Part shown: in pieces, positions 1 through 64,000 of the stretch
How positions within the stretch are numbered: the stretch's first letter is position 1
Layout: each line of letters starts with the position of its first letter
From: Pseudodesulfovibrio alkaliphilus
GTDB lineage: Bacteria; Desulfobacterota; Desulfovibrionia; Desulfovibrionales; Desulfovibrionaceae
Reading direction: 5' to 3'
Length of the DNA stretch: 64,000 bases
Assembly (NCBI RefSeq): GCF_009729555.1
Contig: NZ_WODC01000002.1
Span: 124,001 to 188,000, forward strand
Notes under the pieces: generated by a model
Told to the model about the DNA's origin: nothing
Databases searched by the model: none
What the model saw: only the letters and a program-made list of their open reading frames with translations
Translations under genes and position numbers: made by a program

Positions 1-95
1 CGGTGGCCGAGCTCGCCTGCCAGTTCGGCGGCGTAGGGAGCGCCGCTGGCGCCGGTCACGGCGAGGATGATTCGTTTTTTATCCATTGTTTCCAT
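1..95 (-). CDS. ubiX: UbiX-like flavin prenyltransferase, N-terminal fragment
   Basis: Only about the first 31 codons are present; the gene continues past the left edge. Read on the minus strand the fragment starts METMDKK and then gives RIILAVTGASGAPYAAEL. This is the flavin-binding beta strand and GASGA loop at the N-terminus of UbiX/Pad1 proteins. UbiX prenylates FMN to make the cofactor that UbiD decarboxylases need. A ubiD gene lies about 2 kb away on the other strand, which supports the call. Two starts are possible (ATG at 95 or 86), and neither has a strong Shine-Dalgarno sequence. The family call rests on a short stretch. Confidence 0.75.
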   Translation of the reverse strand, partial: METMDKKRIILAVTGASGAPYAAELAGELGH

Positions 96-306
96 AGGTG
101 CATTTGTTGGAAGCATTCCTGTCGCTGCCCGTTGTGCTCCGCTTGTATCCAAGGGCGCTCCAAAGGACAGGCGGGCGCAATCCCGTCATCATTTCACTCC
201 ATATAGACTTTTTTTAGACATTTGCGCAAGGGGAAAGGCGATAGCAGTGATGCCACGCTTCTCTCCGCCAGTTGGCAGCCGGTTTGCGCGGCGTCGACAA
301 GTGTTC

Positions 307-333
307 TTGACAAAGGACGGCGCGGGGTATAGC
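307..333 (+). promoter_or_regulatory. Sigma-70-type promoter for tRNA-Arg
   Basis: A perfect TTGACA (307-312) is followed after 15 bp by TATAGC (328-333); an alternative -10, TAGCTA at 330, gives 17 bp spacing. The tRNA begins 15 bp downstream. Called by eye. Confidence 0.6.
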
Positions 334-347
334 TACTTCGTTCCCGT

Positions 348-424
348 GGGCTATTAGCTCAGATGGATAGAGTGCTTGCCTCCGGAGCAAGAGGTCGCAG
401 GTTCGAATCCTGCATAGCCCACCA
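348..424 (+). tRNA. tRNA-Arg (anticodon CCG)
   Basis: The sequence folds as a cloverleaf. The acceptor stem GGGCTAT (348-354) pairs with ATAGCCC (414-420), followed by discriminator A421 and an encoded CCA (422-424). The anticodon stem CTTGC/GCAAG encloses loop CTCCGGA with anticodon CCG, which reads the arginine codon CGG. The T loop is GTTCGAATC. The gene stands alone between its own promoter and terminator. Confidence 0.95.
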
Positions 425-435
425 CCGCGATGTTC

Positions 436-470
436 AGGCCCGGAATGAAAGTTCCGGGCCTTTCGTGTTT
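436..470 (+). terminator. Intrinsic terminator after tRNA-Arg
   Basis: A perfect 10-bp stem AGGCCCGGAA/TTCCGGGCCT (436-445 with 452-461) has a 6-nt loop and is followed by the T-rich stretch TTCGTGTTT. Confidence 0.85.
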
Positions 471-551
471 GGCGGCCTTTACAGTGGTGTCCGGTTCGTG
501 CATATGGTTGAGGATGTCATCAACCCCCCCCCATTATCCTGCGAGGTGCAT

Positions 552-1043
552 ATGCGTCGGACATTGACGGTAACAATTCTTGCAATCCTGCTGGCCGCGA
601 CAGCGGTTCCGGCGCGGGCGGACATGGGTGCGAAATTCGCGGCCATCCGCATTCTCGACGACATTACGGTTCTGGTGGACGTGGCCGGCGGAGGCCTGGA
701 GCCTGCGGAACTGCGTTCCTACGCCGTCAATGCCTTTGTCAGAAACATGCGTGGCATGGTGGTGAACGACGGAGCCGTGGTGGAAAACTATCCGGCTGCG
801 GGATATGAGCCAGCCAACGTCGGCTATATCATCATGAAAATAATGAGCATGCACACCGAGAGCGGGCTCAATGTCTATCATCTGGATTTCGAGTTTGGCA
901 TCCCGCCGCGTCAGGTTTACTGGGACACGGCGACCATGGGTGTTGCCCCCACCCATCTGGATCTGCGCAAGGAGGTTCTGGAAGATATCGACGAGGTCAT
1001 GGAGACCTTTGCCGCAGCCTTCTATACCGCCAGGGGGGAATGA
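552..1043 (+). CDS. Secreted hypothetical protein
   Basis: This 163-residue protein is not recognised. The start at 552 was chosen because GAGG lies just upstream and because it gives a clean signal peptide: MRR, a hydrophobic stretch, then a VPARA-type cleavage site near residue 22. A longer in-frame reading from 363 would run through the tRNA and is rejected. The mature part is small and mixed in charge, with no Cys and no further membrane segment. A periplasmic location is inferred from the signal peptide only. It sits alone between the tRNA and a convergent hemerythrin gene, and nothing in the context suggests a role. Confidence 0.75.
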   Translation: MRRTLTVTILAILLAATAVPARADMGAKFAAIRILDDITVLVDVAGGGLEPAELRSYAVNAFVRNMRGMVVNDGAVVENYPAAGYEPANVGYIIMKIMSMHTESGLNVYHLDFEFGIPPRQVYWDTATMGVAPTHLDLRKEVLEDIDEVMETFAAAFYTARGE

Positions 1044-1077
1044 CTCCACGCCGCGACAGGCTTGATGTGACGCTCCC

Positions 1078-1467
1078 TCACCGGCCACGGGCATGGGGGG
1101 CGTAGCGCATGTCCTCTTCCATGATGTGCGCCGCGAGCCAACGGCTCAGGAAAACGAATATCCTGGTCAGGTCGGTCCGGCTCTTCACTGAGCGTCGAAA
1201 GTCGTCCACCGTGCTCCTGAATCTGGCGTGGTGGAATTTGTGCTCTTCAAGGTCGGCAAACCCGCTCTCTCGCATGAACCGCTCCTCGGATGCGAAGTGG
1301 GTTTCGCCGTAGGCGGCCATCTTCTCCACCAGCCGGGGCAGTTGGCTTTCGTCCTGGCGCTCGATGGCTTCGTATGTCTGGTTGATAAGGTCAATGAGTG
1401 TTTTGTGCTGGGCGTCGAGTTCCTCGACCCCTACGGACATGGCCTCGTCCCACTGCATCAGCGCCAT
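1078..1467 (-). CDS. Bacteriohemerythrin
   Basis: This 129-residue single-domain protein carries the hemerythrin di-iron ligand set: His21 (in DAQHKTL), His57 and Glu61 (HFASEERF), His76 and His80 (HKFHH), and His114 and Asp119 (HIMEED). Length and ligand spacing match standalone bacteriohemerythrins. These bind O2 reversibly at a non-heme di-iron site and are linked to oxygen sensing, delivery or detoxification in anaerobes and microaerophiles. It lacks a signal peptide, so it is cytoplasmic. The start at 1467 is preceded by GGGAGG at good spacing; the longer upstream reading has no such site. Confidence 0.93.
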   Translation of the reverse strand: MALMQWDEAMSVGVEELDAQHKTLIDLINQTYEAIERQDESQLPRLVEKMAAYGETHFASEERFMRESGFADLEEHKFHHARFRSTVDDFRRSVKSRTDLTRIFVFLSRWLAAHIMEEDMRYAPHARGR

Positions 1468-1630
1468 GGCGTTCCTCCCGCGCAGGTTTCCAGCCGGGTA
1501 GCACATTCTTGTCCGGGGGGAAAGCGCACCAAGGCACTGCACGATGGCCGGCAGTGGAATTATAATACCCCCGCGCCTGTCCCTGTGTTTGTATCCTAAG
1601 CTGAGCCATCAGCTTGTTCGGAGGGTCGAG

Positions 1631-1921
1631 ATGCGTACATTGTCAACCATGTCAAACAATTGTCCGAATTGTGTCTTCTACAGAAAAGGGTGTGTGCTTG
1701 GGCATCGGCGGCCCTGGAACGCGCAGACCTGCGACGACTATCGCCCCTACTGCCTCGTATGCGGCTACCCTCGCGTATTTTGCAACACCTGCCGCAACCT
1801 TGCGTCCAAGGGGATGAAGCCCCACGAGTTGGACCTGCGGAGCGCCTATGCCCGGCATGGCGCCATCCGGTTCGACTGCGTCTGGCGTTCGCCGGGCCGG
1901 TCCGCAGGGGCAGGGCACTGA
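1631..1921 (+). CDS. Small cysteine-rich (zinc-ribbon-like) hypothetical protein
   Basis: This 96-residue protein has several Cys pairs: CPNC near the N-terminus, then a lone Cys, CLVCGYPRVFC, and a later CxxC (CNTC). The pattern suggests one or two structural metal sites, probably zinc, but no family is recognised. The start at 1631 is supported by GGAGG six bases upstream. It is transcribed toward ubiD with a gap of about 100 bp; whether they share a transcript is unclear. No signal peptide or membrane segment is seen. Confidence 0.7.
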   Translation: MRTLSTMSNNCPNCVFYRKGCVLGHRRPWNAQTCDDYRPYCLVCGYPRVFCNTCRNLASKGMKPHELDLRSAYARHGAIRFDCVWRSPGRSAGAGH

Positions 1922-2020
1922 AGTCCAGGCGTTCCGGCCTGCTGTCGATTCCCGCTTAACTTTTTCGCCCTTTCCGATTAGATTGTGCCCCCGGCAGCAA
2001 CATCGAAAACGGGAATCGCA

Positions 2021-3865
2021 ATGGGATACATCAATACAAGAGAATGCCTCGACGCCCTTGAGGAACGGGGCGAACTGGTTCGCATCGACACGCCCGTGGA
2101 CGCCTTTATCGAGGCGGGTGCCATTCAGCGACGGGTCTTTCGTGCGGGCGGTCCTGCGCTGCTTTTCACCAAGGTCAAGGGCTGTCGTTTTCCCATGGCC
2201 GCCAACATTTACGGCACACGCGAGCGGATGCGCTTCATTTTTCGCGATACCATCGCGACCGTGCAGCGCTTGATGAAGCTCAAGCTCAATCCCATGGAAG
2301 CGCTCAAAAAGCCCTGGCAGTATCTCGGCGCACCGCGCACCGCCTGGCACACCATGCCGCGGACCGTGGAAACCGGGCCGGTCATGGAGTGCGAGGCTGC
2401 ACTCTCGGCCCTGCCCGGATTGGTGTCCTGGCCCATGGACGGCGGTGCCTATGTGACCCTGCCTCAGGTCTACACAGAGAGCCCGGATAATCCCGGTTTC
2501 GCGGGCTCCAACCTCGGCATGTACCGGGTCCAGCTCTCCGGGGGCGAGTTCCTGCCGGAGCGCGAGGTGGGTCTACACTACCAGATCCACCGGGGCATCG
2601 GTCACCACCACGCCCAGGCCATTGCCCGGAGTGAGCCGCTGCGGGTCAACGTCTTCGTGGGCGGACCGCCTGCCATGACCCTGGCAGCCGTCATGCCATT
2701 GCCGGAGGGACTGGCCGAGGTGTTCTTTGCCGGGGCCATGGCCGGGCACCGTATTCCCATGGTCCGCCACGAAGGCGGCTTGCCCATTCCTGCCCAGGCG
2801 GATTTCTGCCTTTGCGGCCGGATCATGCCCGGCGAGCAGAAGCCCGAGGGGCCGTTTGGCGATCATCTGGGCTACTACAGTCTGACGCACGATTTTCCGG
2901 TCATGCGTGTGGACAGGGTGTATCATCGTCCCGACGCGGTCTGGCCCTTCACCACCGTGGGGCGGCCGCCCCAGGAGGACACGGTGTTCGGCGAGTTCAT
3001 CCACGAGTTGACCGCCGAGCTGGTGCCCTCGGTCTTTTCAGGAGTTCACGAGGTCCACGCCGTGGATGCGGCCGGTGTGCATCCGCTGCTTCTGGCCGTG
3101 GGCAGCGAGCGCTATGTGCCCTATGCCGAGGACAGGCAGCCCCAGGAACTGCTGACCAACGCCATGGCCCTGCTCGGCAACACCCAGACCTCGCTCTCCA
3201 AGTATGTTCTCATCGCGGCCAGGGAGGATCTGGCTCCGGGCATGTCCTGCCACGACATTCCCGCTTTTCTCGACCACCTGTTGCGGCGGGTGGACCTTGC
3301 CCGCGATCTGCACTTCATCACCCGGACCACCATGGACACGCTGGACTACTCGGGCATCAGTCTCAATCAGGGCTCCAAGCTGGTGCTGGCTGCGGCCGGG
3401 AAGGTCAAGCGGTCCCTGGCCGCCGAACTGCCCGCCGACCTCGACCTGCCGCGCGGCTTCCGCGATGCCCGGGTCTTCGCGCCCGGGATCATGGTTCTCA
3501 AGGGACCGGCCCACCGGCGCAAGCGGGACCAGCAGGACCCGGCCCTGGACGCCCTGGGCGAGGCCCTGTCTCAGGTCAGGGGCATTGAGGGGTTCCCCCT
3601 CATCGTGGTGGCCGACGACGCCGCCTTCACGGCCCGGGACTGGGACAATTTCCTGTGGGTGGCTTTCACCCGTTCGGACCCGGCCACGGACATCTACGGC
3701 GCGGGAGCCTTCACCCATGCCAAGCATTGGGGCGCCAAGCTGGCGGTGATCATTGATGCGCGGCTGAAGACCTACCACGCCCCGCCGCTGGAGCCGGACC
3801 CCGAAGTGGAGCGGCGAGTGGACGCCCTGGGGGGTCCCGGCGGGCCGCTGCATGGCATAATATAG
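2021..3865 (+). CDS. ubiD: UbiD-family decarboxylase
   Basis: This 614-residue protein has the UbiD fold markers: an N-terminal MGYINTRECL.. start, the central segment EPLRVNVFVGGPPAMTLAAV, then PFGDHLGYYS and VYHRPDAVWPFTTVGRPPQED. UbiD enzymes decarboxylate aromatic or alpha,beta-unsaturated acids using prenylated FMN made by UbiX, whose gene begins at the left edge. The length is typical of the larger UbiD branch. In Desulfovibrio-type bacteria such pairs may serve menaquinone synthesis by the futalosine route, but the substrate cannot be read from the sequence. The start at 2021 follows a weak GGGA; ATG at 1985 is less likely because it adds a non-conserved leader. Confidence 0.9.
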   Translation: MGYINTRECLDALEERGELVRIDTPVDAFIEAGAIQRRVFRAGGPALLFTKVKGCRFPMAANIYGTRERMRFIFRDTIATVQRLMKLKLNPMEALKKPWQYLGAPRTAWHTMPRTVETGPVMECEAALSALPGLVSWPMDGGAYVTLPQVYTESPDNPGFAGSNLGMYRVQLSGGEFLPEREVGLHYQIHRGIGHHHAQAIARSEPLRVNVFVGGPPAMTLAAVMPLPEGLAEVFFAGAMAGHRIPMVRHEGGLPIPAQADFCLCGRIMPGEQKPEGPFGDHLGYYSLTHDFPVMRVDRVYHRPDAVWPFTTVGRPPQEDTVFGEFIHELTAELVPSVFSGVHEVHAVDAAGVHPLLLAVGSERYVPYAEDRQPQELLTNAMALLGNTQTSLSKYVLIAAREDLAPGMSCHDIPAFLDHLLRRVDLARDLHFITRTTMDTLDYSGISLNQGSKLVLAAAGKVKRSLAAELPADLDLPRGFRDARVFAPGIMVLKGPAHRRKRDQQDPALDALGEALSQVRGIEGFPLIVVADDAAFTARDWDNFLWVAFTRSDPATDIYGAGAFTHAKHWGAKLAVIIDARLKTYHAPPLEPDPEVERRVDALGGPGGPLHGII

Positions 3866-3971
3866 GTTGGCCCTCGCCTCTTCCACGCGATTCCGGTCGG
3901 CGGATCATTGTGCCGTGTCCTGAAATGCGCTATTTGCTGCGCTGCCAAAGACAATAAACCGGAGGGAGCGC

Positions 3972-4481
3972 ATGGACGCCAAAGTCATCGGGGATCTCAA
4001 ACTGGCCTTTGCCTGCGACCTTTACGAGACCGTCAAGGCCGCCCGCAAGCTGCACGGCGAAAGCATGTTCCGCCACACCATGGTTGAGAGCAATGGAACC
4101 ATGGTTTTCGTGGGGGCGTTTCCCAGGAAGGATATTCTCGAATTTCCGAACCTTGACGAAGGGTTTGCGGCCGGGCTCAAGACTTTCAACCTCGTCGGCG
4201 TGGTCACGGACGGCAAGAGCGGGCTCGACCTGTTTCATCTTGGGGGGATGAACAAGCCTTTCACCTCGTTGACCGACCCCAGGGGGATTGTAAAAATCCT
4301 CATCGACGAGCCGTTTACGGCGTTCCTGCGGATGTATTTCGAGGTGAGGGGCATCATGATGGACTTCACGCGCATGACCCACGATCAGTTTCTTCGGGCT
4401 GTGGAAGGGGAGGTTTTCAAGAACACCTCGTTTTCCAAGATGCACGAGGCCAGCGAGTTGCTCAAGGCGCTAGAGAATTAG
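3972..4481 (+). CDS. Hypothetical protein
   Basis: This 169-residue soluble protein has an excellent Shine-Dalgarno site (GGAGGGAGC before ATG 3972). It has no signal peptide, no membrane segment and no metal-binding motif. Neither sequence nor neighbours (ubiD upstream, chemotaxis genes convergent downstream) suggest a function. It ends just before a strong terminator shared with the convergent Hpt gene. Confidence 0.75.
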   Translation: MDAKVIGDLKLAFACDLYETVKAARKLHGESMFRHTMVESNGTMVFVGAFPRKDILEFPNLDEGFAAGLKTFNLVGVVTDGKSGLDLFHLGGMNKPFTSLTDPRGIVKILIDEPFTAFLRMYFEVRGIMMDFTRMTHDQFLRAVEGEVFKNTSFSKMHEASELLKALEN

Positions 4482-4500
4482 CTGGTTTTTCAGTGGATGC

Positions 4501-4533
4501 AGGGACACCCTTATGGGCGTCCCTGTGTTCTTC
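4501..4533. terminator. Bidirectional terminator between convergent genes
   Basis: A 10-bp stem with one mismatch (AGGGACACCC, 4501-4510, with GGGCGTCCCT, 4515-4524) has loop TTAT. It lies between convergent stop codons and is followed on the plus strand by TGTTCTTCT. Confidence 0.7.
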
Positions 4534-4550
4534 TGGCATACTCGGCGGCA

Positions 4551-4946
4551 TCACCCTTCCAGGGATTTCTTGACCGACATTTCGAGCATGGCCGTGTGCA
4601 GTCGGATGCTGACGGAGTCGCTTTTTTCCACATCCCGCGCCAGTTCGCGCAATTTGTCCACGGCCTCGAGGCTGGCGGTGATGATCATTTCGGTGACGGG
4701 AATCCGCTCCTTGCGAATCTGTTCCAGCACGTTTTCCAGCTTGTGGGCCAGCTCCTCGATGGTTCCCAGTTTGAGCAGGTTGGCCCCGGCCTTGACCGAG
4801 TGGGCGTCGCGGAAGATGGAGTTGATCAGTCCTGGTTCGGGTTCAGCCGCCTTTTCAAGGCGCAGCAGGCCGGATTCGATGGAATCGAGCCGTTCTGAGG
4901 TTTCTTCGAGGAAGACCTCGAGGACGTGGTCGGCAGGTCTGGTCAA
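4551..4946 (-). CDS. Standalone Hpt (histidine phosphotransfer) protein
   Basis: This 131-residue, all-helical protein resembles the P1/Hpt domain of CheA. The phosphorylatable histidine is most likely His49 in FRDAHSVKAGANLL, close to the family HSxKG motif. There is no kinase or receiver domain. Its ATG overlaps the stop of cheV by 4 bp (ATGA), so the two are translationally coupled. CheV is a CheW-receiver fusion, so this Hpt could pass phosphate to or from the CheV receiver or buffer the CheA pathway; that role is inference. Confidence 0.85.
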   Translation of the reverse strand: MTRPADHVLEVFLEETSERLDSIESGLLRLEKAAEPEPGLINSIFRDAHSVKAGANLLKLGTIEELAHKLENVLEQIRKERIPVTEMIITASLEAVDKLRELARDVEKSDSVSIRLHTAMLEMSVKKSLEG

Positions 4947-5887
4947 GCGGATATTCCTTCAATGAGTTCGATGGCCTTGTCGGGGATGGTGTGCAGGTCG
5001 GGCTTGGTGATCTGCATGTCCGCACCTACGGAGTCCCCCTTGTGACGCAGTTCCTTGGTGATGATCGAGGAGTACAGGATCACCGGCAGTTTTTTCAGGA
5101 TTGGATCATGCTTGATGTTCTTGGTCAGGCTGAAGCCATCCATGAGCGGCATTTCGATGTCAGAGACCACGATGTCCACGAACTCGTTGATGTCCTTGCC
5201 CGATTCCTCAGCCAACTGCTTGTATTCCGTGAGGGTTTTCAGGGCCTCGCTTCCGTTGGTGGTGATGGTGGGGCGGAAGTTGGCCTTGCTCAGATTGTTT
5301 TCGAGCATGGTGCGGATGGTGGCCGAGTCGTCCGCCACCAGTACTTTGTACTCTTTGTCCGCACGCTTGAGTTCCAGTCCGTCGTCGGGCTCGAACTGGG
5401 TCAGGATGGTTTCGAGATCGAGCAACTGGATGAAGTGGTCTCCCTTGTCCACCAGGCCGATGATGGAATCCGTACTCTGGGAGATGACGCTTGAGGGCGG
5501 GATGACCTCGCCCCAGCCCACGCGGTGGATCTCGATCACGCCGGAAACGAGGAAGCCGGTCACGGACTTGCTGAACTCGGTGACGATGACGATGTCGCGC
5601 TCGGTTTTGGGCATATTCAGATCAAGCCAAACCGAAAGGTCGAGCACGGGAAGGATCAGGTCGCGCAGGGGGATGGTGCCCATGAAGGACGGGTGGGGCG
5701 CGGACTCCGGCGGTTCGAGGTTCGGCGTTTCGATGACCTGCATGACTTTGGCCACATTGATGCCGAAATAGTTCTTGACCGGAGGCTGGCCCTCCTTGAG
5801 CGTTTCGTTGATATAAAATTCCAGAATTTCGAGCTCGTTCGTCCCGGTTTCCAGCAGGATGCCGGTGTCAATCGCAAGCTTGCTCAT
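4943..5887 (-). CDS. cheV: Chemotaxis coupling protein CheV (CheW + receiver)
   Basis: This 314-residue protein has an N-terminal CheW-like domain (about residues 35-170) and a C-terminal response-regulator receiver (about 180-310). The receiver has the acidic pair in VLVADDSATIR, the phospho-acceptor Asp in VVSDIEMPLMDGF and the conserved Lys in QITKPD. CheV proteins couple chemoreceptors to CheA and adjust the coupling by phosphorylation. The stop codon overlaps the start of the Hpt gene, forming a two-gene unit. There are no methyl-accepting protein or cheA genes in the window. Confidence 0.93.
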   Translation of the reverse strand: MSKLAIDTGILLETGTNELEILEFYINETLKEGQPPVKNYFGINVAKVMQVIETPNLEPPESAPHPSFMGTIPLRDLILPVLDLSVWLDLNMPKTERDIVIVTEFSKSVTGFLVSGVIEIHRVGWGEVIPPSSVISQSTDSIIGLVDKGDHFIQLLDLETILTQFEPDDGLELKRADKEYKVLVADDSATIRTMLENNLSKANFRPTITTNGSEALKTLTEYKQLAEESGKDINEFVDIVVSDIEMPLMDGFSLTKNIKHDPILKKLPVILYSSIITKELRHKGDSVGADMQITKPDLHTIPDKAIELIEGISA

Positions 5888-6198
5888 AGCGGTACCTCAT
5901 CGGGGAACTCCTGCCGGTCCACCATGGCCCGGCTTGTCTGTTTATACCTCGCCCCACTGCGCATGTCCATGATATAAGATCGTCAGTTGAACCATTATAA
6001 TGTGTTGGACGGGCCGGAAATGATTTTTCGTTCCCTTGACGGTCGTGTCCGGCCCATGCACAAAAGAAAAACGGTGGGACGGGCTTCAGGCGGCGGTGGG
6101 AAGGCGGTTCCCCATGGAGTGAGCAGTCCTGTTCCTCCTTTACATCCATTGCAGCGCGGTGTTATGGCAATGGTTACTAAAACGCATAAGGAGCGACA
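5888..6198. other. Intergenic region between divergent cheV and tpx
   Basis: This 311-bp gap should hold the promoters of both divergent genes. A near-palindromic ATTATAAT at 5994-6001 offers a -10 element on either strand, but no convincing -35 sits at 17 bp on either side. AAGGAG at about 6188 is the tpx ribosome-binding site. No gene is seen here. Confidence 0.4.
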
Positions 6199-6717
6199 AT
6201 GCAGGAAAGAAAAGGTGTTTCGACGCTAAAAGGCAACCCGGTGACGCTTCTTGGCCCGGAGATCAAAGCCGGGGACAAGGCCCCGGACTTCTCACTGGTG
6301 GCCAATGATCTGACCGGGCGCACTCTGGCCGATTATGCGGGCAAGGTGTTGATCCTCGCGGCGGTGCCCTCGCTGGACACTCCGGTCTGCGATATGGAAA
6401 CCCGTCGTTTCAATACCGAGGCCGCCGGGTTGGGAGACGATGTTGTCATCCTCACCGTGAGCATGGATCTTCCTTTTGCCCAGGCCCGATGGTGCGGCGC
6501 GGCCGGAGTGGAAGCGGTTCAGACCCTTTCGGATCATCGCGATGCCTCCTTTGGAGCGGCTTTTGGCGTATTGATAAAGGAATTGCGCCTTTTGAGCCGG
6601 GCGGTCTTCGTGGTGGGCAGGGACGGCGCAGTGGCCCATGCCCAGTACCTCAAGGAGATAACGGACGAACCCGACTACGCCGCCGTCTTGGAAGCAGCCA
6701 GAAAGCTGGCAGCTTAA
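6199..6717 (+). CDS. tpx: Thiol peroxidase (Tpx-type peroxiredoxin)
   Basis: This 172-residue peroxiredoxin of the Tpx class reduces hydroperoxides using thiols. The peroxidatic Cys64 lies in PSLDTPVCDMETRRFN, the hallmark Tpx motif, and the resolving Cys99 is in ARWCGAAG. The N-terminal GDKAPDFSLV matches the thioredoxin-fold start. Length is typical. It has its own AAGGAG site and appears to be a single-gene unit. Together with the hemerythrin nearby it fits an anaerobe equipped against oxygen exposure. Confidence 0.95.
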   Translation: MQERKGVSTLKGNPVTLLGPEIKAGDKAPDFSLVANDLTGRTLADYAGKVLILAAVPSLDTPVCDMETRRFNTEAAGLGDDVVILTVSMDLPFAQARWCGAAGVEAVQTLSDHRDASFGAAFGVLIKELRLLSRAVFVVGRDGAVAHAQYLKEITDEPDYAAVLEAARKLAA

Positions 6718-6810
6718 GGGGTGATATTCTCATTCCGCAACAAGGAAATTGCGTTAAAGGCACCATGGCGGGCTGGCCTCCTTGTCTGGGGGACAGCCCG
6801 CTGTCAGGTC

Positions 6811-6839
6811 TTGACACCGGCTGCCTACATGGGTACAGA
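6811..6839 (+). promoter_or_regulatory. Candidate promoter of the arsR-type gene
   Basis: A perfect TTGACA (6811-6816) is followed after 17 bp by TACAGA (6834-6839). A second AT-rich TATAAA at 6843 could also be the -10. Called by eye. Confidence 0.4.
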
Positions 6840-6873
6840 CGCTATAAATGAGTAACTGATCATGTGAGGTGGC

Positions 6874-7230
6874 ATGTCCAACATCGCCTGCGGAAATACC
6901 GAGCAGCACGAGGCCAACGTCTCCCAGGTCAGGGCCGGGATGCTCTCCGAGAGGGACTTTTTGTTCCTGGCAGAGCTGTTCAAGGCCCTTGGCGACTATA
7001 CGCGGGTGCGTATGCTCTACGCCCTGTCCATCCACGAATTGTGCGTCTGCGCCCTGGCAGAGGTGCTCGACATGTCCCCCTCGGCCATTTCGCACCAGCT
7101 CCGGCTGTTGCGAGCAGCCCGTTTGGTCCGCTACCGCAAGGAAGGCAAGAACGTGTATTACACCCTTGATGATGAACATGTGCGCAACCTCATCGGCCAG
7201 GGGCTTGACCACGTTTTGGAGCAGGGATAG
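6874..7230 (+). CDS. ArsR/SmtB-family metal-responsive repressor
   Basis: This 118-residue winged-helix protein has the ArsR/SmtB core (LFKALGDYTRVRMLYAL, then the recognition helix in SPSAISHQLRLLRAARLV). The alpha-3 helix carries Cys57 and Cys59 in ELCVCALAEV, and a further Cys6 lies near the N-terminus. This arrangement resembles the alpha-3N thiolate site of CadC-like sensors (Cd, Pb, Zn), so the repressor should release DNA on binding a soft metal. The exact metal cannot be read. The gene precedes a CSCG-motif permease, with a matching operator between them. The start at 6874 follows GTGAGGTGGC. Confidence 0.88.
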   Translation: MSNIACGNTEQHEANVSQVRAGMLSERDFLFLAELFKALGDYTRVRMLYALSIHELCVCALAEVLDMSPSAISHQLRLLRAARLVRYRKEGKNVYYTLDDEHVRNLIGQGLDHVLEQG

Positions 7231-7380
7231 CGGGGCGCTATGGCGGCTGATGCAGGGGATTCCCGGACTCTGTCGCGGTACCTGTAGCAAGGGCTACGGC
7301 CGATATGGCCAGCAACCGGGTTGCGATGGTCACGCCTTCCCCCCTGCGGCAAAGGCGAACGGAGAGTGAAGCTCTTTTTT

Positions 7381-7422
7381 TTGACTTGTTAAGTGAACAC
7401 CTGTTCAATTATGAACCTGTTC
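7381..7422 (+). promoter_or_regulatory. Permease promoter with SmtB/ArsR-type operator
   Basis: A perfect palindrome TGAACA-CC-TGTTCA (7394-7407) is followed by a shorter GAAC-CT-GTTC (7413-7422). This is the 12-2-12-like inverted-repeat form bound by SmtB/ArsR repressors. A candidate promoter, TTGACT (7381) and TTCAAT (7404) with 17 bp spacing, overlaps the first palindrome, so repressor binding would block RNA polymerase. Confidence 0.7.
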
Positions 7423-7444
7423 TTATATGAGAAATGAGGCAGTC

Positions 7445-8632
7445 ATGGATATGCTTGTCGAGATAGTCGTCGCGTCGTGGCATGTGCTGGAGGAGTCAGC
7501 GCCCTATGTGCTGCTGGGTTTTTTCGTGGCAGGGCTGCTCAAGGCCTTCGTGCCCGATGCGTTCATGGCCCGGCATCTCGGGGGTCGCTCCTTCGGTTCG
7601 GTGGTCAAGGCGGCGGTCATCGGCGTCCCGCTGCCTTTGTGCTCGTGCGGGGTGCTGCCCGCGGCCCTGGGTCTTCGGCGGCAGGGCGCGAGCAAGGGTG
7701 CGACCACGGCCTTCATGATCTCCACGCCGGAAACCGGGGTGGACTCCATGGCCGTAACTTACGCCCTGATCGATCCGATCATGACCGTGGTTCGGCCGGT
7801 AGCGGCTACGGTCACGGCCGTTTCCGCCGGGATATTGGTCAATCTCTTCCCAGGGCGCGAGGAGCGGGAGGCGGAATCGGACCACTCTTTGCGGCGTGAC
7901 AACGGCCCCGCATTCCGGCCTGTCCCGTCGGCTGAAGCCAGTATAGACACCGAACCGGCGGCACGTCCCCTTGATCTCCCTTATGCCCATTCTTCGGAGG
8001 GTCAATGCGGGTGCCACGGGGGCGAAGCCCAGCCGGAACGCATTGGTATCTGGACCCGGTTCATTCTGGGGATGCGCCACGCCTTTGGCGAGATGCTGGC
8101 CGACATCGGCAAGTGGCTGATGGTCGGTATTGTCGTGGCCGGGGCCATTGCCGTGGCCGTTCCTGAGGACGCACTGTCAGAATACATTGGTACCGGCTTT
8201 CCTTCCTATCTCATCATGCTCGTGGTGGCCCTGCCCCTGTATGTCTGCGCCACGGCCTCAACGCCCATTGCCGCCTCCCTGCTGCTCAAGGGGCTCTCTC
8301 CGGGCGCGGCCCTGGTCTTTTTGCTGGCCGGGCCTGCCACCAACGGCGCCACCATTACGGTGATGCTCAAGGCCATGGGCAGACGGACGGCGGTTATCTA
8401 TGTGGCGGCCATTGTCGGTTGTTCCCTGACCCTGGCCTGGCTGGTGGACCGGCTTTATATCGCCCTCGGTCTTGACATCAGGGCTGTGGTGGTCCAGGTG
8501 GACGAGACCCTGCCCGAGTGGGTCGGCGTGGCTTCTGCCCTGGTTCTGCTCCTGCTTGTGGGCCGCAGTCTGATGCGCCGGGAATGCGGCTGCGGCGCCG
8601 GTCACTGCGCCGGGAGCCATGCCGGACATTAG
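7445..8632 (+). CDS. SO_0444/ArsP-like permease (putative metal efflux)
   Basis: This 395-residue membrane protein belongs to the DUF318 permease superfamily. It has two blocks of hydrophobic helices and the hallmark PLPLCSCGVLPAAL. A cytosolic loop at mid-protein contains CGCH, and the tail is Cys/His-rich (ECGCGAGHCAGSHAGH), both plausible metal-binding stretches. Related SO_0444-type proteins export Cu/Zn and ArsP-type proteins export methylarsenite. The CadC-like sensor next door favours a divalent soft metal, but this is inference. The start at 7445 was chosen for GAGG five bases upstream. Confidence 0.82.
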   Translation: MDMLVEIVVASWHVLEESAPYVLLGFFVAGLLKAFVPDAFMARHLGGRSFGSVVKAAVIGVPLPLCSCGVLPAALGLRRQGASKGATTAFMISTPETGVDSMAVTYALIDPIMTVVRPVAATVTAVSAGILVNLFPGREEREAESDHSLRRDNGPAFRPVPSAEASIDTEPAARPLDLPYAHSSEGQCGCHGGEAQPERIGIWTRFILGMRHAFGEMLADIGKWLMVGIVVAGAIAVAVPEDALSEYIGTGFPSYLIMLVVALPLYVCATASTPIAASLLLKGLSPGAALVFLLAGPATNGATITVMLKAMGRRTAVIYVAAIVGCSLTLAWLVDRLYIALGLDIRAVVVQVDETLPEWVGVASALVLLLLVGRSLMRRECGCGAGHCAGSHAGH

Positions 8633-8737
8633 CGGCGTTCAGCGTCCACTTGCGGCGCGTGGTCACTTCACCCGGGCCGACTTTTCATTCCCGGTCGGGC
8701 ATGGTATAAGCCGCCACCTTGACCATGGAGTTTTGGC

Positions 8738-9679
8738 ATGAAAAGAACCTTGTCCGTCACGAGCCTTGTACTTGTCCTTTTTCTTGCCGCAACGGCTTCC
8801 CCGGCACGGGCGCAGGGGATGACCATCCGCTTCGGCATTCTGCCCGTTCTCGACACGTTGCCGCTCCAGGTGGCTGTTGGCGACGGACTTTTCGCGGGAC
8901 AGGGGCTCGATGTGGAGCTGATCTCCTTTGCCTCGGCCCTGGAACGCGACACGGCCATGCAGACAGGGCAGCTCGACGGTTACTTCGGCGATCTCATCGC
9001 CACGTACCTGCTCATCAATCAGGACGTGCCCATGTACATCGCCCTGACCTCCTGGCGCACCTCGCCCGGCTACCCCATGTTCGGCATTGCGCTTTCTCCG
9101 GCGGCTCGCGACAGGCGGCTGGACGAATTGAAGGGTGCCAGCCTGGGCATCTCCAGGTCCACCATCATGGAGTTTCTGGCCGACAAGATGGAGGCGCGCC
9201 TCGGCATAGGCGCCGAGTATTTCAAGCGCATGGAGGTCAAGAAGATTCCCATCCGCCTTCAGATGCTCATGGCCAGCCAGATCGATGCGGCATTTCTGCC
9301 CGAGCCGCTGCTCTCCCTGGCCCGGCTCAAGGGGGGCGGAGTGCTGGCAACGGCGGACAATTTGGATGTGCCCCTGACAGTGCTTTGCCTGCATCGCCGG
9401 TATTTCTCCGACGGCGCGGATGTCTATGTCCGCTTTGTCACCGCCTATCGGGAGGCGGTGGAGCGACTGGCCGCTGATCCCGAGCGCTATCGCGCTCTCA
9501 TGGCCGAGACCTGTCGGATTCCGCAGCCCCTTGCGGAAGCCTTTCCGGTCTACAGATATCCGTTGCCAGCGCTGCCTTCGGACAGCGAACTGGACGAGGT
9601 GCAGGACTGGATGATCGCCAGGGGGCTCTTGCGCGAGCCCATTCCCAGGGAGATCGTCCTTTCGCCAATCATTCCCTGA
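8738..9679 (+). CDS. ABC transporter periplasmic substrate-binding protein (NitT/TauT type)
   Basis: This 313-residue protein has a signal peptide (MKR, hydrophobic core, SPARAQG) and the NMT1/NrtA-like binding fold: IRFGILPVLDTLPLQVAVGDGLF, then GQLDGYFGDLIATYLL. It begins a three-gene unit with an ATPase and a permease. Family substrates include nitrate, sulfonates, taurine and thiamine precursors; none can be chosen here, and no TPP element lies upstream. It would capture a small organic or anionic substrate in the periplasm. Confidence 0.85.
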   Translation: MKRTLSVTSLVLVLFLAATASPARAQGMTIRFGILPVLDTLPLQVAVGDGLFAGQGLDVELISFASALERDTAMQTGQLDGYFGDLIATYLLINQDVPMYIALTSWRTSPGYPMFGIALSPAARDRRLDELKGASLGISRSTIMEFLADKMEARLGIGAEYFKRMEVKKIPIRLQMLMASQIDAAFLPEPLLSLARLKGGGVLATADNLDVPLTVLCLHRRYFSDGADVYVRFVTAYREAVERLAADPERYRALMAETCRIPQPLAEAFPVYRYPLPALPSDSELDEVQDWMIARGLLREPIPREIVLSPIIP

Positions 9680-9710
9680 CGCCTCGGCTTGCAACCAGAT
9701 CGTTTCAACC

Positions 9711-10445
9711 ATGCTCAAAGCCGAAAATCTCGGAAAATCCTTTGGTGCCGTGCGCGTTCTCGACGACGTGTCCTTTGATCTCCAGGTGGGCGAGACCTTG
9801 GCCGTGGTCGGGCCTTCGGGCTGCGGCAAGACCTCGTTGCTTTATCTCTTGAGCGGTCTTTCCCGGCCGGACAGCGGCGCGGTCTTTCTCGACGCCGTTC
9901 CCGTCACCGGGCCGACCCCTGACATCTCCATCATCCTTCAGGATTATGGTCTCTTGCCCTGGCGGACCGTGGCCGACAACGTGGCCCTGGGCCTCAAGGT
10001 GCAGGGCGTGCCCCGTGCCAAGCGGCTTAAGTCGGCCCTGGCGCAGTTGGCCGAGTTGGGCATGGCCGAACGCGGGCAGGAGTATCCCGCCACCCTGAGC
10101 GGCGGCGAGCAGCAGCGGGTGGCCATTGCCCGGGCCTTTGTCTCGCGGCCCCGGTTGATGCTGCTTGACGAACCGTTCTCGTCGCTGGACGCCCTGACCC
10201 GCGAGCGGCTGCAGCATACCCTGCTTGATGTTTGGAAGCGGCGCAGGGTTCCCTATGTGCTCGTGACCCACTCCCTGGAGGAGGCCGTGGTGCTCGGGCG
10301 GCGGATCATGGTCTTGTCGGGCCGTCCGGGCAGACAGGTTGCCATGTTCGACAATCCCGGCTTCGGCGATGCGTCCATCCGCGACACCGAGGCGTGTTTT
10401 CGTCTGCTTCGTGAGCTGCGGCACACCGTGGAGGCGTTGTGGTGA
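9711..10445 (+). CDS. ABC transporter ATP-binding protein (NitT/TauT type)
   Basis: This 244-residue nucleotide-binding subunit has Walker A GPSGCGKTS, Q-loop ILQDYGLLPW, signature LSGGEQQRVAIARAF, Walker B LMLLDEPFSSLD and H-loop VTHSLEEAV. Its stop codon overlaps the permease start, so the two are coupled. It energises import of the substrate bound by the upstream binding protein. Confidence 0.93.
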   Translation: MLKAENLGKSFGAVRVLDDVSFDLQVGETLAVVGPSGCGKTSLLYLLSGLSRPDSGAVFLDAVPVTGPTPDISIILQDYGLLPWRTVADNVALGLKVQGVPRAKRLKSALAQLAELGMAERGQEYPATLSGGEQQRVAIARAFVSRPRLMLLDEPFSSLDALTRERLQHTLLDVWKRRRVPYVLVTHSLEEAVVLGRRIMVLSGRPGRQVAMFDNPGFGDASIRDTEACFRLLRELRHTVEALW

Positions 10446-11203
10446 ATCATGAATCCCCGGTGGTGCGCTACGGGCTGGTCATGGTCGTTCTCGGCCTGCT
10501 CTGGAAGTTGGCGGCCATGGCCCTGGGCGGGGTTATTCTGCCCCACCCAGAGGACGCCCTGGCCGCCTTTGCCACGGCTCTGACCACGCGAATCTTCTGG
10601 GAGCATTTCGGCGTCAGCGCCTACAGGGCGGTCACGGCCATGGTCCTGGCCTGGGGCGTTGCTTTTCCTTTGGGATTGTTCATGGGCAGCGTCAGGCGGG
10701 CGGATGCCCTGCTGGCCCCGTTCGTCTTCCTGACCTATCCGGTGCCCAAGATCGTGCTCCTGCCCGTGTTCCTGCTTCTGCTCGGCCTGGGCGATGCCTC
10801 CAAGATCGCCATGATCGCGCTTATTCTCGGCTACCAGATTCTGGTCACCACCCGCGACGGAGTGCGTTCCATCCATCCAAAATATTTCGATTCCGTTCGC
10901 TCGTTGGGTGGTTCGCGCTGGGACGTGCTGCGCGAGGTGCTCATCCCGGCTGCGCTGCCTCATGGGTTCACGGCCCTCCGTCTGGGCACCGGGGTGTCCG
11001 TGGCGGTGCTTTTCTTCGTCGAATCCTTTGCCACCACACGGGGCCTGGGCTATATGATCATGGACGCCTGGGGGGCAATGAACTACTTGGGCATGTTCAC
11101 AGGCATACTCGGCATGTCGATGATGGGTGCGGCCCTTTACGAGGCGGCCAACTTCCTGGAGCGCCGCGCCTGTCGCTGGATGTTTCTGCGCCGCAAGGCG
11201 TGA
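10442..11203 (+). CDS. ABC transporter permease (NitT/TauT type)
   Basis: This permease of about 253 residues has six or so hydrophobic helices and the cytoplasmic EAA-type loop (FDSVRSLGGSRWDVLREVLIPAALP) that docks to the ATPase. Two adjacent GTG starts are possible (10439 or 10442); the latter gives the classic 4-bp GTGA overlap with the ATPase stop. It is the last gene of the importer unit. Confidence 0.9.
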   Translation: MNHESPVVRYGLVMVVLGLLWKLAAMALGGVILPHPEDALAAFATALTTRIFWEHFGVSAYRAVTAMVLAWGVAFPLGLFMGSVRRADALLAPFVFLTYPVPKIVLLPVFLLLLGLGDASKIAMIALILGYQILVTTRDGVRSIHPKYFDSVRSLGGSRWDVLREVLIPAALPHGFTALRLGTGVSVAVLFFVESFATTRGLGYMIMDAWGAMNYLGMFTGILGMSMMGAALYEAANFLERRACRWMFLRRKA

Positions 11204-11302
11204 TCGGTCATTGCCCTTGCGCCTGATGGCCGTTAGGGTGCGAAGGTCTCACGGCGGTTGGCGCCGCCATCCGTCAACCCCAAGGGAGGGCCAGGGACCG
11301 CG

Positions 11303-12265
11303 ATGAAACTCGAATTCGACGACAGCAGGCTGGCCGGGCAGCTTTTCGGCCCCCACAATCAACACCTGAGGCTCATTGGCGAGCGCATGGGTGTTCGTCT
11401 GGAGAGCAGGGGCAACGCCGTGACCATCATCGCCCCAGCTGGGGAGGAGGCGGCAGAGGGGTTGGCCGCCCAGGTGCTGACCCAGCTCTACGCCATGCTC
11501 AAGGCGGGCAAGAGCCTGTACCCACAGGATGTGGACTACGCCTGCCGGATCCTCATGCGCCAGCCCTCGGCCGATGTGGGCGAGGTGTTCAAGGGCGATG
11601 TCTACGCTACCTCGGGCAAGCGGACGGTCTCGCCCAAATCCCTCAACCAGAGGGAATACCTTGATGCCATCCGCCAGCATGACCTGACGTTTGGCATCGG
11701 CCCGGCGGGCACGGGCAAGACCTATCTGGCTGTGGCCATGGCTGTGGGAGCACTGCTGCGCCGCGAGGTCAAACGCATCGTACTTACCCGCCCGGCGGTG
11801 GAGGCGGGCGAAAAGCTCGGCTTCCTGCCTGGCGATCTGGCCGAGAAGATCAATCCCTATCTGCGTCCGCTTTACGACGCCCTGCACGACATGCTCGATT
11901 TTCCCAGGGTGCAGGAGTATCAGGAGAGCGGCGTCATCGAGGTTGCCCCGCTGGCCTTCATGCGCGGTCGCACTCTCAACGACGCCTTCATCATCCTCGA
12001 CGAGGCGCAGAACACAACGCCCGAGCAGATGAAGATGTTTCTGACGCGGCTTGGCTTCGGTTCGCGGGCCGTTGTCACAGGCGACGTGACACAGATCGAT
12101 CTGCCCACCCACGCCCGTTCCGGCCTGCTCAATGCAAGGGCCATCCTCGAACGCGTCAAGGGCGTGAAATTCATTTTCTTCGACGAACATGATGTTATCC
12201 GCCACCCGCTGGTGGGCCGCATTGTCCGCGCCTACGAGCAGCACGATACCAACAGGACCGAATGA
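11303..12265 (+). CDS. PhoH-like ATPase
   Basis: This 320-residue PhoH family protein has an N-terminal KH-like segment (about 1-90), Walker A GPAGTGKTYLA, TRPAVEAGEKLGFLPGDL and Walker B FIILDEAQNTTPEQM. PhoH-like ATPases are linked to RNA metabolism. The following ybeY overlaps by 4 bp, the common phoH-ybeY arrangement. The start at 11303 gives the normal family N-terminus (MKLEFDD) with CAGGGA upstream; the longer reading adds a non-conserved leader. Confidence 0.93.
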   Translation: MKLEFDDSRLAGQLFGPHNQHLRLIGERMGVRLESRGNAVTIIAPAGEEAAEGLAAQVLTQLYAMLKAGKSLYPQDVDYACRILMRQPSADVGEVFKGDVYATSGKRTVSPKSLNQREYLDAIRQHDLTFGIGPAGTGKTYLAVAMAVGALLRREVKRIVLTRPAVEAGEKLGFLPGDLAEKINPYLRPLYDALHDMLDFPRVQEYQESGVIEVAPLAFMRGRTLNDAFIILDEAQNTTPEQMKMFLTRLGFGSRAVVTGDVTQIDLPTHARSGLLNARAILERVKGVKFIFFDEHDVIRHPLVGRIVRAYEQHDTNRTE

Positions 12266-12729
12266 TGGGTGAGCAGATCAGAATCGTGCGTCAAACCCGG
12301 CTCGATCCCGCATTTCCCCTGTCTCGGCGGGAGCTTGCCGGGGTGGTGGCCACCATTTTGGAGGCCCTGGGCCGTGAGGGGGCGTCTCTTGAGATCACCC
12401 TGGTTGACGACAGCGAGATGGCCCGGCTCAACGCCGGATTCATGGGCTGCCCCGGTCCTACCAATGTCCTCAGTTTTCCGACCGGGCACGGGGATGTCTT
12501 CCGGGGCGAGGTGGGCTCCGCAGGAGAGTCGGCATACCTCGGCGAACTGGCTCTGAGCGTTGACACCCTTGTTCGCGAGGCGCATCTCTACGGGCAGCCG
12601 GAACAGGTCCATCTGGCCCGGCTGTTGGCCCACGGCGTCCTGCACCTGGCCGGTTACGACCATGGCCCGGAGATGGACGACCTGACCGAACTTGCCGTGG
12701 ACCGGGTTCTGCTCGCCCAGGCTGACTGA
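12262..12729 (+). CDS. ybeY: Endoribonuclease YbeY
   Basis: This 155-residue protein has the YbeY zinc motif HGVLHLAGYDH (H-x3-H-x5-H) and the preceding NVLSFPTG segment. YbeY is a single-strand RNase needed for 16S rRNA 3' processing and ribosome quality control. The ATG overlaps the phoH stop codon (ATGA), so the genes are coupled. Length is typical. Confidence 0.96.
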   Translation: MMGEQIRIVRQTRLDPAFPLSRRELAGVVATILEALGREGASLEITLVDDSEMARLNAGFMGCPGPTNVLSFPTGHGDVFRGEVGSAGESAYLGELALSVDTLVREAHLYGQPEQVHLARLLAHGVLHLAGYDHGPEMDDLTELAVDRVLLAQAD

Positions 12730-12745
12730 CAACACCAGGAGTTGC

Positions 12746-14308
12746 ATGTTCGATCAAAGACCGGCGCAGAGCATCATTCGAGGCAAGAATCTCTACCGGA
12801 TACTTCAGGCCGGAGTGCTCCTGGCCTGGGCAGTGCTGGGCGCACTGGTCTTCTGGGGGGTGCGCGAGGTGCGCCACGACGCGGCTGCAGTGGCCGTGGA
12901 AAGTTCCGCAAAAGGTCTCGCCGGAGCGGTGACTGTGCTGGTCAACGCCGTGACCACCTCGGGCGGCGACATGGTGGTGAGTCGTCTCGACAGCCTTGGT
13001 CCGTCCGATCTGCGGCGCACCTTTACCGATATTCTTGGCAGACATCCCGACATGGCCTCAATCATGGTCTCGGATGGCGAGGGCCTGCGTTATCTGCTTC
13101 TCCGGGGGGCCGACGGCCTGCTCGAAGCAGTTCCCGGACAGGACGGGGGCTGGACCCTTTGGAGGCCCGATGGTTCCTCCTCGGCCGCCGTCGCCCCGGA
13201 GCGGTTCGACGGCGCGGCCGTGGACAAGGCCCTGGCCGAGGAATTCCGCCATCTTGAGCCCGGTCAGGTCAACTGGCGCAGCGCCGGGCGCTATGTCGAC
13301 GCGGGCGAATCGTGGTTGGCGGCCGCGTCGCTGGTGCAAGGCGGGGCCGGTCGGGTCATGCTCTCCTTCGTCTTTCCGGTGGGGGTCGTGGTCAATCAAC
13401 TTGATGGCGCGGAAAAGGGCAGGGCGGAAAAAGTCTTTCTTTTCTGGGACAACGGTTCAGTGCTGCCGGTCGGCGATGCGGACCGAAACCCCGGGGCGGC
13501 TCGGCAACCGGGACCGGCCCAGGAGATTCCCGATCCGGTCATCGCCGCAGCGGCCGAGCGCATGGCCCGGGATGCCTCATTGCGTGGTGTTCCCGTCCCC
13601 TTGCGGGTGCGTGGGGAGGTCTGGTGGGCATATCTTGCGCCCCTGTCCGTCTTTGGCGACACCCTGTCCCTGGGGGTGGTCGTGCCCATGGCCGGTGTCA
13701 TTCCCTCCCTTGGCAGCGATACCTTCCTACAGGTTTTTGGCTCCGCCCTGGCCCTCTTGGGCGTTGCGGCCCTATATCTCCTGCGCCGCAACCGCTCCAG
13801 GATAGAGACCCTGGGTATGCGCCACGGCGCTGCCCGCAATGCCGACGATGTATTGCGACTCATTGCCGAGGGGGAGAGCCGGGGGCTCGAGTTCAAGCAG
13901 ACCATGCGTTTTAATCTCAAGGCGGGCAAAAACGGAAAGGAGATCGAACACGCCATTGTCAAAAGCGTGTCGGCTTTCATCAATTCCGAGGGTGGCACAT
14001 TGCTGGTGGGGGTGGCTGACGACGGCACGGTAACGGGCTTTGCCGAGGACAGCTTCGCCAATGACGACAAGGCGTTGTTACATTTTAATAATCTTGTTAA
14101 CCAGTACCTTGGCGCCGAGTTTTCCCGCTATGTCGAGACCATGGCCATACAGGTTGGCGGGGCGACGGTCATCCGCGCTCTGTGCATGCCCGCCCGTGTT
14201 CCGGCCATCCTCAAAAACGGCCAGAGCGAGGAGTTCTACGTGCGCAGTGGTCCGGCCAGTCGCCAACTCTCGTTCAGTCAGTTTCACGAATGGCTCCGGA
14301 ACCACTGA
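12746..14308 (+). CDS. Membrane-anchored Schlafen/AlbA_2-domain protein with extracytoplasmic sensor region
   Basis: This 520-residue protein has an unusual layout. A membrane helix at about 18-40 leads into a periplasmic region of about 300 residues (40-340), which may be a Cache-like sensor. A second helix follows at about 340-358. The cytoplasmic part (about 375-520) matches the AlbA_2/Schlafen domain: ESRGLEFKQTMRF, then SVSAFINSEGGTLLVGVADD and a C-terminal LKNGQSEEFYVRSGPASRQL. There is no kinase, GGDEF or HAMP domain. AlbA_2 domains occur in regulators and nucleic-acid-acting proteins. A two-helix receptor with this output would be a one-component sensor; that is inference. Clear AGGAG lies before ATG 12746. 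Confidence 0.8.
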   Translation: MFDQRPAQSIIRGKNLYRILQAGVLLAWAVLGALVFWGVREVRHDAAAVAVESSAKGLAGAVTVLVNAVTTSGGDMVVSRLDSLGPSDLRRTFTDILGRHPDMASIMVSDGEGLRYLLLRGADGLLEAVPGQDGGWTLWRPDGSSSAAVAPERFDGAAVDKALAEEFRHLEPGQVNWRSAGRYVDAGESWLAAASLVQGGAGRVMLSFVFPVGVVVNQLDGAEKGRAEKVFLFWDNGSVLPVGDADRNPGAARQPGPAQEIPDPVIAAAAERMARDASLRGVPVPLRVRGEVWWAYLAPLSVFGDTLSLGVVVPMAGVIPSLGSDTFLQVFGSALALLGVAALYLLRRNRSRIETLGMRHGAARNADDVLRLIAEGESRGLEFKQTMRFNLKAGKNGKEIEHAIVKSVSAFINSEGGTLLVGVADDGTVTGFAEDSFANDDKALLHFNNLVNQYLGAEFSRYVETMAIQVGGATVIRALCMPARVPAILKNGQSEEFYVRSGPASRQLSFSQFHEWLRNH

Positions 14309-14424
14309 CCGTGGGCCTTTTCATCAAGGCGGGCCGGGCTCAAAAGCCTTTACATCCATGTCAAGATCGGCCACACTTCATCCCTTTCGTAATGACCGGC
14401 AATTGATGATGGAGTGAACTCACG

Positions 14425-15327
14425 ATGCCCAAGCATTTTCTGACCATTCTGGATATGTCCCGGGACGAGGCGCACAGCGTGTTGCTGCGTGCCAAGGCGA
14501 TGAAAGACGGCGACATCCGTACCGATCTTCTGGCCGGAAAGACCCTGCTTCTGATTTTCGAGAAGGCGTCCACGCGTACACGTGTTTCTTTCGAGGTGGG
14601 TGTCCGCCATCTGGGCGGCGATCCTGTTTTCATCACTTCCCGCGACTCCCAGCTGGGTCGCGACGAGCCTCTCAAGGACACCGCCCGAGTCCTCTCGCGC
14701 TACGCGGACGGGCTCATTGTGCGTACCTTTGGCCAGGAGAAGCTTGAAACCCTGGTCCAGTTCGGTACCATCCCGGTCATCAACGCCCTGACCGACGAAT
14801 ACCATCCCTGCCAGATCATGTCCGACGTGCTGACCATGTACGAACGCACCCCGGATCTTGAGAGCCTCAAGGTGGCCTGGGTGGGCGATGGCAACAACAT
14901 GGCTCATTCCTTTATCAACGCGGCCGCCACCTTCGGCTTTTCCCTCGCCCTGGCCTGTCCGGCAGGGTACCGGCCGGACCCGGGCATCATGGAGAAGGCG
15001 CGGAGCCTTGGCGCGGAGATCACCCTGACCGACGATCCGGCCGAGGCCGTGGCTGGGGCGCACTATGTGAATACCGATGTCTGGGCGTCCATGGGCCAGG
15101 AAGAGGAGCAGAAGAAGCGCGAGGCCGCCTTTGCCGGATACGCCGTGGACGAGAAGCTCATGGCCAAGGCCGCCCCCGGCGCCTGCTTCATGCACTGCCT
15201 GCCCGCCCACCGGGGCGAGGAGGTCAGCGAGGGCGTGTTCGAGGGGCCTGCCTCCATCGTCTGGGATCAGGCCGAAAACAGGCTGCACATGCAAAAAGCC
15301 ATCATCGAATGGGTTTACAGCAATTGA
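14425..15327 (+). CDS. argF: Ornithine carbamoyltransferase
   Basis: This 300-residue enzyme makes citrulline from ornithine and carbamoyl phosphate. The carbamoyl-phosphate motif KASTRTR, the HPCQ motif and the ornithine-site FMHCLPAHRGEE are all present. It heads argF-argG-argH, the last three steps of arginine synthesis, with a 30-bp gap to argG. RBS GGAG precedes ATG 14425. Confidence 0.97.
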   Translation: MPKHFLTILDMSRDEAHSVLLRAKAMKDGDIRTDLLAGKTLLLIFEKASTRTRVSFEVGVRHLGGDPVFITSRDSQLGRDEPLKDTARVLSRYADGLIVRTFGQEKLETLVQFGTIPVINALTDEYHPCQIMSDVLTMYERTPDLESLKVAWVGDGNNMAHSFINAAATFGFSLALACPAGYRPDPGIMEKARSLGAEITLTDDPAEAVAGAHYVNTDVWASMGQEEEQKKREAAFAGYAVDEKLMAKAAPGACFMHCLPAHRGEEVSEGVFEGPASIVWDQAENRLHMQKAIIEWVYSN

Positions 15328-15357
15328 AGAGCGATAGGACAGTGAGGAAATAATCAG

Positions 15358-16590
15358 ATGAGCAAGTTGGATAAAGTTGTTCTCGCCTATTCCGGCGGGC
15401 TGGATACGTCGATCATCCTCAAGTGGATCAAGAACAACTACGGCTGCGACGTGGTCTGCATGACCGCGGACCTCGGCCAGGGCGAGGAGATGGACGGCAT
15501 TGAGGAAAAGGCGCTGGCGACGGGCGCCGTCAAGGCCTATGTGGAGGATTTGCGCGAGGAGTTCGTGCGCGACTATGTCTTTCCCATGTTTCGGGCCAAC
15601 GCGCTTTACGAGGGGCGCTACCTGCTCGGCACGGCCATTGCCCGGCCGCTGATTTCCAAGCGCATGGTGGAGATCGCCGAGATCGAGGGCGCCCAGGCCG
15701 TGGCCCATGGTGCCACGGGCAAGGGCAATGACCAGGTCCGCTTCGAGCTGGCCACCATGGCCCTCAACCCGCGCCTGAAGACTATCGCCCCCTGGCGCGA
15801 GTGGGACCTGAAGTCCCGGACCGATCTCATCAACTATGCCCAGGAAAACGCCATTCCCGTGCCGGTGAGCCGGGCCAAGCCCTGGTCCATCGATGCCAAC
15901 CTGCTGCACACATCCTTTGAGGGCGGCGAGCTGGAAGACCCCTGGAACGCGCCGGGACCGGACTGCTACCGGAATATCACCCCGCCGGAGAAGTGCCCGG
16001 ACGCGCCCGAGGAGATCACCATCGATTTCGAGGCGGGCGACCCCATCGCGGTGAACAGTGTCAAATACTCCCCGGCGGCCCTGCTGGCAAAGCTCAACGA
16101 GTTGGGCGGCAGACACGGCATCGGCCGGGTGGACATGGTTGAGAACCGATTCGTTGGCATGAAGTCGCGGGGGGTGTACGAAACTCCGGGCGGCACGGTC
16201 CTGGCCATGGCCCGGCGCGACCTGGAAGGGCTGACCCTGGATCGCGAGGTGATGCACCTGCGGGACAGCCTTGTTCCGCGCTATGCCGAAATGGTTTACT
16301 ATGGCTACTGGTTTTCTCCCGAGCGCGAGGCGCTCCAGGCAATGATCGACAAGACGCAGGAAAGGGTCACGGGAACCGTGCGTCTGAAGCTTTACAAGGG
16401 CAACTGCGTGCCCCTTGGGCGCAAATCGCCGTTCTCCCTCTACAACGCCGATCTGGCCACCTTTGAGGAAGATGTGATTTACGACCAAGCGGACGCCGCG
16501 GGCTTCATCAAGCTGGTGGGGCTGCGGCTCAAGGGACGCATGCAGCAGAGCAAGTGGGGCGGCAAGGACCAGGAAGAAAGCTGCGAGTAG
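15358..16590 (+). CDS. argG: Argininosuccinate synthase
   Basis: This 410-residue enzyme condenses citrulline with aspartate using ATP. The N-terminal ATP-binding P-loop is [28 protein letters not shown] and the citrulline/aspartate-binding segments are intact. It lies between argF and argH, with only 3 bp before the argH start, so cotranscription is very likely. Confidence 0.97.
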
Positions 16591-16593
16591 CGT

Positions 16594-17982
16594 ATGGCAG
16601 ACAAAAAGATGTGGGGCGGTCGGTTCGCCGGCACAACCGCTGCGTCGATGGAGGCGTATTCAGAGTCGGTTTCGTTCGACTGGCGGCTCTATGCCGAAGA
16701 CATTCGGGGCTCCCAGGCCCATGCGCGGATGCTTGCGCGTCGAGGTTTCCTGACCGATGACGAGGCGGGGCGCATCTGCGAGGGCCTGGACGCGGTCAGG
16801 GGCGAGATCGAGGCCGGGCGGTTTACATGGAAGACCGGGCTTGAAGACGTGCACATGAACATCGAGTCGCGGCTGACCGAGATCATCGGCCCCCTTGGCG
16901 GCAAGCTGCATACCGCGCGCAGCCGCAACGATCAGGTGGCCCTTGACTTTCGTCTCCATGTCGCCGCCCGGATCGCTGTCTGGCAGGAGCGTCTGGCCGA
17001 GCTGGTCAGGGTCTATCTGGACCGGGCCAAGGAGCATGGCGACACCCTGCTGCCCGGCTGCACCCATTTTCAGCCCGCCCAGCCCGTGAGCCTCGCCCAT
17101 CATCTTCTGGCTTACTGCCAGATGTTCCGGCGCGACCACGAACGCTTGGCCGACTGTCTCAAGCGGGTGCGCGTCATGCCCCTGGGGGCGGCGGCCCTGG
17201 CCGGGACCACCCATCCCGTCGATCCGGTCATGGTGGCCGAAGACCTCGGCATGGACGTGATCTTCGCCAACTCCATGGACGCCGTGGCCGACCGCGATTT
17301 CGCCATTGAGGCCGTGTTCGCGGGCAGTTTGATCATGACCCACCTCTCGCGCATGTGCGAGGAGGTCATCATCTGGGCCAATCCCAATTTCGGCTATGTC
17401 CGGCTGCCCGACGATTATTCCACCGGCTCTTCCATCATGCCGCAGAAGAAGAACCCGGATTCCTGCGAGATCATGCGCGGCAAGACCGGACGGGTTGTGG
17501 GTGCGCTGACCGGCCTGCTGGTGCTGGTCAAGGGGCTGCCCATGACCTACAACCGTGACATGCAGGAGGACAAGGAGCCTTTCTTTGACACCGACCGGAC
17601 CGTGACCTCGTCCCTTGAGATCATGACCGGGTTGCTGGCAAAGCTCGAGTTCGTGCCGGAGAAGATGCTTGCCACGGTGGAGCGCGGTTTTCTCAACGCC
17701 ACGGAACTGGCCGACTATCTGGCGGCGCGGGGGGTGCCGTTTCGCGAGGCGCACCACATCACCGGGGCGGCCGTGGCTTATGCCGAAGGGCGGGGGGTGG
17801 GCCTTGAAGCCCTGAGTCTTGACGAGTTCAGGCGTTTTTCCGACCTCATTGGCGACGACGTTTACGCGGTGCTGGACTACCGGGCTGCGGTCCGGCGGCG
17901 GACATCGCCTGGCGGAACCGGGCCGGATTCCGTGCAAGCGCAGATCAATGCGCTTTCCGCATGGCTTGGCTCAGTTAGGTGA
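16594..17982 (+). CDS. argH: Argininosuccinate lyase
   Basis: This 462-residue fumarase/aspartase-superfamily enzyme cleaves argininosuccinate to arginine and fumarate. It has the signature [12 protein letters not shown], the N-terminal KMWGGRFAG typical of ArgH, and the [10 protein letters not shown] helix. It completes the argFGH operon. No intrinsic terminator is obvious before ftsH. Confidence 0.97.
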
Positions 17983-18175
17983 GCCGGAATTCCGTTACTC
18001 CGTCGTCACGCGGAGGATGGGCCGGGTGTATTTTTTGCTTTGTTTCCCCTTGATTTTTCACCCGGGGACATTACTTTAGGTAACTGACAGACCAAACCAC
18101 CGGCCGCGCATTCCTGTTGCGGTCCGCTCAAGAGGGCGATCCGGCCAGCCGCCGTGTCGTTCGGAGGAAGTCTCT

Positions 18176-20218
18176 TTGAACAACCACATGAAAAATCTTG
18201 CTGTATGGGCCATCATTTTTGTCTTGATGGTCGTGCTCTTCAATCTGTTCAACCAGCCGCCCATGCCCCAGGACCAGCCCTCGTACAGCGAGTTTCTGTC
18301 CATGGTTGACAACGGCAGCGTGGTTGAAGTGAAGATCCAGGGTCAGCGGGTCAGCGGGCTTAAGTCTTCGGGCGAACGCTTCAGCGTCTACACCCCCGAC
18401 GACCCCAACCTCATCAACACGTTGATCAGGAAGGGCGTACAGGTCAAGGCGGAACCGCCGGACGAGTCGCCCTGGTACATGACGCTGCTGCTCTCCTGGT
18501 TCCCCATGCTCCTGCTCATCGGCGTGTGGATTTTCTTCATGCGCCAGATGCAGGGCGGCGGCAGCGGGGGGCGGGGCGCCATGAGTTTTGGCAGGTCCAA
18601 GGCGCGTCTGATTAACGAGGAGACGGCGAAAGTCACCTTTGAGGACGTGGCTGGCGTGGACGAGGCCAAGGAGGAACTTTCCGAGATCGTCGATTTTCTG
18701 CGCGAGCCGCGCAAGTTCACCCGTCTTGGCGGCCGCATCCCCAAGGGCGTGCTGCTGGTGGGCGGACCGGGCACAGGCAAGACCCTGTTGGCCCGCGCAG
18801 TGGCCGGCGAGGCCGGGGTTCCCTTTTACTCCATTTCCGGTTCTGACTTTGTGGAGATGTTCGTGGGCGTGGGCGCCTCCAGGGTGCGCGACCTCTTTGC
18901 CCAGGGCAAGAAGAACGCGCCGTGTCTCATTTTTATCGACGAGATCGACGCCGTGGGCCGCCAGCGCGGTGCAGGGCTGGGCGGCGGACATGACGAGCGC
19001 GAGCAGACCCTGAACCAGCTGCTGGTGGAGATGGATGGCTTCGAGTCCAACGAGGGCGTCATTCTCGTGGCCGCCACCAACCGTCCCGATGTGCTTGATC
19101 CGGCGCTGCTGCGGCCCGGACGTTTCGATCGTCAGGTGGTGGTGCCCAACCCCGACCTGCGTGGACGCGAGCGCATTCTCAAGGTGCATAGCCGCAGAAC
19201 CCCCCTGGCCCCGGAGGTCAATCTGGAGGTCATCGCCAGGGGAACTCCGGGCTTTTCCGGCGCAGACCTGGAGAACCTTGTCAACGAAGCCGCGCTCCAT
19301 GCCGCCAAGCTGGGCAAGGACCACGTCAACATGAGTGATTTCGAGGAGGCCAAGGACAAGGTCATGATGGGCGGGCGCGAGCGCCGCAGCCTGCTCATGA
19401 GCGAGGAGGAGAAGCGCACCACCGCATACCACGAGGCCGGGCACGCGCTGGTGGGCAAGCTGCTGCCCAAGGCGGACCCGGTGCACAAGGTCTCCATCAT
19501 TCCTCGGGGAAGGGCCCTTGGTGTGACGCTGTATCTTCCCGAGGAGGAGCGGCTGACCATCTCCAAGGAATACCTTGAGGCCCGCATGGTCTGCGGCATG
19601 GGTGGCCGGGTTGCGGAGCTGATCGTCTTCGGCCATCTGACCACCGGGGCTGCCAACGACATCAAGCAGACCACCAAGATCGCCCGGAACATGGTCTGCG
19701 CCTGGGGCATGAGCGAGACGCTCGGCCCCCTGGACCTGGGCGACAATCAGGATTCGCTCTTCCTTGGCAGGGAGATTGTCCACAATCGCAACTACGGCGA
19801 GGAGACCGCCAAGGCCATCGACGCCGAGGTGCGCCGCTTTGTTGATGAGGCCCACAACACGGCGCATCGGCTGATCTCCGAGAATCGGGATATTCTGGAG
19901 GCCATGGCCCAGGCCCTGCTGGAGCGCGAGACCCTCAACAGCGACGAGATCAACCTGCTCATGCAGCGCAAGCCGCTGCCGCCCATGGAGCCTGCCAACG
20001 GAGGCCGACCCGGCTCCCCGCCGTCCGGTTCTTCCTCGTCGGGCCCGGCTCCTTCCGCTCCTTCGTCCGGCTACAACGCCGAGGGAAAGGTCGTACCCGG
20101 TCCCGGCTACAAGCCGGTCAGCGAGGGCGATTCCGGCGACGACTTCATCCTTGAAGAGGACGAAGGCAGGGACGGTCAGGACCCGGAGCCGGACGATTCC
20201 GGTCCCAAGCGGCAATAG
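18176..20218 (+). CDS. ftsH: ATP-dependent zinc metalloprotease FtsH
   Basis: This 680-residue membrane AAA+ protease degrades short-lived and misfolded membrane and soluble proteins. It has two membrane helices (about 7-25 and 100-120) flanking a small periplasmic domain. Walker A is GGPGTGKT and Walker [12 protein letters not shown]. The zinc motif is HEAGH, with a third ligand Asp in the later helix. The C-terminal tail is rich in Ser/Pro/Gly and then acidic. The start is TTG at 18176, eight bases after GGAGG; ATG at 18188 is the alternative. A TTGATT/TACTTT pair near 18050-18077 is a weak promoter candidate. Confidence 0.96.
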
Positions 20219-20231
20219 GCTCTAGGCCATC

Positions 20232-21086
20232 ATGCGTGACACCACATGGACAGTGAAAGGGGGCAGGGTCTTGGGCCCGGCCCCCTTTTTTATCGCCGGA
20301 ATCGTCAATGCGACCCCGGATTCCTTTTATGATGGTGGGGCGCACTTTGACGCCGATCGCGCCGTGGCCCATGGATTGAAACTGGCCGCCGAGGGGGCGC
20401 ATATCCTGGATGTGGGCGGTGAATCCACACGCCCCTATGCCGATCATGTTAGCGTGCTCGACGAGCTTGGACGGGTGCTGCCGGTCATTGAGACGCTGGT
20501 GGCGTCAAAGGGCCTGTCCGGCGGGACCGGGCCGGTCGTGTCCGTGGACACCTACAAGGCCGAGGTCGCGGCCCGGGCTTTGGAGGCGGGTGCGGTCATC
20601 CTCAACGACGTGTCCGCTTTTTCCTTTGATCCCGGCCTTGGCGATGTCATTGCCCAGTACCGTCCCGGCTATGTGCTCATGCACAGCCTCGGTCGCCCCG
20701 GTACCATGCAGGACACGCCCCGATACGCGGATGTGGTCGAGGATATTATGGCTTTTTTCGAAAAGCGGCTTGAGCGGCTTGACCTCCTCGGATTGCCCCT
20801 GAACAGGGTGGTTCTTGATCCGGGAATAGGGTTTGGCAAGACGCTTGAGCACAACCTCGCCATACTGCGCAATATCGAGCGGTTTCTGACTTTTGGCCTG
20901 CCGTTGTATCTCGGGCTGTCCAACAAATCCCTGTGGCAGGGCCTGCTCGGTCTGCCCGTGGACAAACGGCATAACGCCACTCAGGCGGCCACTGCGCTCA
21001 TGGCCGCCAGGGGCGTGGCCATCCACCGGGTCCATGAGGTGGAATCAACTCGACAAACATTGACTATCGTTCAGGAAATAGCGTAG
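20232..21086 (+). CDS. folP: Dihydropteroate synthase
   Basis: This 284-residue TIM-barrel enzyme joins p-aminobenzoate to the pterin pyrophosphate in folate synthesis. It carries GIVNATPDSFYDGG, the DVGGESTRP motif, SVDTYKAEVA, LNDVSAF and DPGIGFGKT. It is 13 bp after ftsH and 8 bp before cdaA, an order often found in this bacterial group. Confidence 0.96.
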   Translation: MRDTTWTVKGGRVLGPAPFFIAGIVNATPDSFYDGGAHFDADRAVAHGLKLAAEGAHILDVGGESTRPYADHVSVLDELGRVLPVIETLVASKGLSGGTGPVVSVDTYKAEVAARALEAGAVILNDVSAFSFDPGLGDVIAQYRPGYVLMHSLGRPGTMQDTPRYADVVEDIMAFFEKRLERLDLLGLPLNRVVLDPGIGFGKTLEHNLAILRNIERFLTFGLPLYLGLSNKSLWQGLLGLPVDKRHNATQAATALMAARGVAIHRVHEVESTRQTLTIVQEIA

Positions 21087-21094
21087 CAAAGATC

Positions 21095-21844
21095 ATGTTT
21101 GAGCTGTTTGGAATGGAGATAACCTGGCGCGTCGTGCTCGACATCGTGCTCGTTGGCGTCATCTATTACAACATCATTCTCCTGGTGCGGGGGACGCGGG
21201 CGGCCGCAGTGCTCTACGGCATGGTGGTGGTGTTGATTATCTACTACTTTTCCGAGCAGTTCAATCTGTACACCTTGAGCACCCTGCTGGGCGAGTTCCT
21301 CAGCTCCTTGTTCCTTGTGGTGGTCATCCTCTTTCGTACCGACATCCGCAAGGCGTTGGCCAGCGTGGGCACCAAGCGTTTCTGGACCAAGTCCCAGGTG
21401 CGCGACGACACTTTGGACAGCCTGATCCAGGCTGCCATGAACATGGCCCACACCAGCACCGGCGCCATCATGGTCATCGAGAAGAACATGCCCCTTGGCG
21501 ACATTGTGGAACGGGGCATCGAACTGGACGCCAAGGTCAACAAGGAATTGCTGGAGACCATTTTTGTCACCGACACGCCGCTGCACGATGGCGCGGTCAT
21601 CATCCGGCGAGACCGGATTGTGGCTGCGGCCTGCATCCTGCCTCTGTCGTCTAAACTGCGCGGCCAGCCCATGTACGGAACCCGGCATCGCGCCGCCCTC
21701 GGCATCAGCGAGGAGTCTGACGCGGTGATCATCGTCATTTCCGAAGAGCGTGGCGAGGTCTCGGTGGCCATGAACGGGCGGTTGACCACCAGCCTGGACG
21801 AAGTGCGTCTGCGCCGCGTGCTGCGCAACGCTTTGGGACGGTAA
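21095..21844 (+). CDS. cdaA: Diadenylate cyclase CdaA
   Basis: This 249-residue membrane enzyme makes c-di-AMP from two ATP. The N-terminus has about three hydrophobic helices (about 10-85). The DAC domain (about 100-245) shows the catalytic DTPLHDGAVII and the GTRHRAALG motif. It is followed after 3 bp by the YbbR protein and then glmM, the conserved cdaA-cdaR-glmM module in which c-di-AMP synthesis is tied to cell-wall precursor supply. Confidence 0.95.
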   Translation: MFELFGMEITWRVVLDIVLVGVIYYNIILLVRGTRAAAVLYGMVVVLIIYYFSEQFNLYTLSTLLGEFLSSLFLVVVILFRTDIRKALASVGTKRFWTKSQVRDDTLDSLIQAAMNMAHTSTGAIMVIEKNMPLGDIVERGIELDAKVNKELLETIFVTDTPLHDGAVIIRRDRIVAAACILPLSSKLRGQPMYGTRHRAALGISEESDAVIIVISEERGEVSVAMNGRLTTSLDEVRLRRVLRNALGR

Positions 21845-21847
21845 GCC

Positions 21848-22753
21848 ATGAAGAAGAATTGGCAGACCATGTTGCTGGCCCTGGGGCTGGCCATCTTTAC
21901 CTGGTTTCTTGTGACCGGCCGCGAGGTCATTGAAACCTGGGTGGAAATGCCCGTGATCATGACGAATCCTCCCGAAGGACTGATCATCGAGGAGGGCATG
22001 GTCGAGAAGATCCAGGTCCGATTGCGCGGCCCCAAGGGGCTGGTGGGCAACCTTTCGTCCCAGACCCTCAATTATCCCCTTGACGTGAGCCGACTCGGCG
22101 TTGGGCAGCAGGTGGTGGAGATAGACGCCTCGCGCCTGCCCCTTTCCTCGGCCTACGAGATCATTGAGGTTCGGCCCAATCGGCTTCGTCTGGTGGTAGA
22201 CCGTCGGATGACCAAATCCATTGCCCTTGAGGCCGCCTGGTCGGGCCAGCTCAACCCGGATTACGTCCTGCGCGAGGTGCGCGTCACTCCGCAAACGGTG
22301 GAGGTTCGCGGCCCGGAAACCAAGCTGCGGAAACTTTCCACCATCAAGGTGGTCATGCACGAGGACTTCCCCGACACCGTGCCCGAGCGCTGGGCCGAAG
22401 ATGTGGGCGTCGAGGTTCCCGACGAGGTCAGGCCATCGCCCGGCCGGGTGCGGGTGGAGGCGTTATTCGGCCCAAAAACCCGTGAAATATGGGTCAAACT
22501 GCCTCTTTCCTTTGACGATCCCAAAGGGCTTCGGGCTGCGGTGGCCCAGGATTATGTGCGTCTGCTCATTGAAGGGCCCATCGCCCTGTTCCGAAACAAC
22601 GAATACCGGACCGACATGACCGCCACCCTGACCTTTCCCGACAAACCCGCCGAGGGGAGGTTCGATCTTGATTTTTCGGTGACATTGCCCGAAGGGTGCT
22701 CGCTGGTGCGGAAGAACCCGGAAACGATCACGACCACGTTGACCAAAAGATAG
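21848..22753 (+). CDS. YbbR-domain protein (CdaR-like)
   Basis: This 301-residue protein has one N-terminal membrane helix (about 7-22) and an extracytoplasmic part built of YbbR repeats, seen as recurring beta-rich units such as [15 protein letters not shown] and [15 protein letters not shown]. YbbR/CdaR proteins bind and modulate CdaA. The placement between cdaA and glmM supports this. Confidence 0.9.
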
Positions 22754-22781
22754 ACGCCGCATCGCGGCCATGGAGCATTGC

Positions 22782-24134
22782 ATGAAGCAGAGGCTTTTCG
22801 GAACCGATGGCCTGCGCGGCCAGGGCAACATCTTTCCCATGACCCCGGAGATCGCCCTGCGGCTCGGCCTGGCCGCCGGGCAGTATTTTCGCAGTGGCTC
22901 GGGTCGCAACCGGGTGGTCATTGGCAAGGACACGCGCCTGTCGGGATATGTTTTCGAGACAGCCCTGACTTCCGGGCTGTGCGCCAACGGCATGGATGTC
23001 TTTCTCGTCGGCCCGCTGCCCACTCCGGCCATTTCATTCTTGACGCGCAACATGCGCGCCGACCTTGGGGTGGTCATTTCGGCCAGTCATAATCCGTTCA
23101 TGGACAACGGCATCAAGTTCTTCGACCGCGAGGGCTTCAAACTGCCCGATGCAGTGGAAGACGAGATCAGCGAACTGGTGCTGACCGCGGACTCCCGCTG
23201 GGAATACCCTGCGCCCGAGCAGATCGGCAAGGCGCACCGCATCGTGGACGCACAGGGGCGTTACATCGTCTACCTCAAGAACAGTTTTTCTCCCAAGCTG
23301 ACCCTGGACGGCCTCAAGATCGTGCTCGACTGTGCCAACGGGGCGGCCTACGGCGTGGCTCCAAGCGTACTTGAGGAGCTGGGCGCCACGGTGGTCCGGG
23401 TGGGCACCAAGCCTGACGGGCTGAATATCAACCACAAGTGCGGCTCCCTCTATCCCGAGGTCATCTCGCACATCGTGGTGGACGAGGATGCGGATATGGG
23501 CATCGCCCTGGACGGCGACGCGGACAGGCTCATCGTCTGCGATGAAAAGGGTCGTATCCTTGATGGCGATCAAATCATGGCCTTATGCGCCCTGGAGATG
23601 ATGGAAAAGGGCAGGCTTCCCGGCAACATGCTGGTGGCTACGGTCATGAGCAACATGGCCCTTGAGCTTTTCATGCTTGAGCATGGCGGCAGGCTGCTGC
23701 GTACCGCGGTGGGCGACCGCTACGTGGTCGAGGCCATGCGCCGCGAGGGCGCGAGCCTTGGCGGGGAGCAGTCGGGCCATCTGGTTTTCATGGACCATTC
23801 CACCACCGGGGACGGTCTCCTTGCAGCTCTCCAATTATTGCGTATAATGCTGGAAAAACAACGCCCGCTCTCGGAGCTGGCCGGGCTGCTCGAACCCTTT
23901 CCCCAGGAACTGCGCAACGTCCATGTGGAGCGCAAGATTCCCTTTGAGCAGGCTCCCGGGCTCCAGGCCGAAGTGGACAGGGTGGAGCGGGATCTGCGCG
24001 GCAAGGGACGCGTCCTTCTGCGCTACTCGGGTACCGAGGCGGTCTGCCGGGTCATGGTCGAAGGCCCGGATGACGAGGTCGTGCGCCGTCATGTCGAGAC
24101 CCTGGTCCAGGCCTGTGAAAAATTCCTGCGCTAA
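22782..24134 (+). CDS. glmM: Phosphoglucosamine mutase
   Basis: This 450-residue enzyme interconverts glucosamine-6-phosphate and glucosamine-1-phosphate for UDP-GlcNAc synthesis. The active serine lies in [16 protein letters not shown], the Mg2+ loop is [12 protein letters not shown] and the phosphate-binding loop is [12 protein letters not shown]. The start at 22782 follows GGAG at ideal spacing and gives the family N-terminus [15 protein letters not shown] at 22770 is less likely. Confidence 0.96.
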
Positions 24135-24160
24135 GGCCAGCAAATACACGGAGGATTCTC

Positions 24161-25033
24161 ATGGAGATCACCAAGGCAGTCATTCCCGTCGCCGGATGGG
24201 GCACCCGTTCGCTCCCCGCCACCAAGAACGTCCCCAAGGAGATGCTGCCCATCTTCCGCAAGCCCATCGTCCAGTACATCGTGGAGGAGGGCATCGGCGC
24301 GGGTATAACCGATGTGGTCTTTGTCACCAACCAGAACAAGACCATCATTGAGGACCACTTTGACCGCAACTTTCTGCTTGAACAGCTCCTGGCCAGGGCA
24401 GCCAAGGTGGACATGCTCGAAGAGGTCCGTCGCGTGGCCGACATGGTCAACGTCATTGCCGTGCGCCAGAAGGAACAGCTCGGCCTGGGCCATGCCGTCC
24501 TCACGGCCCGCGAGGTCTGCCGCAACGAACCCTTTGCGGTCATGCTTGGCGACGATCTTATGTTCGGCCGCGACACCGGGATAGGCGAGCTGATCAAAGC
24601 CGCCAGGACCGAGAACAAGGCCGTGGTGGGCGTCATCGAAGTCCCGAGGCACAAGGTCAGCAAGTACGGGGTGATCAAGGGCACGGAATTCGCCAAGGGC
24701 ATGTACACGGTTTCGAGCCTCGTGGAAAAGCCTTCGGTGGAGGAGGCCCCTTCGAACCTTGCCATCATTGGCCGCTATGTTCTGTTGCCCGAGATTTTCG
24801 ACATTCTCGCCGGGCAAAAAGCGGGTGTGGGCGGTGAAATCCAGCTGACGGACGCCCTGCAGGGACTGGCCGACCGTGACAAGCTCATCGCCGTCAAGCT
24901 CCAGGGGCAGCGGTTCGATGCCGGAGACTGGGTGGAGTACCTGACGGCCAACATCTATTTCGCCCTTCAGGACGAGGAGCTTCGCGACGAACTAGTCAAA
25001 CGCCTCCAGGAGTTGCTGTCTTGTCCAAGCTGA
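24161..25033 (+). CDS. galU: UTP-glucose-1-phosphate uridylyltransferase
   Basis: This 290-residue nucleotidyltransferase makes UDP-glucose. It has the N-terminal nucleotide loop PVAGWGTRSLPATKNVPKEM and the VTNQNK, LGDDL and EKPS motifs of GalU. It follows glmM closely and has a strong GGAGG-type site. Its product feeds envelope polysaccharides such as those implied by the glycosyltransferases near 40-46 kb. Confidence 0.96.
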   Translation: MEITKAVIPVAGWGTRSLPATKNVPKEMLPIFRKPIVQYIVEEGIGAGITDVVFVTNQNKTIIEDHFDRNFLLEQLLARAAKVDMLEEVRRVADMVNVIAVRQKEQLGLGHAVLTAREVCRNEPFAVMLGDDLMFGRDTGIGELIKAARTENKAVVGVIEVPRHKVSKYGVIKGTEFAKGMYTVSSLVEKPSVEEAPSNLAIIGRYVLLPEIFDILAGQKAGVGGEIQLTDALQGLADRDKLIAVKLQGQRFDAGDWVEYLTANIYFALQDEELRDELVKRLQELLSCPS

Positions 25034-25809
25034 TCCCCGCCCTGTGCCTTGTGGCCCTTGTGGCGTTCATGGTGCCGCCTGTCGGCGCTGTTTCGGCTGA
25101 CGAGGAGGAACTCGCCCGGGCGTTGCGCAGACAGTATGGCGGGTTGACTTCCTGGGAGGCGGTCATGACCTTTGCCGACTCTCCCGGCGTATCTGTCCAT
25201 GTCTGGCAGTCCCGCGGTCGCTGGCGGCAGGAGTGGACCTTTCCCGCGGAACCGTCAGGTGCATCGCATAACGGGTCCGTTGCCGACTCGGGCGAAGCCT
25301 TTGCCGTGGCCGTGGGCATGGATGGCCGGGTGGTGGCTTCCTGTCTTGAGGGCGATTTTGCCCTGTCCCCGCTTATGCTCTGGATGCCTGCCGGTCCCGT
25401 GGACCGATGGAAGGCATGGGGTGTGGACATCGCCGAACGCAGTTATGGGTTTTGCGGGGATGCGCCCTGCCTCATGCTCGGGGCAGAACCGGGGGACGCT
25501 GTCGGTCCTGCCGTTTGGCTGCATAACGAGGATATGGCACCGCTCATGGTGCGCTACAGGGACGGAAGACGGATGGTGGAAATCCAATTTGCCGGGTATC
25601 TGACCCTGTCGGGATTCCGGTTGCCGGGGCAGGTGAATATCCGGGTCGGCGATGCTGCGACGACCGCCACTGTACGCTGGATCGCGATCAATCGAGCCGA
25701 CGGCGAGGCGCTGTATGCGCGGGACAATCTCGGTTCCCGGCCTTGCGCGGTGCCTCCGCCGCCTTTTGACCTTCTGCGCGACGCCGTTCGCCATCCTTCC
25801 CCGGAATAG
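25021..25809 (+). CDS. Secreted hypothetical protein downstream of galU
   Basis: This 262-residue protein is not confidently assigned. It starts with TTG at 25021, overlapping the galU end by 13 bp, with AGGAG eight bases upstream. A signal peptide is clear (about 1-26, ending VSADEEE). The early pattern, with an RQYGGLTSWEAVMTF-type helix followed by beta strands such as RGRWRQEWTF, is reminiscent of LolA-like lipoprotein-carrier folds, but this is weak. Two Cys in FCGDAPC could form a disulfide. It is cotranscribed between galU and priA. Confidence 0.75.
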   Translation: MSKLIPALCLVALVAFMVPPVGAVSADEEELARALRRQYGGLTSWEAVMTFADSPGVSVHVWQSRGRWRQEWTFPAEPSGASHNGSVADSGEAFAVAVGMDGRVVASCLEGDFALSPLMLWMPAGPVDRWKAWGVDIAERSYGFCGDAPCLMLGAEPGDAVGPAVWLHNEDMAPLMVRYRDGRRMVEIQFAGYLTLSGFRLPGQVNIRVGDAATTATVRWIAINRADGEALYARDNLGSRPCAVPPPPFDLLRDAVRHPSPE

Positions 25810-25818
25810 GTGGCCGCC

Positions 25819-28194
25819 ATGGCCGATCTCTGGCAGGTCACTCTTGTCAGTCCTCCCTATCACACGCTGACTTACGAGCGTCCGCCGCATTTTCCCCAGC
25901 TGGTTCCGGGGCTGCGCGTCATTGTCCCCTTGGGCCGGTCCCATCGCATGGGCGTGGTCGTCGGTCCTGCCGACAAGGAGGGCCAGGATCGGCCGGAAGG
26001 CATGGTTTTCAAAGCCATGATCTGGCCTCTGGAAACGTCCCCGCTGCTGGACTCGGCGTATCTTGATCTGGCCGCCAACCTTGCCACCCGGCAGATGGCC
26101 AGTCCTGGGCGCATTCTCGAAACCCTCCTGCCGCGGGGTCTGCGCACTGCTGCCGTCACCTTCCGCGTGGACCGGCATGTGGCGGATCGGCCTTTGCCGG
26201 GCTCGATTCGGCCCGCCGAGCTTGCCAGACTGACCGGGGCCGACAGGCAGGCGCTCATGGAGTTGTGGCTTGCCGGGCGGATGCGGGTGCGGATCAATGC
26301 CAAGCGCGAGGAGGAAGAGCGTTTCGTTTCCCTTGTCTCGGACCCGCCCTGGGCCGTTCGACCCAATGCCAAGCGGCAGATACGAATCCTCGAACACCTT
26401 TTGGACAATGGGCCGCAAAGCCTCTTTTCCTTGCGCCATGCTCTTGGCGAATGGGCCGTGGAAACCGCCGCGAAGATGGAAGGGGCGGGCTTGGTCTCGC
26501 TGGGCGAGTTGACCGCAGACCGTCTGGCCGAGGTGGACGCCGGGCCCGGTCCTTGCGTCGGGCGCGAACCTCCTGCATTTGTCCTCACCGACGAGCAGCG
26601 TACCGCCCTCGAGGCTCTGCGGGCGACCATGGACGGGGCGGGCGGGGCGCACCTTGTCCACGGCGTCACCGGCAGCGGCAAGACCATACTCTACCTCGAA
26701 CTGGTTCGCGCTTGTCTTGAGCGGGGTCGTTCGGCCATGCTCCTTGCGCCGGAGGTGGCCCTGGCTTACCGGGTACACAGGGTTGCGGCCGAGCATTTTC
26801 CTGGGCGGCGCATTCTCTTTTATCATGGCTATCAGAGCCCTCTGAAACGCGAGACCGCCTTTGTTGACGCCGCTCGGGAAGGGGAGCCTTTCGTGGTCGT
26901 GGGTACGCGCTCGGCCCTGTTCCTGCCTGTGTCCGATCTCGGGCTTGTGGTGCTTGACGAGGAGCACGACGAGTCGTTCAAGCAGGACGAACGGTTGGCC
27001 TATCATGCCAAGGAGGTGGCCTGGTTCCGCGCCGAGCGCGGAGGCGGTCTGTTGGTGCTCGGCTCGGCCACGCCGGACGTGAAGACCTTCCACGCCGCCC
27101 GCAGCGGGACCATCGCCATGTCCAGTCTGACCCGCCGGGTGGGGGAAAGCGTGTTGCCCGGCGTGGAGCTGGTGGACATCTCATCCCTGGCCGGCTCGGC
27201 CGCTCCCTTTGCCCCGGCCACCGAGGCGGCAATTCGCCAGACCGTGGAGCAGGGGCGTCAGGCCATCGTCATGCTCAACCGGCGGGGGTACGCGCCACTC
27301 ATGTACTGTCTCGACTGCGGTGAGACCGTGCGTTGCTCCGAGTGCGAGGTGGGCATGACCTATCACAAGGGCCGAGAGCGGCTTCTCTGCCACTACTGCG
27401 GCCAGTCCAGGTCCTATCCGCTGCTCTGCGCCCGTTGCGGGGGGGGCAATTTCGTTCCCATGGGCGAGGGCACCGAGCGGATCAAGGAGCATCTGGAAGA
27501 GTTGTTGCCCGAGGGGGCCAAGGTGCTGCGCCTGGACCGCGACGCCACCCGGCGTCAGGAGCGGCTGGAAGATATCCTGGGTGCCTTTGGGCGGGGAGAG
27601 GCGCAGGTGTTGGTCGGGACGCAGATGATTTCCAAGGGACACCACTTTCCTGATGTGACCCTGGTGGCTGTGGCCGACGGCGACCTGGGACTGAGTTTGC
27701 CTGACTACCGGGCCACGGAGCGGACTTTCCAGTTGCTGGTCCAGGTGGCTGGCCGCGCCGGACGCGGCCTTGAGCCGGGGCGGGTTCTGATTCAGACGCG
27801 CAACCCCGGCCATCCCATCTGGCGAGATGTACTCTCCGCTGATTACGCGGCCTTTTACGAGCGTGAAATCGGGCGGCGCAGACTCTTTGGCTACCCGCCC
27901 TTCACCCGGCTCGCACTGGTGCGTATCAGCCATCCGGCGGACTTTGCCGGGGCGGCCGCCCTTGATCTTTTGGGCCGGGTGCTGGCCGAAAGGGCCAGGG
28001 AGCTAGGCATCACCGCTCTGGGGCCGGCTCCGGCCCCGTTGGCCATGCTGCGCGGGCGCAGGCGGTTCAACTGTTTGTTCAAGGGCGACGACTGGGGCAG
28101 AATCCGCGTCCTGTTCGCACATCTTGTGCAGGCCAATCCCTGTCCGACCAAGGTGCGTCTCGGTTTGGACCTGGACCCTTTGACAACCCTGTGA
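25819..28194 (+). CDS. priA: Primosomal protein N' (replication restart helicase PriA)
   Basis: This PriA of about 791 residues restarts stalled replication forks. It has the N-terminal 3'-DNA-binding domain, helicase motif I GVTGSGKTILY, the DEEH box, and a zinc-binding region with Cys pairs (CLDCGETVRCSEC, CHYCGQ, CARCGG). Motif V/VI segments include GTQMISKGHHFPDV and QVAGRAGRG. ATG at 25819 is preferred over GTG at 25810 because it gives the conserved N-terminus. It follows the secreted protein gene directly. Confidence 0.95.
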   Translation: MADLWQVTLVSPPYHTLTYERPPHFPQLVPGLRVIVPLGRSHRMGVVVGPADKEGQDRPEGMVFKAMIWPLETSPLLDSAYLDLAANLATRQMASPGRILETLLPRGLRTAAVTFRVDRHVADRPLPGSIRPAELARLTGADRQALMELWLAGRMRVRINAKREEEERFVSLVSDPPWAVRPNAKRQIRILEHLLDNGPQSLFSLRHALGEWAVETAAKMEGAGLVSLGELTADRLAEVDAGPGPCVGREPPAFVLTDEQRTALEALRATMDGAGGAHLVHGVTGSGKTILYLELVRACLERGRSAMLLAPEVALAYRVHRVAAEHFPGRRILFYHGYQSPLKRETAFVDAAREGEPFVVVGTRSALFLPVSDLGLVVLDEEHDESFKQDERLAYHAKEVAWFRAERGGGLLVLGSATPDVKTFHAARSGTIAMSSLTRRVGESVLPGVELVDISSLAGSAAPFAPATEAAIRQTVEQGRQAIVMLNRRGYAPLMYCLDCGETVRCSECEVGMTYHKGRERLLCHYCGQSRSYPLLCARCGGGNFVPMGEGTERIKEHLEELLPEGAKVLRLDRDATRRQERLEDILGAFGRGEAQVLVGTQMISKGHHFPDVTLVAVADGDLGLSLPDYRATERTFQLLVQVAGRAGRGLEPGRVLIQTRNPGHPIWRDVLSADYAAFYEREIGRRRLFGYPPFTRLALVRISHPADFAGAAALDLLGRVLAERARELGITALGPAPAPLAMLRGRRRFNCLFKGDDWGRIRVLFAHLVQANPCPTKVRLGLDLDPLTTL

Positions 28195-28298
28195 CCCGCC
28201 TCGACAACCCGGGGGCTTTGCGGCTACAGTGCCTCGATTGCGGCGATATGCGTTGGTCCGCTCCCAGGGTTTTTTTTGGAGAAGAGGAAAATATCCGC

Positions 28299-28802
28299 AT
28301 GAAAATGCTGAAAGTCAGTCTGTTCATTCTGTGCCTTTTCCTGGCCTTGCCCGTCTCGGCCCAGGTTTCCAAGGTGGGGTTCGTCAATCCCCAGCGTATA
28401 ATCAACGAGTCGCGCATCGGCCGGATCGCCCAGGAGGACTTGGCCCGGTTGGGTCGGGAGAAGGATCGACGCGTGCGCGAATCCTTGGAGCGGGTCGAAG
28501 CCATCAAGGCCGAAATCGGGCAGGGAACCCTGACCGTGTCAGAGGAGCAGACCCGCGAGCGGGCGCTAAGGCTGGCCGCACGGGAATACGAGATCCTGGT
28601 GGAGGAAAGCAACGCGGACATTCAGACCGAGGAGCGGCAGCTCATCCAGTTCGTCATGCGCCGGGCGGATTCCATTCTTCGCCGTATCGCAGAGGAGGCC
28701 GGATTCACCATGATTCTCACCGATCCCGAGATCATCGGCTATGTGGCCAATTCCATGGACATCACCGACCGCGTCATCAAAGAACTCGACGCCATGATAT
28801 AG
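28299..28802 (+). CDS. OmpH/Skp-family periplasmic chaperone
   Basis: This 167-residue protein has a signal peptide (about 1-20, ending VSAQ) followed by VGFVNPQRIINESRIG, the start of OmpH/Skp proteins. A long charged coiled coil comes next (about 45-115). The C-terminal segment GFTMILTDPEIIGYV is also typical. Skp-like chaperones hold unfolded outer-membrane proteins, so this supports a Gram-negative envelope. GAGG is 11 bases before ATG 28299. Confidence 0.87.
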   Translation: MKMLKVSLFILCLFLALPVSAQVSKVGFVNPQRIINESRIGRIAQEDLARLGREKDRRVRESLERVEAIKAEIGQGTLTVSEEQTRERALRLAAREYEILVEESNADIQTEERQLIQFVMRRADSILRRIAEEAGFTMILTDPEIIGYVANSMDITDRVIKELDAMI

Positions 28803-28812
28803 GCGGTATCCG

Positions 28813-30174
28813 ATGCGAAAGACATCCGTAATCATTCTGGCGGCCCTGTGCTTGACACTTCTTGGCGCGATCACCGCCGCCGCCTTTGGCGAGATACGGT
28901 ATCCTGATCGGCCTCTGAACCTGCGCGCCGATCGTTCGGCCCAGGCCCGCTGGGTGGGCAGTCTGCATCCGGGCCAGAAGGTCCGGGTGGCCTTCATGAA
29001 GGATGGCTGGGTCGCGGTGTTCGAGCCGGGCGAAACCCGTGCCGACGAGTCCGCGGCCGTGGGGTTTTCCAATGCCAGGTACCTGCTGCCCAAAGCCACT
29101 CGGGTGGAGCCGGATACCTGGGGTGAGCTGGTCTATACTCCGCGCAAGCTCAACATCCGCGACTCTTCGTCCATCAGCGGCAAGGTCGTGGGTTCGTTGG
29201 AGGCCATGCAGCGCGTCAAGGTGGATTTTCCCGAAGGGGACTGGGTCATGGTCTTTCGGGAAAACGCCACCATTCGTTCGCAGATGAATGCCCTCGGCTA
29301 CAGTGCGGCCAAGTATTTCGAGCCGGTCACGACCCAGGTGTCCGATCCCCAGGCCGCAGCGCCCGCTGATGAAGCCGGGACAAGCGGTGTGGCTGAGGTC
29401 CGCGCAATGGCCGTCACCCCTCCCGCCGTGCAGCCTCCGCCCGTGGCTCAACCCGCTGTTGCGGCACCCGCTCCGACAGAGGATGTCGTGGCGGTCAAAG
29501 ACGCTTCCGGCGACTGGGGCAAGGTCGTCACCCTGCAACGCGACATAAGCCTCTGGCGCGAGCGGACTTCGGGTTCGACCGAGGTTCGCGCCCTGAAGGC
29601 GGGGGATAGGGTGCGCGTGGATTTCCTCAAGAGCGGCTGGTACGCTGTGTTTGAGGAGAACGAGGTGCTGCGTAGCGAAAACCGCGCCCTGGGCTATGCG
29701 TTGCGGGCTCTTGTGGACGGCGACGGCAGTGACGCCGCGGCCCCTCCGGCCGGTCCGGCTCCGGCACAGCCTCAACCTCCGGCCATTGCAGAGGGTGCGC
29801 CAAGACAGACCGTAACCATTGACCGGAGCCGGTTCTCCGGGGCCCGGCGGCCGGACCCGACACCCGACAAGAACGCCCACGGTTATCAGTACCGGCTGCT
29901 GGAGAAATCCGAAACCAAGAAATATGGTGTGACCTGGATATCTATCAAGGTGTTCCTGGGCACCACCAAGCTGCCCGACGCGAACCAGCTCAAGGACTTT
30001 TCCACTACCCTTTGGAACGAGCACAGGCGGGCCATGCGCAATCTTGTGGTCCATATCTATCTGCCGGGCATGGATATTGACGATCTTGCCTATGGGGTGG
30101 TCAGCTTCGACGACAAAGCCATGCTCGAACTCTGGGTCAGACAGGTAACCCTGTTCGGGACCAAGTTCCTCTAG
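28813..30174 (+). CDS. Secreted multi-SH3 (SH3b) repeat protein
   Basis: This 453-residue protein has a signal peptide and three SH3b-like units. They are recognisable from repeated LNLRADRSAQARWVGSL, LNIRDSSSISGKVVGSL and ISLWRERTSGSTEVRAL segments, each ending in a GW-type turn. Pro/Ala-rich linkers separate them (about 175-215 and 300-335). A C-terminal domain (about 350-453) with KYGVTWISIKVFLG is not recognised. SH3b domains often bind peptidoglycan or act in periplasmic sensing. It is cotranscribed with the OmpH-like gene 10 bp upstream. Confidence 0.8.
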   Translation: MRKTSVIILAALCLTLLGAITAAAFGEIRYPDRPLNLRADRSAQARWVGSLHPGQKVRVAFMKDGWVAVFEPGETRADESAAVGFSNARYLLPKATRVEPDTWGELVYTPRKLNIRDSSSISGKVVGSLEAMQRVKVDFPEGDWVMVFRENATIRSQMNALGYSAAKYFEPVTTQVSDPQAAAPADEAGTSGVAEVRAMAVTPPAVQPPPVAQPAVAAPAPTEDVVAVKDASGDWGKVVTLQRDISLWRERTSGSTEVRALKAGDRVRVDFLKSGWYAVFEENEVLRSENRALGYALRALVDGDGSDAAAPPAGPAPAQPQPPAIAEGAPRQTVTIDRSRFSGARRPDPTPDKNAHGYQYRLLEKSETKKYGVTWISIKVFLGTTKLPDANQLKDFSTTLWNEHRRAMRNLVVHIYLPGMDIDDLAYGVVSFDDKAMLELWVRQVTLFGTKFL

Positions 30175-30202
30175 GGTCTGTAACGGCCTGAAAGTTCTGC
30201 AA

Positions 30203-30242
30203 GCAAACAGGCGCGGCCCCGTTGAGGGCCGCGCCTGTTTGC
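30203..30242. terminator. Strong bidirectional terminator
   Basis: A perfect 17-bp stem (30203-30219 with 30226-30242) has a 6-nt loop. The stem contains AAAC/GTTT ends that provide T runs on both strands. It lies between convergent genes ending at 30174 and 30245. Confidence 0.9.
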
Positions 30243-30244
30243 TT

Positions 30245-30682
30245 CTAGACCATGTCGTTTTCGAAAAAAAGGGGAACAGCCTTTTTGAGGCCGCCGCGCT
30301 GTGTGGGCCGTCTGGCTGGAACCGCAGTCTTGGAGGGGACCATGAAGCGACTTTGGCAGTTTCTGCATTCCCAGTTGTTTTCGCGTCGCTGGAGGTTGAT
30401 CAGCAGCCCGTCGCGATCATAGCACACCTGGCAGTAGGGGCCTTTTTGCTCTCCTCCGTCAGTCAGCCAGTATTTCTGGCCGTCGAAGCGCACGTTGTCG
30501 GCCAGATCAAGGACAGCCGCCACTTCGTGGAGCTGGGCCTTGAGCGCCTCGTTTTCCTCGCACACGGCAAGGAATTCGTCTTGGAGGCTTTTCAGAATGG
30601 CTTCGGCCTCGCTGTGTTTGCCCTCGCGGCACAACAGCAGGGCACGCTTGAATCCCGTGGCCTGTAACAGAGTCGAAGACAT
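30245..30682 (-). CDS. Hypothetical protein with helical N-terminus and zinc ribbon
   Basis: This 145-residue protein has a TPR-like/coiled-coil N-terminus (LLLCREGKHSEAEAILKSL, then ENEALKAQL). A four-Cys zinc ribbon follows at about 85-115 (CQVCYDRDG ... WECRNCQSRF), preceded by YWLTDGGEQKGPYC. The tail is basic. A structural Zn site is likely; no biological role can be assigned. It is a single-gene unit. Confidence 0.75.
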   Translation of the reverse strand: MSSTLLQATGFKRALLLCREGKHSEAEAILKSLQDEFLAVCEENEALKAQLHEVAAVLDLADNVRFDGQKYWLTDGGEQKGPYCQVCYDRDGLLINLQRRENNWECRNCQSRFMVPSKTAVPARRPTQRGGLKKAVPLFFENDMV

Positions 30683-30927
30683 GGAGCGTTTCTCCTGTTT
30701 TGGAGTGGGTTACGCGATCCTTATCGGCATGATTTCAAGCTCACTTTAGGAATTTTTGGAACATCAATCCAACGGGATGGATGATCCGGTCCGGGCGGCC
30801 AGTTGTTGCTGGCAGGCGGGGGTGGTGCGCGATGGCGTTTAACATTCAAGTATGTATGAGTTTTTTCTCGGTGGCGTTGATTGATGGCACCGCCTTTACA
30901 TGGCGTCCTCTTTGGCATAGGGTCTTG

Positions 30928-31016
30928 GCAGCTAGGGGTGCCTCATGGAGGCTGAGATGGGCCGTTGGCCTGACCCTTTGAACCTGATGCGGGTAATCCT
31001 GCCGTAGGGAAGCTGC
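30928..31016 (+). promoter_or_regulatory. TPP riboswitch (THI element) aptamer
   Basis: The thi-box sequence is plain: AGGGGTGCC, GGCTGAGATGG, then CTGACCCTTTGAACCTGATG and GGGTAATCCTGCCGTAGGGA. P1 is formed by GCAGCT (30928-30933) with AGCTGC (31011-31016). It precedes thiSGHFEC by about 100 nt. Binding of thiamine pyrophosphate should lock P1 and permit the downstream terminator. Confidence 0.95.
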
Positions 31017-31078
31017 ATACGTCTGTATTTTTGTTTTGCAGTATGCGCTTGCCTCTTCATGGCAGGCGCGTTTTTTTT
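31015..31078 (+). terminator. TPP-controlled terminator with antiterminator
   Basis: The terminator stem is GCGCTTGCC (31045-31053) with GGCAGGCGC (31061-31069), with one G-T pair, followed by eight T (31071-31078). An alternative helix pairs GCATAC (31015-31020) with GTATGC (31041-31046). It overlaps both the 3' side of P1 and the 5' side of the terminator, so the two states exclude each other. Confidence 0.85.
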
Positions 31079-31121
31079 GGCTGTGCGGTCTTGAGAGGCC
31101 AACTGTGCAAGGGAGAAGGGC

Positions 31122-31322
31122 ATGATCGTGGTGGTAAACGGAACACGGCGGGAAATCGATCGGGGAGCCACGCTGCTCGGTCTGCTTGAAGGGCTTGGCA
31201 TCAACCCGGATACGGTGGTGGTGGAGCGCAATCAGGAGATAGTTCCCTCGGTCGCCTTTGCCGCGGTTGTCCTGAACGAGGGCGACCATCTCGAGGTGCT
31301 CCGTTTTGTTGGCGGCGGTTAG
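31122..31322 (+). CDS. thiS: Sulfur carrier protein ThiS
   Basis: This 66-residue ubiquitin-like protein ends in the functional Gly-Gly (FVGGG). The C-terminal glycine is adenylated by ThiF and then thiocarboxylated to donate sulfur for the thiazole ring. It is the first gene of the riboswitch-controlled operon. Confidence 0.95.
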
Positions 31323-31335
31323 ACAGGAGAAGACG

Positions 31336-32118
31336 ATGACAGGCGACGGATTTGAAATAGGGGGCGTGGTCCTTGAGAGCCGGTTGTTCACCGGAACCGG
31401 AAAATACGCCGACGATGCGGTTATCCCCGAGGTCTGCGCGGCCTCGGGATCGCAGGTGGTCACCGTGGCCCTGCGCCGGGTGGATCTCGGTTCAGCCACC
31501 GGCAACGTCATGGACCATATCCCCAAGCACATGAAATTGCTGCCCAACACTTCCGGGGCCAGGACCGCCGACGAGGCGGTACGCATAGCCCGCTTGGCCA
31601 GGGCCATGGGCTGCGGCGACTGGATCAAGATCGAGGTCATCTCCGACAACCGTTATTTGTTGCCGGACGGCTACGCGACGTGCAAGGCCACGGAGATTCT
31701 CGCCGCCGAGGGATTTGTGGTTCTTCCCTACGTCAATGCCGACCTGTACGTGGCCCGTTCCCTGGCGGATGCCGGGGCCGCGGCCATCATGCCCCTTGGG
31801 GCGCCCATCGGCACCAATCGGGGGCTAAAGACCCGGGAGATGATCCGTATACTCATTGAGGAGATGGACTTGCCCGTCATTGTGGACGCAGGTATTGGCC
31901 GTCCCTCTGAAGCCTGCGAGGCCATGGAGATGGGCGCGGCCGCTTGCCTTGTGAACACGGCCATTGCCACGGCGGGCGATCCCGTGGTCATGGCCAGGGC
32001 CTTTGGCCGGGCGGTACGGGCCGGGCGGGAGGCGTATCTGGCCGGTCCGGGCGTTTCACGCGGTCTTGCTTCGGCCTCGTCGCCGCTGACCGGATTTCTG
32101 GGCGGGGAGGGAGCGTGA
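31336..32118 (+). CDS. thiG: Thiazole synthase ThiG
   Basis: This 260-residue TIM-barrel enzyme forms the thiazole phosphate. The Schiff-base lysine is in [10 protein letters not shown], and the phosphate-binding [14 protein letters not shown] and [11 protein letters not shown] motifs are present. The start at 31336 follows AGGAG. Its stop overlaps the thiH GTG start by 4 bp. Confidence 0.97.
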
Positions 32119-33275
32119 GTTTTTATCCTCAATGCGCAGAATACGGGGCCATGCCTTTGGACGCGATGAGCGCTGCCGTCACCGGGGGCGATGTCCGACG
32201 CGCCCTGGCCGGAGAGTGCCGCTCGCCCGGCGATCTGCTGGCTCTGCTCAGTCCGGCTGCGGCACTGTATCTGGAGGAGATGGCCGGGCGGGCCAGCCGG
32301 TTGACATTGCAGCATTTCGGCCGGACCATCCAGCTTTTCACTCCGCTCTATCTTTCCAACCACTGCGCCAACCACTGCGTCTATTGCGGGTTCAACGCCG
32401 CCAACGCCATTCCCCGCTCCCACCTCTCCCTGGAGCAGGTGGAGGCCGAGGCGCGGGCCATCGCGGCCACGGGCCTGCGTCAACTGCTTATCCTCACGGG
32501 AGAATCCAGGACCAAGGCATCGCCAGAGTACCTGGAAGCCTGTCTTGGCGTGTTGCGCCGTCATTTTCCCTCTGTGTTCATGGAGATATACGCCATGGAG
32601 CAGGACGAGTACGGGCGTATGATCCGGGCTGGGATCGACGGACTGACCCTGTTTCAGGAGACCTACGACGAATCCTTGTATGCCCGGCTCCATCCGCACG
32701 GACCAAAGCGCGACTATCGCTTCCGCCTGGATGCGCCCGAGCGGGCCTGCCGGGCCGGGATGCGCGTGGTCAACATCGGTGCGTTGCTCGGCCTTGGCGA
32801 TTGGCGCAAGGACGCCCTGCTCACCGGCTTGCACGCCGCCTATCTGCAGCGCAGGTATCCCCAGGCGGACATCGCCGTGTCCCTGCCGCGCATGCGGCCC
32901 CATGCGGGCGGATTCCAACCGGCAAGCATCGTTTCCGACGCCGATCTGGTGCAGATCATGCTCGCCTTACGCCTGTTCCTGCCTCGTCTGGGCATCACCA
33001 TCTCCACCCGCGAAACGGCCCGGCTGCGCGACAACCTGTTGCCTTTGGGCGTCACGCGCATGTCGGCCGGGGTGTCCACGGCCGTGGGCGGGCACTCGCA
33101 GGAGAGCGAGACGGAGGGCGGCGCAGTGGGCCAGTTCGAGATCAGCGACGATCGCAGCGTGGAGGAGATGTGCGCCATGCTTCGGGCCCACGGCTTCCAG
33201 CCTGTTTTCGCCGATTGGCACCCCCCGGTGAACGGGGCGGCCATTCCCGCCCCACGAGCCGGAGGTCTGGTGTGA
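32115..33275 (+). CDS. thiH: 2-iminoacetate synthase ThiH (radical SAM)
   Basis: This 386-residue radical-SAM enzyme cleaves tyrosine to give dehydroglycine for thiazole synthesis, with p-cresol as the by-product. The cluster motif is CANHCVYC (CxxxCxxC). The start is GTG at 32115, overlapping the thiG stop (GTGA), with GGAGG five bases upstream. Reliance on this oxygen-sensitive enzyme, instead of ThiO, fits an anaerobe. Confidence 0.96.
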
Positions 33276-33901
33276 ACACCGTTGAGCGAGGCATTGCCGT
33301 CTATCTGGGCGAGGAACGGTTGCGCCATCTTCAGGGGGTGACCGTGGGCATCGCAGGGGCCGGGGGGCTGGGCAGCAATTGCGCCATGCTTCTTGTGCGC
33401 AGCGGGTTCAAACGCTTCGTGCTTGCTGATTTTGACCGGGTGGACGCCTCGAATCTCAACCGGCAGGCGTATGAGGCCGACCAGATCGGCCAGCTCAAGG
33501 TGACGGCTCTTTCTCAGAACATGCGTGCCGTGAACCCGGACCTTGGCCTTGATCTGTGCACCGAGCGCATCACTTCCGACAATGTGGCGGCGGTGTTCTC
33601 CGGTTGCGATGCCGTGGTCGAAGCCTTTGACGACCCCCTGTGCAAGCGGGCGCTGGTGGAGAGTCTGCTGCCCGTCGGCGTCCTGGTGGTGGCTGCCTCT
33701 GGCATCGGGGGCCATGGCAATGCGGATATGCTGGTCACTCGTCGGGTGCGGGACAACTTCATCCTCGTAGGCGACATGGAGACCGAATGCTCCATGGAGC
33801 ACCCCCCGCTCGGGCCTCGAGTGGCCCTGGCCGCTGCCAAGCAGGCCGATGCGGTGCTGGATTATTTTCTCAAGACATTCCAGGAACAAGGAGGAGCATG
33901 A
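33272..33901 (+). CDS. thiF: ThiS adenylyltransferase ThiF
   Basis: This 209-residue member of the E1/MoeB/ThiF family has the nucleotide loop GIAGAGGLGSNCAMLLVRSG and NLNRQAYEADQIG. It adenylates the ThiS C-terminus. The start is GTG at 33272 with GGAGG upstream and a 4-bp overlap with thiH. It is shorter than E. coli ThiF and resembles the anaerobe-type 'family 2' form. Confidence 0.92.
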   Translation: MNTVERGIAVYLGEERLRHLQGVTVGIAGAGGLGSNCAMLLVRSGFKRFVLADFDRVDASNLNRQAYEADQIGQLKVTALSQNMRAVNPDLGLDLCTERITSDNVAAVFSGCDAVVEAFDDPLCKRALVESLLPVGVLVVAASGIGGHGNADMLVTRRVRDNFILVGDMETECSMEHPPLGPRVALAAAKQADAVLDYFLKTFQEQGGA

Positions 33902-34563
33902 TGGGCGCACGAGAGATCACCCGCCAATCGGTTCTGGACACGGATATCTACTGCCTTACCGCCGAGAAGTTTTCTCGCGGCAGGAGCAACATTGAGGTGG
34001 TGCGGGCTATGCTCGAGTGCGGCATCCGGCTCGTCCAGTACCGCGAGAAGAACAAGAAAATGGGTGCCAAGTATGAGGAATGCCTAGAAATTCGTCGCAT
34101 GACCCGCGAGGCCGGGGCCGCCTTTATCGTCAATGACGATATCGATCTCGCCGTGCTGGTGGGGGCGGACGGCGTCCACATCGGCCAGGAGGATCTGCCT
34201 CTTGAGGCGGTGCGGCGTCTGGTGGGCGAGGGGATGGCAATAGGTCTGTCCACCCACTCGCCCGAGGAGGCTCAGGCCGCCGTGCGGCGCGGGGCGGACT
34301 ACATCGGCGTGGGGCCCATTTTCCGCACCTTTACCAAGGAAGATGTCTGCGACCCCGTGGGGTTTGACTATCTGGAGTATGTGGCCCGCGAAATAGATAT
34401 CCCCTTTGTGGCCATCGGCGGCATCAAGCGCCATAACGTGGCCGAGGTGGTGCGCCGGGGCGCACACTGTGTGGCCGTGGTCACGGAAGTCGTCCAGGCC
34501 GACGACATCGGCGAAGCAATCATCGGACTGCGCGAGGCCATGCAGTCCGGCAAGGAGAAATAA
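33901..34563 (+). CDS. thiE: Thiamine-phosphate synthase ThiE
   Basis: This 220-residue TIM-barrel enzyme joins HMP-PP with the thiazole phosphate. It contains [35 protein letters not shown] and [13 protein letters not shown]. Two ATGs (33898 and 33901) are possible; the second has better spacing to AAGGAGG. The stop overlaps the thiC start by one base (TAATG). Confidence 0.95.
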
Positions 34564-35867
34564 TGAAGTATACGACACAAATGGACGCCGCCCGCAAGGG
34601 CATCGTCACCCCCCAGATCAAGACCGTGGCCCGCAAGGAAAACATGCGTACGGAAGACCTGATGGAGCGCATGGCCCGCGGTGCGGTGATCATCCCTGCC
34701 AACCGCAACCACGTCAATCTCGATCCCGAGGGCGTGGGCGAGGGAATGCGTATCAAGATCAACGTCAACCTCGGCATCTCCAAGGATTGCAGCGCCATTG
34801 AGTCAGAGTTGGACAAGGTTCGTGCCGCGTTGGATCTCAAGGCCGAGGCCATCATGGACCTGAGTTGCTATGGCAAGACCCGGGAGTTTCGCCGCAGACT
34901 GGTGGAGATGTCGCCTGCCATGATCGGCACCGTACCCATCTACGACGCCGTGGGCTTCTACGACAAGAATCTTCAGGATATTACCGTGGATGAGTTCTTC
35001 GACGTTGTCGAGCGGCATGTGGAGGACGGTGTGGACTTCCTGACCATCCACTGCGGCTTGAACCGGCATACCGCGGAGAAGGTCAAACAGTCCAAGCGCT
35101 TGACCAACATCGTCTCGCGAGGCGGCTCGCTGCTCTTTACCTGGATGGAGATCAATCAGGCTGAAAACCCGTTTTACGAGCATTTTGATCGGCTGCTCGA
35201 CATCTGCGAGGAATACGATGTGACCTTGAGCCTGGGCGACGGCTGCCGCCCCGGCTGCCTGCACGACGCCACTGATGCCTGTCAGGTGGAGGAGCTGATC
35301 ACCCTGGGCGAGTTGACCAAGCGTGCCTGGGAGCGAAACGTCCAGGTGATGATCGAGGGACCGGGCCACATGGCCATGAACGAGATACCCGGCAACATGA
35401 TGATGGAAAAACGGCTGTGCCACGGCGCTCCCTTCTATGTCCTCGGCCCGCTGGTCACGGATGTGGCCCCTGGCTACGACCACATCACCGCGGCCATTGG
35501 CGGGGCCATTGCGGGCATGTCCGGCGCGGACTTCCTGTGCTACGTCACCCCGGCCGAGCACCTGCGCCTGCCCACCCTTGAGGATATGAAGGAGGGCATC
35601 ATCGCCACCCGCATCGCGGCCCACGCAGCCGATGTGGCCAAGGGGTACCCCGGCTCCCGCGCCTGGGACGACGCCATGAGCAAGGCCCGTGCCGCACTGG
35701 ACTGGCCCGGCATGTTCGATCTGGCCATGGACCCGGTCAGGCCCCGCCAGTATCGGGAATCCTCCAAGCCCGAACACGAGGACTCCTGCACCATGTGCGG
35801 CAAGATGTGCGCCGTGCGCAATATGAATCGCGTCCTGGATGGCAAGGATATTCAGCTGGACGACTGA
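34563..35867 (+). CDS. thiC: Phosphomethylpyrimidine synthase ThiC
   Basis: This 434-residue radical-SAM enzyme converts aminoimidazole ribotide to HMP phosphate. The C-terminal cluster motif is CTMCGKMC, typical of Thi[16 protein letters not shown] and [14 protein letters not shown] are also diagnostic. It is the short bacterial form lacking the N-terminal extension seen in E. coli. It is the last gene of the thi operon before a terminator. Confidence 0.97.
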
Positions 35868-35891
35868 TGGAATCGCAACGGCTGTTTTGAG

Positions 35892-35922
35892 AAAAGGGGT
35901 GGCGGCAGTCGCCCCTTTTTTT
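35892..35922 (+). terminator. Terminator after thiC
   Basis: AAAAGGGG (35892-35899) pairs with CCCCTTTT (35912-35919), with a partly paired loop, and a run of seven T follows. Confidence 0.8.
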
Positions 35923-36142
35923 GTGCCATGGGCATGATCGGACATGCGCCGGACCATGGCCAAGTGTTCTTTCTCCTCGGGGGAGGAGACGCCTGAAGCA
36001 GCGGAGGGGCAGTTTGCTGGAGAAAGGGCATCTGCCGCTTGTTGGGATTCCGCGGGTGGGATATGGAAGTGGCGTGGAGCCGGATCGGCGAATGGGGTTT
36101 TTCCGCCAAACAACGGCATTATGCCCGGCTCCGGGGAGGCGT

Positions 36143-37123
36143 ATGAGGAAGTTTCTGATCCTTTTGATGGTGGTGCTCGGATTGTCGCTGGGAAGTGCTG
36201 ACTGCCAAGGGCAGGAGAGGGTTCTTGTCATCCACAGTTATGATCTTGATCTTGAATGGACCAACCAGTGCAACCGGGGAATATCCAGCGTTCTGGCCGA
36301 CAAGTTCCTCCTGGACCATGTCTATCTCGATACCAAGCGAATTCCAGAGTCCGAGTTTCAGCGCCGGTCCGCAGAGGCATTGCAGACTTTTCGCCGACTC
36401 GATCCAGACGTTGTCATGCTCGGCGACGACAACGCCCTGCGTCTGCTCGGGCCTGCAATCAGTGAGACCGGAACGCCGGTCGTCTATTTCGGCATCAACG
36501 GCAATCCGCGCAACTACCTGAATCCGATGCCCAGAAATGTCATCGGCATCCTGGAGCGCATCCCCCTGTTCCCATGGATTCGCTATCTTTGTGGGATCGT
36601 GCCGGATACGCGCAGGGTTCTTGTGCTCATGGATGAAAGCCCGACTTCGGCAGGGCTTGTCGAGGTCACGTTCGGTGCCCGCAGGCAGGTGGAGTTTGAC
36701 GGCTGCACCGTGAGCTATGAAACCACAAACAGTTGGGATCAGTGGCAACGCCTTGTTCTGGCCCCTGAAAGACACGATTTGATCCTCGTTCCCGTCTTTC
36801 ACTCGGTGAAAGATGCCGGGGGAACCCATGTTCCTTATGAGGAAGTTATCCGCTGGACCTCCAAAAACAGTTCCGTGCCCGTTTTTGCGACTCAGGATTA
36901 TGCTGTCGGCGATGATGGAGTGGTCGGGGCCTATACCATTTTTGGCGAGGAGCATGGCCGCATGGCCGCATTGATGGTCAAGGGAATCCTCGAAGGCGTG
37001 GACATGTTGGAGCTGTCAGTGGCTGCGGACCAGAAGGGATTGTTTTACTTCAATAAAAAGCAGCTGGATCGCTTCGGGCTGATTCTGACGGAAGAGGTCC
37101 GAAATCAGGCCATTTTTCGTTGA
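36143..37123 (+). CDS. ABC_sub_bind-like periplasmic binding protein
   Basis: This 326-residue secreted protein has a signal peptide (MRKFLILLMVVLGLSLGSADC) and begins ERVLVIHSYDLDLEWTNQCN. This is the periplasmic binding-protein type I fold often found alone or fused to sensor kinases (ABC_sub_bind family). No transporter genes lie next to it, so a role in sensing or an orphan binding protein is possible. A Cys at the end of the signal (SADCQG) could make it a lipoprotein, but the lipobox is imperfect. GGGAGG is 5 bases before ATG 36143. Confidence 0.75.
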   Translation: MRKFLILLMVVLGLSLGSADCQGQERVLVIHSYDLDLEWTNQCNRGISSVLADKFLLDHVYLDTKRIPESEFQRRSAEALQTFRRLDPDVVMLGDDNALRLLGPAISETGTPVVYFGINGNPRNYLNPMPRNVIGILERIPLFPWIRYLCGIVPDTRRVLVLMDESPTSAGLVEVTFGARRQVEFDGCTVSYETTNSWDQWQRLVLAPERHDLILVPVFHSVKDAGGTHVPYEEVIRWTSKNSSVPVFATQDYAVGDDGVVGAYTIFGEEHGRMAALMVKGILEGVDMLELSVAADQKGLFYFNKKQLDRFGLILTEEVRNQAIFR

Positions 37124-37454
37124 TGACACGCCCGGCCAGAGAGGCGCAGGGGCAGTTTGATCCGCATTTGACACTTGCCAGTCCGAAGTGGCGAAGCCGC
37201 GTTGGCAGGTGTCTCCAAGCCATGCGTCATGCTGGTTCACGATTCAACAATTGGCTGTTCTGTCATGTGTGTGTCAGCCATGTTGTGATGCGGACAATGG
37301 CTTCGAAAAAAGATGTTTGATCCTCTTTGGGCGGAACGATGCGTATTGGTCGTCTCCTTTCGATATACGATAATTATTTTTTTGCCGGGCTTGTTCTGGT
37401 GTAATTGGTGATGTATTTTCAAGCCATATCAATACATCAGAAAGGAGTTCTATT
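37124..37454. other. AT-rich intergenic region with a hairpin
   Basis: No gene is supported in this 331-bp stretch. ACACTTGCCA (37171-37180) pairs with TGGCAGGTGT (37203-37212) around a smaller GTGGC/GCCGC stem. There is no T run, so it is not a standard terminator. The part after 37240 is clearly more AT-rich than its neighbours. Confidence 0.5.
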
Positions 37455-37751
37455 ATGTGCAAGACATGCGGTTGCAATCCTGGAAGTTCTCGAAGAGTGC
37501 ATGAACACGCCCACAGCGGCAAGAATGCTCACGATCACGAGCATGAGCATCAGCATGCCCATGTGCATGAGCATACCCATGCTGACGGCACCACGCATGC
37601 CCATGAGCATTCTCATGTACACAGCCACAGCCACAGTCATGGTCACGGGCTTGGTGTCGAGGGGGAGCATGAACACTGGCACGGGGCGCACAGCCACGAC
37701 AACGAGCATGCCCACAAGGACGCCGGAGGCCATGACCACAGCCACGACTGA
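37455..37751 (+). CDS. Histidine-rich putative metal-binding protein
   Basis: This 98-residue protein contains about thirty His, mostly as repeated H-x-H with Glu, Ala, Ser or Asp between. The N-terminus is MCKTCGCNPG, a CxxCxC motif. Such composition strongly implies Ni/Zn/Co/Cu binding or storage, as in the tails of HypB or metal chaperones, but no hydrogenase or urease gene is nearby. It has a strong AAGGAG site before ATG 37455. An insertion sequence begins 40 bp after its stop and has separated it from a likely original shared terminator at 39598-39630. Confidence 0.8.
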   Translation: MCKTCGCNPGSSRRVHEHAHSGKNAHDHEHEHQHAHVHEHTHADGTTHAHEHSHVHSHSHSHGHGLGVEGEHEHWHGAHSHDNEHAHKDAGGHDHSHD

Positions 37752-37783
37752 TCGGTGCGACTGAGCCCGAGGAGGGCATGGCA

Positions 37784-37791
37784 AAAGGAAA
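37784..37791. repeat. Target-site duplication, left copy (AAAGGAAA)
   Basis: An 8-bp direct repeat directly abuts the left inverted repeat of the insertion sequence; the identical octamer follows the right end at 39592-39599. Confidence 0.9.
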
Positions 37792-37856
37792 GGCGCATTT
37801 TGAAAATATTGTTGCTAAATCTGGCAACCGCTCATAACGATTGAGAAAAATGCGCC
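37792..37856. repeat. Left IS end: palindromic subterminal structure
   Basis: GGCGCATTTT (37792-37801) faces AAAATGCGCC (37847-37856), with an inner GTTGC/GCAAC stem. The structure may serve transposase binding or end the passenger gene transcript, whose stop lies 3 bp away. Confidence 0.7.
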
Positions 37857-37858
37857 GA

Positions 37859-38467
37859 CTATTCGGGCGAAATGACAATGGATGGGGCCGTGAGTTCTTC
37901 GGAGCGCACGGCCCATTTTGTTGCCAGCAGGGCTGCGGCGGCCATCGAGAACGCAGGCTGGTCAGGAATATCGGAATCCAACCGATCTCCCCGGTCCATA
38001 AAGGCTTTCACGGCCAAGTCCGCATCGTCGGCATGATCGTTCCCCTTGTGCTTCCCGGAGACGAACGCTTCCCATACCAGCAAGCCGCCATCGCGGAACC
38101 AGGTCGCCGGGACCGTCGTGGCCGGAATGTCGCCGTTCAAGGCCGATTTCAAGACGTTCAGGCACAGCGGCATCAGGGCGAGGGCCTGGGCCGTCACCGT
38201 GCAACCGGCGCTGGCCGACCAAGGACGGTTCAAGGATGATTCGAGATCGCCACGGCTTTTGTTGAAGGTGGTCAGGTCGTCACGTAGCGGCACCCAGATG
38301 GGAGCTTCGAAACCCAAGGCGACGGGTTGTCCATCGGCCAGCTTCGCACCCGCATAAGCAAGTTGCTCCTCAAGGGTGGTGTACCCGCCTCTGTTGCCTT
38401 CGCTGTCGGCCCATCCGAGATTTTCGGCCTTGCCGACATCTATGGCCAATACATAGGCAGTTGCCAT
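37859..38467 (-). CDS. RNase H-fold (DUF429-like) passenger protein of the IS
   Basis: This 202-residue protein starts MATAYVLAIDVGKAENLGWAD, a beta strand with Asp typical of RNase H-like nucleases. Further acidic positions are GFEAPIW and HADDADLAVKAF, so a metal-dependent nuclease fold is plausible. It lies inside the IS, 16 bp after the transposase stop, with its own AAGGAGG. It is probably carried and coexpressed with the transposase. A role in transposition, defence or host interference is not known. The reading frame is intact, unlike the transposase. Confidence 0.72.
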   Translation of the reverse strand: MATAYVLAIDVGKAENLGWADSEGNRGGYTTLEEQLAYAGAKLADGQPVALGFEAPIWVPLRDDLTTFNKSRGDLESSLNRPWSASAGCTVTAQALALMPLCLNVLKSALNGDIPATTVPATWFRDGGLLVWEAFVSGKHKGNDHADDADLAVKAFMDRGDRLDSDIPDQPAFSMAAAALLATKWAVRSEELTAPSIVISPE

Positions 38468-38483
38468 CGGTCGTCCTCCTTGG

Positions 38484-39509
38484 TCACGCCGCATCCGGCA
38501 TGGGGAATGATTCCGTGGTCAGCCTATCCATCTTGCGGCATGCCGTCAGCAACAACTTCTTGCGCCTACTGCGCTCGCCAAGATCCTTGGTCTGTTCAAG
38601 CAGCCTGAACCAGTACAGGTAGTGGTTGAGATACTTGGTGGCGACCCCGTTGAAACGGCGCATCCATTTCTTCAAACGGGAATGGTATCCGTTGGCTCGC
38701 TGGATGTGGTAAATGCCCTGCTTGCGTATGCCCTAGTTGGGATTGACCCAGACGTGCTGCATCCCGTTTTGCTCCGCATACTTGCGGAAAGCCGCCGCCG
38801 CGTCCGTCACCAGGATCGCTTTCGGATCGAGGATGTCGCCCACGGTGTCGTGTATCTTTTTCGGCGTGGTGCCGCCGCGCCCGGATGTCTTGCAGACGAT
38901 GCTGCCGTCCCTGGAGATCACCGCCATGACCGCCACCTGTTCCTTGGAGATACCGCGCTTCGCGGCCTTGCCGCCCCGTTTGCGGGCTTTCCTGAACGTC
39001 AAGTCGCGCTTGCCCTTGTAGGATTCAAGGAAGTACGTCTCGTCCGTTTCGAGGACTCCGGTCAGTTTTTGCCCGTCCCCCAGCTTGAAGAGGGCGTGTA
39101 GCACCTTATGCCGCCAGTAGAATGCGGTGGTGATGCTGATATCCAAGGCCTCGGCACACTTTTTCAGGGTTTTCCCCTCAAGCATGAGCTGGATGTATTC
39201 CATCTACCTGTCAGGGAAATGCGTCCCGGCCATGGGTGTCGCGGTCCAATCGTTGAACGTCCGCTTGCACGAATGACACAGGTAGCGTTGCCGCCCGTCG
39301 TAGGTGCCGTTGCGCTTGATCTTGTCGCTGCCGCATCGGGGACATACCGGCCCGTCAGCGAACCGGGCTTCCCGGATGTCGTCGAGATGGTCGGAAATGG
39401 GGAGCAGCTCACCCAATATCCGTCTGACATGGTTGTAGAAAGTCTTTTTCTCTTCGCCGTCCAGGCCGTTGAACGTCCTGAGCATCCATTCCAGCTTGTT
39501 TTCCCGCAT
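38484..39509 (-). pseudogene. IS1595-family transposase interrupted by two in-frame TAG codons
   Basis: Read on the minus strand, one frame of 342 codons runs from ATG 39509 to the stop at 38484. It is broken only by TAG at 39204-39206 and TAG at 38733-38735. Part 1 (102 codons) has the N-terminal zinc ribbon CPRCGSDKIKRNG ... CHSCKRTF. Part 2 has the helix-turn-helix KKCAEALDISITTAFYWRHKV and the DDE region GVLETDETYFLES and ILVTDAAAAFRKYA. Part 3 has [20 protein letters not shown], the conserved C-terminal segment. The first TAG falls where the family usually has Trp. There is no frameshift. It is either a recent pseudogene or is read through. Confidence 0.88.
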
Positions 39510-39591
39510 GGCTCCACCCTCCAGCTACAAGTGGGAACCTTCTATATTAAGCTGAATTTTTCGAATGGCAACAGAATTCTGAAAATGCGCC

Positions 39592-39599
39592 AAAGGAAA
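39592..39599. repeat. Target-site duplication, right copy (AAAGGAAA)
   Basis: Identical to 37784-37791. It forms the foot of the tRNA-fMet terminator stem and its T tract on the minus strand. Confidence 0.9.
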
Positions 39600-39630
39600 A
39601 GCGGTTATGACATGGTGTCATAACCGCTTT
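39598..39630. terminator. Terminator of tRNA-fMet, probably bidirectional
   Basis: A perfect 15-bp stem (39598-39612 with 39616-39630) has a 3-nt loop. On the minus strand it is followed by TTCCTTT. Before the IS inserted, it probably also ended the convergent His-rich gene. Confidence 0.85.
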
Positions 39631-39638
39631 GCTTTCTC

Positions 39639-39714
<76 letters not shown>

Positions 39715-39729
39715 TCACGTGAGATAGTG

Positions 39730-39758
39730 GTTCTAGGTGGTGGGCCGGGTTTTGTCAA
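39730..39758 (-). promoter_or_regulatory. Promoter of tRNA-fMet
   Basis: On the minus strand, TTGACA (39758-39753), 17 bp, then TAGAAC (39735-39730). The tRNA starts 16 bp downstream. Confidence 0.75.
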
Positions 39759-39922
39759 CCTCTTATGGCGGCAAAGTGTAAATTTGTTTTGTCTGCGGAG
39801 TGAAAATAAATAATATCAGCATGATGCTGTGTCGTTGTGCGCAAAGGTTCTTATCAGTGGTTCGTGGGCGGGGTGGGTTGCGTGTTTACATTGTCCGGCA
39901 AATTCCGTAATCCAATTCGCCT

Positions 39923-40645
39923 ATGAGCAATCAAGAGAAGTTTTCCGTGGTGCTGCCTGTCTTCAATGAACAGGACAACCTTGAGACACTGTTCGCCGAG
40001 ATCCGGCGGGCGGCGGACTCCACGGGGCGGCCCTGGGAGGCCGTGTTCGTGGACGATTGCAGCACGGATCGCAGTCTGGAGATTATCCGGGCGCTGGCCG
40101 GGAGTCATCCCGAGGTGCGCTATGTGGCCTTTGCCGAGAACCGCGGGCAGTCCGCCGCATTCTGCGCAGGGTTCGACGTTGCCGACTCGCAGGTCATCGT
40201 GACCATGGATTCGGACCTGCAGAATGACCCGGCCGACATCCCGAGGATGCTCGCCGCCTTTGGCCAGGACTGCGAGATGGTCGTTGGCTGGCGGGCCAGG
40301 CGCAAGGATACGCTGGTCAAGCGGATTTCGTCCAGAATAGCCAACACCATCCGCGACTGGTTCACCGACGACGGCGTCCACGACACCGGATGCTCCCTCA
40401 AGGTCATGCGTGCCGACATGCTCCGGCGTCTGCCGCGCTTTCGGAACATGCACCGTTATTTTCCCATCCTCATGAAGATGCAGGGTGCGCGAATCAGCGA
40501 GGTCAAGGTCAACCACCGCGAGCGGTTCAGCGGGGTGTCCAAGTACGGCACCCTGGACCGCGCCCTGGCCGGGATATACGATCTAATCGGCGTGCAGTGG
40601 CTCATCAAGCGCCACATCGACTACGCGGTGAAGGAAAAAAAATAA
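39923..40645 (+). CDS. Family 2 glycosyltransferase (dolichol-phosphate-mannose-synthase type)
   Basis: This 240-residue GT2 enzyme has SVVLPVFNEQDNLETLF, the DDCSTDRS nucleotide site, DSDLQNDPADIPRM (DxD-like) and the acceptor segment HRERFSGVSKYG. Such enzymes usually transfer a sugar to a polyprenyl phosphate. It is followed by LAB_N and VTT membrane proteins, a set seen in lipid-A or envelope modification clusters. The N-terminus lacks a strong ribosome-binding site. Confidence 0.9.
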   Translation: MSNQEKFSVVLPVFNEQDNLETLFAEIRRAADSTGRPWEAVFVDDCSTDRSLEIIRALAGSHPEVRYVAFAENRGQSAAFCAGFDVADSQVIVTMDSDLQNDPADIPRMLAAFGQDCEMVVGWRARRKDTLVKRISSRIANTIRDWFTDDGVHDTGCSLKVMRADMLRRLPRFRNMHRYFPILMKMQGARISEVKVNHRERFSGVSKYGTLDRALAGIYDLIGVQWLIKRHIDYAVKEKK

Positions 40646-40649
40646 AACC

Positions 40650-40943
40650 ATGCCCCTGCCCGCCTACTGGTGGCTGCTGGCCCTTCCTGTGGTCATTCAG
40701 GGGGCCTTTTTCGTGCGATTTGCCATTGTGCGACTTGGCGGCAAGGCGTTACAACCCCTGTCGGGGCGCACGGCTCTGGCGCTTTATGCGTCGGTGGCGG
40801 CCGGGATGGCGTATGGCGTTGTTCAGCGCGACCCGCTCTTTGTTGTCGGTCAGGGGTGTCTGCTGATGGTGTTTTACAGGATGCGAAATCCCGGGGAGCG
40901 GGCCGGGAAGACCGGCGAGCCGGGGACGGAAGACAAGGAATGA
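40650..40943 (+). CDS. LAB_N-domain small membrane protein
   Basis: This 97-residue protein has about three hydrophobic helices and resembles the lipid-A-biosynthesis N-terminal (LAB_N) domain: GAFFVRFAIV near the start, then DPLFVVGQGCLLMVFYRMRN. It starts 4 bp after the GT2 gene, and its stop overlaps the next ATG by 3 bases (ATGA). It probably acts with the GT2 enzyme; its exact role is not established. Confidence 0.75.
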   Translation: MPLPAYWWLLALPVVIQGAFFVRFAIVRLGGKALQPLSGRTALALYASVAAGMAYGVVQRDPLFVVGQGCLLMVFYRMRNPGERAGKTGEPGTEDKE

Positions 40944-41650
40944 GCGATACGCCGCGGTGCGAGAAGAGAAGGAGCCTGGGGGCCGTGGTCAAGGGGTTGG
41001 TCATGCTGGCCGGCTTGGCGCTGGCCGTGTACCTGGGCCGTAGTCTGGGGCTGGACGACATGCTTCGCAACACACGGTGGTTCAATGATCATGTGCTGGG
41101 CACAGGTCCCATGTCGGTGGTCATCTTTCTGGCAGTGGGCGGGGTGTTCACCGCCGTTGGGCTGCCGCGTCAGGTCATCGCGTTCCTTGGCGGATTCGCC
41201 TTTGGCGCGGTGGGGGGTACGCTGCTGTCCACGCTGGGGGCGGGCCTGGGGTGCGCCCTGGCCGCCGGATACGCCCGTTGGGGCGGCCGCGAGTTCGTGA
41301 CCAGCAGATTGGGCGAGCGTATCCGCCGGGTGGACGGGTTCCTCCGTCACCGGCCTTTTCGCACGGCCCTGGCCATCCGTTTTTTTCCCTTCGGCAGCAA
41401 CGGGCTGACCAACTTGGCCGCCGGGGTCAGCGCTATTCCTCTGGGGCCGTTCATTCTCGGGTCAACCCTTGGTTACATTCCTCAGAGCTTCATTTTCGCC
41501 TTGTTCGGGGCAGGCATGAACAAGGATTCGGCCACGGGAATGGCCTTGTCCATCGGCATGGGAGTGGTTCTTTTCGTGGGCTCCATCTGGATGGGGACCG
41601 CAGTGTACCGCAGCTACCGGGACGAGCTGGCGGCCAACGGAGACCATTAG
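40940..41650 (+). CDS. VTT-domain (TVP38/TMEM64/DedA-like) membrane protein
   Basis: This 236-residue membrane protein has the SNARE-associated/VTT core: GLPRQVIAFLGGFAFGAVGGTLLSTLGA, then RFFPFGSNGLTNLAAGVSAI and LGSTLGYIPQSFIFALFGAG. Members are thought to move or flip lipids and undecaprenyl phosphate. It is translationally coupled to the LAB_N gene (ATGA overlap), which supports a lipid-linked glycan role. Confidence 0.88.
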   Translation: MSDTPRCEKRRSLGAVVKGLVMLAGLALAVYLGRSLGLDDMLRNTRWFNDHVLGTGPMSVVIFLAVGGVFTAVGLPRQVIAFLGGFAFGAVGGTLLSTLGAGLGCALAAGYARWGGREFVTSRLGERIRRVDGFLRHRPFRTALAIRFFPFGSNGLTNLAAGVSAIPLGPFILGSTLGYIPQSFIFALFGAGMNKDSATGMALSIGMGVVLFVGSIWMGTAVYRSYRDELAANGDH

Positions 41651-41670
41651 CCAGCCATCGGCCCGCTTCA

Positions 41671-42261
41671 TCAGGGTCGGCGGGAGTATCGCCTCAGTCC
41701 GTAACGCCAGGCCAGCCAGACCATCAGCGCCACCGTCAGCCCCAGCAGCCATCCGCCCATGACATCCGTCGGGTAGTGCTTGCCCAGGTAGAGGCGCGAG
41801 TATCCCACCAAAAGCGGCAGCAGCAGGGGCCATTTGCCCACTGCTGGCCAGAGCAGGCAGACGAGCACGGCCAGACACATGGTGTTGGCCGCGTGGGCCG
41901 AAGGGTAGGAAGTGCCCCGTTCCTTGGTCTGCTTGAAATCCTGCGGCCGCTGGTCCCAATAGCCGTGGGCCTGATGGAATGTGCCGGCCACGGCATTGAG
42001 GGGGCGCACCCGGCCGAACTCATTCTTGACCAAGTCTGTGGCCGAGTTGGCAATGCCCATTGCCGCGAGGAGAACCAGAAAAAGAATGACCTGCTGCCGT
42101 CCGAAACGGTATGCAGCATAGAGCATGGCCAGTCCCAGGCAGACGAAAAGGGCTGTCATGGATGAAAGCACAGGCATGATCGCATCGAACAGCGGGTTGC
42201 GCCACTGCTGGTTGACAAGCAGGAAAAGCTTGAGGTCAAGACCGGGTGTCAGGAAGAACAT
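41671..42261 (-). CDS. PAP2-family membrane phosphatase
   Basis: This 196-residue protein has about five membrane helices and the three PAP2 motifs: KNEFGRVRP (C1), PSAHAANT (C2) and SRLYLGKHYPTDV (C3). It would remove phosphate from lipid phosphates such as undecaprenyl pyrophosphate. It runs opposite to the VTT gene. The start at 42261 follows GAGGAGATTC. Confidence 0.92.
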   Translation of the reverse strand: MFFLTPGLDLKLFLLVNQQWRNPLFDAIMPVLSSMTALFVCLGLAMLYAAYRFGRQQVILFLVLLAAMGIANSATDLVKNEFGRVRPLNAVAGTFHQAHGYWDQRPQDFKQTKERGTSYPSAHAANTMCLAVLVCLLWPAVGKWPLLLPLLVGYSRLYLGKHYPTDVMGGWLLGLTVALMVWLAWRYGLRRYSRRP

Positions 42262-42366
42262 GAATCTCCTCGGGTGTGAATGTCCCGGTCCAATACCGTC
42301 ATTTCCCGCGCCCGGCAACAATCTCCGTCTTGTCAAAGCACGAAATATCGTTCACAAGGGTTCCCT

Positions 42367-43497
42367 ATGCCGAATGCCGAGAGAAAAGGCCGCATTGCCC
42401 TGGTCATGCCGCGTTTAAGCCGGTACGGCGGGGCCGAGTCCTTTGCCTGGAGACTGGCCGAGGTCCTGGCCCGGCGCGGGCATGAGGTGGATTTCATCTG
42501 CGCCCGTTGTGAAACCGAGCCGCCTCCGGGCGTCACTCCTGTGGTGGTGGGGCGTTTCGGCGGAGTGCGGGCGGTCAAGGTGCTTTGGTTCGCATTGATG
42601 GCCGGGCGGGCTCGACGCCGGGGCGGCTATGATCTCGTCTTTGGTATGGGCAAGACCCTCGGGCAGGACATCCTGCGCATTGGCGGCGGGCCTATCTCCA
42701 CCTTCTGGAAGCTCTCCGCTCACGCCTGGCCAGCCGGATTCCCCCGCTGGTTCAAGATGGCTCGGCGGCGGCTTTCGCCATCAGGCTGGGCCATTCACTG
42801 GATAGATTCCCTGCGTTACCGCCGCACACCGCACTTGGTTGCGGTTTCGCATATGGTGCGCGACTGGACCGTGGCCGCATATCCCGATCTCGACCCCTCG
42901 GCCATCGAGGTGATCTACAACAAGCCCGACCTTGGGCGGTTTTCGCCAGTGGACGAGGCGCAGCGCCGCGCCCTGCGGGCCGAAGCGGACATAGAGGACG
43001 GGCAGATGGTCATCGGAACTGCGGCCACTAATTTTACCCTCAAGGGTGTGCGCTCGCTGCTTATGGCCCTGGCCCGGCTGCCGGAGCATTTCGTGCTGCA
43101 TGTGGCCGGGGGGCGTGGCCCCGGAAAGTATCTGCGCCTTGCCCGCCGACTCGGGGTGTCCGACCGGGTCCGATTCCTGGGCAGGGTGGAGGACATGGCG
43201 TCCTTCTACCGTCGGCTGGATGTTTTTGTGCTGGCCACCTTCTATGACGCTTGCTCCAATGCGGTCTTGGAGGCCCTGGCCTGCGGCTGCCGGTCCGTTT
43301 CGAGTGCGCGGAACGGCAGCGCCCGGTTTCTGCCGAAGCGTTGGGTTTTCTCTGATCCCGCCGATGTGCCGGAGCTGGCGGCCGTGCTTTTGCGCGTGTC
43401 GAAGGAAGAGCGTCCGGGGCCTTTTGTCTGGCCCCCGGAAGTGCCGTGCGGGATGGACCCCTATGTTGAAATGATCGAACAGGCCATTGCGCGATGA
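42367..43497 (+). CDS. Family 4 glycosyltransferase
   Basis: This 376-residue GT-B fold protein has the N-terminal IALVMPRLSRYGGAESFAWRLAE and a C-terminal nucleotide-sugar site (VFVLATFYDACSNAVLEALACG, the EX7E-like region). It likely extends a lipopolysaccharide core or capsule chain. The start at 42367 follows AAGGG; the longer reading adds an unconserved leader. It is followed directly by a second glycosyltransferase-like gene. Confidence 0.9.
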   Translation: MPNAERKGRIALVMPRLSRYGGAESFAWRLAEVLARRGHEVDFICARCETEPPPGVTPVVVGRFGGVRAVKVLWFALMAGRARRRGGYDLVFGMGKTLGQDILRIGGGPISTFWKLSAHAWPAGFPRWFKMARRRLSPSGWAIHWIDSLRYRRTPHLVAVSHMVRDWTVAAYPDLDPSAIEVIYNKPDLGRFSPVDEAQRRALRAEADIEDGQMVIGTAATNFTLKGVRSLLMALARLPEHFVLHVAGGRGPGKYLRLARRLGVSDRVRFLGRVEDMASFYRRLDVFVLATFYDACSNAVLEALACGCRSVSSARNGSARFLPKRWVFSDPADVPELAAVLLRVSKEERPGPFVWPPEVPCGMDPYVEMIEQAIAR

Positions 43498-43501
43498 ATA
43501 T

Positions 43502-44509
43502 ATGAAAACAGTCTTTCTCGTCCCGCAGGGAGAACGGGGCCATGCCGCCTTTCGGGTTGACGCCCATGTGGCGGCGGGCCGTGCTTTGGGCCGGGATGTG
43601 TCGGCGTTGACCGTGCCCGCCGCGCCCCTGGCGCGTTTCGTCTTTTTCAGGCGGCTGGGCAGGGCGGACGTGATAGTGATCCATCGCGAGCTGCCCAGTG
43701 AATCAGAACTGCGCATCCTGCGACGACTCGCGTCGAGGATCGTCTACGACGTGGCGGACGCCGCCTGGACCCTCCCCCAGAGTCGGTTGGACGGCATGAT
43801 GGCCCGCCGGAGCGTCGGTCGGTCGGCTCGCAGCTTTGCCCGTGTCTGTGCCGAGGCTGACCTGTGCCTGGTGGAGAATATGGCCCAGGCCAAGGCAGCG
43901 GCCCGGTTTCAGGAGCGGGTGAGCATCCTTCCGACACCGCTTGATACCGATGTGTATACCCCTGGCTCGGCGCTGGACGGAGATGTCCCCGGCTGCGGCC
44001 CGGTGCGCGTGGGCTGGATGGTCTCGGGCGGTGACAGGCAATGTCTGGCCGAGATCGTGGGAGGACTTTCCGGGCGGGGCGGTTGCATTCAGTTTTTCAT
44101 TGTTTCGGACGAACCCTATGAGGGGCCGGGAAAGGACTTCGTCTTTTGGTCGCGCCCCGAGCCCGGGCGCGAGGTGGCGGCGCTTCAGGACATGGAGATC
44201 GGCCTGGCACCGTATCCAGACGACGAGTATTCGCAGGCCGGCAGCGGGCTGGACGCGCTGCGCTACATGGCCTGCGGGGCGGTGGTGGTCGCCTCGGACA
44301 GAGGCGGGGCGGTCGACTTGGTGGATCACGGCATTGACGGTTTTCTGGTTCGCGACACCGAGGACTGGGCCCGTCATGTCCTCCGTCTGGCCGAGGATGC
44401 GGCCTTGCGGCGCGACATGGCCAGGGCGGCCCGGGACAAGGTCGTTGGCAAGTACGGTCTGGAAACGGTGTCGGCCCAGCTCTGGGACGCGCTGGAGAGT
44501 CTGCGTTAG
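43502..44509 (+). CDS. GT4-like glycosyltransferase
   Basis: This 335-residue protein has the GT-B C-terminal signature YPDDEYSQAGSGLDALRYMACG followed by ASDRGGAVDLVDHGIDGFLV. The N-terminal domain is divergent. The start ATG at 43502 lies 4 bp after the previous stop codon. Donor and acceptor are unknown. It is the last gene before an AT-rich cassette with inverted repeats. Confidence 0.85.
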   Translation: MKTVFLVPQGERGHAAFRVDAHVAAGRALGRDVSALTVPAAPLARFVFFRRLGRADVIVIHRELPSESELRILRRLASRIVYDVADAAWTLPQSRLDGMMARRSVGRSARSFARVCAEADLCLVENMAQAKAAARFQERVSILPTPLDTDVYTPGSALDGDVPGCGPVRVGWMVSGGDRQCLAEIVGGLSGRGGCIQFFIVSDEPYEGPGKDFVFWSRPEPGREVAALQDMEIGLAPYPDDEYSQAGSGLDALRYMACGAVVVASDRGGAVDLVDHGIDGFLVRDTEDWARHVLRLAEDAALRRDMARAARDKVVGKYGLETVSAQLWDALESLR

Positions 44510-44530
44510 GCTGCGTGGCCCGGAGCGAGT

Positions 44531-44578
44531 AAATGAAAAAGCCGGGATTTGCCCAAGGCGTTCAGCATAGGTGTGGAC
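44531..44578 (+). repeat. Inverted repeat, left copy
   Basis: The inner 20 bases (44559-44578) match the reverse complement of 45121-45140 with one mismatch. The outer part also matches: a GGG(5)CCC hairpin next to a run of A/T, with the loop inverted between copies. Confidence 0.7.
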
Positions 44579-44587
44579 CTAGAAAAT

Positions 44588-44613
44588 AATGCCCCCGATT
44601 ATCGGGGGCATTT
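44588..44613. terminator. Hairpin with 11-bp stem
   Basis: AATGCCCCCGA (44588-44598) pairs with TCGGGGGCATT (44602-44612), with loop TTA, followed by T. It is a likely terminator of the upstream glycosyltransferase unit. Confidence 0.75.
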
Positions 44614-44735
44614 GGCTTGAGCGCATTTGTGAATCATGCGATACGGGGCGCTTTGATTTTCTCCGACCTGTAGACACAGCCAACGAAATATGCTTTGCTC
44701 TCTATATCTGAGAACATCAAACATTCGGTGTAAAT

Positions 44736-44981
44736 ATGTTGGGAACGCTGTTGTTGATTGGAATGCTTGTCTGTGGCTTCCTTAATGTCACTCCTTGGAT
44801 ATTGATTCCTGGTGCTGTCGTCGCCGGATTCCTTGGTATGCACTACCCCCCCGGAAAAGCTGCGGCGGCAAGAGAACGTGGTCTTTATTGGAAAGGCGTC
44901 TTCGGATCTATGCCATTACAAGCTGTTTTTCTGGCTATTCTTTTTGGAGTAGGTTGGGGAATAAGCGCTCTGATTGGATGA
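44736..44981 (+). CDS. Small hydrophobic membrane protein in repeat-bounded cassette
   Basis: This 81-residue protein has two hydrophobic helices (about 3-33) and a third at the C-terminus (about 60-80). A short positively charged loop (KAAAARERGLYWK) lies between them. It has no recognised domain. The ribosome-binding site is weak. Base composition is lower in GC than the flanking glycan genes, suggesting separate origin. It lies between terminators and inverted repeats (44531-44578, 45121-45165). Confidence 0.6.
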   Translation: MLGTLLLIGMLVCGFLNVTPWILIPGAVVAGFLGMHYPPGKAAAARERGLYWKGVFGSMPLQAVFLAILFGVGWGISALIG

Positions 44982-45067
44982 CTTTTTGCAGGCGCTGTCT
45001 CGCATTCCGTCAACAGGGGCTGGAATAAGCGACCTCTGTGCTGGGCAAGATTTCTTGCTGGACACAA

Positions 45068-45102
45068 AAATCCCCCTAGCTGTTGGTACAGTAGGGGGAT
45101 TT
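45068..45102. terminator. Terminator after the small membrane protein
   Basis: AAATCCCCCTA (45068-45078) pairs with TAGGGGGATTT (45092-45102). An inner CTGT/ACAG stem has loop TGGT and one bulged G. Confidence 0.8.
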
Positions 45103-45120
45103 CGATTTTGAAAAGCAAAA

Positions 45121-45165
45121 GTCCACACCTTTGCTGAACGGCTCGGGATTTGCCCGGTTTTTTGT
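45121..45165 (-). repeat. Inverted repeat, right copy
   Basis: This is the mirror copy of 44531-44578. It starts GTCCACACCT, includes the CGGGATTTGCCCG hairpin and a run of T, and ends at the stop codon of the convergent epimerase gene. Confidence 0.7.
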
Positions 45166-46116
45166 TTATGCGGTTTTGAGAACCCGTTGGAAATACTCCA
45201 CCGTCTTGACCAGCCCCTCGCGCAGGGGGGTGCGGGGTTCCCATCCCAGAGCCCGTTTGGCCAGGGAAATGTCCGGCTTGCGTTGCATCGGGTCGTCCGA
45301 GGGCAGGGGCTTGAAGACGATGCGCGAGACCGAGCCGGTCAGGTCGATGACTTCCTGAGCCAGCTCAAGAATGGAAAACTCCAAGGGATTGCCGAGGTTC
45401 ACCGGGCCGGTGAATTCGTCTGGCGTATGTTCCATGAGGCGAAAAATGCCCTCCACCAGGTCGTCCACGTAGCAGAAGCTGCGGGTCTGCTCTCCCTTGC
45501 CGTAGACCGTGATGTCTTCGCCGCGGAGCGCCTGCACCACGAAGTTTGAGACCACCCGGCCGTCTTCCATGGCCATGCGCGGGCCGTAGGTGTTGAAGAT
45601 GCGGCCCACCTTGATGCGCAGACCATGCTGGCGGTGGTAGTCGAAAAACAGGGTTTCGGCGCACCGCTTGCCTTCGTCGTAGCAGGCGCGGATGCCGATG
45701 GGGTTGACGTTGCCCCAGTAGTCCTCGGTCTGGGGATGCACGGCCGGATCGCCGTAGACCTCGCTGGTGGACGCCTGGAATATCTTGGCCTTGATGCGCT
45801 TGGCCAGCCCCAGCATGTTGATGGCCCCGTGCACCGAGGTCTTGGTGGTCTGCACCGGGTCGAACTGGTAGTGGATGGGCGAGGCCGGGCAGGCGAGGTT
45901 GTATATCTCGTCGGCCTCGACATAGAGGGGGAAGGTTACATCGTGCCGGATTATCTCGAAGTGGGGATTGTCCATCAGGTGCAGGATGCTGTCCTTGCGT
46001 CCGGTATAGAAATTGTCCACGCAGAGCACCTCGTGCCCCTCTTCCAGCAGCCGTTCGCAGAGGTGTGATCCGAGGAAGCCCGAGCCGCCTGTGACGAGAA
46101 CACGTTTTTTCTTCAT
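45166..46116 (-). CDS. UDP-glucuronate decarboxylase-like NAD-dependent epimerase (UXS type)
   Basis: This 316-residue SDR enzyme has the NAD-binding [20 protein letters not shown] and the UXS-type [19 protein letters not shown] and ASPIHYQ. The substrate-side STSEVYGDP and catalytic Tyr region ([14 protein letters not shown]) follow. UXS enzymes make UDP-xylose from UDP-glucuronate for surface glycans. A longer start at 46125 is possible. It probably supplies a sugar donor to the nearby glycosyltransferases. Confidence 0.9.
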
Positions 46117-46314
46117 AGCGCACATCTTTCAAAATAGTCCACATTTGTCAATATAACAGGCGAAAAGTGGCCGATATAGGCGAATATCGGCTGTATTTGG
46201 CGAATTTTCATTTTTTTGTCGGCGGTGTTGAAAAGAAAACTGTGTAAAAGGTTGACGCGCCCATGGCGGCGTGACATTCAAATACATAAAGCTCTATGAT
46301 TTGGAAGGATGTAA

Positions 46315-47049
46315 ATGATTGTAAACATTGTTGAATGCGTTGACGGTGCGCGGCGTGCCCGGGGGGTGGCCGTGGTCATTGACGTGTTCCGGGCCTTTTC
46401 AGTGGCCTGTCATGCTGTGGAGAACGGGGCCGGGGAATACTATGCCACGGCCGATGTGGACATGGCCAGGCGGCTGGCCGCCGAGAGCGGCGGTATCCTC
46501 ATGGGTGAGCGGGACTGCATCATGGTCAAGGGATTTGACTACGGAAACTCGCCCACCGAGATTGAGGCGGTGGACTTCGCCGGAAGAACGCTGGTGCATA
46601 CCACCAGCGCGGGCACTCAGGGGCTGCTGGCCTGCTCCGGGGCTGACGAGGTGATCACCGGGGCCTTTGTCAATGCGAGGGCGGTGGAGGAGTACCTTCG
46701 CGCAAGAAATCCCGAGCTTGTGACTCTGGTGGCCATGGGGACGGGCGGCACCATGCGCGCCCAGGAGGACATGATGTGCGCCATTTATCTTAAAAATGCC
46801 CTGGAGGGGTATCCCAACAGTTTTGAGACGATCAAGACGTTCCTTGCCCAGGTGGACAGTGCGCAAAAATTCTTCGATCCCGAAAAAAAATATGCGCCGG
46901 AACGGGATTTTGAGCTGTGCATGGCCCTTGACCGTTTCGATTTTGTACTCAAGGCGGCTCCCGTCCGGGATGGGGTGGTCAGGTTGGATCGGGTGCCGAC
47001 GGGATTCTCGGCGGCAGGAGCCGCCTTGGGGCCGGTTTCGCAGGGATGA
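46315..47049 (+). CDS. ComB-like 2-phosphosulfolactate phosphatase
   Basis: This 244-residue ComB family protein has VVIDVFRAFSVACHA near the N-terminus and TTSAGTQGLLAC in the middle. ComB removes phosphate from 2-phosphosulfolactate in coenzyme M and sulfolactate routes. Its use in this bacterium is uncertain because no comA or comC is seen. The stop overlaps the next gene by 4 bp (ATGA), an unexpected coupling to a diguanylate cyclase. Confidence 0.82.
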   Translation: MIVNIVECVDGARRARGVAVVIDVFRAFSVACHAVENGAGEYYATADVDMARRLAAESGGILMGERDCIMVKGFDYGNSPTEIEAVDFAGRTLVHTTSAGTQGLLACSGADEVITGAFVNARAVEEYLRARNPELVTLVAMGTGGTMRAQEDMMCAIYLKNALEGYPNSFETIKTFLAQVDSAQKFFDPEKKYAPERDFELCMALDRFDFVLKAAPVRDGVVRLDRVPTGFSAAGAALGPVSQG

Positions 47050-48383
47050 ACATCATGCTGCAGAAGGTGCTCATCGTAGACGATTCGCCGACCAACCTGG
47101 CCCTGCTCGACCACGTCCTGCGGCGAACCGGCTGTGTGGTCGTCCAGGCCTCGACCGGCATCGAGGCCGTGGCTTTGGTGGCCGACGACGACTTCGCCTT
47201 GATCCTGCTCGACATTCAGATGCCGGGTATGAACGGCTACGAGGCGGCCATGCGCATCAAGGAACTGCCGCGGGGGCGCCATGTTCCCATCATCTTCATC
47301 ACCGCCATCTACCAGGACGAGGACAACGTCCGCCTTGGTTACGAGACAGGGGCCGTGGACTACCTGTTCCGGCCGGTCAATGTGCAGACACTGACCAGCA
47401 AGGTGCAGGTGTTTTTGGAAATGAACCGCCAAAAGATCCGGTTGGAACGGGAGATCGAAACCCGGCTCAAGGCCGAGGCTGCGTTGCGCCAGGCCGAGGC
47501 CAAGTACCGCGCCATTTTCGAGCGGGCGGTGGAGGGGATATTCCAGTGCACGCCGGACGGGGAGTTTTGCGAGGCCAATCCGGCCATGGCCAGGATTTTC
47601 GGCTACGAGAATCCGGCCGGGATGGTCGGTGTTGCCGGGCTTCGCCAGCAGCTCATGGTCGAACCGGGTGATTTGTCGCGTTACATGGGACTGCTGCGGC
47701 GCGATGGTTATGTCGCCAATTTCGAGTTTCGCGGCCGCCGTCAGAGCGGAGAATCCTTCTGGTGCTCAGAGAGCGCCCGTCTGGTGATGTTCGATGACGG
47801 CAGCGAGATGGTGGAGGGGGTGCTTGAAGACATCACAGGCCGCAAACAGGCCGAGCTTGAACTCAAGCACCTGGCGTCCATCGACAGCCTGACCGGGGTT
47901 TTCAACCGGCACTTGTTTTTTGACCGTCTTGAACATGCGCTGGTGACGGCCAAGCGGACCGAGTCGCTGGTGGCTGTCCTGTTTGTCGATCTCGATGACT
48001 TCAAACGTGTCAACGACACCTACGGGCATCAGGCGGGTGACGAACTGCTGCGTTTGGTGGCAGGGAGGCTCAGGAACCGCATCCGCGAATCCGACACTCT
48101 GGCTCGCCTCGGCGGCGACGAGTTCGGGGTGCTTCTGGAGTGCATTGAGGATCAGGAGGGGGCGCTGACCGTGGCTCGCAGTCTGCTCGAAATGATGGAC
48201 ACCCCTTATATAGTTACGGGCGAGCCCATCCGTGTGGGGGCCACGGTGGGCATCAGCTTCTTCCCGGACGACGGCAAGGACGGCGTCTCCCTCATCAGCC
48301 GGGCCGATTCGGCCATGTATGGGGCCAAACGGCGCAGCGGACCCAAGTACGGCACCTTCCGGGAATGCGGGGTGCCCAGATAG
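47046..48383 (+). CDS. Response regulator with PAS and GGDEF domains (diguanylate cyclase)
   Basis: This 445-residue protein has a receiver domain (about 1-125; phospho-Asp in LILLDIQMPGMNGYE), a coiled linker, a PAS domain (about 150-270) and a GGDEF domain (about 280-440). The active site is LGGDEF, preceded by the inhibitory RESD (RxxD) five residues upstream, so product feedback is likely. It should make c-di-GMP on phosphorylation. The cognate kinase is not in the window. Confidence 0.95.
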   Translation: MNIMLQKVLIVDDSPTNLALLDHVLRRTGCVVVQASTGIEAVALVADDDFALILLDIQMPGMNGYEAAMRIKELPRGRHVPIIFITAIYQDEDNVRLGYETGAVDYLFRPVNVQTLTSKVQVFLEMNRQKIRLEREIETRLKAEAALRQAEAKYRAIFERAVEGIFQCTPDGEFCEANPAMARIFGYENPAGMVGVAGLRQQLMVEPGDLSRYMGLLRRDGYVANFEFRGRRQSGESFWCSESARLVMFDDGSEMVEGVLEDITGRKQAELELKHLASIDSLTGVFNRHLFFDRLEHALVTAKRTESLVAVLFVDLDDFKRVNDTYGHQAGDELLRLVAGRLRNRIRESDTLARLGGDEFGVLLECIEDQEGALTVARSLLEMMDTPYIVTGEPIRVGATVGISFFPDDGKDGVSLISRADSAMYGAKRRSGPKYGTFRECGVPR

Positions 48384-48397
48384 TCGGGCGAGCCATT

Positions 48398-48446
48398 TAT
48401 GACAGGGAAACGTGTTGACCCCTGCCCGTCATGTGCTATGACAGGG
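48398..48446 (+). promoter_or_regulatory. Promoter and repeated operator-like motif before binding-protein gene
   Basis: TTGACC (48415-48420), 16 bp, then TATGAC (48437-48442). The direct repeat TATGACAGGG occurs at 48398-48407 and 48437-48446, and a related inverted ATGACGGG lies at 48425-48432. The start codon at 48448 is only 6 bp after the -10, so the transcript may be leaderless. Confidence 0.55.
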
Positions 48447-48447
48447 C

Positions 48448-49260
48448 ATGATGGACTTGGTGTTGCCGAATTTTTTTCGTCAGGCTTTGGCGCGAGTTGT
48501 CGTCGCGTTCTGCCTTGCACTGTCCCTGCCTTCTGTGGCCGTCGCTCAAGCTCCATTGCGCATTGATTATCCTGATTTCTGGCCTTTTTTCACCCGCGAC
48601 GAGGCGGGGGAGATGACCGGATTCTTTCACGACGTGGTCACCGAGGCTCTGGCGCGTCTGGGGATGCGGGCCACCTGGCACTCCTTCCCCTGGGGGCGCT
48701 GCCAGGAGAATGTCCGCTCCGGCGAGGCAGACGCCATGATCACCGTACCCACCGCGGAGCGTCTGGAATATTCACGGACCCACGACGCCCCCTTTCATCT
48801 CAAGGAGTTGGTGGTCTTCACCCGAGCCGATCACCCAAGCCGGTTCGAGGTGGAGGCCCTTGCATCCATCGACGACATTCTCGCGGCCGGTTTCTCGGTT
48901 GTCACCTATGTTGGCAATGGGTGGAACGAGGTCAACATCCGCAGCCGTGGCATCAGGACATACGAGGTGCCTTACCTGAAGAACGTCTGGCTCATGCTGG
49001 CCCAGGGCCGGGCCGATATCGTCATTGAGTGGCCGGGCGGAGCATGGCCGGACATCAAGGCTCAGGGGCTGGCACAGGAGATCGTCCAGACCGGGGTGGT
49101 GCTTGAGTCCATGCCTTTTCATCTGCTCGTGGGTCGGGATTCGCCTCATGTCGATCTCCTGCCCCGGTTCAACGAAACCATTCTTGAAATGCGTCACGAC
49201 GGGACCATTGACAGCATTCTGGATACCTACCTCGACCAGCTCCGCCTGGACCAGTATTGA
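48448..49260 (+). CDS. Periplasmic solute-binding protein, family 3 (SBP_bac_3)
   Basis: This 270-residue protein has an N-terminal signal (ending near VAVAQAPLR) and the amino-acid-type binding fold: DYPDFWPFFTRDEAGEMTGFFHDVV, then WGRCQENVRSGEADAMITV. No ABC partners are adjacent. Similar orphan proteins act as sensors or auxiliary binding proteins. Two ATGs in tandem begin the frame. The role is unknown. Confidence 0.8.
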   Translation: MMDLVLPNFFRQALARVVVAFCLALSLPSVAVAQAPLRIDYPDFWPFFTRDEAGEMTGFFHDVVTEALARLGMRATWHSFPWGRCQENVRSGEADAMITVPTAERLEYSRTHDAPFHLKELVVFTRADHPSRFEVEALASIDDILAAGFSVVTYVGNGWNEVNIRSRGIRTYEVPYLKNVWLMLAQGRADIVIEWPGGAWPDIKAQGLAQEIVQTGVVLESMPFHLLVGRDSPHVDLLPRFNETILEMRHDGTIDSILDTYLDQLRLDQY

Positions 49261-49665
49261 CGGCAGCGCAGACGCAGCACGCTAGCCATACCTGCCACTT
49301 CCGACCAATCTTTTCCAAATCTTCCGCAAGGCTTTGCGAAATGACCGTTGCCGAGGTTGGCTCTTGCAGGAGTGGGCGTTTCGTGTTACCAATTTTAAAT
49401 TAATGCTACCTGCCGCATATTTTTCAATATCACCAATGTGTGTGCATGTTTCGGAGACAAGATTGTCAGGAATGCAGGATTTTCATGACTATCTTGAGAC
49501 TTTAGTCGCGGCTAATAAAATCAGTATGTTGCGCAATTTGAGCTTTGCTAAAAAATGAGCGGCCTACTTGACGAAACTCTTTTTTCTAGGCATGGGAAAC
49601 CGTATCCTCGGAAGATAAGCATTTGCCCGAGGTTCCATGCACTATTTACCGCCAAAGGACTGAGT
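49261..49665. other. AT-rich leader region upstream of nuoA
   Basis: No convincing gene lies in these 405 bp. A 74-codon frame at 49334-49558 lacks a ribosome-binding site and family features. The region is AT-rich relative to the genes and holds the nuo promoter candidate at 49494-49521. Confidence 0.5.
49494..49521 (+). promoter_or_regulatory. Candidate promoter of the nuo operon
   Basis: TTGAGA (49494-49499), 16 bp, then TAAAAT (49516-49521). It leaves a leader of about 138 nt before nuoA. Confidence 0.45.
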
Positions 49666-50043
49666 ATGGTTTTTGACTGGCTGCATTTTTCCATCGTGTT
49701 GTTCTTGCTTGCGGGGTTGTTGTTCGCTTGCGGGCCGCTGATACTTGCGGGTCTGCTCGCCCCGAGGGCAAAAGGCGGGGACACCGGCATGCCGTACGAG
49801 TGCGGCATGGTCCCCTACGGGAGTTCGTGGTCGAGGTGGGGGGTGTCGTATTATGTGTACGCCCTGATCTTCCTCGCCTTCGACGTGGATGTCCTTTACC
49901 TCTTCCCGGTCGCCACGGCGTATGCGGACGCCGAGGGCTGGGTTTCCTTTGTGAAGGTGTTCATCTTCCTGTTCTTTCTCATACTTTCCATCGTCTACTT
50001 CTGGGCGAAAGGGGTGTTCACATGGCCGCGCAGGATTCGGTAG
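49666..50043 (+). CDS. nuoA: NADH-quinone oxidoreductase subunit A
   Basis: This 125-residue membrane subunit has three helices and the NuoA signature [17 protein letters not shown]. It sits near the quinone channel. The start at 49666 follows AAGGA and gives the family length. Its 3' end overlaps nuoB by 22 bp. Confidence 0.94.
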
Positions 50044-50567
50044 GGCACAAGGAGTTCCTGACGGCGGGCGGTCACCACATGGACCCGCCTATCGTCAACA
50101 TGAAGCTGGCGCAGGATATTCTGGATGTCTGCCGCTCCATGTCGCTGTGGCCCATGACCTTTGGTCTGGCATGCTGCGCCATCGAGATGATGGCTACAGG
50201 CATGGCCCGGTTCGACATGGCCCGATTCGGGGCCGAGGTATTCCGCCCATCGCCGCGTCAGTCGGATGTCATGATCGTGGCCGGAACGGTGACGAAGAAA
50301 ATGGCCCCTGCCGTGGTCAGACTCTACGAGCAGATGCCCGGCCCCAAGTGGGTCATCGCCATGGGCAACTGCGCCATCTCCGGCGGTCCTTTCAAGATCA
50401 AGGACAATTACAACGTCGTCGAGGGCGTGGACACGCTCATTCCCGTGGATGTCTACGTACCGGGCTGTCCGCCCCGGCCGGAAGGGCTGCTTGAGGGCTT
50501 TTTCCAGCTGCAGCGGATGATTACTGGCAAACGCTGGTGGCCGGTGGCCGCCAAGGTGGAGGGCTGA
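50022..50567 (+). CDS. nuoB: NADH-quinone oxidoreductase subunit B
   Basis: This 181-residue subunit holds cluster N2, the last electron carrier before quinone. Ligands are visible as LACCAIEMM (Cys51, Cys52), MGNCAISGG and VPGCPPRPE. The start at 50022 lies inside the nuoA end, preceded by AAAGGGGTG. Confidence 0.95.
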
Positions 50568-50569
50568 AC

Positions 50570-51097
50570 ATGCTCCAGGCACTGGAAGGCATACCCACAC
50601 AACTGGTGGCCCGGCAGGACAGGGGCGCGACCGGGCACTTCTGGTCCGTGTTCCTGGCTCCCGGGCAGGTTCTCAAGGCGGCCCGTAAGCTCATGGGGGC
50701 CGAATACTCCCTTGAAGACATCCTTGCCCTGGATTTCGCCGAGGGATTTTTGGTGCTCTATCACTTCAATCGCTGGGACATTGACGAGAGGGTGACGCTT
50801 CGCGTTCTCGTTTCACGAGAGAACCCGGTGGTGCCGTCCATCGCCGGGATTTTTCACGGCGCGGAGTGGCATGAGCGGGAGACCCGCGACTTCCACGGCA
50901 TCATCTTTGAGGGCAATCCCAACTTCGTGCCGCTGCTTATGCCGGCCGAGGACGCGGACGTGCATCCGCTGGTCAAGTCCGACAAGGCAAGGCTCTCCAT
51001 CAAGGAGGTCCTAAGCCTTGGAGAGATCGTTTCCTCCAACGGGGAGATCGAGGCGTTGTTTGCGGAAGCGGAGGCCGGGGAGGCCTCCGACGCGTAG
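50570..51097 (+). CDS. nuoC: NADH-quinone oxidoreductase subunit C
   Basis: This 175-residue peripheral subunit has the 30-kDa signature EWHERETRDFHGIIFEGNP. It is separate from NuoD, not fused. GGAGGGC lies just before ATG 50570. Confidence 0.94.
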   Translation: MLQALEGIPTQLVARQDRGATGHFWSVFLAPGQVLKAARKLMGAEYSLEDILALDFAEGFLVLYHFNRWDIDERVTLRVLVSRENPVVPSIAGIFHGAEWHERETRDFHGIIFEGNPNFVPLLMPAEDADVHPLVKSDKARLSIKEVLSLGEIVSSNGEIEALFAEAEAGEASDA

Positions 51098-51138
51098 GCC
51101 GGGGCAACCGGTCGGTATACAAACCGGACTGAGAGTTT

Positions 51139-52311
51139 ATGTCGGCTTACCAAAACATGGATCAGATGACGGGTGACTTCTACACCCGTAAGTTTGAGGC
51201 CGGAAAGCAGGACGGAACCCTGATCATCAATATGGGTCCGCAGCATCCCTCCACCCATGGTGTGCTTCGGATCGTGATCGAGGTTGACGGCGAATACATC
51301 GTCCGCGCCGAGCCCGTGCTGGGCTACCTGCACCGCATGCACGAAAAAATGGGCGAAGTCCAAACCTGGGGAGGTTTCATCCCCAACATGGGGCGCGTGG
51401 ACTACGGCCACGCCATGGCCTGGAACTGGGCCTATGTGGGCGCCGTGGAAAAACTCATGGGTATCGAAGTGCCCGAGCGTGCGCAGTATCTGCGGGTCAT
51501 CATGACCGAGCTGAACCGCCTCACCTCGCACCTGCTGTGGTGGGGGGCCTACATTCTCGACCTGGGCGCCTTCACGCCCATCATGTACGCCTTTGATGAT
51601 CGCGAAATGCTTCTGGACATCCTGCAGCGCCCCTCGGCCTCCAGGCTGACCTACAGCAACTTCCGCGTCGGTGGTGTGCAGATGGACTTGGACGACAAGT
51701 GCATTGAGCTAATCAAGGCGTTCATTCCCCATTTCCGGGGTCGTCTGCCAATGTATCACGATCTGGTCACGGAAAACCTCATCTTGCGCCGCCGCATCGA
51801 GGACATCGGCATCATCGACCAGGACATGTGCCGTCGTTACGGCTGCACCGGCCCGGTGTTGCGCGGAGCGGGCGTGGCCTACGACGTGCGCCGCAGCGAG
51901 CCGTACTCGGTCTATGATCGGTTCGACTTCGATATCCCGACCCAGGAATCCGCCTGTTCGGCCGGGCGATACCATGTCCGTCTTGCGGAGATGGAGCAGA
52001 GTCTGCGGATCATCGAGCAGGCTCTCGAGCAGCTGTCCGGCGCCGAGGGAGGACACATCGTGGACAAGGCCCCCAAACCGGCCATGAAACCCCCGGCAGG
52101 CGAGGCCTACTTCGCGGTGGAGGGAGCGCGTGGAAAGATCTGTGTCTATGTCGCATCCGACGGCACCAAGACGCCGTATCGCGTCAAGCTGCGGGCTCCG
52201 GGCTTCTCCAACATGAACGCCTTTGCTGAGGCGGCCACGGGCACCATCCTGGCCGATGCCGTGGCCATCCTCGGCAGCCTCGATCTGATTATTCCCGAAC
52301 TCGACAGGTAG
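51139..52311 (+). CDS. nuoD: NADH-quinone oxidoreductase subunit D
   Basis: This 390-residue 49-kDa subunit has the MGPQHPSTHGVLR motif, whose His helps bind quinone, and the C-terminal GSLDLIIPELDR. It forms the quinone site with NuoB. Confidence 0.96.
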   Translation: MSAYQNMDQMTGDFYTRKFEAGKQDGTLIINMGPQHPSTHGVLRIVIEVDGEYIVRAEPVLGYLHRMHEKMGEVQTWGGFIPNMGRVDYGHAMAWNWAYVGAVEKLMGIEVPERAQYLRVIMTELNRLTSHLLWWGAYILDLGAFTPIMYAFDDREMLLDILQRPSASRLTYSNFRVGGVQMDLDDKCIELIKAFIPHFRGRLPMYHDLVTENLILRRRIEDIGIIDQDMCRRYGCTGPVLRGAGVAYDVRRSEPYSVYDRFDFDIPTQESACSAGRYHVRLAEMEQSLRIIEQALEQLSGAEGGHIVDKAPKPAMKPPAGEAYFAVEGARGKICVYVASDGTKTPYRVKLRAPGFSNMNAFAEAATGTILADAVAILGSLDLIIPELDR

Positions 52312-52320
52312 GGTGGAGTA

Positions 52321-53295
52321 ATGAACGAATTCATACAGAACCTGATACCGCTGGTCATTGCCGTGGTCGGCTCCATGGCCTGGCTGGCCGTCAACGCCCT
52401 GGTGCTGGTTTACTGCGAGCGCAAGTTCGCGGGCCATATCCAGCGCAGGCCCGGCCCCTTTGAAGTCGGTCCCCACGGCGTATTGCAGACCCTCATCGAC
52501 GGCCTCAAGCTCATGGGCAAGCAGCTTTTGACCCCGGACAACGCGGACCGCTTCCTTTATTGGCTGGCTCCGATCCTGTCCATGATCCCGGTCCTGCTGC
52601 TCTTCATGCCCATTCCCTACGGCCCGGTGCTTACCGGCATGGAGGTCGATCTCGGCCTGCTGCTGATCCTGGCCTTTTCCAGTTTCAACGGCCTGGCCCT
52701 GATCCTGGCCGGCTGGGGCTCCAACAACAAATGGGGCGTTCTGGGCGCAGCCCGCGCCGTGGCCCAGACCGTGGCCTACGAGATTCCGCTGCTGCTGACC
52801 GTGCTGGCCATCGCCTTCATGACCGGCACTCTGAACCTGACCGAGATCACGGCCCAGCAGGCCGGACACATCGGCAACTGGTTCATCTGGAAGCAGCCGC
52901 TGGCCTTCCTTGTCTTCCTGGTGGCCATGTTCGGCGAGACCAACCGCGCCCCCTTCGACCTGGCCGAGGCCGAGTCGGAACTGACCGCCGGATTCCACAC
53001 CGAGTATTCGTCCATGGGCTTCGGTCTCTTCTTCATGGCCGAGTACGGGTACATGGTCGTCATCTGCTCCATCTGCTCGGTGCTGTTCCTGGGCGGCTTC
53101 CATGGCCCCATTCCGGGCATCGAGGGTTGGTGGTGGATGCTTATCAAGACCTATGCCCTGCTGTTCCTCATGATATGGGCCCGCTGGACCTTCCCTCGCG
53201 TGCGGTTCGACCAGCTTCTGAACATCAACTGGAAATGGCTGCTGCCGCTGGCGACGTTCAATCTGCTGGCCACGGCGCTGATCATGAAGCTGTAG
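52321..53295 (+). CDS. nuoH: NADH-quinone oxidoreductase subunit H
   Basis: This 324-residue, about eight-helix subunit links the quinone site to the proton-pumping arm. The loop GETNRAPFDLAEAESELTAG, rich in conserved Glu and Asp, is intact, as is AYEIPLLL. nuoD and nuoH are adjacent; in the full 14-subunit operon nuoE, F and G lie here. Confidence 0.96.
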   Translation: MNEFIQNLIPLVIAVVGSMAWLAVNALVLVYCERKFAGHIQRRPGPFEVGPHGVLQTLIDGLKLMGKQLLTPDNADRFLYWLAPILSMIPVLLLFMPIPYGPVLTGMEVDLGLLLILAFSSFNGLALILAGWGSNNKWGVLGAARAVAQTVAYEIPLLLTVLAIAFMTGTLNLTEITAQQAGHIGNWFIWKQPLAFLVFLVAMFGETNRAPFDLAEAESELTAGFHTEYSSMGFGLFFMAEYGYMVVICSICSVLFLGGFHGPIPGIEGWWWMLIKTYALLFLMIWARWTFPRVRFDQLLNINWKWLLPLATFNLLATALIMKL

Positions 53296-53305
53296 GGGTG
53301 TCATC

Positions 53306-53893
53306 ATGAACGCACTGAGAAAACACGTCATACAGCCGATACTCGACTGCTGGAGTCTGCTGGTGGGGCTCAAGATCACGGGCAAGTACTTCTGCAAGCC
53401 CCTGATTACCGTCCACTATCCGCGCCAGGTCATCGACAGCGAAAACCTGTCCACCTACGGGGGGCACGTGGAGCTGATCGGCATGCCCAAGGACCCGGCC
53501 ACGCCCAAGTGCATCTCCTGCATGATGTGCGTGACCAACTGCCCGTCTAACTGCCTCAAGGTCGTCAAGAGCAAGGCGCCCACGCCCACTCCCGAGCAGG
53601 AACAGGCCTGGAAGGAGGCCGAGGAGCGGGGGGAGAAGGTCGTCAAACCCAAGGCCCCCAAGTTCCCGGCCAAGTTCATGTACGACTATACACTTTGCAG
53701 CCTCTGCGGCACCTGCATCGACAACTGCCCGGCCAACACGCTGCGGTTTTCCAGCAACATCTATTGGGTGGCCACCTCCCGCAAGGAGATGCACATCGAT
53801 CTTCTTGCCCGGCTGCGCGAGCAGGCGGCAGAGGTGTCTGCCCCGGCTCCCAAGCCCGAAGCCAGGCCGGCAGCGGCGCAAAAGGAGGCATAA
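53306..53893 (+). CDS. nuoI: NADH-quinone oxidoreductase subunit I (8Fe ferredoxin arm)
   Basis: This 195-residue subunit has two 4Fe-4S motifs: Cys69/72/75/79 (CISCMMCVTNCP) and Cys131/134/137/141 (CSLCGTCIDNCP). A charged insert rich in Pro, Glu and Lys (about 90-120) separates them. The Pro/Ala-rich tail is unusual. NuoI would be the likely entry point for electrons if the NADH module is absent. Confidence 0.93.
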   Translation: MNALRKHVIQPILDCWSLLVGLKITGKYFCKPLITVHYPRQVIDSENLSTYGGHVELIGMPKDPATPKCISCMMCVTNCPSNCLKVVKSKAPTPTPEQEQAWKEAEERGEKVVKPKAPKFPAKFMYDYTLCSLCGTCIDNCPANTLRFSSNIYWVATSRKEMHIDLLARLREQAAEVSAPAPKPEARPAAAQKEA

Positions 53894-53894
53894 T

Positions 53895-54404
53895 ATGGAA
53901 GTAATGGCTAAAGTGGCATTCTGTGTCTACACGGCTGTCATTCTGGGCGGGTCTATTCTCGCCGTTTCGAGCAGCAGTCTGGTACGCGCTCTGGTCGGAC
54001 TGATCATCACCCTGATCGGCGTGGCGGGCATGTACCTGTTGCTGGCATCCCCCTTCATGGCCTTCATGCAGTTGCTCATATACGTCGGAGCGGTGAGTGT
54101 GCTGATCTTCTTCGCGGTGATGCTCACCCGGGCGGAAAGCGGCGGCGACGAATCCGGCCGTGTGCCCATGAAGACCCGCGTTCTCGGGCTGGCTGCCACC
54201 ATCGCACCCGCCGCTGTGCTTGGCTGGCTCATAATGACCCGGCCGGTGGAATCCATTGCGGTGCCCGCTGAGGTGAGCATCAAACAGTTGGGCGAAGGGT
54301 TGCTCGGCTCATACTTTCTGCCCTTTGAGCTGATCTCCGTGGTCCTCATGGTGGCCATGGCCGGGGCCGTGCTCCTGACCTGGGAAAAGAGGGAGGGAAA
54401 ATAG
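53895..54404 (+). CDS. nuoJ: NADH-quinone oxidoreductase subunit J
   Basis: This 169-residue membrane subunit has about five helices, including MAFMQLLIYVGAVSVLIFFAVML, the conserved TM3 region. The start at 53895 follows AAAGGAGG. nuoK begins at the next base after its stop. Confidence 0.93.
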   Translation: MEVMAKVAFCVYTAVILGGSILAVSSSSLVRALVGLIITLIGVAGMYLLLASPFMAFMQLLIYVGAVSVLIFFAVMLTRAESGGDESGRVPMKTRVLGLAATIAPAAVLGWLIMTRPVESIAVPAEVSIKQLGEGLLGSYFLPFELISVVLMVAMAGAVLLTWEKREGK

Positions 54405-54713
54405 ATGAGCGCCCTGACCCTATACCAAATCGTTGCGCTGATCCTGCTTTGTGCGGGTCTTTATGGCCTGACCCAGCGGAGAAGCCTTGTCGGCATGCTG
54501 ATCTGCGTGGAGCTGATGCTCAATGGCGCGGGGTTGTCCATCGTGGCAGCCGCCCAGCTCACGGACTTCAGCGCGACCCTCGGCCAGCTCGGCACCCTGT
54601 TCGTCATGGGACTCGCAGCGGCCGAGGCCACACTCGTGCTGGCCATAGTCGTGGTCGTTGCCCGGCGGTTCGGTTCCGCCCAAACCAGTGACATCACTAC
54701 CTTGAAGGAATAG
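54405..54713 (+). CDS. nuoK: NADH-quinone oxidoreductase subunit K
   Basis: This 102-residue, three-helix subunit keeps the two membrane glutamates essential for pumping, Glu36 (CVELMLN) and Glu74 (AAEATL). GGGAGGG precedes the start. Confidence 0.95.
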   Translation: MSALTLYQIVALILLCAGLYGLTQRRSLVGMLICVELMLNGAGLSIVAAAQLTDFSATLGQLGTLFVMGLAAAEATLVLAIVVVVARRFGSAQTSDITTLKE

Positions 54714-54715
54714 CT

Positions 54716-56266
54716 ATGATGGACGGGGTTACCATAGAAAGTTCCCGGATACTCCTGCCGGTGGTGATCACACTGATCGCGCCGCTCTTTATCTGGCTGA
54801 ACCGGAAAGATGAAAACAAACGGGAGGCGGTCAGTTTTGTCGCAGCCGCCGCCACGTTCCTGTGTGTGTTGTCCATGGCTCCCGCCGTACTCAGCGGCGA
54901 GGTGTGGTTCTTCCATGTTACGACGATTATGCCGGGCATCACCATAGCCTTTGCCGCAGACGGCCTGGGCATGATCTTTGCCTTGATCGCGTCGCTCCTG
55001 TGGTTTTTCGCCACCAGCTACAACATCGGCTACATGCGCGGACTCAAGGAACACGCCCAGACCCGCTACTACATCTGCTTTGCGGTGGCCATCTTCGGCG
55101 CCGTGGGCGTGGCCTTCGCGGCCAACGTGTTCACCCTCTACCTCTTCTACGAGGTCATTACGGTGTTCACGTATCCTCTGGTCTACCACCATGAGGACGA
55201 TGAGGCCAAGTCGGGTGCGCGCAAGTACATCGTCTACCTGATGGGAACGTCCAAGCTTTTCCTGCTGCCCGCCATGGTTCTGACCTATGTGCTGGTGGGC
55301 AACCTGGACTTCCATTTGACCGACATCGTCAACGGCATGTTCTCCGCCGAAGTGGTGGCAGAGCATCCCAGGCTGGTGGCGCTGACCTACTGGCTGTTCA
55401 TCTTCGGCATCGGCAAAGCGGCGCTCATGCCCTTCCATAACTGGCTGCCCTCGGCCATGGTCGCGCCCACGCCTGTTTCGGCCCTGCTGCATGCGGTGGC
55501 GGTGGTCAAGGCGGGCGTGTTCTGCGTCAGCCGCATCGTCCTCTCGGGCTTTGGCACCAAGACGGCGGGCACCCTGACCTTAAGCGACGTTTTCGTCGGC
55601 ATGCCGGGCACGATGCTCGGCGACACGACCCTGGGCATAGCCACAGCCTACATCGCGGCCTTCACCATCGTGGCGGCCTCCCTCATCGCCCTGACCAAGG
55701 ACGACATCAAGGCGAGACTGGCATACTCCACCGTGTCCCAGCTCTCCTACGTGGTCATCGGCGTGACCATGCTGACGGACTCGGCGGTGCAGGGCGGGGT
55801 GATGCACATCGCCCACCACGCCTTCTCCAAGATCACGCTGTTTATGGCTGCCGGGGCCATCTACGTGGCCACGCATCTGAAGAAGATCAGCCTCATGGAC
55901 GGACTTGGCCGCAGGATGCCCTGGACCTTTGCCGCCTTCGGCCTGGCCTCGCTTTCAATGATCGGCATGCCGCCGGTTTGCGGGTTCGCCTCCAAATGGT
56001 ATCTGGTCAACGGCACGTTGCAGGCCGAGCAGATGCCGCTCTTGCTGGCGCTGCTGGCCAGTACCGCGCTCAACGCGGGGTACTTCGTGCCCATCCTCTA
56101 CCGCGCCTTCTTCAAGACGGCCGCGCCCGAGGCGAACATCGCGCAGTACAGCGAGGCGTCGAAAACCATGGTCGTGCCGCTGTTCATCACCGCGATCATC
56201 TCCGTGTTGCTGGGTCTGTACCCGCAGACGTTCCTGAACTTCGTCAACGTCTTCGGCAAGTTCTAG
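54716..56266 (+). CDS. MrpD/NuoM-like antiporter subunit (extra ion-pumping subunit)
   Basis: This 516-residue, about 14-helix member of the NuoL/M/N-MrpA/D family has Glu146 (LYLFYEVITV), Lys234 (GIGKAALMPFHNWLP) and Lys265 (VAVVKAGVF), the residues of a working half-channel. It ends soon after the helix bundle and lacks the long lateral helix of NuoL. Because the 597-residue subunit downstream has a NuoL-like tail, this one appears to be the additional fourth antiporter. It directly follows nuoK. Confidence 0.85.
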   Translation: MMDGVTIESSRILLPVVITLIAPLFIWLNRKDENKREAVSFVAAAATFLCVLSMAPAVLSGEVWFFHVTTIMPGITIAFAADGLGMIFALIASLLWFFATSYNIGYMRGLKEHAQTRYYICFAVAIFGAVGVAFAANVFTLYLFYEVITVFTYPLVYHHEDDEAKSGARKYIVYLMGTSKLFLLPAMVLTYVLVGNLDFHLTDIVNGMFSAEVVAEHPRLVALTYWLFIFGIGKAALMPFHNWLPSAMVAPTPVSALLHAVAVVKAGVFCVSRIVLSGFGTKTAGTLTLSDVFVGMPGTMLGDTTLGIATAYIAAFTIVAASLIALTKDDIKARLAYSTVSQLSYVVIGVTMLTDSAVQGGVMHIAHHAFSKITLFMAAGAIYVATHLKKISLMDGLGRRMPWTFAAFGLASLSMIGMPPVCGFASKWYLVNGTLQAEQMPLLLALLASTALNAGYFVPILYRAFFKTAAPEANIAQYSEASKTMVVPLFITAIISVLLGLYPQTFLNFVNVFGKF

Positions 56267-56275
56267 GGGGAAATA

Positions 56276-56536
56276 ATGAGTCAGAACGGACTGGGCGAGC
56301 TGCTCGCCAAATTCAGGGACAACAGGAAGACGTGGAAGATCATCTTCTTCGCGGTGCTGGCCGTGCTGCTGGTGCTCAACGTCCCCTTTGTCACCCATCA
56401 TCCGCACTTCGGCCTTGACAAGTATCCAGGATTCTTCGCCGGATTCGGTCTCGTGGTCGGCCTTGGGATGGTCATTGTCATGAAAAAGATCATTCAACCC
56501 TTTATCGCCAGGAAGGAGGACTATTATGGAGATTAG
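56276..56536 (+). CDS. Small two-helix membrane subunit within the nuo cluster
   Basis: This 86-residue protein has two hydrophobic helices (about 20-40 and 50-72) and charged ends. It is not recognised as a standard Nuo subunit. It lies between two antiporter genes, and its stop overlaps the next start by 11 bp, so it is clearly part of the operon. It may be an assembly or accessory subunit; Mrp-type complexes have similar small subunits, but identity is not shown. Confidence 0.75.
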   Translation: MSQNGLGELLAKFRDNRKTWKIIFFAVLAVLLVLNVPFVTHHPHFGLDKYPGFFAGFGLVVGLGMVIVMKKIIQPFIARKEDYYGD

Positions 56537-58319
56537 TTTCTACCATCCTTCCGTGGCGTTCCTGGCCCTGGCGCTTCTGGTGCCGTTCATCCCAAAAGAA
56601 CAATGGATGAACAAGGCCTACCGAGGCGCATTGGCCCTGCTGCCGCCGCTCATCGCCCTGGCCAGCATCATGACCATCGAGCCGGGCATGTACGGCGCCA
56701 TCGGCTATCTTGATCAGGTCTTGGTTCTTGGCCGGGTGGACAAGCTGTCCATCGTCTTTGGCCAGGTCTTCGCCGTCATCGCTGTGGCTGGCGCCATCTA
56801 CGGCATGCATGTGGAGGACCGGGGGCACTACGTCTGCGGCTCCCTCTATGTGGCGGGCGGATTCGGCTGCGTGTTCGCGGGCGACCTGCTTACGGTCTTT
56901 CTGTTCTGGGAGTTGATGAGCATCGGTTCCACCTTCCTCATCTGGCAGGCCCGGACCAAGGAATCTGTGGGCGCCGGCTTCCGCTACTTCATGTATCACA
57001 CCGTGGGCGGCCTGTTCCTGCTGGCCGGTCTGCTGCTCAAGTTCAAGGCCACCGGCTCCTTCGCTTTCATCGGCGTCGAGCCCGGCGCGGCCCAGCTCTA
57101 TGACTGGCTGATTCTGATCGGCTTCTGCGTCAACGCCGCGGTGGTGCCCCTGCACGCCTGGCTGCCCGACGCCTATCCCCGCGCCTCCATCGGCGGTGCA
57201 GTGTATATGTGCGCCTTCACCACCAAGACCGCGGTCTATGTGCTCTGCCGAGGCTTCGCGGGCTGGGAGGTCCTGGCCGTGGCCGGTACCTGCATGGCGG
57301 TTTTCGGCGTGCTGTACGCGTGCATCGAGAACAACGCCCGGCGCATCCTCTCCTACCACATCGTCTCCCAGGTGGGGTACATGGTGGCGGGCATCGGCAT
57401 CGGCACGGCCATGACGCTCAACGGCGCCATCGCCCACGCCTACGCCCATATCCTCTACAAGGGACTGCTCTTCATGGGCACCGGCTGCCTGCTCTATGCC
57501 GTGGGTACGGCAAAGCTCGACAAGCTGGGCGGGCTGGCCTACCGGCTGCCGTGGGTCATGGTCTGGTACATGGTGGCGGCCCTGTCCATCTCGGGCATGC
57601 CCCTCTTCAACGGTTTCATCTCGAAGACCATGACCATCGCCGGGGCTGCCGAGGCCCATCATACGCTGCTGGCCCTTGGCATGGAGATCGCGGCGGTGGG
57701 CACGTTCATCTCGGTGGGCATTAAGCTGCCGTACTTCGCCTTCTGGGGCGGCAAGCACGACTACGCGGGCGAGATCAAGCCCATTCCGGTGAACATGTAC
57801 GTGGGCATGGCCCTGACCGGCCTGTTGTGCATCGCTCAGGGCGTTTACCCCGACATGCTCTACCGCTACCTGCCGTTCGTTTCTGAACACGCTTTCCATC
57901 CCTGGACCATCGACAAGGTCATCAACTCCGGTCTGCTGCTTGGCTTCTCGGGCCTGGCCTTCTACCTGACCCGCGAGATCATTACTCCGCATTCCAAGTT
58001 GAACCTCGATTTCGACTGGTTCTATCGGCTGTTCGGCCGCGTGGTGATGCGGGCCTTGTGCTGGCCGGTCTCGAAGATCGACGACATCTGGACCGAGGTT
58101 TATCGCACCATCGGTCTGCGTTCGCTCATCGGTATGGGTGACGGCACCTCCTGGTTCGACAAGAAGGGCATCGACACTGTGGTGGACGGAAGCGCGTACA
58201 CCGTCAGGAATATCGGCAGGGCGGGGGCCAAGGTCCAGAACGCCCGCCTGCAGGACTACCTGGCGTACGCCGCCGTTCTTGGCCTGGGCATCTTCGCCCT
58301 TGTTTGGTACTTCGGCTAA
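56526..58319 (+). CDS. NuoL/MrpD-like antiporter subunit with C-terminal lateral-helix tail
   Basis: This 597-residue subunit has the antiporter core (about 1-480) plus a C-terminal tail (about 490-597). The tail includes an amphipathic stretch and a last membrane helix (LAYAAVLGLGIFALVWYFG), like NuoL. Glu129 (FLFWELMS) and Lys234 (TTKTAVYVL) are kept, but the usual TM7 lysine is replaced by Asn203 in FCVNAAVVPLHAWLPDA. The change may affect its ion path. GGAGG precedes ATG 56526. Confidence 0.85.
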   Translation: MEISFYHPSVAFLALALLVPFIPKEQWMNKAYRGALALLPPLIALASIMTIEPGMYGAIGYLDQVLVLGRVDKLSIVFGQVFAVIAVAGAIYGMHVEDRGHYVCGSLYVAGGFGCVFAGDLLTVFLFWELMSIGSTFLIWQARTKESVGAGFRYFMYHTVGGLFLLAGLLLKFKATGSFAFIGVEPGAAQLYDWLILIGFCVNAAVVPLHAWLPDAYPRASIGGAVYMCAFTTKTAVYVLCRGFAGWEVLAVAGTCMAVFGVLYACIENNARRILSYHIVSQVGYMVAGIGIGTAMTLNGAIAHAYAHILYKGLLFMGTGCLLYAVGTAKLDKLGGLAYRLPWVMVWYMVAALSISGMPLFNGFISKTMTIAGAAEAHHTLLALGMEIAAVGTFISVGIKLPYFAFWGGKHDYAGEIKPIPVNMYVGMALTGLLCIAQGVYPDMLYRYLPFVSEHAFHPWTIDKVINSGLLLGFSGLAFYLTREIITPHSKLNLDFDWFYRLFGRVVMRALCWPVSKIDDIWTEVYRTIGLRSLIGMGDGTSWFDKKGIDTVVDGSAYTVRNIGRAGAKVQNARLQDYLAYAAVLGLGIFALVWYFG

Positions 58320-58345
58320 GCCGGACAATCTAAGGAGAGCTAGCT

Positions 58346-59878
58346 TTGGACTTCGGATATCCGGTACTCACATTGTTGATCCTTTTCCCGCTCGTGGCGG
58401 CCTGCGGACTCTTCTTCCTGCGGGCTCCCCAGGTTGTGCGGATGTACACCTTCGTGGTGTCCGTCATCGAGCTTTTGCTGGCCGTGCCGCTGCTCGGCTA
58501 TACACCAAACGCAGACTTCCAGTTCGTCGAACGCCTTGACTGGGTCCGTCAATGGGGCCTGGAATACTACCTTGGCGTGGATGGAATCAGCATACTCATG
58601 GTCTGGCTGACGCTGGCGGTGCTGCCGCTTTGCGTCATGTGCTCCTGGACCTACATCGGCAAGCGGGTCAAGGAGTTTCACTTCTGCCTGCTGTTCATGA
58701 CCTCGGCGGTGCTGGGCGTGTTCTGTGCGCTTGACTTCGTCCTGTTCTATGTCTTCTGGGAGGCGATGCTCATCCCCATGTACCTGCTCATTGCAGTCTG
58801 GGGTGGCGACGACAGGAAATACGCATCCCTCAAGTTCTTCCTGTACACCCTGGCCGGTTCGACCCTGCTCCTGGCGGCCATCGTGGCCTTCAGGATCACG
58901 GGCGGCACCTTTGCCATTCCCGAACTGATGGAGCATGCCTTCAGTTTCCGCTTCCAGTTCTGGGCATTCCTGGCCATGGCCCTTGCCTTTGCCATCAAGG
59001 TGCCCATGTTCCCGTTCCACACCTGGCTTCCGGCGGCCCATGTGCAGGCGCCTTCGGCCGGTTCAGTCATTCTGGCGGCCGTTCTGCTGAAGATGGGCAC
59101 CTACGGGTTCCTGCGCTTCTGCCTGCCGCTGACACCTGCGGCCAGCGAATACTTCGCTCCGATGATGATTGCCATCTCCATTGTCTCCATCATCTATGGC
59201 GGAGCCATTGCCCTGGGCCAGTCGGACATCAAGAAGCTGGTGGCCTACTCCTCGGTGGGCCACATGGGCTTTGTCACCTTGGGCATCTTCCTGTTCAATC
59301 TGCGCGGGGTGGAGGGGGCGCTCTTCCAGATGCTCAACCACGGCATCGTCACTGGCGCACTCTTCATGATGATCGGCGCGGTCTACGAACGCAGCCACAG
59401 CCGCGACATTGAGAAGAACCTGGGGCTTGGGAAGTACATGCCCGCCTTCATGTTCTTTTGGGGTCTCATGGCGCTGGCCTCGTTCGGCTTCCCTGGGACC
59501 AACGGATTCGTGGGCGAGATACTGGTCTTTGTGGGCGCCTTCCAGAAGTCGCTCTGGATAGGTCTGCTCTGCGTGCCCGGTGCGCTTCTGGCTGCGGCCT
59601 ACATGTTCCGCGTGTCGCTTAAGATGGCCTGGGGCAAGCCTTCCACCGCCAGATCGTGGAAGGATCTCAACGCCAGGGAGTGGGTCTATCTGACCATTCC
59701 CGCGGTGTTCGTGCTCTGGATCGGGCTTAACCCCGCCCTGTTCTTCAAGGTTATCGACCCGTCCATCGAAAAGCTGCTTGAGGACTTCGACAGGCGCAAG
59801 GTCGCCCATCTGGAGACCGAGCAGCCAATGCAAACCGCCGCAACTGCCATCTTCGGCACAGTTGCGGACAAGCAATAG
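58346..59878 (+). CDS. nuoM: NADH-quinone oxidoreductase subunit M
   Basis: This 510-residue antiporter-like subunit has Glu139 (FYVFWEAMLIPMYLLIAVWG, a NuoM hallmark) and Lys218 (AIKVPMFPFHTWLP). The start is TTG at 58346, eight bases after AAGGAG. The C-terminal about 40 residues are hydrophilic. Confidence 0.95.
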   Translation: MDFGYPVLTLLILFPLVAACGLFFLRAPQVVRMYTFVVSVIELLLAVPLLGYTPNADFQFVERLDWVRQWGLEYYLGVDGISILMVWLTLAVLPLCVMCSWTYIGKRVKEFHFCLLFMTSAVLGVFCALDFVLFYVFWEAMLIPMYLLIAVWGGDDRKYASLKFFLYTLAGSTLLLAAIVAFRITGGTFAIPELMEHAFSFRFQFWAFLAMALAFAIKVPMFPFHTWLPAAHVQAPSAGSVILAAVLLKMGTYGFLRFCLPLTPAASEYFAPMMIAISIVSIIYGGAIALGQSDIKKLVAYSSVGHMGFVTLGIFLFNLRGVEGALFQMLNHGIVTGALFMMIGAVYERSHSRDIEKNLGLGKYMPAFMFFWGLMALASFGFPGTNGFVGEILVFVGAFQKSLWIGLLCVPGALLAAAYMFRVSLKMAWGKPSTARSWKDLNAREWVYLTIPAVFVLWIGLNPALFFKVIDPSIEKLLEDFDRRKVAHLETEQPMQTAATAIFGTVADKQ

Positions 59879-59890
59879 GGAGTGGCAGAC

Positions 59891-61318
59891 GTGAACTTCG
59901 ATATCACTCTGGTTGTTCCGGAACTGTACTTCCTGTGTCTGGTCCTGGTTTTGACCATTCAGAGCCTGGGCGACAGGGAATGGAAACCCGTGGTGGAAAA
60001 ATGGCTGCCCTTTGGGGCGGGACTCGGGTTCTTTGTGGCCATAGTCAACTACGGCCATGAGGGCCTGATGCTCTGGGATGTCTACAGGGTAGACATGATG
60101 TCCCAGTTCTTCAAGATAGCCATCGCTTTCGGTTTCTTCGTCACGGTCATCAACGCTGCGCGGCAACCCACGCTGGCCGAGGGGAAGCGCAGCGACTACT
60201 ACATGATGCTCGGCTTCTCGGCCCTTGGGCTGATGATACTCTCCTCGGCGGTGGAGCTGATCACCATCTATCTGGCACTGGAGCTGGCCTCCTACAGCCT
60301 TTATGCAGTCATCCCCCTGCGAGCCAGGAACAAGGGTGCGGCAGAGGCGGGAGTCAAGTACATCCTCTTCGGGGCGGTGGCCACTGCCCTGGCCTTGTAT
60401 GGGTTGTCCTACATCATGGCCAGTCAGCATACCACCTACATCGCCGAACTGATGAGCAAGTCGTGGACCTTTGCGGATCAGCCCATGGCCGTGATTGGCC
60501 TGTGCCTGTTCCTGGGCGGCATGTTCTTCAAGCTGGCCCTGTTCCCGTTCCACTTCTGGTGCCCGGACGTGTACCAGGGGGCCAGCAACGAAACCGCCGC
60601 CTTTGTGGCCACGCTGCCCAAGATGGGTGCCATCGTCATCCTGGCGCGGTTGGCCGTGTTCCTCAAGCCGGGCCTTGAGATCACCACCCTGCTGGCGGTT
60701 CTCGGCGCACTCTCCATGACCTATGGCAACCTGGCGGCCCTGGCCCAGACGGACATCAAGCGGCTGCTCGGGTTCTCGTCCGTGGCCCACGCGGGCTACA
60801 TCATGGTCGGCCTTGTCAGCGGCACCCCCGAGGGGTTGGCTGCAGCCGCCTTCTACGCCCTGGCCTATCTGGTCATGAATCTGCTGGTATTCTGGGTTGT
60901 CTGCCGGGTGGCCGTGGATGGCCGCAATCTCAAGCTGAGTGATCTCAATGGCTTGTACAAGAAAGCCCCGGTGTTGGCCTTTTCGTTGGCCGCCGGAGCC
61001 TTTGCCCTGGTCGGTCTGCCGCCCACCATGGGCTTCATGGGCAAGTTCTTCCTGATCACCTCGGCCTGGGACCATGGCTACAATTGGTTGGTCATCACCC
61101 TGGTGCTCAACTCGGCCATTGCCATCTACTACTACTTGAGCCTGTTCCGCCACGCCTTCACCGAGGACAAGACCCCGGACCTGACCCCGGCCCCGGACAA
61201 CAGCTGGTTTGCTTCGGCCGGTGCCGGGCTGTTGGCGGGTGCGGTGTTGCTGGCTGGCATGGTTCCGGCTCCGCTCTTTAATCTGGCGGTTGAGGCGGGC
61301 AAAAGCCTGATGCCATAG
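59891..61318 (+). CDS. nuoN: NADH-quinone oxidoreductase subunit N
   Basis: This 475-residue antiporter-like subunit has ITIYLALELASYSLYAV (key Glu), FFKLALFPFHFWCPDVYQGA (key Lys) and ATLPKMGAIV. GTG at 59891 is preferred, eight bases after GGGAG; GTG at 59882 lacks such spacing. It is the last gene of the cluster, followed by a terminator. Confidence 0.94.
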   Translation: MNFDITLVVPELYFLCLVLVLTIQSLGDREWKPVVEKWLPFGAGLGFFVAIVNYGHEGLMLWDVYRVDMMSQFFKIAIAFGFFVTVINAARQPTLAEGKRSDYYMMLGFSALGLMILSSAVELITIYLALELASYSLYAVIPLRARNKGAAEAGVKYILFGAVATALALYGLSYIMASQHTTYIAELMSKSWTFADQPMAVIGLCLFLGGMFFKLALFPFHFWCPDVYQGASNETAAFVATLPKMGAIVILARLAVFLKPGLEITTLLAVLGALSMTYGNLAALAQTDIKRLLGFSSVAHAGYIMVGLVSGTPEGLAAAAFYALAYLVMNLLVFWVVCRVAVDGRNLKLSDLNGLYKKAPVLAFSLAAGAFALVGLPPTMGFMGKFFLITSAWDHGYNWLVITLVLNSAIAIYYYLSLFRHAFTEDKTPDLTPAPDNSWFASAGAGLLAGAVLLAGMVPAPLFNLAVEAGKSLMP

Positions 61319-61344
61319 TCCAGTCCTGCTTTCACGACAAAACC

Positions 61345-61377
61345 AAGGGGGAGTCTTCCACTGAAGGCTCCCCCTTT
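61345..61377 (+). terminator. Terminator of the nuo operon
   Basis: AAGGGGGAG (61345-61353) pairs with CTCCCCCTT (61368-61376), with an inner CTT/AAG stem, followed by T. Confidence 0.85.
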
Positions 61378-61488
61378 GCATGGGCGAAGGTCATATCCAT
61401 TGGGTTGGAAGGGTGGACGCGGCCTGAACCGTGCCGTAGACTGGGATATATCTCTGCGGACCAACCTGTGGGAGTGGGAGGAGGAGCC

Positions 61489-62064
61489 ATGCATGAAACC
61501 AGCCTTGGAGGCACGCTGCGAGACTACCTGAGCGGCGAGGAGATCGACGAGACCACCTTTGAAGAGTTCCGGCAGGCATTGGCCCGGTTGTTGGTGGAGG
61601 AGAAGGGCTACCCGCGCCAACGTATTCGCGCCAAGGTGGGATTGACGTACCGTGTCGATGGCGAGGAGTACGAGCGCCCCCTTGACTTCGTGGTTTACGA
61701 CGAGCAGGGCAGACCGATTTTCCTGATCCTCTTTTGTGCCGGCAATGTGGGCAGTTTCGAGCGGGAGACCGTGTGCGCCGGGCGGCTTATGGAGGGTGGA
61801 CCCGTGCCCTACGCCCTGGTTACGGATACCATGACCGCTTCGCTTCTGGATGTATCTACAGGAGAGGTGAAGGCCACGGGCATGGCCGCGTTGCCTGACT
61901 GGGATTCCTTGCTGAACATGGTGTCGCGGGCGACGGTCACGCCGCTTACCGACGAGCAGCGCGAACGGCAGACCCGTGTGTTCCACACCTACTGCGGGTT
62001 CCTCTTTGGCACCTGTTGCAGCGAGTCCTGCTCCCTGCCGCATGGTGGCGGGGAGGGCGAGTGA
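61489..62064 (+). CDS. HSDR_N_2-domain protein (type I restriction R N-terminal-like), catalytically degenerate
   Basis: This 191-residue protein matches the HSDR_N_2 nuclease domain: GYPRQRIRAKVGLTYRVDGE, then RPLDFVVYDEQGRP. The acidic Asp66 is present, but the next strand reads FLILFCAG where the family has E-x-K, so Glu and Lys of the PD-(D/E)xK site are absent (Phe82, Ala84). The C-terminus has a Cys cluster (CGFLFGTCCSESC). There is no helicase or methylase partner. It is probably a non-catalytic binding protein; its role is unknown. GGAGGAGCC lies before ATG 61489. Confidence 0.8.
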   Translation: MHETSLGGTLRDYLSGEEIDETTFEEFRQALARLLVEEKGYPRQRIRAKVGLTYRVDGEEYERPLDFVVYDEQGRPIFLILFCAGNVGSFERETVCAGRLMEGGPVPYALVTDTMTASLLDVSTGEVKATGMAALPDWDSLLNMVSRATVTPLTDEQRERQTRVFHTYCGFLFGTCCSESCSLPHGGGEGE

Positions 62065-62096
62065 GGTCGGATCACAAGCGGGCTTTTGACACGGCG

Positions 62097-62321
62097 TTAT
62101 TCGTTTACAAAAACAATGCACCCTTCGGGGCAGCAGTTCATTATGTCTTGCACCTCGTCCTCGCTTACCTGGGAACGGGTGACAAAAGGCATATCCAGTA
62201 CCTCGTCCCAGCCAAAAATGTCGGGATTGAGGTCGATGCAGCCCCGGCAGTTGCGGCAATCGCCCAATTCGATGGCGACTTCGCGCATTGTGGTATCCGT
62301 GTCATGTGTGTTCATAGTCAT
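62097..62321 (-). CDS. Small 4Fe-4S/3Fe-4S ferredoxin
   Basis: This 74-residue ferredoxin of the Fer4_13 type has the cluster motif CRNCRGC (CxxCxxC) and the later CCPEGC. The middle is acidic (NPDIFGWDEV), as in one-cluster ferredoxins. It converges with the HSDR_N_2 gene across a 32-bp gap. It could serve as a soluble electron carrier; a link to the nuo complex is only suggestive. Start choice is uncertain because no strong ribosome-binding site is present. Confidence 0.85.
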   Translation of the reverse strand: MTMNTHDTDTTMREVAIELGDCRNCRGCIDLNPDIFGWDEVLDMPFVTRSQVSEDEVQDIMNCCPEGCIVFVNE

Positions 62322-62386
62322 ATATTAGTTACCGTTCTTGTTTTGGCAAGTCTTTTGGTGCGCTGGTAGATGCCAGCAGGGTATGA

Positions 62387-63271
62387 ATGAGCGGAAATAT
62401 GAATTCGATACAGGCTGTTGCCACATTCCTGAAGGAAAAGAGGTGGTTGTTTCCCGATAATCCCAAGGAGCAGATCGTGCCTCTCGGGTCGCGTTGGAAC
62501 AACGACAACTTCATGGTCAAGATACAGGAATTATACGGGGAGTCCCGGTATCTACTTCGGTTGACGCGGGGCGGCGGTTTCGGGGTCATGGCCCGAATCG
62601 CCTACGAGTTTGGCGTACTGATGGCGGTTCGTTCTTCCGGGGTCACGCCCCGGCCATTTTATTGCGACGAGGCGGCTGTGGTGGACGGTCGGCCGACGGG
62701 TGCCTTGCTTATGGAATTTCTGTCCGGGCAGCCGCTTGTCAGCGTAATCCACTGGCGCTTGGCCGCTCATACCCTGGGGCTGATTCATGTCCTTCCCAAG
62801 GTCGAGGCCCTTGTGGAGCGCGACGACCCGGTCATGGACGTGTACGGTATGTGTGGCGGAAGCGCAGTCACGATTCCACCATCACATCGCAAGGAACTGC
62901 AACGCCTTACGGATGAGGCCGCACGGCTGTTGGCTGGGGAGGAGAGGGTGGTGACCCACGGTTCTACCCAGCTGTCGGATTTTGTGGTGGACGAGGACAG
63001 GGGCAGGGCGTGGCTCGTGGACTGGGAGAACGGGGGCGTTTCCAGCCGCTGGGTGGATGTGGGGCTGTTCATGGCCTCGGCCGCAGCGACGGGTCCATTC
63101 TGCCGGACCGACGACGAGCGGCGGGAGTTCCTGGAAACCTACGCTTTGACCGCGGGGTTGTTCATGCCGATGGACGACATGCTCAAGCGGGCGGCAGTGT
63201 TTGAACGCGTTTGCGAGTTGCGTGACCAAGCCGCGCAGGGTCAATACGGATTTGACGCCAGACGGGTGTAG
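62387..63271 (+). CDS. Aminoglycoside-phosphotransferase-like protein with altered catalytic loop
   Basis: This 294-residue protein follows the APH/choline-kinase fold. The N-lobe strands include YLLRLTRGGGF, and a helix GLIHVLPKVEAL follows. The Brenner loop reads HGSTQLSD (His191, Ser193, Asp198) where active kinases have H-G-D-xxxx-N. The metal site LVDWEN (Asp212) is kept. It may be a pseudokinase, or it may use a shifted residue. There is no close neighbour hinting at substrate. An alternative start is ATG 62399. Confidence 0.75.
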   Translation: MSGNMNSIQAVATFLKEKRWLFPDNPKEQIVPLGSRWNNDNFMVKIQELYGESRYLLRLTRGGGFGVMARIAYEFGVLMAVRSSGVTPRPFYCDEAAVVDGRPTGALLMEFLSGQPLVSVIHWRLAAHTLGLIHVLPKVEALVERDDPVMDVYGMCGGSAVTIPPSHRKELQRLTDEAARLLAGEERVVTHGSTQLSDFVVDEDRGRAWLVDWENGGVSSRWVDVGLFMASAAATGPFCRTDDERREFLETYALTAGLFMPMDDMLKRAAVFERVCELRDQAAQGQYGFDARRV

Positions 63272-63295
63272 CCCGAGGCTACTCGTCAGCATGGA

Positions 63296-64000
63296 TCAGA
63301 CGTTGAAGCGGAATTCGATGATGTCGCCGTCGCGAACCACGTATTCCTTGCCTTCGAGCCGGGCCAGGCCCAGTTCCTTGGCCTTTTTGAAGGTGCCTGC
63401 CCGCAGGAAGTCCTCGTAGCCGATGACCTCGGCCCGGATGAAGCCTTTTTCGAAGTCGGAGTGGATGACTCCGGCCGCCTGAGGGGCGGTGGAGCCACGG
63501 CGCAGCGGCCATGTGCGGCATTCATCCTCGCCGGCAGTAAGGAAGGAGATGAGTCCGAGCAGGTGGTAGGTCTTGGCGATGACTGTTTCAAGCGCCGAGC
63601 AGGCGATACCCAGATCGTCGAGGAACATGCGTTTTTCGTCGGGATCGTCCACCTCTGCCAGCTCGCGCTCCAGCTTGGCCGAGGCAGCCATATGGGCCAT
63701 GCCCGGCGTTTCCTCGGGCAGGGAGATGGACGCCTCTTCGCCTTCCGGGCAGTTCCAGACATAGAGGATGGGCCGGGCCGAGAGAAACTTGTAGCCCTTG
63801 AGCTCCGGCAGCGCGGCCACGGCCGGATCGGTGCGCAGGGGCCGTTCCTCCTCAAGCATGGTCATGGCCCGCGCCAGGGCGTCTTCTTCCTTGGGGTCCA
63901 CCAGGGCCTTGTTCTTCTTCTTGTCCAGAGCGAGTTTCTCGAGCCGTTTTTCGATGACGGCCATGTCCGTGACCATCATGTCCGCCTCGATGGCCTGCCA
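63296..64000 (-). CDS. ychF: YchF/Obg-like ATPase, C-terminal part (5' end outside window)
   Basis: The frame is open to the right edge, so the G-domain start is missing. What remains includes a coiled-coil region (IEKRLEKLALDKKKNKAL), PILYVWNCPEG (the expected NK-type strand read as NCPE) and a TGS-like C-terminus with GVIHSDFEKGFIRAEVIGYEDFL and EYVVRDGDIIEFRFNV. YchF is a ribosome-associated ATPase. It converges with the kinase-like gene. Confidence 0.93.
   Translation of the reverse strand, partial: WQAIEADMMVTDMAVIEKRLEKLALDKKKNKALVDPKEEDALARAMTMLEEERPLRTDPAVAALPELKGYKFLSARPILYVWNCPEGEEASISLPEETPGMAHMAASAKLERELAEVDDPDEKRMFLDDLGIACSALETVIAKTYHLLGLISFLTAGEDECRTWPLRRGSTAPQAAGVIHSDFEKGFIRAEVIGYEDFLRAGTFKKAKELGLARLEGKEYVVRDGDIIEFRFNV

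Follow-up and report, generated by a model that had tools for sequence, protein, structure and literature searches.

The window analysed here, a stretch of 64,000 nucleotides from Pseudodesulfovibrio alkaliphilus, contains an insertion sequence (IS) whose transposase frame is interrupted by two in-frame TAG codons. We conclude, with a probability of about 95%, that a single copy of an IS1595-family element entered the T-rich tail that follows a tRNA-Met gene, and that its transposase was lost via two point mutations to TAG. The pseudogenisation is probably recent, since the second ORF of the element is intact and the transposase frame has no frameshift, so that the decay would have to be young. 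The features on which this reading is based are collected in Table 1.

Table 1. Features of the insertion sequence and its insertion site (positions in the window)
Feature	Position	Strand	Basis
Whole insertion sequence, IS1595 family, 1800 bp	37792..39591	-	inverted repeats and target duplication; same ends at 21 G248 junctions
Target-site duplication, copy 1, AAAGGAAA	37784..37791	.	flanking 8-mer comparison
Target-site duplication, copy 2, AAAGGAAA	39592..39599	.	flanking 8-mer comparison
Terminal inverted repeat, passenger end	37792..37815	.	also matches G248 junction ends
Terminal inverted repeat, transposase end	39568..39591	.	also matches G248 junction ends
Transposase frame, 341 codons and terminal stop, two in-frame TAG	38484..39509	-	translation; Pfam and NCBIfam on read-through protein
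TAG, codon 102; Trp in 100 of 109 relatives	39204..39206	-	translation and alignment of relatives
TAG, codon 259; variable, mostly Lys/Gln/Glu in relatives	38733..38735	-	translation and alignment of relatives
Passenger ORF, 202 aa (211 aa from start at 38494), intact, ends in TAG	37859..38467	-	ORF list and element limits
Terminator-like hairpin behind tRNA-Met; IS in its T-rich tail	39593..39635	-	inverted repeat
tRNA-Met(CAT), just upstream of insertion	39639..39714	-	tRNA gene

The element and its two genes

The IS lies well inside a 361-kb contig of a draft genome of 29 contigs. At 1800 bp it is longer than the transposase alone and includes a second intact ORF, which was absent from the first-pass annotation. 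The 24-nt terminal inverted repeats match at 20 of 24 positions, both ends begin GGCGCATTTT, and the 8-bp target duplication AAAGGAAA is exact, with one copy on each side, which agrees with the earlier description of both structures as intact. The imperfect repeats are the normal ends of the element, because the same two end sequences recur where the element joins its flanks in G248, another species of the genus with many copies. Inverted repeats beginning with GG are also typical of the IS1595 family.

Translation of 38484-39509 on the minus strand revealed no frameshift, so the frame is indeed broken only by the two TAG codons, as had been claimed. The read-through protein matches NCBIfam NF033547 (IS1595 transposase) with 188 bits (cut-off 75) and the domain DDE_Tnp_IS1595 (PF12762) with 43.8 bits over residues 148-298 (cut-off 27). 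D156, D236 and N273, which we take to be the catalytic residues of an enzyme of the DDN type, are retained in the alignment with relatives. The stops split the transposase into pieces of 101, 156 and 82 codons. The zinc ribbon PF12760 is found on the first fragment alone (33 bits, cut-off 25.4; residues 46-84 of the read-through protein), while the middle fragment alone reaches 26.1 bits against the IS1595 DDE domain, just below the cut-off of 27. As the three pieces part the zinc ribbon from both catalytic Asp, and these in turn from the third catalytic residue, no working enzyme would result; translation would halt at codon 102 and leave a zinc ribbon without the catalytic domain. We also considered a restart at the ATG at 39201-39203, directly after the first TAG. 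Its product would run only to the second TAG, short of N273, and such a restart would not be able to restore the transposase.

The second ORF, called the passenger here, has no match in Pfam, NCBIfam or PHROG, no phage match, none confirmed in viral contigs, and no clear relative in PDB (best E 0.46). Besides its own genome, only G248 among 288 family genomes contains a relative, and one more (G482) was found among 395 sampled phylum genomes. Distant relatives with 30-39% identity occur in 5 plasmid records (Vibrio, Tsukamurella, Pimelobacter, Rhizobium), and no IS1595 gene is annotated within 4 kb in the two of these five records that were inspected. Compared with G248, where the terminal TAG is also present, the passenger shows 4 silent differences and 1 non-silent difference over 55 comparable codons. 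By eye, the stretches IDVG, FEAP and DHADDAD suggest a likeness to RNase H-like nucleases; the AlphaFold model from the single sequence (mean pLDDT 39.5) is too poor to test this.

Insertion site and copies in related genomes

In G230, another genome of the genus, tRNA-Met, hairpin and T-rich tail are uninterrupted (locus L206, 91% match), and by eye the neighbours of that tRNA resemble the glycosyltransferase and ThiC genes of the window. G230 lacks the IS at this position behind the tRNA, with the empty site visible on the tRNA side only. The other flank of the IS matches elsewhere in several genus genomes, and no genome among 36 in the genus has both flanks together.

A DNA search of the window's own genome, of the kind the first-pass annotation had proposed for finding other copies, gave one match, the window copy itself, and a protein search added a single match, which is very weak (27% identity, E 8.5e-4). 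The window IS is the single copy found in its draft genome. In G248, an assembly of 470 contigs that is 82% complete, there are 22 matches to the IS, one of which was dropped as the inverted repeat of another. The remaining 21 (loci L180, L183 and L185-L203) consist of 11 left and 10 right junctions with 95-99% identity. All of them reach a contig end 51 to 234 bp into the element, as would a repeat at which the assembly breaks off, and this assembly yielded no match to the interior where the two codons lie. Four left-right junction pairs share their 8-mer, giving 11 to 17 insertion sites, and this number of insertions indicates that the element moves. Searches of plasmids and viral contigs for a closer copy gave only one weak DNA match of 98 bases in plasmids, 142 plasmid records by protein (best 48%), and 4 transposase relatives in viral contigs (best 46%); the exact left repeat had no match in viral contigs.

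The insertions of G248 and the window lie in A/T-rich 8-mers (88% AT in 17 sites vs 38% in flanking DNA), and several insertion sites adjoin terminator-like hairpins, with a P of about 0.007 for the mean fold. Folds of at most -14 kcal/mol flank 4 of 21 junctions vs 5% of AT-matched controls, and at -10 kcal/mol the figures are 6 of 21 junctions vs 19% of controls; controls with the same AT count were available for 19 of the 21 junctions, and four sites are counted twice. Besides, a very His-rich stretch with dense short repeats (37441-37750) lies beside the IS. It is partly conserved in the genus (70-76%) and possibly belongs to a metal-binding protein.

Origin of the two TAG codons

To place the stops among related transposases, we compared the window's transposase with 113 related loci, some of which share a genome; the window's own locus was excluded. 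Trp occupies column 102 in 100 of the 109 loci that cover this codon, and in 97% of 75 stop-free relatives, so the remark that IS1595 enzymes usually have Trp at the first TAG is well founded. For the second TAG, which had been suggested to come from CAG, column 259 has mostly Lys (48 of 108 covering loci), with Gln in 23, Glu in 12 and gaps in 6. No stop occurs at either column in the covering relatives (109 and 108 loci, respectively). The nearest relatives readable at both codons show about 67% identity in their longest segments; the closest copies are those of G248, whose interiors are missing from the assembly. These nearest readable relatives are two loci of the same-genus genome G234, with Trp and Lys at the two columns, and both are broken themselves, L004 by one TAG, one TGA and one frameshift and L028 by the loss of about 180 bp together with a change of frame.

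In-frame stops were found in 20 of the 113 related loci (L006 and L093, both among the 20, are the same contig), which indicates that dead copies of this kind are common. Four of the 113 have two or more stops, two of them with a single type of stop (TGA in L064, TAA in L069). We also counted deviations at the 55 columns that are at least 90% conserved among 75 distinct stop-free relatives, with leave-one-out counts for the relatives themselves. The window protein deviates at 5 of these columns, codon 102 among them, while the stop-free relatives deviate at 0 to 13 (median 1; 15 of 75 at 5 or more), and thus the window copy is on the upper side of the spread, yet inside the range.

Two identical stops had been regarded as unusual, and this view does not survive the codon composition of the gene. 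When all one-step changes from its sense codons are counted, 53% of new stops would be TAG, the probability that both stops are TAG is 0.28, and the probability that both are of the same type is 0.39-0.40. With an assumed GC-to-AT bias, these two probabilities are 0.24 and 0.37.

As for the host, release factor RF1 is present (prfA, 540 bits, cut-off 423). Neither the window's genome nor its 35 genus mates contain PylS (TIGR02367) above the cut-off; the window's genome has two weak matches below it (best E 6.9e-5). Such sub-threshold matches, probably to related synthetases, occur in most of the family genomes and in 12 of the 14 genomes used as controls. Above the cut-off, PylS was found in 7 of 288 family genomes, none of this genus (G274, G275, G044, G046, G011, G101 and G103; loci L113-L119), and in 1 of the 14 controls. 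One of the seven, G011, also holds an IS1595 fragment, which has no stops. No CTA anticodon exists among 48 tRNA matches to RF00005, all typed by ARAGORN; as Ile-GAT and Ala-TGC were not found, the list is incomplete, and an amber suppressor tRNA may be hidden in an assembly gap. The statement that several intact genes of the window end in TAG is confirmed: TAG ends 19 of 53 long non-overlapping ORFs, which were chosen mechanically and some of which are probably spurious, and 8 of 10 scanned TAG-ended ORFs have Pfam domains. Judged from the genes of the window, TAG appears by every sign to be an ordinary stop in this host.

There is another TAG in the window with a long open frame behind it. 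At 25021-28194 (+), a 262-codon ORF without known family and priA lie in one frame, split by TAG at 25807-25809. A second interrupted gene (794 open codons behind the stop) was considered here and rejected, since priA lies behind and the stops of the genus mates vary. Among 15 genus genomes with a match, 10 besides the window's were read over or beside the boundary; the stop there is TAG, TAA or TGA in nine genus genomes, and in five the ORF and priA are separate matches with coordinates in different frames. We take the TAG before priA as a putative real gene end, that is, a plain stop. Against this reading counts that in two order-level relatives (G666 and G671) the matches to both parts fall in equally long open frames (1063 and 1061 aa), which suggests a fusion of ORF and priA there.

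The first-pass annotation had left the choice between very recent decay and TAG readthrough. The decay side of this alternative stands, with a single copy, covering relatives free of stops at these codons, little other damage and many insertions of the element in G248, and the readthrough side does not. If a suppressor tRNA, pyrrolysine or another recoding system read the two codons, the transposase would work, and the absence of a frameshift, the scarcity of other damage, the identity of the two stops, the occurrence of PylS above the cut-off elsewhere in the family and the TAG-containing transposases described for Methanosarcina acetivorans (in an excerpt of PMC3639795) would all fit. However, the genome and its genus mates have no PylS above the cut-off, RF1 is present and no CTA anticodon appears among the tRNA matches, the covering relatives have no TAG at these columns, the first TAG stands at a Trp position, and both the window ORFs with Pfam domains and the passenger in the same IS end in TAG; we therefore consider working readthrough extremely improbable. 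Equally hard to credit is a weaker form, with slight suppression of TAG in the host, either by a tRNA that escaped the search or by near-cognate decoding, and an IS that limits itself to traces of full-length enzyme. Slightly less improbable, though still very unlikely, is an error of sequencing or assembly. The draft in 29 contigs is the single source for this copy, but a single-copy IS inside a 361-kb contig is not a collapsed repeat, and two independent base errors in one gene would be unlikely in a draft rated 99.99% complete.

More room has to be given to the possibility that the copy was dead on arrival: the intact transposase of another copy, now gone, would have mobilised it in trans, and both stops would be older than the insertion. 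Such a history modifies the pseudogene reading and is no true rival to it. The intact ends and the exact target duplication accord with it, and the multi-copy state of the element in G248 makes a supply in trans conceivable; on the other hand, the genome has no second copy now, and the covering relatives have no stop at these codons, the interiors in G248 being unread. On balance, we regard arrival in a dead state as rather unlikely. In the likely course of events, an active IS1595-family element would have reached the lineage, the insertion behind tRNA-Met would have duplicated 8 bp of the T-rich tail, and two point changes would have cost the element its transposase. We infer that the mutations to TAG arose after the insertion or shortly before it. 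No selection would be needed, as a harmless dead single copy would simply stay.

Comparison with known systems

In an excerpt of PMC3639795, two clusters of TAG-containing transposases are annotated in Methanosarcina acetivorans. The window transposase resembles these pyrrolysine-containing transposases in having TAG in frame inside the gene. In contrast to that case, the window's host has no PylS above the cut-off and no CTA tRNA among those found, and the relatives of the window transposase have no TAG at these columns. The result speaks against the claim of recoding for this host. Its remaining value lies in an element of the IS1595 family with many copies in a related species and a dead one here, which may serve mainly for tracking IS decay and target choice in the genus.

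For the IS1595 family, an excerpt of PMC8101967 gives 8-bp duplications, a zinc finger, a DDE domain and usually a single transposase gene, and for the related Merlin elements it states that the inverted repeats begin with GG. Like the family, the window IS has an 8-bp target duplication, GG-starting inverted repeats and an N-terminal zinc ribbon, as well as a C-terminal DDE_Tnp_IS1595 domain with the Asp-Asp-Asn positions retained. Unlike most members as described in that excerpt, it adds a 202-aa ORF to the transposase gene, which does not bar membership, since the same source (PMC8101967) says only "usually". Unlike autonomous IS1595 copies, its transposase is interrupted by two stops. In conclusion, the window copy is not autonomous under the standard code, while its assignment to the IS1595 family is unaffected.
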